Positions 1 through 23,243 of a stretch of 23,243 nucleotides of DNA are shown here, one piece after another. The position numbers and the translations under genes were made by a program. Below the pieces are notes generated by a model. That model searched no databases and was not told the DNA's origin. It saw nothing but the letters and a program-made list of their open reading frames with translations. Numbering within the stretch: position 1 is the first letter of the stretch; each line of letters begins with the position of its first letter. The DNA is taken from positions 1 through 23,243 of IMG/VR virus record IMGVR_UViG_3300032050_005311, one strand, 5' to 3'. The stretch is from a virus.

Positions 1-781
1 AAAACTTTCTGTCATAATCTTGTTTGGAGATAGCATTCAAGTCTGCGATATCAATGTTCAATAGATTGGCATCAATACGTTCTGCAATACGTTCTTCTGC
101 CATTTCCATCGTGATATACAATACATTCAGGCCTTGTGATAAGGCAGAACCTGCAACGTGACACATGAACAATGATTTACCAACACCAGTGCCAGCAAGT
201 GCAATATTCAACGTTTTCTTTGGCAGACCACCTTTTGTAATCTTGTTGAATAGGTCTAGATCAAATGGTATCTTTGTTTCATGACGGTGATAAAAGTCAT
301 ATCGGCTGTCTGAATCTGCAATATAATCGTGACCGACTGAGTTGTCAAACGAAACACCAAGTGCATCGGACAATAACTTTGGGATCATACCTTTGTCATC
401 TTTGTTTTCTTTGTCGTCAAGAATCTTGACAGACTTCATGATGGCATTGTATATTGCTTTGTCTTGACAGAACTTTTCAGTGTGCTTGATTAGCCACTCA
501 ACATCTGTTGGTTCGTCTTTGTCTGCATTGATTTCACGAATCAATTCAATAGCATTGCTGACATGTTCTTCAGTATGCTTACGTGATTCTGTAAAATTGA
601 TTATGAGTGATTCGTATGTTGGAAGATGTTTGAATTGATGAATATGGTTATTGATTTCTTCAAAAACATTTTTCTCTGTTGCATCTGAGAAGTATTCTGT
701 TTTTATGAATGGTAAAATCTTACGTGCATAATCTTCATTGAATATCAAGTTCTTCAGAATTGTGGTTTCTAATCTCTTCAT
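1..781 (-). CDS. 41: Replicative DNA helicase gp41, N-terminal part (cut by window edge)
   Basis: This is the DnaB-family helicase that unwinds DNA ahead of the phage polymerase and works with primase. I translated it by hand from the ATG at 781-779. It gives about 260 residues and runs off the window at base 1, so the C-terminal half of the RecA-like core is missing. A helical N-terminal domain (from MKRLETTILKNLIF) leads to a Walker A motif, GTGVGKS, near residues 197-203. ITMEMAEERIAERIDANLL follows, the region after Walker A typical of DnaB/gp41 proteins. The start overlaps the end of the upstream gp40-position gene by 47 bases. Its place downstream of UvsX matches the uvsX-40-41 order of T4. 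The identity is firm; only the missing end cannot be checked. Confidence 0.93.
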   Translation of the reverse strand, partial: MKRLETTILKNLIFNEDYARKILPFIKTEYFSDATEKNVFEEINNHIHQFKHLPTYESLIINFTESRKHTEEHVSNAIELIREINADKDEPTDVEWLIKHTEKFCQDKAIYNAIMKSVKILDDKENKDDKGMIPKLLSDALGVSFDNSVGHDYIADSDSRYDFYHRHETKIPFDLDLFNKITKGGLPKKTLNIALAGTGVGKSLFMCHVAGSALSQGLNVLYITMEMAEERIAERIDANLLNIDIADLNAISKQDYDRKF

Positions 782-1109
782 TGGCACTTTCTTGATTGAT
801 TATAATATCTGTCAATATCTCACCGATATAATTATGGAATTCTTCATCACGCATAAGTTCTTCCACAGATATTGTTGGCGTAGATACGATAGTATAACTG
901 AATTGCATTCTACCAATCTCACCTTCTGTGGTAAATCTTACTTTGCCATAATGATAAAGAACTCCAGCAAATCTACCAGTTTTGATTCCGACGGCAGTTG
1001 TTTCACCGTCATCGGAATCAATCAAATCATAATCCACACTATGCTGTGGCGTCATCGGTTTCTTCCAGAACGCTATCTTGTCCCATAATGCTGCTATATG
1101 TGATTTCAT
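735..1109 (-). CDS. Conserved protein in the gp40 position between UvsX and gp41
   Basis: A 124-residue protein of unknown function. It occupies the place of T4 gene 40 (a head-vertex assembly chaperone) between uvsX and 41, but I see no similarity strong enough to name it so. The middle (about residues 27-75) looks like a beta-rich domain with VGIKTGRFAGVLYHYGKVRF. The C-terminus is acidic and helical. The ATG at 1109 has a strong Shine-Dalgarno, AAGGAAG. A second in-frame ATG at 1055 (Met19) has GGAAG in front and would give 106 residues. The first start makes the gene overlap uvsX by 71 bases; the second cuts that to 17. The gene also overlaps gp41 by 47 bases. The reading frame is convincing, the start less so. 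Confidence 0.75.
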   Translation of the reverse strand: MKSHIAALWDKIAFWKKPMTPQHSVDYDLIDSDDGETTAVGIKTGRFAGVLYHYGKVRFTTEGEIGRMQFSYTIVSTPTISVEELMRDEEFHNYIGEILTDIIINQESANEEIRNHNSEELDIQ

Positions 1110-2100
1110 ATTTCTTCCTTACAAACTCTTTGAACTTTTCATTTGCAAGAATATCTTTCCAGAACTCTTCATTCTGTGTGTCTGCAAATCGTTTCTTCTC
1201 AAGTACCTCACCTGAGTCTTGATCTACTTTGGCATACCAACCGTTAGATGGCTTACAAACGAAATTGCCTTCGATTGCAATATCCAATAGACCAGACCAC
1301 TTGTTAATGCCACCGTCAAAAGATACGGTAACAGGGATTTTAGATTTTTCACGGACATATCTACTCTTTTCTACATTGATGATAAAGTTGTAGCCTACAA
1401 TTTCTGTACCATCTTTGTCTTGTTGACGACCAAGAATCCAGATTGTGTCTGCTGAATAATAAGAACCAGTACCACCACCAACGATATCTTTAGGATACAA
1501 ACCAATCTCTTTGTATGTGTGATTGACAACGACCATAGGAATATCTTTGATTGTCAAATGTGGTGTCACCATACGGAACAAAGACTTCATCTGTTTTGCT
1601 CGGCTCATATCAGCAACAGATTTACCTTCAATAGAATCTTCAACTTCTTTCTTTGATGCCAGATTACCAATAGAATCAAGAATGATAATAACTTTATCTG
1701 TCTTTTCAATGTTCTGCAACTGATTCATGATATCATGTTTCAACTGCTCAACATCAGTAATTGGTGTATGCAGAACTCGTTCTGTATCAATACCAAACGC
1801 ATCAAAGTATGATTGTGGTGTGCCGAACTCTGAGTCATAAAACAAAACAACGGCATCATCATACTTGTTCATATATGATTTTGCCATTAGCAACGCAAAT
1901 GCTGTCTTGAAGTGTTTTGAAGGACCAGCAAACATCGTCAGTCCTGGTGTCAGACCACCATCAAGATTACCAGATAGTGCCACATTGATGATTGGCACTT
2001 CTGTTTGTATCATATCTTTGTCAGTAAAAAACTTTGATTTGGAAAGCACCGATGTTTCTTTGATTGTGGATGCTTTCTTTAGTTTATCAAGAACGCTCAT
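1039..2100 (-). CDS. uvsX: UvsX RecA-like recombinase
   Basis: The phage strand-exchange protein, which forms filaments on single-stranded DNA and primes recombination-dependent replication and repair. It has 353 residues, somewhat shorter than T4 UvsX. The Walker A motif GPSKHFKT is at 59-66, in the GPSKxFK form typical of UvsX. Walker B is KVIIILDSIGN around 136-146, followed by the acidic/basic LASKKEVEDS stretch. GGGTGSYYSADTIWILGR further on fits the L2/DNA-binding region and ATPase core. The C-terminus (SVLEETDDATA) is acidic, as is usual for this family. The ATG at 2100 lies 14 bases inside the end of the upstream membrane protein gene, so the two are probably translationally coupled. 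The assignment rests on motifs and position before gp41. Confidence 0.95.
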   Translation of the reverse strand: MSVLDKLKKASTIKETSVLSKSKFFTDKDMIQTEVPIINVALSGNLDGGLTPGLTMFAGPSKHFKTAFALLMAKSYMNKYDDAVVLFYDSEFGTPQSYFDAFGIDTERVLHTPITDVEQLKHDIMNQLQNIEKTDKVIIILDSIGNLASKKEVEDSIEGKSVADMSRAKQMKSLFRMVTPHLTIKDIPMVVVNHTYKEIGLYPKDIVGGGTGSYYSADTIWILGRQQDKDGTEIVGYNFIINVEKSRYVREKSKIPVTVSFDGGINKWSGLLDIAIEGNFVCKPSNGWYAKVDQDSGEVLEKKRFADTQNEEFWKDILANEKFKEFVRKKYEITYSSIMGQDSVLEETDDATA

Positions 2101-2998
2101 TCATATCTCCAATATTTGCTATTTTGTCTTTTGGTATAACTTCAACTTTATCATCACTAAAGAATGATTCTAAACTATTTGTGGGTGTTGTGTCAATCTT
2201 TTTCTTCTTTACAACCTTCTTCACTGGCTCTACTTCACCTTTTTCTTCTTTGATTCTGCGGTATGTTTGATTGGCTGCAATCAATAACAATACTGCTAAT
2301 GGATCAAATACCACAATGATGACAAAGATTACCAGACGAACTGCTTTATCAATCAAGTCACGATCTTGTGTGCCATAAACAACTTCTGCAACATACTTTA
2401 TAGGCCCCAAATCTGACTCAGCCTTGCGTACTTCCAACGATAAAGGCAACTTCTCTTCCGTAAGTAATTGGATTTCTTTTTGAAGCCTCTTAGTTTCAGC
2501 AGTGATTCTCTCACGGTCTTTCTGTTGGGCTTTACGGATTTGGTTCGCCTTTTCGGCCCCTTTTTCATCTTTCGACCTGCCCATAACTTGATCGACAGCC
2601 TCATCATACTGACTAAGATTCTTGTTGTTCCTATCGATCTGCGATTGAATAACTCTGATCTTTTCCTCATAGATTTCTACCTTTGCAACTTGTGGTGCTA
2701 CAGTGCTTGAATGTTCAATGTGTGCTTTTGACAGATAACCAAAGATTCCCATTGATGTGATACCCATCAACAGAACAACTGCAATTAGAAAATATAGTTT
2801 CAGTGCAGAGAATGTTGTTTTCCAATGATTGTACACCCATGATACAGTTACCAATTTTGCTGCTTCAAGCACAGAACCCATAATGATAATAGGCCAGTAA
2901 GAACCTGGAAATATCTGTGCAAGTCCAATAACCGAGTAATATGCAGCAATACCCGATAAAGCAATAGCAGTCAAAAATGGTAGTATAACGTGTATCAT
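2087..2998 (-). CDS. Four-helix membrane protein with long coiled coil, next to DNA polymerase
   Basis: A 303-residue protein of unknown function. Hydrophobic segments lie at about 4-29, 34-57, 67-90 and 221-245. Between the third and fourth, residues about 100-195 are charged and heptad-like, a probable coiled coil. The tail after 245 is lysine-rich (KKVVKKKK, 260-267), which suggests that it faces the cytoplasm. If four helices cross the membrane, the coiled coil would be periplasmic. Residues 275-280 read SLESFF, very like the end of the neighbouring polymerase (STLEDFFG, 836-843) and the end of gp55 (LDNFL). Those ends are where T4-type proteins bind the sliding clamp. The ATG at 2998 overlaps the polymerase stop codon (ATGA). 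Other readings include a superinfection or lysis-timing membrane protein; the sequence does not decide. Confidence 0.85.
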   Translation of the reverse strand: MIHVILPFLTAIALSGIAAYYSVIGLAQIFPGSYWPIIIMGSVLEAAKLVTVSWVYNHWKTTFSALKLYFLIAVVLLMGITSMGIFGYLSKAHIEHSSTVAPQVAKVEIYEEKIRVIQSQIDRNNKNLSQYDEAVDQVMGRSKDEKGAEKANQIRKAQQKDRERITAETKRLQKEIQLLTEEKLPLSLEVRKAESDLGPIKYVAEVVYGTQDRDLIDKAVRLVIFVIIVVFDPLAVLLLIAANQTYRRIKEEKGEVEPVKKVVKKKKIDTTPTNSLESFFSDDKVEVIPKDKIANIGDMNERS

Positions 2999-5526
2999 CC
3001 GAAGAAATCTTCAAGTGTAGACTTTTTCTCTGTGTTCCAACCAATGCAAGTCAAAATGATTTGAATCGGATCAATAAAAGTCTTTTCAAACTGTGTTTCA
3101 TAATCAATAAAGTGCTGCAACTCAAACTCTTTAGGCAGTCTGGTAGGAAAAGAAATCACCGTATCTTTGAAATGATTCGGTGTCTTTAGATAGGTAAACT
3201 TTAGCTTCTCACCTTCTTGAAGCAAAGGATACTTATTAGTTAGATTATACTCTTTTAGATAGTGATTGTAAAGTATTGCACCCTTGACATGAATAGGTGT
3301 ACCCTTTTTATATATTGTCTTAGAGTCAGCGTAGTCTCTCAATCCATTCAATCCACGTGGAAAAGATATATCTTCAGGCGGTAGTTTCATGAACTCTTGC
3401 TTGAAGTCGGCAATAAACTTTTGCACAGTTTCTTCATCGGTATTTACAATCAAGTCAACCAGTTCATACATCTTGTCACGAACAATTCTAGGTGTAGAAG
3501 ATTTTACCATCTCTAGACCCATAACTTTCAAGTGCGGTTCAGCATACTGAACACCTTCGTTGTTGTATACATTCAAAATGTAACGTTTCTTGGCTGTCCA
3601 GATACCTTTGTTGGACAGGCCTTCACGTTTCATCTGCATCTTTTGGTCGTATGCGTGAACATATTCAGCAAGTTCCTGATAACTCGTATCAATATATGGT
3701 TGTATTTTCTCCTCACAGATTTTGTCCATGAAGGTGATAACTTTCTCAGTTGCTGGCTTTTTCTCATACACAGAATCAACCAATGGACCAAGATTAAGAT
3801 AGATAGAATCTGTATCCGAAGCAATAACATAATCTTTTTCAGTTTTCAGTATTTTATTCAAGTATTCGTTGAGTTTGTTTTCAATCCAACGAATGGATAA
3901 TTGACCAGCTTGTGTAATAGCAAGTGCTTGGCGCAAGTCATAAAACCTGAAATACTGTGAACCCATTGCACCGTAGGCTGAGTTTAGAGAAACTTTCTTG
4001 GCTAGTTGCAGATTGTTGTATCGTGCAATCAGTTTTGCCAATTCTTTCTTTTTAGATGGATCTTTTTCGTTCTCATACTCTTGTTCATGCTTCAACATCA
4101 ACTTCTTGAACTTCTTACGACCTTCATACATATCAACCATCATGTGTGGTAGAAAGCCTTGTTTGTCTGTACGAAAGAACTGACCATTTGGTGTAATAGT
4201 TACATTCTTCAGTGTACTTGTGTCTAATTGTTTATTCAAAAGATTTTCAACATTTGCGTTGGCTGCAAGATTACGCATCTCATCAGTATATTCACTTGTT
4301 TCAACAAGTGTTTCTGGTGAAATGTTGTATTGCATAATCAAGTGCGGATACAAACTATTCAAGTCAAACGATGCAACCCAGTCATGCATACCAATCTGTG
4401 GATCTTTTACATACGCACCTTCAAATGCTTCACTCTTTTTTGCAACACGGCGTGGTGGCACAACAATCTGTTTGTCCAGTAGATAGTTGTAAATCAGTGC
4501 GTCCCACATTCTCGTCTGTGCAAACACATCATCATAGTTTGTTTTGGTGTCATAAGCCAGAGTTAGTGCAAGTTCAATCAGTTTCAACTTATCTTCAAGT
4601 CTCAGCACCAATCTTACATCTTTGATGTTATAGTCAATGAACTTCTGATAATCTTCTCTGTATAGTTGATGGAGACTGTCATACTCATCAAAAGACAATT
4701 TACTTTCACCAAGTTCTACATTTGCAACCGTGTCAAGTCTATAGTTCTCAATGTTTTTGCCACCCGGTGCATACCACTGATACAGTTCAAGATAGTCTAG
4801 TGCTGATACACCAACGATATCATAAACTGTTTGTTCTTTACCTTTGAATACAGTATTACGCTGTGAGATGATTTCCCACGGTGACATTTTCTTTACGTCA
4901 CTTTCCCCAAGTATACGTGTGAAACGATTGATAAGATAAGGAATATCAAAGAACTTGATATTCCAACCAGTAAGAACATCAGGAGGATCGCTTGTCCAAT
5001 CAGTAAGAAAGCGTTCACACAAGTCAATTTCATCTTTGCAAGTAACATAATCTACATTCTCATCATTATTACGATATGAACCACAACCATAAACTTTTGT
5101 TTTGCCGCCTAGTTTATGAATACCAATAGCAGTGATTGGCTCAGTGGCTTTGTATGGATTTGGAAAGCCATTCTCTGAACCAACCTCAATGTCTATGAAA
5201 GCAATATGTAACTGAGAAATGTCCCAATCAATAACGCCTCTAAAAGTGTCAGCAATGAATGCGTATTCATAGCGTGTATTACCATAGATTTTAAAGTTTG
5301 CAACTTCTTCATAGCGTTTGACAAAATCACGTGCCTCCCTAATTGTATCAAATGTCATAGGTTCCAGTGGTTCATTGAATAATGAACGCCACTGTGATTG
5401 TTTGTTGGACTGTAGGAATAAAGTTGGAGAGTATTTGACCTTGGTCTTAACCCTCCTACCGTTTGTTACGCCACGAAACAATATATGATTACTGTGAACA
5501 CATACGTTTGTGTAGTATTTTGACAT
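2995..5526 (-). CDS. 43: DNA polymerase gp43 (family B) with 3'-5' exonuclease
   Basis: The replicative polymerase of the phage, 843 residues, a little shorter than T4 gp43 (898). Exonuclease motifs are visible: Exo I FIDIEVGSE (Asp112, Glu114), Exo II NIKFFDIPYL (189-198) and Exo III YNIKDVRLV with Asp303. Polymerase motif A is DLNSLYPH (388-395), motif B is KKVSLNSAYG (510-519) and motif C is SDTDS with Asp571 and Asp573, so all catalytic carboxylates are present. Motif A has His395 where DxxSLYPS is more usual. The last residues, STLEDFFG, match the hydrophobic clamp-binding tail of T4/RB69 polymerases. The ATG at 5526 overlaps the TAA of the upstream gene (TAATG). I see no intein or intron: the frame is continuous and the motifs are correctly spaced. 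Confidence 0.98.
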   Translation of the reverse strand: MSKYYTNVCVHSNHILFRGVTNGRRVKTKVKYSPTLFLQSNKQSQWRSLFNEPLEPMTFDTIREARDFVKRYEEVANFKIYGNTRYEYAFIADTFRGVIDWDISQLHIAFIDIEVGSENGFPNPYKATEPITAIGIHKLGGKTKVYGCGSYRNNDENVDYVTCKDEIDLCERFLTDWTSDPPDVLTGWNIKFFDIPYLINRFTRILGESDVKKMSPWEIISQRNTVFKGKEQTVYDIVGVSALDYLELYQWYAPGGKNIENYRLDTVANVELGESKLSFDEYDSLHQLYREDYQKFIDYNIKDVRLVLRLEDKLKLIELALTLAYDTKTNYDDVFAQTRMWDALIYNYLLDKQIVVPPRRVAKKSEAFEGAYVKDPQIGMHDWVASFDLNSLYPHLIMQYNISPETLVETSEYTDEMRNLAANANVENLLNKQLDTSTLKNVTITPNGQFFRTDKQGFLPHMMVDMYEGRKKFKKLMLKHEQEYENEKDPSKKKELAKLIARYNNLQLAKKVSLNSAYGAMGSQYFRFYDLRQALAITQAGQLSIRWIENKLNEYLNKILKTEKDYVIASDTDSIYLNLGPLVDSVYEKKPATEKVITFMDKICEEKIQPYIDTSYQELAEYVHAYDQKMQMKREGLSNKGIWTAKKRYILNVYNNEGVQYAEPHLKVMGLEMVKSSTPRIVRDKMYELVDLIVNTDEETVQKFIADFKQEFMKLPPEDISFPRGLNGLRDYADSKTIYKKGTPIHVKGAILYNHYLKEYNLTNKYPLLQEGEKLKFTYLKTPNHFKDTVISFPTRLPKEFELQHFIDYETQFEKTFIDPIQIILTCIGWNTEKKSTLEDFFG

Positions 5527-5831
5527 TACAATTTTAGTCCTGGTGGTGCTAGTTCAATACGACTGAACATTTTACGATAATTTTCCAATAAATCATCAAC
5601 AGGTGTATTGATGCATAGAATATCTTCATTCTTGAGTGTAATGCCTTTGTCAAACTCTTCTACGAATGCAAGATATGGTGCAAAGCCTACACCACCAGGA
5701 TCAGAAGCAGATCGTGGTGGTACAGAAATTACTTGTACTGGATTTTTAACTAATACAACAGTATCACCTTCAAGTGATACGTCTGCAATGATAGTTTGGT
5801 GTGTTTTGAATGTAATACATTTTATGTTCAT
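5526..5831 (-). CDS. Conserved small beta-rich protein upstream of gp43 (possibly Sm-like)
   Basis: A 101-residue protein. The first 40 residues alternate in a beta-strand pattern (IKCITFKTHQTIIADVSLEG, then TVVLVKNPVQVISVPPR). A proline/glycine-rich stretch follows (DPGGVGFAPYLAFVEEF), then a helix-like C-terminus. Proteins of this kind sit beside the polymerase in marine T4-like phages. A strand-rich start of this sort would suit an Sm/LSm-like fold, but that is inference and I see no decisive motif. The ATG at 5831 overlaps the TGA of the preceding gene (ATGA), and its own stop overlaps the gp43 start (TAATG). It is therefore in the same translational chain as the polymerase and is probably made in proportion to it. 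Confidence 0.8.
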   Translation of the reverse strand: MNIKCITFKTHQTIIADVSLEGDTVVLVKNPVQVISVPPRSASDPGGVGFAPYLAFVEEFDKGITLKNEDILCINTPVDDLLENYRKMFSRIELAPPGLKL

Positions 5832-6058
5832 ACTGCTACCTTTGTTGTTGGTTCATAAACGTCAAGTGTGACCCACTTTTTAGGAAACAACATTTCACGA
5901 CCACGAAAGTCGGCAATGTCATAAGTAGGATCGTCAACAAGACCGATCAATTCTACTTTATTATCAAAGTCACGCAAAGCAAGATCATACTTATATGCTT
6001 TAGGAAGTTTGGAATTTGATTCCGCCAGTTGTTTTGCAATTTTATTAATATTACTCAT
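5828..6058 (-). CDS. Small hypothetical protein between dCMP deaminase and the 101-residue protein
   Basis: A 76-residue protein I do not recognise. I chose the ATG at 6058 (MSNINKIAKQLAES) because it has AAAGG eight bases upstream and overlaps the dCMP deaminase stop in an ATGA. A longer reading starting at 6097 would add 13 residues and lie inside the deaminase gene without a visible ribosome binding site. The N-terminal 20 residues look helical. The rest contains KYDLALRDFDNKVELIGLVDD and ends in short strands with KKWVTLDVYEPTTKVAV. No membrane segment or catalytic motif is seen. Its stop overlaps the next start (ATGA), so it is part of the coupled run leading to the polymerase. Confidence 0.75.
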   Translation of the reverse strand: MSNINKIAKQLAESNSKLPKAYKYDLALRDFDNKVELIGLVDDPTYDIADFRGREMLFPKKWVTLDVYEPTTKVAV

Positions 6059-6558
6059 AATGTACCTTTCATTACTTGTTCTACTTTGATTCCACATTGT
6101 TGTAAAAATTGAATTCCTGCTTCTGTTCTATAAGTATTCTGGTAATAGACCTCCTTGATTCCTGCTTGATGTATAATTTTAGCACAATCTAGACAAGGTG
6201 CGTGAGTAACAAATAAACTTGCGCCTTCACTAGAATTCGTTGAACGGGAAACCTTTGCGATGGCATTCGATTCGGCATGCATCACCTCTGGTTTAGTAAA
6301 TGTTCTCAGCCATCCATGAACGGTTTCAGTAAAATTGTTCTCTCTCATCCAAACATCAGATTGATAACATTCTTCTTTAGATACATATTCACGATATTCA
6401 CAATCATTGTCCCAACCAGATGGCATACCATTATATCCGATGCCGATGATTGTATCATTTTTGACGATTACACATCCTACTTGTAATCTCTGGGCAGTAG
6501 AAAGTTCAGCATAAACACTTGCTGCTTTCATATGGGCTTTTATATACTTTTCTTTCAT
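6055..6558 (-). CDS. cd: Deoxycytidylate (dCMP) deaminase
   Basis: It deaminates dCMP to dUMP, feeding thymidylate synthesis for phage DNA. The protein has 167 residues from the ATG at 6558. The zinc site is clear: HAESNAIAKV (His94, with catalytic Glu96), and APCLDC with Cys122 and Cys125. GCVIVKNDTIIGIGYNG early on is the typical ComEB/dCMP deaminase core. A roughly 30-residue insert (YREYVSKEECYQSDVWM onward) lies before the HAE motif, as in T4-type enzymes. A GTG at 6573 would add five residues. Neither start has a strong Shine-Dalgarno, so the start is uncertain. A short hairpin-prone AT-rich gap of about 50 bases separates it from the upstream gene. Confidence 0.93.
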   Translation of the reverse strand: MKEKYIKAHMKAASVYAELSTAQRLQVGCVIVKNDTIIGIGYNGMPSGWDNDCEYREYVSKEECYQSDVWMRENNFTETVHGWLRTFTKPEVMHAESNAIAKVSRSTNSSEGASLFVTHAPCLDCAKIIHQAGIKEVYYQNTYRTEAGIQFLQQCGIKVEQVMKGTL

Positions 6559-6613
6559 AATAGAAGTAAGCACTCACTTGCGTATAAGAGTTTTGACGAA
6601 AAATCGTTCCGGG

Positions 6614-7429
6614 TTACTCCAGAATCACAAGCGGAACCCGAAATGCGTTTAGGTCATTAGCGTATATAAAGAATGGCAAGAATCTTTCACCTAAGAATCC
6701 AGGATAGCGCCATGGTAGTGGCTCCGATGTCGTTGGTGTTCGTGGGTATGCAAGTTTTGCATTTATCCATACATACTCTAATAGTTCAAACAATTCTGAA
6801 ACATATTTCTTGAATAGCTGCTTACGCATGATATAACATGTTTCAAAACTTGCTTCGTTCTGATGCCACCAACCTATTTTGAATCTATAGTCAGGCATCA
6901 ATTCAACAATACCATTCAAAAACAAATCAATATACTCTGACGGTTGTGACTGTAAGTATTGGTCTTTGACCGAACAGGGTAAAGGCGTCAGTCTATTTGT
7001 TATTATATCGTGATTATCAAGTATTGTCAATGCTTTATCACGCATCTCATCGGATGATAAGTAATCGGCATGTTCTTGTGTTGCTTCCATGCTTATCTTT
7101 ACCACTTGTGGATGCATACCATCATCTAGTTTCAAATACCGACGATAGGTGGTGCATCCAATGTAGTCTGCTTGACCATACTTCCACAAATAATATTCGG
7201 ATGCTTGCTGACCCATTGCACGAAGAAACTCATCTTCATGACAACCTGAGTAATAGTGTAAGTAATCGTGGATGCTTTGAGCCTGAGTGGTGTTTACCCA
7301 ATTACCGTTACCAGGTGGATACCAACCATAGGGATATTTTGCACCAGCATAACCAGCTTTCATCCAACTAGACTTATGATTGAATGGAAAGTCCTTATGA
7401 AAGTGACTGACCATCAATATATCATTCAT
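6614..7429 (-). CDS. DUF4422-like protein, probable glycosyltransferase
   Basis: A 271-residue protein that resembles the DUF4422 family found in capsule and polysaccharide gene clusters. The signs are ASEYYLWKYGQADYIGCTTYRRYL (about 76-99, the family's E..W....YIG..HYRRY pattern with Thr where His is usual) and the C-terminal YPGFLGERFLPFFI (about 245-258). An early conserved stretch reads MVSHFHKDFPF. No signal peptide or membrane segment is seen, so it should be cytoplasmic. The ATG at 7429 overlaps the end of a 54-residue gene by eight bases (ATGAATGA). The substrate is unknown. With two other glycosyltransferase-like genes and an epimerase in the window, a role in sugar decoration of DNA or of a surface is plausible. 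Confidence 0.65.
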   Translation of the reverse strand: MNDILMVSHFHKDFPFNHKSSWMKAGYAGAKYPYGWYPPGNGNWVNTTQAQSIHDYLHYYSGCHEDEFLRAMGQQASEYYLWKYGQADYIGCTTYRRYLKLDDGMHPQVVKISMEATQEHADYLSSDEMRDKALTILDNHDIITNRLTPLPCSVKDQYLQSQPSEYIDLFLNGIVELMPDYRFKIGWWHQNEASFETCYIMRKQLFKKYVSELFELLEYVWINAKLAYPRTPTTSEPLPWRYPGFLGERFLPFFIYANDLNAFRVPLVILE

Positions 7430-7586
7430 CTGTCGTTTCTACTTTTGGTTTCTTTTTGAATTCAATTCGTGGTGCGATGATTGCTTTGATCATTTCTGAT
7501 TTGTAATCACGCTTACGATCACCTGCCATTGATGATAGTGATATCTTCAATGCTTTGTTCATTTTGAAGTTTTGATTAGGTTTCAT
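7422..7586 (-). CDS. Very small basic protein (54 residues)
   Basis: A short gene filling the gap between the oxygenase and the DUF4422-like gene. Translation from the ATG at 7586 gives MKPNQNFKMNKALKISLSSM, then an AGDRKRDYKSEMIKAIIAPR stretch and a KKKPKVETTDE end. It is strongly basic, with no membrane segment. Both ends are tied to neighbours: the ATG shares one base with the oxygenase stop (TAATG), and the TGA overlaps the next start (ATGAATGA). That tight packing is the main reason to believe it. Small basic proteins with a K/R-rich middle are common in marine T4-like phages, but I cannot assign a function. Confidence 0.7.
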   Translation of the reverse strand: MKPNQNFKMNKALKISLSSMAGDRKRDYKSEMIKAIIAPRIEFKKKPKVETTDE

Positions 7587-8161
7587 TACCATGTCCAAGA
7601 AACATAAGAGTATCGTGTACCCTGTGTCACCATATCTACTCTATGTGGATATAAAAAATTAGATGGGAAGATCATAATCTCACCTGCTTTGAGTGGCACG
7701 ATACTATCTTCCCAAAATACCAGTTCGCCACCCTTATAGTCATTATTCAAACCACCAAGAATGGTTAATGTAGGAACACCTTTTCGTTGACCATCAAACA
7801 TTGAGTGAATGTGATCACAGTGAAGTTTCATTTGTGTATCTTCACGATATCTATTAAAACGAACTTCTGTATAACCTTGCCATGATGCATACCATGTGCA
7901 ACCCCATTCAGTAAGTTCTTCATGATATCTTTTCAGACCTTCCCATATTCTTTTCATGATATAGTCTTTGTGCTTGACATTTGACCATGTGACAGACAAT
8001 TCATTATTGTATGAGTGATGTGAATCGTTTTGATAGTCATAGAAAGCATGTGTTTGAAACTGGCCTTCAACTTTTTCAAGTTCATCCACAGTTTCTTGAC
8101 ACACTTCTGGTGTGAGCCAGTCAGAATAGACTTTGAGATATGATCGTAAATCTTTATCCAT
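7586..8161 (-). CDS. 2-oxoglutarate/Fe(II)-dependent oxygenase (prolyl 4-hydroxylase type)
   Basis: A 191-residue dioxygenase of the double-stranded beta-helix fold, which hydroxylates a substrate using 2-oxoglutarate, oxygen and Fe(II). The iron ligands are visible: HCD (His114, Asp116) and distal His173 in FLYPHRV. Arg183 in GTRYSYVSW is the expected 2-oxoglutarate anchor. TLTILGGLNNDYKGGELVFW (131-150) is the usual core between them. The start ATG at 8161 has AAAGG seven bases upstream. Such enzymes are frequent in marine T4-like phages and their substrates are mostly unknown. It is not a recognisable TET/JBP base oxygenase. A hairpin with a GCAA loop separates it from the hsp20 gene. Confidence 0.88.
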   Translation of the reverse strand: MDKDLRSYLKVYSDWLTPEVCQETVDELEKVEGQFQTHAFYDYQNDSHHSYNNELSVTWSNVKHKDYIMKRIWEGLKRYHEELTEWGCTWYASWQGYTEVRFNRYREDTQMKLHCDHIHSMFDGQRKGVPTLTILGGLNNDYKGGELVFWEDSIVPLKAGEIMIFPSNFLYPHRVDMVTQGTRYSYVSWTW

Positions 8162-8178
8162 TATATACCTTTCAACAA

Positions 8179-8196
8179 GTGGGGCTTGCGCCCCAC
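8179..8196 (-). terminator. GC-rich hairpin with GCAA tetraloop between hsp20 and oxygenase
   Basis: On the minus strand the sequence reads GTGGGGC-GCAA-GCCCCAC, a perfect seven-pair stem closed by a GNRA-type loop, three bases after the hsp20 stop. Only TTGTTG follows rather than a run of T, so it is a weak intrinsic terminator at best. It may instead protect the 3' end of an hsp20 message or mark a processing point before the oxygenase ribosome binding site. Confidence 0.45.
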
Positions 8197-8199
8197 CCT

Positions 8200-8676
8200 T
8201 TATGCAGCCTTTCTTTCTTCTTGTAGAAGTTGAGGCTCAAATGTTTTTAGTTCATTACCAATTTCAATCTTGCGTGGTTTCTTGTGTTCGGGAATAATGT
8301 TCTCAAGCCCAACACGTAGAATACCATCTTTGTATTCTGCACCTTTTACTTCAATGGTGTCAGCAATAGTGATTGACTTAGTGAAAGAACGTGTACCAAT
8401 ACCACGATGCAGATATTCGTAGCCTTCTTTCTCTAGTTTTTCACCTTTGATAGTCAATGTATTGTTTTGTACATGAATATCAATCTCATCTTTGCCAAAG
8501 CCAGCAACAGCAAGTTCAACCACATATTTGTTCTCATCTAGTTTGATGATGTTATGTGGCGGAAAGTTTGTTGTTGGTTTTGTATCATTGAGAATAGTTT
8601 CTACATCACGAATGAAGTTTTCAAAGCCCAAAGTTTGATTTAAAATCATTGGACCAAAACGACCAGTAATAGTCAT
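8200..8676 (-). CDS. hsp20: Small heat-shock protein Hsp20 (alpha-crystallin domain)
   Basis: An ATP-independent holdase that binds unfolding proteins; Hsp20 genes are a shared feature of marine T4-like phages. It has 158 residues. The alpha-crystallin domain spans roughly residues 40-140, with YVVELAVAGFGKDEIDIHV, LTIKGEK and the conserved end strand DGILRVGLE. RKIEIG near the C-terminus is the I-x-I type anchor that drives oligomer formation. I chose the ATG at 8676 because GGAG stands eight bases before it. A TTG seven codons upstream reads through that ribosome site and is unlikely. The gene is separated from its neighbours by hairpins on both sides, so its message may be individually stabilised or terminated. 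Confidence 0.95.
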   Translation of the reverse strand: MTITGRFGPMILNQTLGFENFIRDVETILNDTKPTTNFPPHNIIKLDENKYVVELAVAGFGKDEIDIHVQNNTLTIKGEKLEKEGYEYLHRGIGTRSFTKSITIADTIEVKGAEYKDGILRVGLENIIPEHKKPRKIEIGNELKTFEPQLLQEERKAA

Positions 8677-8706
8677 AGTTTTCTCCTTTATAAGCAAGTT
8701 AAATTA

Positions 8707-8727
8707 CGTGACCCCTAAGGCATCACG
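8707..8727 (-). other. Imperfect hairpin upstream of hsp20
   Basis: The minus strand reads CGTGA-TG-CC-TTA-GG-GG-TCACG: five outer pairs, a 2x2 internal loop, two inner pairs and a TTA loop. It lies between the stop of the 60-residue gene and the hsp20 ribosome binding site and has no T run. It could be a processing or stability element, or chance. Confidence 0.3.
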
Positions 8728-8729
8728 AC

Positions 8730-8912
8730 TTACTTGGCAACCATAAACGCTGTACGGTTGACAAGATAAGTTCTCTGTGGATTACTTTGATTGAATACTT
8801 TGATGAACTCGTTAGAACCTTCTCTAATCACATCATCGTAATCCCTAGTATACACTTCTTCTTTTGTATACTTATTGATCAGTTTCACTGGATTGTTTTT
8901 CACTTTGCTCAT
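8730..8912 (-). CDS. Small hypothetical protein downstream of RegA (60 residues)
   Basis: A 60-residue protein I do not recognise: MSKVKNNPVKLINKYTKEEV followed by a YTRDYDDVIREGSNEFIKVF stretch, then NQSNPQRTYLVNRTAFMVAK. It has a basic start and end around an acidic middle, with no membrane segment or metal-binding motif. The ATG at 8912 lies 12 bases after the RegA stop. The upstream ribosome binding site is poor (TGGTGATACATC), so expression may depend on coupling to regA. Confidence 0.65.
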   Translation of the reverse strand: MSKVKNNPVKLINKYTKEEVYTRDYDDVIREGSNEFIKVFNQSNPQRTYLVNRTAFMVAK

Positions 8913-8924
8913 GATGTATCACCA

Positions 8925-9329
8925 TTATTCTATTTTACCTTTTTTACCTATGTTATATTTAGCAATCAATTCCCAATCATCCTTTTCTTTGAAAGCAATG
9001 ATCTTGATTTGATGAATTGGTGCCATATTATGTTCTACTATATCATAGTTTATAATCTTTAGCAAGCCCCATTCCTCTAATAAATTGGCAATAGCGTTGC
9101 GTCTTTGTATATCATTCTCGGTAATTGTTGATAATTTACCATCTAAAGCAAACAGTTCTTTGAAATGTACGATATAATACTTACCTTGCTTATGCAATAT
9201 GTGGCAAGATTGATATAGTACCTTTTCTTTCCGACTTGAAACACCGATACGTGTCAGTGTCTCACGCACTTTTAGGAAGTCATCTTGTTTAGTCAGGGTG
9301 ACTTCAACGAATTTAGATAAATCAACCAT
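8925..9329 (-). CDS. regA: RegA translational repressor
   Basis: RegA binds the start regions of phage early messages and blocks ribosome loading, including its own and those of clamp-loader genes in T4. This copy has 134 residues (T4 RegA has 122). Recognition rests on the overall pattern FVEVTLTKQDDFLKVRETLTRIG, the central SCHILHKQGKYYIVHFKELFALDG and the RRNAIANLLEEWG helix, plus its exact T4 place directly after gp62. The ATG at 9329 is one base past the gp62 stop, with AGGAAAA in the end of gp62 serving as ribosome binding site. The C-terminus (KKGKIE) is basic. Confidence 0.93.
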   Translation of the reverse strand: MVDLSKFVEVTLTKQDDFLKVRETLTRIGVSSRKEKVLYQSCHILHKQGKYYIVHFKELFALDGKLSTITENDIQRRNAIANLLEEWGLLKIINYDIVEHNMAPIHQIKIIAFKEKDDWELIAKYNIGKKGKIE

Positions 9330-9330
9330 G

Positions 9331-9717
9331 TCATTTTCCTAATCCACCTGTGAAGGTTTCTTCTTTTATTTTTTGGATTTGTTCTTTGCTTAGTAGTCGC
9401 AGAGCATCACGTGCTTTGGAGTCGGACAGGCCATAGACCAATTTTACACATTCCAAATCATCGTTTTTTTCGGCTTTTGCCCACTTCGCAAATGGTCGTT
9501 TCATAGACCTGACAGTATTTAGTAAATAGTCAAACTGTAGTTTCTTATCCAGGTAGTGCCTACTATTCATCTCATTGGCATAGGCCAGACAGTCTTTATG
9601 TTGAGACAAAGACCTGTTGGTCAGAAAAGGCACATAGTCTTTCTCTGTAATTTCGTCTACGATAAGTTGTTTCTTATTCTGTAGAATGGAGTTTACGTAG
9701 TCAAATGGATTACTCAT
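9331..9717 (-). CDS. 62: Clamp loader small subunit gp62
   Basis: One gp62 joins four gp44 to form the T4-type clamp loader that opens the gp45 ring and places it on DNA. The protein has 128 residues, shorter than T4 gp62 (187), as is usual in marine relatives. It starts MSNPFDYVNSILQNKKQLI and contains YVPFLTNRSLSQHKDCLAYANEMN, LDKKLQFDYLLNTVRSMKRPFAKW and a final LSKEQIQKIKEE helix. Most of the assignment comes from this pattern and its position. Its ATG overlaps the gp44 TGA (ATGA), so the two subunits are translationally coupled, which suits a fixed complex ratio. Confidence 0.92.
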   Translation of the reverse strand: MSNPFDYVNSILQNKKQLIVDEITEKDYVPFLTNRSLSQHKDCLAYANEMNSRHYLDKKLQFDYLLNTVRSMKRPFAKWAKAEKNDDLECVKLVYGLSDSKARDALRLLSKEQIQKIKEETFTGGLGK

Positions 9718-10646
9718 TTGAACTCCACATTGGCCATTATCTCAGTCAGACATGCAACAAGATTGATTTCTTGGTCAGCCACAAATGCTTGCTTGTATTG
9801 GTAGTCAGCCAGGATAATAACTGCTTGAGGTATGCTCTGTGGTTTTACAACATCATACAGAACATCATACAGTTTACGAAAGAATGTCGTGGAATCAATG
9901 TCTGTCGTTGCTGCCCATTTACGAACGGATGCAAAGTCTTTCTCTTTCAAATGTTTGACAATCTGTGTGATAGATAAGTCACCGATTTGAGAGAGAATAC
10001 CTACATCAATCTTGCCGAGTTTGGAATAGCGTTGAAGTTCATTGATAGCACGACGAAAATCTGGAAAGTGTTTCTTGATTACTTCAGCAATTACTTTGCT
10101 GTCATAATCTACTTTCTCTGTGTCTAGTATGTGTGTAATGCGTTTGAAGAAAGATGCTGCCATCTTTGTCTTTTCACCATTCTTCAAACCAAATTCAATG
10201 ACCGCACACCGACTGTGAAGTGGGTCAATGATTTTGCTTTTGTAATTACAAGTGAAGATGAACGAACAGTTCATTGCGAACTCTTCAATTGCATTACGCA
10301 GGGCAGGCTGAGTTGAGTTTGGATTTAGATAGTCTGCTTCGTCAATGATGATGACCTTACGACCACCAGTGAATGACATTGACGATGCATAGTTTTTGAT
10401 CTTAGTTCTGAATACATCAATACCTGACTCATCAGAACCATTGATTATCATGTAATCGCAACCCACTTCGTTGCAAAGTGCTTTGGCGATTGTCGTCTTG
10501 CCTACGCCCGCTCCACCAGCCAGAAGCAGGTTGGGAATCTGCTTCTGGTTGACGTACTCTTGAAACACTGCTTTCAAACGTTCTGGTAAGATGCAGTCCT
10601 CTACCGTTTGAGGGCGATACTTTTCTGTCCACAGAAGATGTTCCAT
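9714..10646 (-). CDS. 44: Clamp loader large subunit gp44 (AAA+ ATPase)
   Basis: The ATP-hydrolysing subunit of the sliding clamp loader, 310 residues (T4: 319). It opens with LLWTEKYRPQTVEDCILP, the usual start of RFC-type loaders. Walker A GGAGVGKT is at 44-51, Walker B VIIIDEADYL around 98-106, and the arginine-finger motif SRC at 145-147. The sensor region FTCNYKSKIIDPLHSRC is complete. The C-terminal collar helices run from about 220. The ATG at 10646 has AAAGG eight bases upstream, in a 37-base AT-rich gap after the 71-residue gene. No zinc-finger or insertion is seen. Confidence 0.97.
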   Translation of the reverse strand: MEHLLWTEKYRPQTVEDCILPERLKAVFQEYVNQKQIPNLLLAGGAGVGKTTIAKALCNEVGCDYMIINGSDESGIDVFRTKIKNYASSMSFTGGRKVIIIDEADYLNPNSTQPALRNAIEEFAMNCSFIFTCNYKSKIIDPLHSRCAVIEFGLKNGEKTKMAASFFKRITHILDTEKVDYDSKVIAEVIKKHFPDFRRAINELQRYSKLGKIDVGILSQIGDLSITQIVKHLKEKDFASVRKWAATTDIDSTTFFRKLYDVLYDVVKPQSIPQAVIILADYQYKQAFVADQEINLVACLTEIMANVEFK

Positions 10647-10683
10647 GGTAACCTTTCACATAAATCATAATAAAAATAATATA

Positions 10684-10899
10684 TCAAGCGTTGTTCAATG
10701 ATGAAATAACATCAAGTAAACTTTCTTTGACACGCCAATCAACGTTGTTCACACCATAGATGACTGTGTATCGTTGCAGTTTAGCATTCTCATCTGGATC
10801 AATAATCTCAAATACAGATGCTACAATTTCAGCATTGATGAAGATTGAATCACCATCAAATGCTTGTGATGCGTTTGTGAATGGAACTAACTTTGCCAT
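10684..10899 (-). CDS. Small FlbD-like protein between clamp and clamp loader
   Basis: A 71-residue protein of unknown function. I chose the ATG at 10899 (MAKLVPFTNASQAFDGDSIF). It lies one base after the gp45 stop, and its ribosome binding site AAAGG is formed by the last codons of gp45. A start 13 codons further up has no support. The layout resembles small FlbD-like domains: a strand with IFINAEIVASVFEI, a second strand RYTVIYGVNNVDWRVKES, then a short helix LLDVISSLN. This likeness is weak and function does not follow from it. T4 has no gene at this exact place. Coupling to gp45 suggests a role near the clamp or its message. Confidence 0.75.
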   Translation of the reverse strand: MAKLVPFTNASQAFDGDSIFINAEIVASVFEIIDPDENAKLQRYTVIYGVNNVDWRVKESLLDVISSLNNA

Positions 10900-10900
10900 A

Positions 10901-11581
10901 TTAACCTTTCTGAAATGTTGAACCAGTTTCAGTTGCAATCCAATACTGAAGATTCAATGTTTTGTGTTTGAAGTGTGAAATACCTTTAGATGAAATCTTT
11001 ACATCATAAGAACCAGAAATCACTTTCAGATTTTCTAGCTTGAAGGTAATTTTGTACTTATCACCATTGCCTTTGGCAACTTCAATAGAGTCCGTGTTGG
11101 CTGCATCGTTTGTGGTATCAAATGCAGTCACAAAGATTTTTTCACCATCAGATTCAATTGCAATATTTGGTACAGAAAGAACACTGGCCGCTTTCATGAT
11201 CCAGTCAAAGTCATCTTGCGTAAGTTCAAACGAAACTTCAGGATCAGGCATTGTGATTGGCTTGTCAGATGCGGCAACAATCATACCAGGTGCACAGAAA
11301 CGATATTTGATTTTGCTTCGTCCCTGTAGACCAGAAATGACTACACTGTTATCTTGAAAGTCAAGAACAGGATCTTCTTTGTGTAGAGTAAGAACAGACA
11401 GGAAGTTGTTCAAATCATACACACCAAACTCAGCAGGAAACTCTTCACCGACAGTTGCTTCTGCCATCACAGTCTTTTGTGCAGATACGGTACGGAGTGT
11501 CTTACCTTTCTTGAATAGAATACCTTGATTGATTGAAGCAAAGTTCTTCAGAAGTGTGATTGTAGTATCAGATAATTTCAT
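10901..11581 (-). CDS. 45: Sliding clamp gp45
   Basis: The processivity ring of the phage polymerase, a trimer in T4, which also acts as a mobile activator of late transcription through gp55. It has 226 residues (T4: 228). It starts MKLSDTTITLLKNFASINQG, closely matching the T4 form, and continues with the two repeated beta domains (FPAEFGVYDLNNFLSVLTL; VSFELTQDDFDWIMKAASVL; LKVISGSYDVKISSKGISHF). The ATG at 11581 follows the DUF3310-like gene after three bases, with AGGAAA in that gene's last codons as ribosome binding site. A candidate extended -10 promoter lies about 40 bases upstream. Confidence 0.97.
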   Translation of the reverse strand: MKLSDTTITLLKNFASINQGILFKKGKTLRTVSAQKTVMAEATVGEEFPAEFGVYDLNNFLSVLTLHKEDPVLDFQDNSVVISGLQGRSKIKYRFCAPGMIVAASDKPITMPDPEVSFELTQDDFDWIMKAASVLSVPNIAIESDGEKIFVTAFDTTNDAANTDSIEVAKGNGDKYKITFKLENLKVISGSYDVKISSKGISHFKHKTLNLQYWIATETGSTFQKG

Positions 11582-11584
11582 AAT

Positions 11585-11854
11585 TTATTTCCTCGTCAAG
11601 TCATGATTATGTAAAGCCATTATAGCATAGTGAACAACCTTCAGCAAGTCATCCCTGTTGTAACCATTCTTTTTACCATAACGCTGTGCATACTTCATGA
11701 TATTTCCAATAAAGAATCCTTCACCGTGCCCACAGTCAATAATGAATTCTGAAGTTTGGAATTTGTTTAGTGAATAGTGTTGACCGTATGTCTTGTCAAT
11801 GTATTGTTTCAAATCTTCAAGAATACGGTCCTCACTATATTTGTAATCGATCAA
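11585..11854 (-). CDS. DUF3310-like small phage protein (TTG start)
   Basis: An 89-residue protein resembling the DUF3310 family of phage proteins, often called nucleotide-kinase-like without proof. The matching region is HYSLNKFQTSEFIIDCGHGEGFFIGNIMKYAQRYGKK and then DDLLKVVHYAIMAL, i.e. the G-N-x-x-K-Y...R-x-x-K...D-L-x-K order of that family. The start is TTG at 11854, overlapping the glycosyltransferase stop as TTGA. An in-frame TAG lies two codons further up, and no ATG or GTG occurs before residue 50, so TTG is the only sensible start. A weak start would lower its level relative to its neighbours. Confidence 0.75.
   Translation of the reverse strand: MIDYKYSEDRILEDLKQYIDKTYGQHYSLNKFQTSEFIIDCGHGEGFFIGNIMKYAQRYGKKNGYNRDDLLKVVHYAIMALHNHDLTRK
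11619..11647 (-). promoter_or_regulatory. Candidate extended -10 promoter before gp45
   Basis: Inside the end of the DUF3310-like gene the minus strand reads TGCTATAAT (-10 TATAAT at 11624-11619 with an extended TGn). TTGCTG is 17 bases upstream (11647-11642) and matches only half of the -35 consensus. A start near 11612 would give the clamp gene a leader of about 30 bases. It lies within coding sequence and could be chance. Confidence 0.25.
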
Positions 11855-12666
11855 AGTCTACCAGTGTACTGAGCAACAGCGGGCATGTTGCCAGTAAATG
11901 CATAGGTACCAATGTGTTGTGTTTTCATCCACGGACACAGATAAACTTGACCACCAATCTTGCGCCACATCTGACAGAACATGTAATCTTCTGACAGATA
12001 ACGCTCAGAGCCACCACCCACACATGAGTCAGTGGTATCAATCACCGTATCAAAGTATGCATGAATATAACGTGAGCCATCAAAGTGTGCTTGACCGATG
12101 TGATCGGGCTTGTAACGAATGAAAGGATATTCTTCTTTCATTTTATCAAATACACCACGCTTGATCATCATGTGACCTGTACCAATCTCCATAACTTCTA
12201 GAGGCTCGGACACTTGAAATTGTTGTGTGCCTTTTACTACGTTGAATACGTATTCGCCAACAAGATTTTCAAGTTCTTTTGGATTCAAATCAGGATGCTT
12301 ACGTGCTGTCTCTGCAATATTACCCCAATTGATTGACTTCTTAGGATATGGACCACCAATGACATCTTTGTCCAATGCCATCAGTGCAACGATATCATTT
12401 GGATCAAAATGAATATCGGAGTCAATGAACATCATGTGTGTGAAGTCTGTGCGGAGAAACTCATCAACAAGATAGTTTCGTGCACGTGTGATTAGTGATT
12501 CGTTGAAGAGAAAGGAGAACTTCGTTTCAATACCATAACGTATCATAATGGTTTGTAAGTCAAGGCATGACTTCATGTACAAACCATGGTTCATTCCACC
12601 ATACATCGGTGTGGCAACGAACAGTTTATTTTTTCTTAGTTGTTCAAGGTTTACTTGTAGTTGCAT
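11851..12666 (-). CDS. GT-A type glycosyltransferase
   Basis: A 271-residue enzyme of the nucleotide-sugar-dependent GT-A fold. KLFVATPMYGGMN opens the nucleotide-binding region. FTHMMFIDSDIHFDPNDIV carries the metal-binding DxD (Asp82-Ser-Asp84). VIGGPYPKKSINW and EVMEIGTGHMMIKRGVFDKM are the acceptor-side motifs usual in this group, and SEDYMFCQMWRKIGG (about 230-244) supplies the late catalytic acidic residues. No signal or membrane segment is seen. The ATG at 12666 follows GGATAG and stands only about 10 bases after the T run of the preceding terminator. No promoter is visible here, so it probably depends on read-through. The acceptor (DNA base, protein or surface sugar) is unknown. Confidence 0.82.
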   Translation of the reverse strand: MQLQVNLEQLRKNKLFVATPMYGGMNHGLYMKSCLDLQTIMIRYGIETKFSFLFNESLITRARNYLVDEFLRTDFTHMMFIDSDIHFDPNDIVALMALDKDVIGGPYPKKSINWGNIAETARKHPDLNPKELENLVGEYVFNVVKGTQQFQVSEPLEVMEIGTGHMMIKRGVFDKMKEEYPFIRYKPDHIGQAHFDGSRYIHAYFDTVIDTTDSCVGGGSERYLSEDYMFCQMWRKIGGQVYLCPWMKTQHIGTYAFTGNMPAVAQYTGRL

Positions 12667-12677
12667 AATCTATCCAT

Positions 12678-12719
12678 AAAAAAAAGTGAAAACACATATG
12701 AATATATATGCTTTCACTT
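12678..12719 (-). terminator. Intrinsic terminator after the helix-turn-helix gene
   Basis: On the minus strand AAGTGAAA (12719-12712) pairs with TTTCACTT (12691-12684). The intervening GCATATATATTCATATGTGT can extend the stem partly, and the arm runs into a T tract (12685-12678). It lies about 20 bases after the HTH stop. It closes a single-gene unit that begins at the promoter at 13105. Confidence 0.8.
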
Positions 12720-12738
12720 CACCCGTTTTCATGCCTTT

Positions 12739-13002
12739 TTAGGCAAATGCTTCTCCACCAAGTGCAGCATGTGCAGCAGCAATCATTGCTTTGGTTGGTT
12801 TACCTAGTTTGTAGTAGGTAATACGACGACCATCGGCAAGAGTTTTCTTGTTGGTGTAGATACAGTAACCCTCAGAACGCAGTTCTTCAATGCGGGCACC
12901 AACATTTACGATACCGAAACGAGCACGTGCCTGTGCAGCAGTCAAGGTATTATAAGGACCATCCTTGGAAAGGAAGTTAAGGATTTTCTGTTTAGCAGAC
13001 AT
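12739..13002 (-). CDS. Small winged helix-turn-helix DNA-binding protein
   Basis: An 87-residue protein that looks like a compact winged HTH of the kind found in many phages (HTH_39-like). Helix 1 is AKQKILNFLSKDG, helix 2 and the recognition helix are LTAAQARARFG and VNVGARIEELRSEGY, and the wing is CIYTNKKTLADGRRITYYKLG. An alanine-rich tail follows (TKAMIAAAHAALGGEAFA). The ATG at 13002 has GGAG 11 bases upstream. The gene forms its own unit: a perfect consensus promoter, a leader that can fold into a pseudoknot, the gene, then a strong terminator. A transcription regulator is the natural reading, but its targets are not visible. Confidence 0.85.
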   Translation of the reverse strand: MSAKQKILNFLSKDGPYNTLTAAQARARFGIVNVGARIEELRSEGYCIYTNKKTLADGRRITYYKLGKPTKAMIAAAHAALGGEAFA

Positions 13003-13024
13003 TCAAATTACTCCATAAAAAAAT

Positions 13025-13068
13025 AGTCGCACCAAGATAAACAATTTGTAGAGGCGACTTTTCTCTAC
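13025..13068 (-). promoter_or_regulatory. Candidate H-type pseudoknot leader of the helix-turn-helix gene
   Basis: On the minus strand GTAGAG (13068-13063) pairs with CTCTAC (13053-13048). The loop holds AGTCGC (13059-13054), which pairs with GCGACT (13030-13025) downstream. The geometry is a standard H-type pseudoknot: stem 1 six pairs, loop 1 AAA, stem 2 six pairs, no spacer between stems, loop 3 of 17 A/U-rich bases. ATTTTTTT and then the GGAG ribosome site follow. The predicted transcript start (about 13070) is at its first base. An alternative is a simple AGTCGC/GCGACT hairpin plus T7, acting as an attenuator. Confidence 0.5.
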
Positions 13069-13076
13069 ATATTGTT

Positions 13077-13105
13077 ATTATATAAAAAAAGAGAGAGTGT
13101 GTCAA
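13077..13105 (-). promoter_or_regulatory. Perfect consensus sigma70-type promoter inside a terminator (HTH gene)
   Basis: The -35 TTGACA is at 13105-13100, the spacer is 17 bases, and the -10 TATAAT is at 13082-13077: twelve of twelve consensus bases. The -35 box lies in the loop of the terminator hairpin for the AAA ATPase gene, and the terminator's T7 run forms part of the spacer. The expected start is near 13070, giving a leader of about 68 bases for the HTH gene. Confidence 0.85.
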
Positions 13106-13112
13106 CACTCTC
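13084..13112 (-). terminator. Intrinsic terminator after the AAA ATPase gene
   Basis: On the minus strand GAGAGTGT-TGAC-ACACTCTC forms an eight-pair stem with a four-base loop (13112-13093), followed by CT and T7 (13090-13084). This is a textbook intrinsic terminator 24 bases after the ATPase stop. A second possible hairpin, AGGTAA/TTACCT (13136-13115), precedes it. The promoter of the next gene is embedded in it. Confidence 0.85.
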
Positions 13113-13135
13113 CCAGGTAAAGATGAAAGATTACC

Positions 13136-14317
13136 TTAGAAAGGCACCTCTTCAGTCTCATTCACGGCAGGTTTTACTTCTGGTGCAGGTGTAACAGAAG
13201 GATCAATACCAGCATCAACCTTAGTGTACAGATCAAAGAAAGTAACTTTGGTATCAGCATCAAAACGATTCAAGCAATACTCAATTGCTTTTTTCTTGTC
13301 ATTGTAGATACCGAAAGTCTTGACAATGTGTACCAGACGGCGTGTGGAGATAACTTCATCACAGCCACCATCAGCAAACGTGGTACGAATAGCGTTTGCC
13401 CATGTCACAAGATTCTTGGCAAAGGTTGCATCGGAACGACCAGCAGCATCAAGTTCTTTGTTGATGATCTTTTCTTCAATACGTGCGGGTGGCCAATCTT
13501 GTTCCATCGTGTTAGGGAAACGTTCAAGAAATGCTTCGTTCAAAACATTGGTGAACATATACCGACCATCTTCAGAACCTTTACCTTTGGTATTAGCAGT
13601 AGCAAAGATTGTGAAACCAGGCGCAGGTGTAACCAGTTCATTCTTTTTCTTCAGCAAGAATGGTTTGCCCTCAAGAACACGTTGTAGGCAAGAAAGATTT
13701 TGTGCACCGTAATCAATCTCATCAAGGCAGAGTACAGCACCCTGACGAGCAGCAACCGTCACAGGACCATCACGCCATTCCATCTGACCATTGATAAGCA
13801 CATAGTTACCAAGCAAGTCACCTTCATCGGAATCGGGTGTCATTGATACGCAAACGAACTTGCGTTTGGCTTTAGCACAAGCCTGTTCAATAGACATGGT
13901 TTTACCATTACCAGATTGACCAGTAATGAATACAGGAAAGAATTGTTTTGATTGTACAATTGACAACACATCTTCAAAGTTGCCAAAAGGTACATAGTTG
14001 CCATATTGAGAAGGAATTAGATTCTCAATCTCAAGATCAGTTGTCACATTAGTAATACGATGGCTTTCAGTAGGAGTTGGTTTAGCCATAGGGATTACTT
14101 GTGCAGTCATTTGTATTGCTGGTGAGTCACCAGAGACACCAGGAACACGGAACAGACCACGTTTGATACGGTACGATTCATCTTTGGTGAACCATTGTGG
14201 CCACTTCAGGCCAGTTTGTTCCACGATATCACGGATATCGTCAGTAGTAACTTGAGTTTTACCAGTTGCCAGAATAGCATCAATAAATGCTTGGCGTTTC
14301 TCAGCACGTGTTGCCAT
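13136..14317 (-). CDS. MoxR/CobS-like AAA+ ATPase
   Basis: A 393-residue ATPase often labelled CobS (cobaltochelatase subunit) in marine phages. Walker A GQSGNGKT is at 133-140 and Walker B VLCLDEID at 195-202. The MoxR/CobS-type stretch SDEGDLLGNYVLINGQMEWR lies between them, and FTIFATANTKGKGSEDGRY with FLERFPNTMEQDW gives sensor 1 and the arginine finger region. Residues 1-60 look like a separate small helical domain, followed by a proline/threonine linker. The upstream gene encodes a VWA protein. AAA-VWA pairs of this type act as metal chelatases or as chaperones that activate or remodel a protein complex. It has its own consensus promoter, and its ribosome site is GGAG 11 bases before the ATG. 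Nothing else for cobalamin synthesis is in the window, so remodelling seems the likelier job. Confidence 0.88.
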   Translation of the reverse strand: MATRAEKRQAFIDAILATGKTQVTTDDIRDIVEQTGLKWPQWFTKDESYRIKRGLFRVPGVSGDSPAIQMTAQVIPMAKPTPTESHRITNVTTDLEIENLIPSQYGNYVPFGNFEDVLSIVQSKQFFPVFITGQSGNGKTMSIEQACAKAKRKFVCVSMTPDSDEGDLLGNYVLINGQMEWRDGPVTVAARQGAVLCLDEIDYGAQNLSCLQRVLEGKPFLLKKKNELVTPAPGFTIFATANTKGKGSEDGRYMFTNVLNEAFLERFPNTMEQDWPPARIEEKIINKELDAAGRSDATFAKNLVTWANAIRTTFADGGCDEVISTRRLVHIVKTFGIYNDKKKAIEYCLNRFDADTKVTFFDLYTKVDAGIDPSVTPAPEVKPAVNETEEVPF

Positions 14318-14349
14318 AATATAAAATCTCCATCACAATAAGAACTACC

Positions 14350-14378
14350 ATTATAAAATAATCCCACCACTTTGTCAA
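14350..14378 (-). promoter_or_regulatory. Perfect consensus sigma70-type promoter of the AAA ATPase gene
   Basis: TTGACA at 14378-14373, a 17-base spacer, and TATAAT at 14355-14350, all twelve bases matching. The expected start near 14343 gives a 26-base leader with GGAG before the ATG at 14317. The -35 box overlaps the loop and arm of a hairpin that ends the preceding gene. Confidence 0.85.
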
Positions 14379-14386
14379 GTGGCAGG
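14355..14386 (-). terminator. Probable intrinsic terminator after the zincin-VWA gene
   Basis: On the minus strand CCACTT-GACA-AAGTGG (14382-14367) forms six pairs with a four-base loop. Two further C/G pairs lie beyond a small mismatch, and ATTATTTT follows. It is weaker than the terminator at 13112 because the tail is broken by A. Its loop carries most of the -35 box of the next promoter. Confidence 0.55.
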
Positions 14387-14392
14387 ATGTTA

Positions 14393-16657
14393 TCAAACTG
14401 CTATCATACCGATGAATCGTGATACCAGCACACGGCTCACTTGACGATTCTTGGTAAACTTACCAAATGCTTTTGTTAGTGTGGCTGTGGTAACTTTGTC
14501 TGGTGTTTCAATCTCATCATCATCAACACTCAGATCAGTACCACCAGGTATAATGAAGAATGATTCGTAACCAGGATTTTTAGATTCCAGGAACTTATCT
14601 TTCTTCAACATTTTCTGGTACTTACCAATAATTTCACCATACTCATACCGTTGTGTTGGGTCATTACGAACCGCATCAAGGTCTGGAGCAAAGAACCGAT
14701 GACGGATTGCTGACTTGACATGATTATGTGGTGCAAGATAGAAACCAATAATTTTTGCACCAGTAGTCTTGGTCAACCAGTTACCAATCGCAGTACGAAC
14801 ACCATCATCACCAGGAGGAACTGATACTTGTACTTTGGTTTTCTTGTCTACAAAATATACATTCTCAATTCGTGGTGAAAAGTATGTAAAGTGACCCTCT
14901 TCAGTGAAGTATCGGCTGACTTGATCAGCATCACCGTCATGGACCACACACATGTTTACGATGTCCAGATTGTTTACTTGACGAAACTCATTGATCAAAG
15001 GCTGAGAAGCAATCAATGCCTCAGTCAATGGTGTGTTAGACAAAGAATCTGATTCTGGACGATAAAAATGTGTGCCATATCGTGAGTACCGATTGCCATA
15101 TGCATCCATGAGACACAGAATGTTCTTCACTGCTTTAGAAAACTCCGAGTTACTCATCTTAGAATTGATCATCTCACGTAGATATACAGCAGGACAAAGC
15201 ATCTCATTCAAGTTTTCACTGAAGCAACCAGAACTCCAAGAATCAGGTTCATAACGATTCTCTTCAGGGTAATCAATAGAACGAACAGCATCATTGTTAC
15301 CAAAACCATAGGCAGCAAACGGAATGTTTACTTTACGGCAGAATGATGCCAGAATAAGAATCTGTTCATAGGATGAAGATAGATTCTCAGCCATTGAACC
15401 AGACTTGTCTAGCAACAAAACCAAGCCATGTGATTTACCTTTTGGTACACGCATAACTTTTTTGAAGATAGCATCATCAATTTGATATTTGAAGATACGG
15501 CTAACATCAATGTCACCAGTGTCCGATGTTTTTGCTTTAGCAAACTTGTCGGCCGCTTTACGCATCTCAAACTCTTTGGCTAACAATGAAATGAACCGTT
15601 CGTTTTTACGACGGAAATCATTATACAGTCCATTAGCCAGTGATTCATATTCAGGCCGTTGATTCTGGAACTCACGTGTTAGGATTTCTTGTACACGTTT
15701 TGCTGGCGTGATAATCTTTTTCAGATTGGCTTGCGGTATGTTGACATACACGTAGTTACGTGCTTTCTTGTCAATCAAGGATTCTTCATTACGACGGTAG
15801 TTATCGTCCGTTTCACAAGTTGGCTCAAAGTGTTCGCTTGTGCTTTGTGAATCTTTGAAACGATTGATGATATCAGTGAGTTCACCATCTTCACCCTCAC
15901 CATCTTCAGGATTGCCAGATGATTTTGCGTCGGATTCTTTCTCTTGATCACCATCTTCACCATCAGCCTTGGCTTTAGATTTGTTTTTGCCTTGACCATC
16001 AGTTTCGGAATCACCTTCATTTGAGCCAGATTCTACTTCAGCAAGTTCACCATCTTCACTGAAGATAAATGCATCTTGCGGCAATTCAATTTGTGATTGT
16101 TCTTCTTTGGAATATTCCCAAATCTCTTCAGTCAATTTGAGAACTTCTTCCCAAGTTTCACATGCTTGCACACGGTCAACAAAGTCCTGTTCTTTCTCAT
16201 TGAAAGACAATCGCAAAGTGTAACCAGATTTTGTGTATAGATTCAGCCGATCAATGAATGGAAACGAATCCATGTCACGATCTTTGATACCAAAGAAGTC
16301 ACGTTTCATTAGTTCGCCAAAACCATTGACGAATGATTTACGTAAACCAGGGTAGCGGCGTTTCTGACGTTTCTCAATACGTGCATCTTCAACCACATTC
16401 AGGAAGCCTTTGTAGTTGCGACCACGATCATGCACAGCACCGTGCCAACCATCAGCAGGTGTATCAATAGCGTGACCAACTTCATGACCCATCAGTAAGT
16501 CATAAAGATCACCAGACATATCCGTCCAGATAGGACAAGTTAGAATACGATTTTTAGGATCAAACGATGCCGTTTGTGTTTTGGCATGTTGAACAGTAAG
16601 ATTCTCGGTCGCCATTAGTTTGGCAAGGCCGGACTTTTGATTTTGAATGTTGCTCAT
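14393..16657 (-). CDS. Zincin metallopeptidase-like protein with C-terminal VWA domain
   Basis: A 754-residue two-domain protein, the likely partner of the AAA ATPase downstream. Near the N-terminus is the zinc motif HEVGHA (His58, Glu59, His62), with NVVEDARIEKR (87-97) supplying the probable third ligand, as in gluzincin-like VWA proteins. Residues about 199-262 are a highly acidic linker. The VWA domain has the metal-binding MIDAS start LVLLLDKSGSM (Asp417, Ser419, Ser421). NTPLTEALIAS and VVHDGDADQV later may supply the other ligands. No secretion signal is seen. CobT, the chelatase subunit, has a similar acidic linker and VWA, so this is sometimes called CobT-like. Whether the zinc site cleaves anything is unknown. 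The ATG at 16657 has AGGGA upstream. Confidence 0.85.
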   Translation of the reverse strand: MSNIQNQKSGLAKLMATENLTVQHAKTQTASFDPKNRILTCPIWTDMSGDLYDLLMGHEVGHAIDTPADGWHGAVHDRGRNYKGFLNVVEDARIEKRQKRRYPGLRKSFVNGFGELMKRDFFGIKDRDMDSFPFIDRLNLYTKSGYTLRLSFNEKEQDFVDRVQACETWEEVLKLTEEIWEYSKEEQSQIELPQDAFIFSEDGELAEVESGSNEGDSETDGQGKNKSKAKADGEDGDQEKESDAKSSGNPEDGEGEDGELTDIINRFKDSQSTSEHFEPTCETDDNYRRNEESLIDKKARNYVYVNIPQANLKKIITPAKRVQEILTREFQNQRPEYESLANGLYNDFRRKNERFISLLAKEFEMRKAADKFAKAKTSDTGDIDVSRIFKYQIDDAIFKKVMRVPKGKSHGLVLLLDKSGSMAENLSSSYEQILILASFCRKVNIPFAAYGFGNNDAVRSIDYPEENRYEPDSWSSGCFSENLNEMLCPAVYLREMINSKMSNSEFSKAVKNILCLMDAYGNRYSRYGTHFYRPESDSLSNTPLTEALIASQPLINEFRQVNNLDIVNMCVVHDGDADQVSRYFTEEGHFTYFSPRIENVYFVDKKTKVQVSVPPGDDGVRTAIGNWLTKTTGAKIIGFYLAPHNHVKSAIRHRFFAPDLDAVRNDPTQRYEYGEIIGKYQKMLKKDKFLESKNPGYESFFIIPGGTDLSVDDDEIETPDKVTTATLTKAFGKFTKNRQVSRVLVSRFIGMIAV

Positions 16658-16673
16658 TTGATATCCCTATCAA

Positions 16674-16853
16674 TTACTGAACATACATTGTATCAGGTAC
16701 AATAAAGTTTGTCAACTCTGATTCATAGTTATCGGAAAGGCAAGCATCTACCAGTATATCTATACCGTATCTGGCTATTGCTGCTTTGACATCATGCAAA
16801 GATGCTAAGTAATCTAATTCTTCTTGCTCGGAAAACTCTTGTAATTCTGACAT
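16674..16853 (-). CDS. Small acidic protein starting the zincin-VWA unit (59 residues)
   Basis: A 59-residue protein with no family I recognise: MSELQEFSEQEELDYLASLH, then a helix-like DVKAAIARYGIDILVDACLS and a short tail. It is acidic, with no membrane segment. The ATG at 16853 has an excellent ribosome site (GGAG, seven bases). A GTG seven codons upstream would swallow that site and is rejected. It is the first gene after a perfect promoter and ends 16 bases before the zincin-VWA start, so the two should be co-transcribed. Confidence 0.75.
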   Translation of the reverse strand: MSELQEFSEQEELDYLASLHDVKAAIARYGIDILVDACLSDNYESELTNFIVPDTMYVQ

Positions 16854-16883
16854 AATTATCTCCTGATCAATCACTATATGGTA

Positions 16884-16912
16884 ATTATATCAGAAGGTTT
16901 TTAGTTTGTCAA
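16884..16912 (-). promoter_or_regulatory. Perfect consensus sigma70-type promoter before the 59-residue gene
   Basis: TTGACA at 16912-16907, a 17-base spacer, and TATAAT at 16889-16884, all matching. The TGA inside the -35 box is the stop codon of the upstream glycosyltransferase gene. The expected start near 16877 gives a 24-base leader with GGAG. No convincing terminator hairpin overlaps it, unlike the next two promoters downstream. Confidence 0.85.
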
Positions 16913-17805
16913 GCCTTGAAATTAGTTGTCAATTTCATACCATACTCATTGGTACCAGTCGGTATTGTGATGTCTTTTTTGTAACGAAGTTCATTCTTCT
17001 TGAATGATGAATAGTCCACATAGTGGTGCCAGCGTTTGTATCTCCAGACCATTCGTGCTACATCTGGATGCATACGAACCAGCATTTCGGATTTGTTTCT
17101 GGTACCTTCAGCATTCACACCATCTACCCAATGATTCTTTTCAACACCTTCTTTGTGGTAAAACTCTTCTGTGTTACCGCCTTTGACAGTTTGTGTTGCT
17201 GCTTTACCTTGAAGAAATGCATTGAACTGAATAGTACAATCACCATCTTTCAATACACGCAGACAGATATCAGTATCTTCATTGTACCTACCACGCCAAC
17301 GATGTTTACAATCATTGGAGATAAGCAATGTGGAATAGATACGAGTGTTCTTTACATATGGTGGATAACTTTGATTTGGTGCAATGAAGAATCTATACTG
17401 AAAGCCAGAGATAGGCACATTCTCAAAACGATCCACAAAATCTTCTGCTGCTTTGAAGATACAACCAGACTCTACACGAATACGATAGTTCTGGTGTAAA
17501 CGATAGAAGTCCGAGATGTTATCATCAAGCACCCAATGTTTCTCTGCACCAATAGAAATAGAATGATCCCATGCAAAGTTTCGTGCACGACCAGGACCAT
17601 CACCATGATTACTGAATGGTGCAACAATCAATGTAACATAATCACGAATCTTGAAGTTGTCTAGTGCTGCATCATATGCTTTCTCATCTTGTGGCTCAAT
17701 CACAATATAATGAGGTACTTTCATACGGGACAATGATCTTGATGTGATCATTGTATCTGCACGACCTTTAGAAACGATATAAACTGGATGTGTTGGATTC
17801 GTCAT
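16909..17805 (-). CDS. Glycosyltransferase resembling the TET-associated (TAGT) family
   Basis: A 298-residue GT-A enzyme. PVYIVSKGRADTMITSRSL (7-25), IVIEPQDEKAYDA, GPGRARNFAWDHSI and KHWVLDDNISDFYRL (89-103) follow the order of the TAGT family, which was predicted to add sugars to oxidised or hydroxymethylated bases in phage DNA. Asp94-Asp95-Asn96 is the metal site and RYNEDTDICLRVL (about 173-185) carries the late acidic residues. The family name comes from pattern recall; general glycosyltransferases are the alternative. No TET/JBP oxygenase is in the window. The ATG at 17805 lies 38 bases inside the methyltransferase gene, and the stop sits in the -35 box of the next promoter. Confidence 0.75.
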   Translation of the reverse strand: MTNPTHPVYIVSKGRADTMITSRSLSRMKVPHYIVIEPQDEKAYDAALDNFKIRDYVTLIVAPFSNHGDGPGRARNFAWDHSISIGAEKHWVLDDNISDFYRLHQNYRIRVESGCIFKAAEDFVDRFENVPISGFQYRFFIAPNQSYPPYVKNTRIYSTLLISNDCKHRWRGRYNEDTDICLRVLKDGDCTIQFNAFLQGKAATQTVKGGNTEEFYHKEGVEKNHWVDGVNAEGTRNKSEMLVRMHPDVARMVWRYKRWHHYVDYSSFKKNELRYKKDITIPTGTNEYGMKLTTNFKA

Positions 17806-18559
17806 TTCTTTTCCATATTGTAGGTTTGTTGTTCCATATTTTACAGTTTACTTTTTGATATTCTTTTGTTTGTAAATGCTGATTGAATATCTTACTAATT
17901 TTATCTTGACTTGTTATTGTACCATAAACATCATACTGTGTAAAGTGTCCCATGCCCCATGTGTTGAATGAGTTGGCAATAATCATATGCTTTGGATTTA
18001 TGGTATTGATGATATCATCCACATGCTCAATCGGATTGTAAATGTGTTCAAAGTATTCTGATGCCCACAGAATGTCAACTGGTTCTTCAATGTCATGAAT
18101 AGATTCAATTAGATTGAAGCCAAATCTTTCTGCCATTATCTCACAGAGTTTCCATTGTTTGGTATCTTTTAGATTGATAGCATAGACTTTAGCATCAGGA
18201 AACACTTGCTTCAATAGACATGTGCTGTAACTTATACCACAACCAATGTCAACGATAACTTTAGCATTTACAAGTTCTGAAAAATGAGATGACTTGATGA
18301 TGCGTTTGATATAGTCTCTGCTGTATGTTACAAAGCAATTGAATATATCAATGAAGTAATAATCATGGTTATATACTTCGTAGATGTTTCTGGTATCTTG
18401 ATGTTCTAGATCATCATACCATTTATTAGACAACTCAAGAAATATTTTGTCTGTCTTTCTAATAGACCTACACTCATCAGCATCTATCGTAAACAGACTA
18501 CCATAGTCTTTGAGAAAGTATTCAAATAAGACATTTGGTTTTTCTTTGAGAAAATCCAT
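17768..18559 (-). CDS. SAM-dependent methyltransferase (class I)
   Basis: A 263-residue enzyme with the Rossmann-type SAM site KVIVDIGCGISYSTCLL (motif I VDIGCG, 103-108), an acidic-loop region KVYAINLKD (where a ribose-binding acid is expected, Asn is seen), and PVDILWASEYFEHIYNPIEH as motif IV. The latter has no DNA-methylase NPPY/DPPY signature. A small-molecule, sugar or tRNA-type acceptor is therefore as likely as DNA. The N-terminal 90 residues are aromatic and helical and of unknown role. It starts on the stop of the upstream gene (TAATG) and overlaps the glycosyltransferase by 38 bases, suggesting that the two enzymes act in one pathway. Confidence 0.82.
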   Translation of the reverse strand: MDFLKEKPNVLFEYFLKDYGSLFTIDADECRSIRKTDKIFLELSNKWYDDLEHQDTRNIYEVYNHDYYFIDIFNCFVTYSRDYIKRIIKSSHFSELVNAKVIVDIGCGISYSTCLLKQVFPDAKVYAINLKDTKQWKLCEIMAERFGFNLIESIHDIEEPVDILWASEYFEHIYNPIEHVDDIINTINPKHMIIANSFNTWGMGHFTQYDVYGTITSQDKISKIFNQHLQTKEYQKVNCKIWNNKPTIWKRNDESNTSSLYRF

Positions 18560-18912
18560 TAGTCCTCAATCCATCTTTTCAATGAGTTTTCATCACGCTC
18601 AAGTTTTGGATACCAGATAGACTTTGTTTTCATGGTAAGATTTTGATCTACCAGTTTTGCAAACGCTTCATAGTCTTCCTGATTACGGAAGTGTAGATAG
18701 ATTGTCTTGAATGTTTTCTTTTCATTCTGTTCAAATGCTGGCATGCCAACCCAATGCTTTTTCCATTCAGCATTGTGTATATCTACGCCATCTTCATCGG
18801 AATCTTCATCTTCACCAAAGAACCGATTCAAAGTAGGAGGTTGATATTCATCTGTCAACAACTCCATACAGTTTTCATACGATTCAGATTCTTGAACTTT
18901 GTTGTTTTCCAT
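18559..18912 (-). CDS. Conserved acidic phage protein with KTKSIWYP motif
   Basis: A 117-residue protein. The first half is acidic and low in structure (FFGEDEDSDEDGVD). The second half, KKHWVGMPAFEQNEKKTFKT onward, then LHFRNQEDYEAFAKLVDQNL and KTKSIWYPK, is a pattern I associate with a small domain seen in many phage proteins, sometimes next to ParB-like or DNA-modification genes. No enzymatic motif is visible. The ATG at 18912 lies 29 bases inside the deformylase gene, and the stop overlaps the methyltransferase start. Its function is unknown. Confidence 0.75.
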   Translation of the reverse strand: MENNKVQESESYENCMELLTDEYQPPTLNRFFGEDEDSDEDGVDIHNAEWKKHWVGMPAFEQNEKKTFKTIYLHFRNQEDYEAFAKLVDQNLTMKTKSIWYPKLERDENSLKRWIED

Positions 18913-19480
18913 TCTTATGATTCCTCACAATTTTCTTTACCAATTTAGTTGCTCTTTGTCTTGCCATCTTGAGTGCAAGAGGTTTTATATAATCAGTATA
19001 TCTGATTCCATTCAAATGGTCAAGTTCATGTAGGTAACAACGAGCAGATAGTCCATCTAATCTTGCTTGTTTTACCTCACCGAATTCATCAGTAAACTCT
19101 ACCTCAATCCATTTTGGTCGTTCAACATTTAGGAACAATGCAGGAAACGATAAGCAACCTTCTTTGCCTTTTTCCCATTCATCACTCTCATCAATAACTT
19201 TTGGATTGATACAGACTAATTGAAAATCTTCTGTACCAATAACGAACATTCGTTCAGCAACACCACATTGATTAGCAGAAAGACCTAAACCGGAATATAA
19301 CTTCATGGTAAGTTTCATTCGTTTTGCTAATGTTACCATTGCTGGTGCTGGAAATCCACCTGTATATAGTGGTATTTTTTGCTGAAGCATAAAGTAATCT
19401 TCACCAAAAACTTGTAGTGGTTCTACTTGTTCAACTTGCTGTATGCCAGCTGCGGTATCAATTGTTAGTATTTCACTCAT
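18884..19480 (-). CDS. def: Peptide deformylase
   Basis: It removes the formyl group from the first methionine of new proteins, using a metal ion. The protein has 198 residues. All three signature motifs are present: GLGLSANQ (64-71; Ser replaces the more common Ala in GxGxAAxQ), EGCLSFP (107-113, metal ligand Cys109) and HELDH (151-155, His ligands and catalytic Glu152). The C-terminal helix is short and basic (ALKMARQRATKLVKKIVRNH), similar to phage-type enzymes. Cyanophage deformylases are thought to help the turnover of photosystem proteins; without photosynthesis genes here, general processing of phage proteins is the simpler view. The start overlaps the gp46 stop (ATGA). Confidence 0.95.
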   Translation of the reverse strand: MSEILTIDTAAGIQQVEQVEPLQVFGEDYFMLQQKIPLYTGGFPAPAMVTLAKRMKLTMKLYSGLGLSANQCGVAERMFVIGTEDFQLVCINPKVIDESDEWEKGKEGCLSFPALFLNVERPKWIEVEFTDEFGEVKQARLDGLSARCYLHELDHLNGIRYTDYIKPLALKMARQRATKLVKKIVRNHKNGKQQSSRI

Positions 19481-21186
19481 TTTATTATCCTTGAAAAATT
19501 CTTCACCTTATCAAATCGGATTGTATTCATAAACTTATCTTGCAGTATGTCACCTTTATGGCTGATGACAAACAGATTTACTCCATCAAGTGTGTGTAGT
19601 ATCTTCATCAAATCTTCTGTGCCACTAGTATCTAGGCTTGAATCAAACACCTCATCCAGTATCAACAGATTGGTATTGGTAGAGTTCTTTAGTTTTGCAA
19701 TTGCTCTCCATGTCAGCATCAATGCCATATCAATACGCTGCTTCTCACCCTCTGAGAAGTTATGATAACTAAAGTCATCACGGTGACGGGACTTGATTGT
19801 TTCTTTGAATGACTCATCAAGATTGAAGTTCACAAAGAAGTCCATACTGGTCAGATACTTGTTCACCAGTTTGTTTATCACAGGCAAATATTGTTTGATG
19901 ATATTTGTTTTGATACCAGTATCTTTTAGTAATGTTGATGCTACGTCCAAATATGTCTTATCATTTATCAACTGCTTCAGTTCTTCTTGTGCTAGTTCAA
20001 TTTGTGACTGAAGAGTATCAAGTACATCAATATCTGTGCTTTCTTTCTTTGGATTTCTAATTTGTTTTATTTCTTTTTCTAATCTTACAATGGTATCATT
20101 CAGACCTTTGATACCTGTATTTGTGGTTGCTATCTGTACACGAACATTAGATAGATTTTTCTCTTCAGCTTTTTGTGTCCTCAACAGTGCTTCATGTGCA
20201 GATAGTTTTGCTTGTAGTTCTGTCAGACCACTAGTGAGTTCTTGTTCTTTTGTAGTAAGTTCTGTGAGTTGCCCCTCTTTAAACTCCAGGGTAATGGCTT
20301 GCCTACAGGTTGGGCAATCAGCATTGTGTTCATAGAAACTTCTATCTGTTCCCACTTTGGATATTTTGCCTTCAATCTGGCTCTCAATTTTTCTAAACGC
20401 AGCAACCTTCTTTTCATTTTCAGGAATGTGTGAGCATATATCTTGGAGCCTCTCTTTTGATCGTTCCAGATCGTCAATCTCTCCACGTAGGGTGCGAATT
20501 GTTTCTCTGTGCAGAAGTATCTCTTCCTCATATTCTTTTACCTTTGCTTCAATATTTTCATTGAGTTTATCTTGGTGTTCTTTCTTGAGTTCATACTTCT
20601 GTTCAAGCAAAGAAATATCACTCTTCTTTGCAACTGTTAGGTCTTTATTGTTTGACAGTCTTTCTTTTACCAGACTGTTCATTGTAGAAAAGATTTGAAT
20701 GTCTAACAAATCTTCAATGATAGCACGACGGTCAGCAGCAGATAACTGCATGAACGGTGTAAATGATGCTGAACCAAGTATAACGATCTGTGTAAAAGAC
20801 TTGTAGTTTAGTTTGAGAATAAACTTCTCTAGATAGTCTTGATAATCTCTTACAGCCGCATCTTGGTTCAGCAAAACGGCGTCTTGGTATATCTCAAACA
20901 CATTTGGTTTGATACCACGAACAATTTTATATTCTTTATTACCAATAGAAAACTCAATCTCTACAACACAATCTCTGCCATTGATACTATTTAGGAGATT
21001 AGGCTTGTTTATGTTTCTAAATGGCTTGCCGAACAGACCAAAGCACAATGCATCAAGCATCGTTGACTTACCTGATCCATTTGTACCAACAACAAGCGTA
21101 TTGGTATTACCATTTAGTTCAAGTTCAGTGAAATGGTTACCAGTTGATAATAAGTTTTTCCAGCGCAGTCGTTTAAATAAAATCAT
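19477..21186 (-). CDS. 46: Recombination nuclease subunit gp46 (Rad50/SbcC-like ATPase)
   Basis: The SMC-like ATPase that pairs with gp47 nuclease to resect DNA ends for recombination and to degrade host DNA. It has 569 residues (T4: 560). Walker A GTNGSGKS is at 34-41. Two coiled-coil arms flank a zinc-hook CPTC at 291-294. The ABC signature is FSEGEKQRIDMALMLTWR, and Walker B LLILDEVFDSSLD with the D-loop follows. The H-loop is NLFVISHKG. The ATG at 21186 overlaps the gp47 stop (ATGA), so both subunits are translated together. Confidence 0.97.
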   Translation of the reverse strand: MILFKRLRWKNLLSTGNHFTELELNGNTNTLVVGTNGSGKSTMLDALCFGLFGKPFRNINKPNLLNSINGRDCVVEIEFSIGNKEYKIVRGIKPNVFEIYQDAVLLNQDAAVRDYQDYLEKFILKLNYKSFTQIVILGSASFTPFMQLSAADRRAIIEDLLDIQIFSTMNSLVKERLSNNKDLTVAKKSDISLLEQKYELKKEHQDKLNENIEAKVKEYEEEILLHRETIRTLRGEIDDLERSKERLQDICSHIPENEKKVAAFRKIESQIEGKISKVGTDRSFYEHNADCPTCRQAITLEFKEGQLTELTTKEQELTSGLTELQAKLSAHEALLRTQKAEEKNLSNVRVQIATTNTGIKGLNDTIVRLEKEIKQIRNPKKESTDIDVLDTLQSQIELAQEELKQLINDKTYLDVASTLLKDTGIKTNIIKQYLPVINKLVNKYLTSMDFFVNFNLDESFKETIKSRHRDDFSYHNFSEGEKQRIDMALMLTWRAIAKLKNSTNTNLLILDEVFDSSLDTSGTEDLMKILHTLDGVNLFVISHKGDILQDKFMNTIRFDKVKNFSRIIK

Positions 21187-22250
21187 GAATCAGTATTCAA
21201 TGCTTCCACATATAGTTCACGCATAACATTCTTTAGTTTATCAGTTTTTACATCTAGTGTCAAGTTGTCTATGTATTTGGAAAGAATGGTCATCGTATCT
21301 TCCGTTTGATCTACCAATTCATCATCGGCAACATTTTCTACATCACCAAAATCTTCCACAATAGACACATCTGCTGCACCAGCTTTGTAAAGATTGTCTA
21401 TTACCACATCAAATAAGAATGGATTTTGTTTGTTCAACACTACCACTTTGACATATGCATCTTTGTATACAGAGTAATCAAAGGTGCGATACTGTTCTGC
21501 AAAATGTTCTAAGTCATCTTTGTAATTCAACTTATAGAACATACGATTTGGATTCTGTATAAACTCTAGTTCACGTGTATTGGTATCAAAGATATGAAAG
21601 CCACGTGGATCATTGTAGTCAGACCAAAACATTTCATAGGGTGTGCCTACGTATGTGATAGAACCATCTGTTGATTTGTGGTGAAAATGACCAGTAAGTA
21701 CGATATCATACTTACCTAAAGTTTTTCTGTCTAGTCCTTCATTGTGAACAATACCTGCTTGCATTTCAAAGCCGGATATTTCAAAGTGGCCAAAACAGAT
21801 TTGTGATTTGGAAGATTTTATTTGAGAAAGGATTTCACTTTCGTTGTCATCACATAACCAAGGTATAATGTCAATATCAATCCCATCAAAACTGACTGTA
21901 CTAAAAGAATCGTATATAGTAATATTATCATATTCGTTCAACAGCAGTTGAGATGAGTTTACCTCTAGTGTGTTCTTGTATGCGACATCATGATTGCCAA
22001 GAAGAGTAATGAACGTGATGTCGTTTTCTCTAAGTTTATCAAAGAAGTATTTACGACACAGATAGAGTGAATTGAAGTTAATAAACTTACGGCGGTCAAA
22101 TAGATCGCCGAGTTGTACAACGGTTGTAATACCATTTTCTTTTAGATATGGAAAGAATGTGTTCTCGTAGAACTTCTCAATATATTTATGAAATTCCAAC
22201 GAATCATTACGCATTCCAAAATGCGTATCACCAAGTATGCATAGTTTCAT
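21183..22250 (-). CDS. 47: Recombination nuclease subunit gp47 (Mre11/SbcD-like)
   Basis: The Mn-dependent phosphoesterase subunit of the gp46/47 complex, 355 residues (T4: 339). Metal-binding motifs are all present: MKLCILGDTHFGMR (Asp8, His10), VVQLGDLFDRRK, TLLGNHDVAY, FGHFEISG and TGHFHHKS. The C-terminal part (from about 260) would cap the nuclease and bind the gp46 coiled coil. The ATG at 22250 lies two bases after the gp55 stop, with a poor ribosome site (ATCTAAGT), so coupling to gp55 translation or another means of initiation is probable. A consensus-like promoter sits immediately before the ATG. Confidence 0.97.
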   Translation of the reverse strand: MKLCILGDTHFGMRNDSLEFHKYIEKFYENTFFPYLKENGITTVVQLGDLFDRRKFINFNSLYLCRKYFFDKLRENDITFITLLGNHDVAYKNTLEVNSSQLLLNEYDNITIYDSFSTVSFDGIDIDIIPWLCDDNESEILSQIKSSKSQICFGHFEISGFEMQAGIVHNEGLDRKTLGKYDIVLTGHFHHKSTDGSITYVGTPYEMFWSDYNDPRGFHIFDTNTRELEFIQNPNRMFYKLNYKDDLEHFAEQYRTFDYSVYKDAYVKVVVLNKQNPFLFDVVIDNLYKAGAADVSIVEDFGDVENVADDELVDQTEDTMTILSKYIDNLTLDVKTDKLKNVMRELYVEALNTDS

Positions 22251-22252
22251 AC

Positions 22253-22789
22253 TTAGATTATATCATCATCTAAAAAGTTGTCAAGTCCTACTAACTTTTT
22301 TACCTTCTTTTTCTTTTTATTTTCTTCAAAGTTGTGGATAAACTCGGAGATGTTATCATACAATTCAAACTGTCTCATGTTACCATTTTCATCTTCATAC
22401 ATCTCACCCTCATCAAGCAAACCAAACTGTTGTGTGGCTTTATATTTGACATAAAGTTGTTTCTTCTCACGCATAATCCTACGTAGAAACGCATAGTAAA
22501 TTATCTGTGTGAAGTATGCAAATGGATTCTTTGATTTGGCTGGATCAAAGTTACGGAAATACATTAGACAGTTCTCTACACCATCCGATATCATCTCATC
22601 ACGATATGTGTATGAGATAAAGTTAGGCTTACGTGATAGATGTTCTGCAATCTTTAGAAAGCATTCACCAATATAGTCTGGTATCTTTGGTTCTTGTGTG
22701 CTATTAGTCTTGGCTTGTTCACACTCATCACGATACTTGATCAGTGCTGCCAGAAAATCAGCATTGTTTACGTAGTGTTTAGTTGTCAT
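22253..22789 (-). CDS. 55: Late-transcription sigma factor gp55
   Basis: The phage sigma factor for late promoters, which works with the host RNA polymerase core and the gp45 clamp. It has 178 residues (T4: 185). The sigma region 2-like core is SYTYRDEMISDGVENCLMYF onward, with NFDPAKSKNPFAYFTQIIYYAFLRRIMREKK, the conserved core and promoter-melting helix. The C-terminus is lysine-rich, then VGLDNFLDDDII; LDNFL (169-173) fits the clamp-binding end of gp55. The ATG at 22789 overlaps the epimerase stop (ATGA). I saw no gp33 in the window. Confidence 0.92.
   Translation of the reverse strand: MTTKHYVNNADFLAALIKYRDECEQAKTNSTQEPKIPDYIGECFLKIAEHLSRKPNFISYTYRDEMISDGVENCLMYFRNFDPAKSKNPFAYFTQIIYYAFLRRIMREKKQLYVKYKATQQFGLLDEGEMYEDENGNMRQFELYDNISEFIHNFEENKKKKKVKKLVGLDNFLDDDII
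22257..22284 (-). promoter_or_regulatory. Candidate consensus promoter immediately before gp47
   Basis: TTGACA (22284-22279) and TATAAT (22262-22257) with a 16-base spacer lie within the last codons of gp55. A start six or seven bases on would fall on the gp47 ATG at 22250, giving a leaderless message. All twelve bases match, but they are also coding (LDNFLDDDII), so this may be chance. Confidence 0.3.
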
Positions 22790-23243
22790 ACATTACCATG
22801 TTTATTGTTCTTCAAATATGTATAACCTTTGATTAGTTCTTCTACACCATCATCTAATGTGTGGTATGGATGCCAACCAGTTGCTTCTAACTTTGCATTT
22901 GATACAATGTAGTTACGCTGATCTGGATCTTTCTTGATATCACCTTCTACGATTGTAAAGTTAGGTATCTGTTTCTTGATTATCTCACATAGTTCTAACT
23001 TGGACACATTTGCAGTTGATAAACCTACGTTGTAGATATTATTTTTCATCTCATCAAACTGATAGATTGCATGTAGAAATGCTTCACATACATCACGCAC
23101 ATGGATATAATTACGTTTGAAATGTCCTTCAAAGATAACAACATAGCCATCATTGACTGCACGGTACGTTAGATCATTTACCAGTAGATCGGTACGCATA
23201 CGTGGTGACATACCAAATACAGTAGCCAATCTGTAACTGATTG
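22786..23243 (-). CDS. NAD-dependent sugar epimerase/dehydratase, C-terminal part (cut by window edge)
   Basis: The last 151 residues of an extended short-chain dehydrogenase acting on nucleotide sugars. The frame is open to the window end, reading SYRLATVFGMSPRMRTDLLV, the usual stretch after the catalytic YxxxK, which lies outside. HVRDVCEAFLHAIYQ and YNVGLSTANVSKLELCEII are standard for the family, and the end GDIKKDPDQRNYIVSNAKLEATGW matches the substrate-binding tail. It would supply a modified sugar nucleotide, perhaps to the glycosyltransferases further along. Its stop overlaps the gp55 start. The exact sugar cannot be told. Confidence 0.88.
   Translation of the reverse strand, partial: ISYRLATVFGMSPRMRTDLLVNDLTYRAVNDGYVVIFEGHFKRNYIHVRDVCEAFLHAIYQFDEMKNNIYNVGLSTANVSKLELCEIIKKQIPNFTIVEGDIKKDPDQRNYIVSNAKLEATGWHPYHTLDDGVEELIKGYTYLKNNKHGNV

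Follow-up and report, generated by a model that had tools for sequence, protein, structure and literature searches.

In the T4-like phage represented by the IMG/VR record IMGVR_UViG_3300032050_005311, the mRNA leader of a small wHTH gene harbors a conserved cis-acting RNA, a stacked two-stem H-type pseudoknot whose stem 1 begins 0 to 3 nt past the predicted transcription start. The existence of a conserved pseudoknot in the leaders of such genes is virtually certain. Its most plausible role, held here with about even confidence, is protective: located at the 5' terminus, the fold would shield the end of an early-type phage mRNA, i.e., one transcribed from a host sigma-70 promoter. With respect to the open-licence literature and Rfam 15, this RNA family appears to be undescribed, and the phage group that carries it has no close cultured member. 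The entire stretch of this record that was analyzed (23,243 nt) is referred to below as the window.

A sequence-only reading of the window had proposed a self-contained promoter-leader-gene-terminator cassette around the HTH gene, and all of its parts could be located (Table 1). The same reading had put the transcript start near 13070, in agreement with the perfect sigma-70 promoter found just upstream, which is also kept in near relatives. The +1 positions used throughout, including the start site in the window, are predicted from promoter consensus. The cassette is flanked by CobS/CobT-like genes (PHROG 249 and 459) on one side and by a PHROG 1574 gene on the other. The DNA polymerases of cultured phages share no more than ∼52% identity with that of the phage in question. 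The CobS/CbbQ-like ATPase and the long PHROG 459 protein that adjoin the cassette (13136-16657, minus strand) are present although this phage group is far from the cultured cyanophages.

Table 1. Features of the wHTH cassette and its leader, listed in the direction of transcription
Feature	Position	Strand	Remarks
Terminator of the upstream CobS/CbbQ-like gene	13091..13114	-	10-pair stem and T-tract
Sigma-70 promoter: TTGACA (13105-13100), 17-nt spacer, TATAAT (13082-13077)	13077..13105	-	12/12 consensus matches
Predicted transcription start, A	13070	-	Seventh base past the -10 box; inferred from the promoter
Stem 1, 5' strand TGTAGAG	13063..13069	-	Pairs with 13053-13047; covaries
Loop 1, AAA	13060..13062	-	Read from the sequence
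Stem 2, 5' strand AGTCGC	13054..13059	-	Pairs with 13030-13025; covaries
Stem 1, 3' strand CTCTACA, directly adjoining stem 2	13047..13053	-	Pairs with 13063-13069
Loop 3, A/U-rich, 16 nt	13031..13046	-	Read from the sequence
Stem 2, 3' strand GCGACT	13025..13030	-	Pairs with 13054-13059
T7 run between pseudoknot and ribosome site	13017..13023	-	Not conserved as a T-run
Shine-Dalgarno sequence (SD) GGAG, 10 nt past the pseudoknot	13011..13014	-	Family distance, 7-14 nt
wHTH gene, 87 aa, start ATG 13002	12739..13002	-	Pfam PF14090 (HTH_39); PHROG 4973
Terminator after the wHTH gene	12683..12720	-	17-pair stem and T-tract

Promoter and upstream-gene terminator are combined in one element (13077-13114): the -35 box lies in the loop of the terminator hairpin, and the T-tract doubles as the promoter spacer. 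In the relatives, the arms of this terminator vary with their pairing kept, and the -35 box is unchanged. A terminator-like hairpin is found upstream of 62 of 81 pseudoknot leaders versus 2 of 84 other leaders. The encoded protein is predicted to be a small protein of the DNA-binding type: its AlphaFold2 model is an ordinary winged helix (mean pLDDT, 84.7), and comparison of this model with the PDB returned weak matches (best E value, 0.012), mostly to DNA-binding winged helices.

The pseudoknot occupies positions 13069 to 13025 of the minus strand, 1 nt past the predicted +1, with stem 1 beginning at +2; the order of the leader elements is TGTAGAG-AAA-AGTCGC-CTCTACA-N16-GCGACT-A-T7-AT-GGAG-N8-ATG. 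Re-reading of this strand bore out the coordinates and pairing given previously, as well as the two-stem topology, whereas stem 1 proved to have a seventh pair (T13069-A13047) and loop 3 to be 16 rather than 17 nt long. None of 3,000 dinucleotide shuffles of this leader attained its stem energy, and it is the strongest pseudoknot of its kind on either strand of the entire window; these energies are simple stack sums plus a fixed penalty. However, a competing nested fold (-13.5 kcal/mol; z score, -1.5) has an energy similar to that of the pseudoknot, so that single-sequence folding gives no proof of the latter. In the nested structure of lowest energy, stem 2 is prolonged by loop 1 into the T-run; pairing of loop 1 and stem 1 with the T-run is likewise feasible in place of the pseudoknot (13017-13069, minus strand). 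Contiguous lengthening of stem 2 in this manner is not a conserved trait of the wider family. In 47 of 68 leaders, the stack-sum estimate favors the pseudoknot over the nested fold; only a bonus for coaxial stacking raises this number to 62. Sequestration of the SD by the 3' strand of stem 1 was considered as well and was rejected: by hand, CTCTA in the window could be paired with TGGAG, and the subfamilies with CACCAGAAT and CCCCCAAAT pair poorly with the SD in the same by-hand reading.

The case for the pseudoknot is made by homologous leaders, in which compensatory changes affect both stems. Protein searches of viral contigs for wHTH homologues yielded 167 distinct leaders, which were scanned with a script that seeks two stacked stems in pseudoknot order, those with approximately -20 kcal/mol of stacking or better being counted as strong. 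Strong pseudoknots were found in 86 of these leaders, compared to 32 of 6,680 shuffled sequences (0.5%). The 83 leaders that were kept for family statistics after removal of a few misplaced fits contain 26 different stem 1 pairs and 23 different stem 2 pairs, such as TTGAGAG/CTCTCAA with GGTCTC/GAGACC, ATTCTGGTG/CACCAGAAT with GTCGCA/TGCGAC, and TATAGGAG/CTCTTATG with GAATTGC/GCAATTC (stem 1 and stem 2, respectively). Since these leaders had been chosen by their pairing, two less biased tests were made. In a MAFFT alignment of 29 leaders based on sequence only, 85.2% of the stem cells pair, compared to 68.7% if the sequences exchange their 3' letters at random and 36 to 44% when the partners are slid by 1 to 3 columns. 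In the same alignment, 15 of 16 pairs have changed on both sides, and the covariation score is 0.489 versus 0.22; in alignment A3, 97.3% of stem 2 cells are paired. When presence of the pseudoknot was mapped onto a tree of 139 wHTH proteins, 7 changes were required, as opposed to 46 for shuffled labels. Thus, the stems vary across homologues with compensation and not without it.

By the script, the pseudoknot fills 61 of the 66 rows of one wHTH clade (support, 99/95), and reading by eye, on which part of the clade counts given here and below rests, brings this number to 65. The script missed the leaders L218, L421, L277, and L280, in which the pseudoknot can be seen by eye with a mismatch or a shorter stem. 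In the fifth exception, the contig L026/L340, the -10 box and the whole pseudoknot are absent between the -35 hairpin and the SD, owing to either a deletion or an assembly error. Three leaders on a distant wHTH branch (L394, L395, and L396) also contain a short pseudoknot, possibly an independent gain. In two others (L213:900-1000 and L224:900-1000), a seeming outer stem surrounds stem 1 (GACTT/AAGTC and AGACT/AGTCT, respectively), a three-stem variant. Among the 83 leaders, loop 1 is 1 to 4 nt long and reads AAA or AAC in 53; no bases separate the two stems in 70; and loop 3 comprises 5 to 17 nt, often ending in GT. No unpaired or loop base is invariant among them.

Among the sequences scanned, the pseudoknot is confined to this gene. 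In 2.9 million viral contigs, patterns built on different stem 1 types detected the promoter-pseudoknot-SD arrangement only in front of wHTH genes. This was the case for the TTGAGAG/CTCTCAA pattern, which also added further stem 2 types, and for the pattern AGTCGCCTCTNC with GCGACT, all matches to which precede wHTH genes, besides chance matches in unrelated sequence. Two contigs of ∼172 kb, when scanned, yielded no other pseudoknot following a promoter. A search of the window against Rfam 15 at the gathering threshold revealed no matching family, and a relaxed search of 16 loci returned only weak, unrelated matches. The leader had no match among 50,697 cultured-phage records, and the sole cultured-phage match of the wHTH protein came from Stenotrophomonas phage DLP6 (51% identity); scans of bacterial and archaeal genomes found no wHTH relative.

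The position of the pseudoknot is tied to the promoter. Of the 72 pseudoknot leaders in which a clear promoter can be seen, 62 have the first base of stem 1 at offset 6 to 9 past the -10 box (+1 to +4), and the predicted start in the window lies upstream of the stems. The sister wHTH clade, which was beyond the observations of the sequence-only reading, is without the pseudoknot. Its leaders carry instead a short hairpin, mostly of 5 to 7 pairs, that exists in many compensated versions (e.g., CTTGC/GCAAG, CTTGT/ACAAG, and CTCGT/ACGAG) and starts exactly at offset 7 (+2) in 54 of 72 cases, usually after an A at +1. This hairpin (e.g., in L227, L228, and L219) is itself a conserved leader structure, and we know of no previous description of it. 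The distance to the SD differs between the two clades, being 16 to 27 nt for the hairpin versus 7 to 14 nt for the pseudoknot. The distance to the promoter, and not to the SD, is therefore common to both clades, which indicates that the structure is anchored to the 5' end of the transcript; the replacement of a pseudoknot by a hairpin at an equal promoter distance points to a role at that end. Such structures are rare at other promoters: eight related contigs have ∼55 further TTGACA/TATAAT promoters, of which ∼8 are followed by any 5'-terminal hairpin, mostly a weak or A/U-rich one or one within coding sequence, compared to 6 of 6 wHTH promoters followed by a structure.

A fold anchored to the start, with its first bases paired, its sequence free, and the ribosome-binding site clear, favors protection of the 5' end as the explanation. 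Pairing within a few nucleotides of the predicted +1 and retention of the pairing with freedom of sequence are both characteristic of 5'-terminal mRNA-stabilizing structures, and loops without an invariant base are as expected of a mechanical element. According to works cited in PMC3997798, 5'-terminal stem-loops stabilize mRNAs of Escherichia coli, and the RppH of Bacillus subtilis requires at least two unpaired 5' nucleotides (PMC3997798; see also PMC4227774). By pairing the first nucleotides of the message, the fold would most plausibly act as a structural cap that keeps away those host decay enzymes which depend on a free 5' end (RppH together with RNase E, or RNase J in hosts that possess it). 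The ribosome site 7 to 14 nt downstream would stay single-stranded, and the wHTH message could be expected to be long-lived or highly translated; the decay effect and the identity of the host enzymes are deductions. Several considerations count against such a cap. A simple hairpin would be enough for 5' protection, so that the clade-wide retention of the second stem suggests an extra demand. Presence of the structure at a single gene in each phage would be expected of a specific regulator no less than of a stabilizer, and the location near the start might equally be of use in promoter escape or early transcription.

Because protection leaves the second stem and the gene specificity not fully explained, some weight remains with the main rival, a translational operator, which is a possible if doubtful alternative. 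Here a phage protein (the wHTH protein itself or RegA, both named in the sequence-only reading, or another early protein) would bind the shape of the pseudoknot and block the 30S subunit at the SD 7 to 14 nt downstream, resulting in feedback control like that exerted by gp32 on the pseudoknot of T4 gene 32. The element is indeed gene specific, with one copy per phage, and its spacing from the ribosome site is short and fairly constant in the pseudoknot clade; loop 1 is mostly AAA or AAC, a regA homologue is encoded in the window (8925-9329), and T4-like phages use just such a device (PMC535899, PMC3014915). However, an operator would sit uneasily with the lack of invariant unpaired bases and with the hairpin of the sister clade, whose distance from the SD would make blocking difficult. 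Besides, no UUAAA tract like that of the gp32 operator can be seen by eye downstream of the pseudoknot, inspection of gp32 leaders from four relatives revealed no comparable pseudoknot, and the wHTH model resembles, through weak matches only, winged helices that bind DNA. In a related and rather unlikely scenario, the pseudoknot would be a dedicated protein-bound switch, recognized by its shape at the 5' end of the mRNA, that steers both translation and lifetime, the protein possibly being wHTH itself.

The structure could instead act on translation only, keeping the leader off the ribosome site or providing a ribosome standby site or enhancer, with no effect on decay. The unpaired SD region 7 to 14 nt past the fold fits this explanation, which, however, does not account for the fact that the structures of both clades start a few nucleotides from the predicted transcript start and is thus judged quite improbable. 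Ligand binding pockets of riboswitches need conserved unpaired bases. The sequence-only reading had raised the possibility of ligand sensing, and the size and topology of the leader are similar to those of small-molecule pseudoknot riboswitches like the preQ1 or SAM-II classes. Nevertheless, the absence of such bases across 83 leaders speaks against that suggestion; the structure always precedes the same regulator gene and never a metabolic one, and Rfam gave no relevant match, not even when its threshold was relaxed, all of which makes a riboswitch very improbable.

The hairpin-T7 attenuator proposed at the same time, in which stem 2 alone would terminate transcription at the T7 run unless the pseudoknot formed, fared no better. 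In the window, a T7 run does follow stem 2, and the nested fold carries stem 2 into it. Across the 83 leaders, however, the T-run that follows stem 2 has a maximum length of anywhere between 1 and 7, and of only 1 to 4 in 41 of them; none of 68 leaders has a contiguous stem 2 extension of at least 3 pairs, and stem 2 alone consists of 6 pairs closing a loop of >20 nt, so that an attenuator seems extremely improbable. Finally, recent common descent or DNA-level constraint without an RNA function, which would suit the nearly identical stems of the nearest ∼60 homologues, can be practically dismissed, given that in distant homologues both stems change with compensation while the flanking promoter and loop sequences drift.

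Both stems of the pseudoknot have covaried strongly while nearly all of their letters were rewritten, and the sister clades, with either a pseudoknot or a hairpin at an equal distance from the promoter, amount to a natural experiment. With leaders this short, a direct test in a laboratory host is feasible for the proposal that early phage mRNAs are capped by a 5'-terminal structure. A switch bound by the wHTH protein, if it exists, would represent a further case of viral autoregulation through a pseudoknot and an unusual RNA-related role for an HTH_39 winged helix.

Among the known systems, the leader of gene 32 in phages T4, T2, and RB69 is similar: in this mRNA of T4-type phages, too, the SD is preceded by an H-type pseudoknot whose stems are coaxial (PMC535899, PMC3014915). 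In T4, gp32 nucleates on this pseudoknot and spreads over a UUAAA-rich ribosome-binding site (PMC535899, PMC3014915). In contrast, the wHTH pseudoknot precedes another gene, is located at the predicted 5' end of the transcript, and lies 7 to 14 nt from the SD with no repeats seen, as opposed to a tract of >40 nt with UUAAA repeats; thus, neither the gene 32 context nor the long UUAAA tract over the ribosome-binding site that define a gp32-type operator is found here. With preQ1, SAM-II, and similar riboswitches, the wHTH leader shares a small H-type topology but not conserved pocket bases, a metabolic gene, or an Rfam match. Structured RNAs have been described in other environmental T4-like phages, namely the manA and wcaG motifs in T4-like cyanophages and a glutamine riboswitch in the T4-like methylophage Melnitz (PMC2864571, PMC9004378), from which the wHTH leader differs in structure, gene, and proposed role. 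The 5'-terminal stem-loops of the ompA/papA type similarly place a structure a few nucleotides from +1, need no sequence consensus, and leave the ribosome-binding site free. Unlike these, the wHTH structure is a pseudoknot found in phages at a single gene, for which stabilization is only a proposal, whereas the hairpin of the sister wHTH clade represents exactly the ompA/papA-type arrangement.
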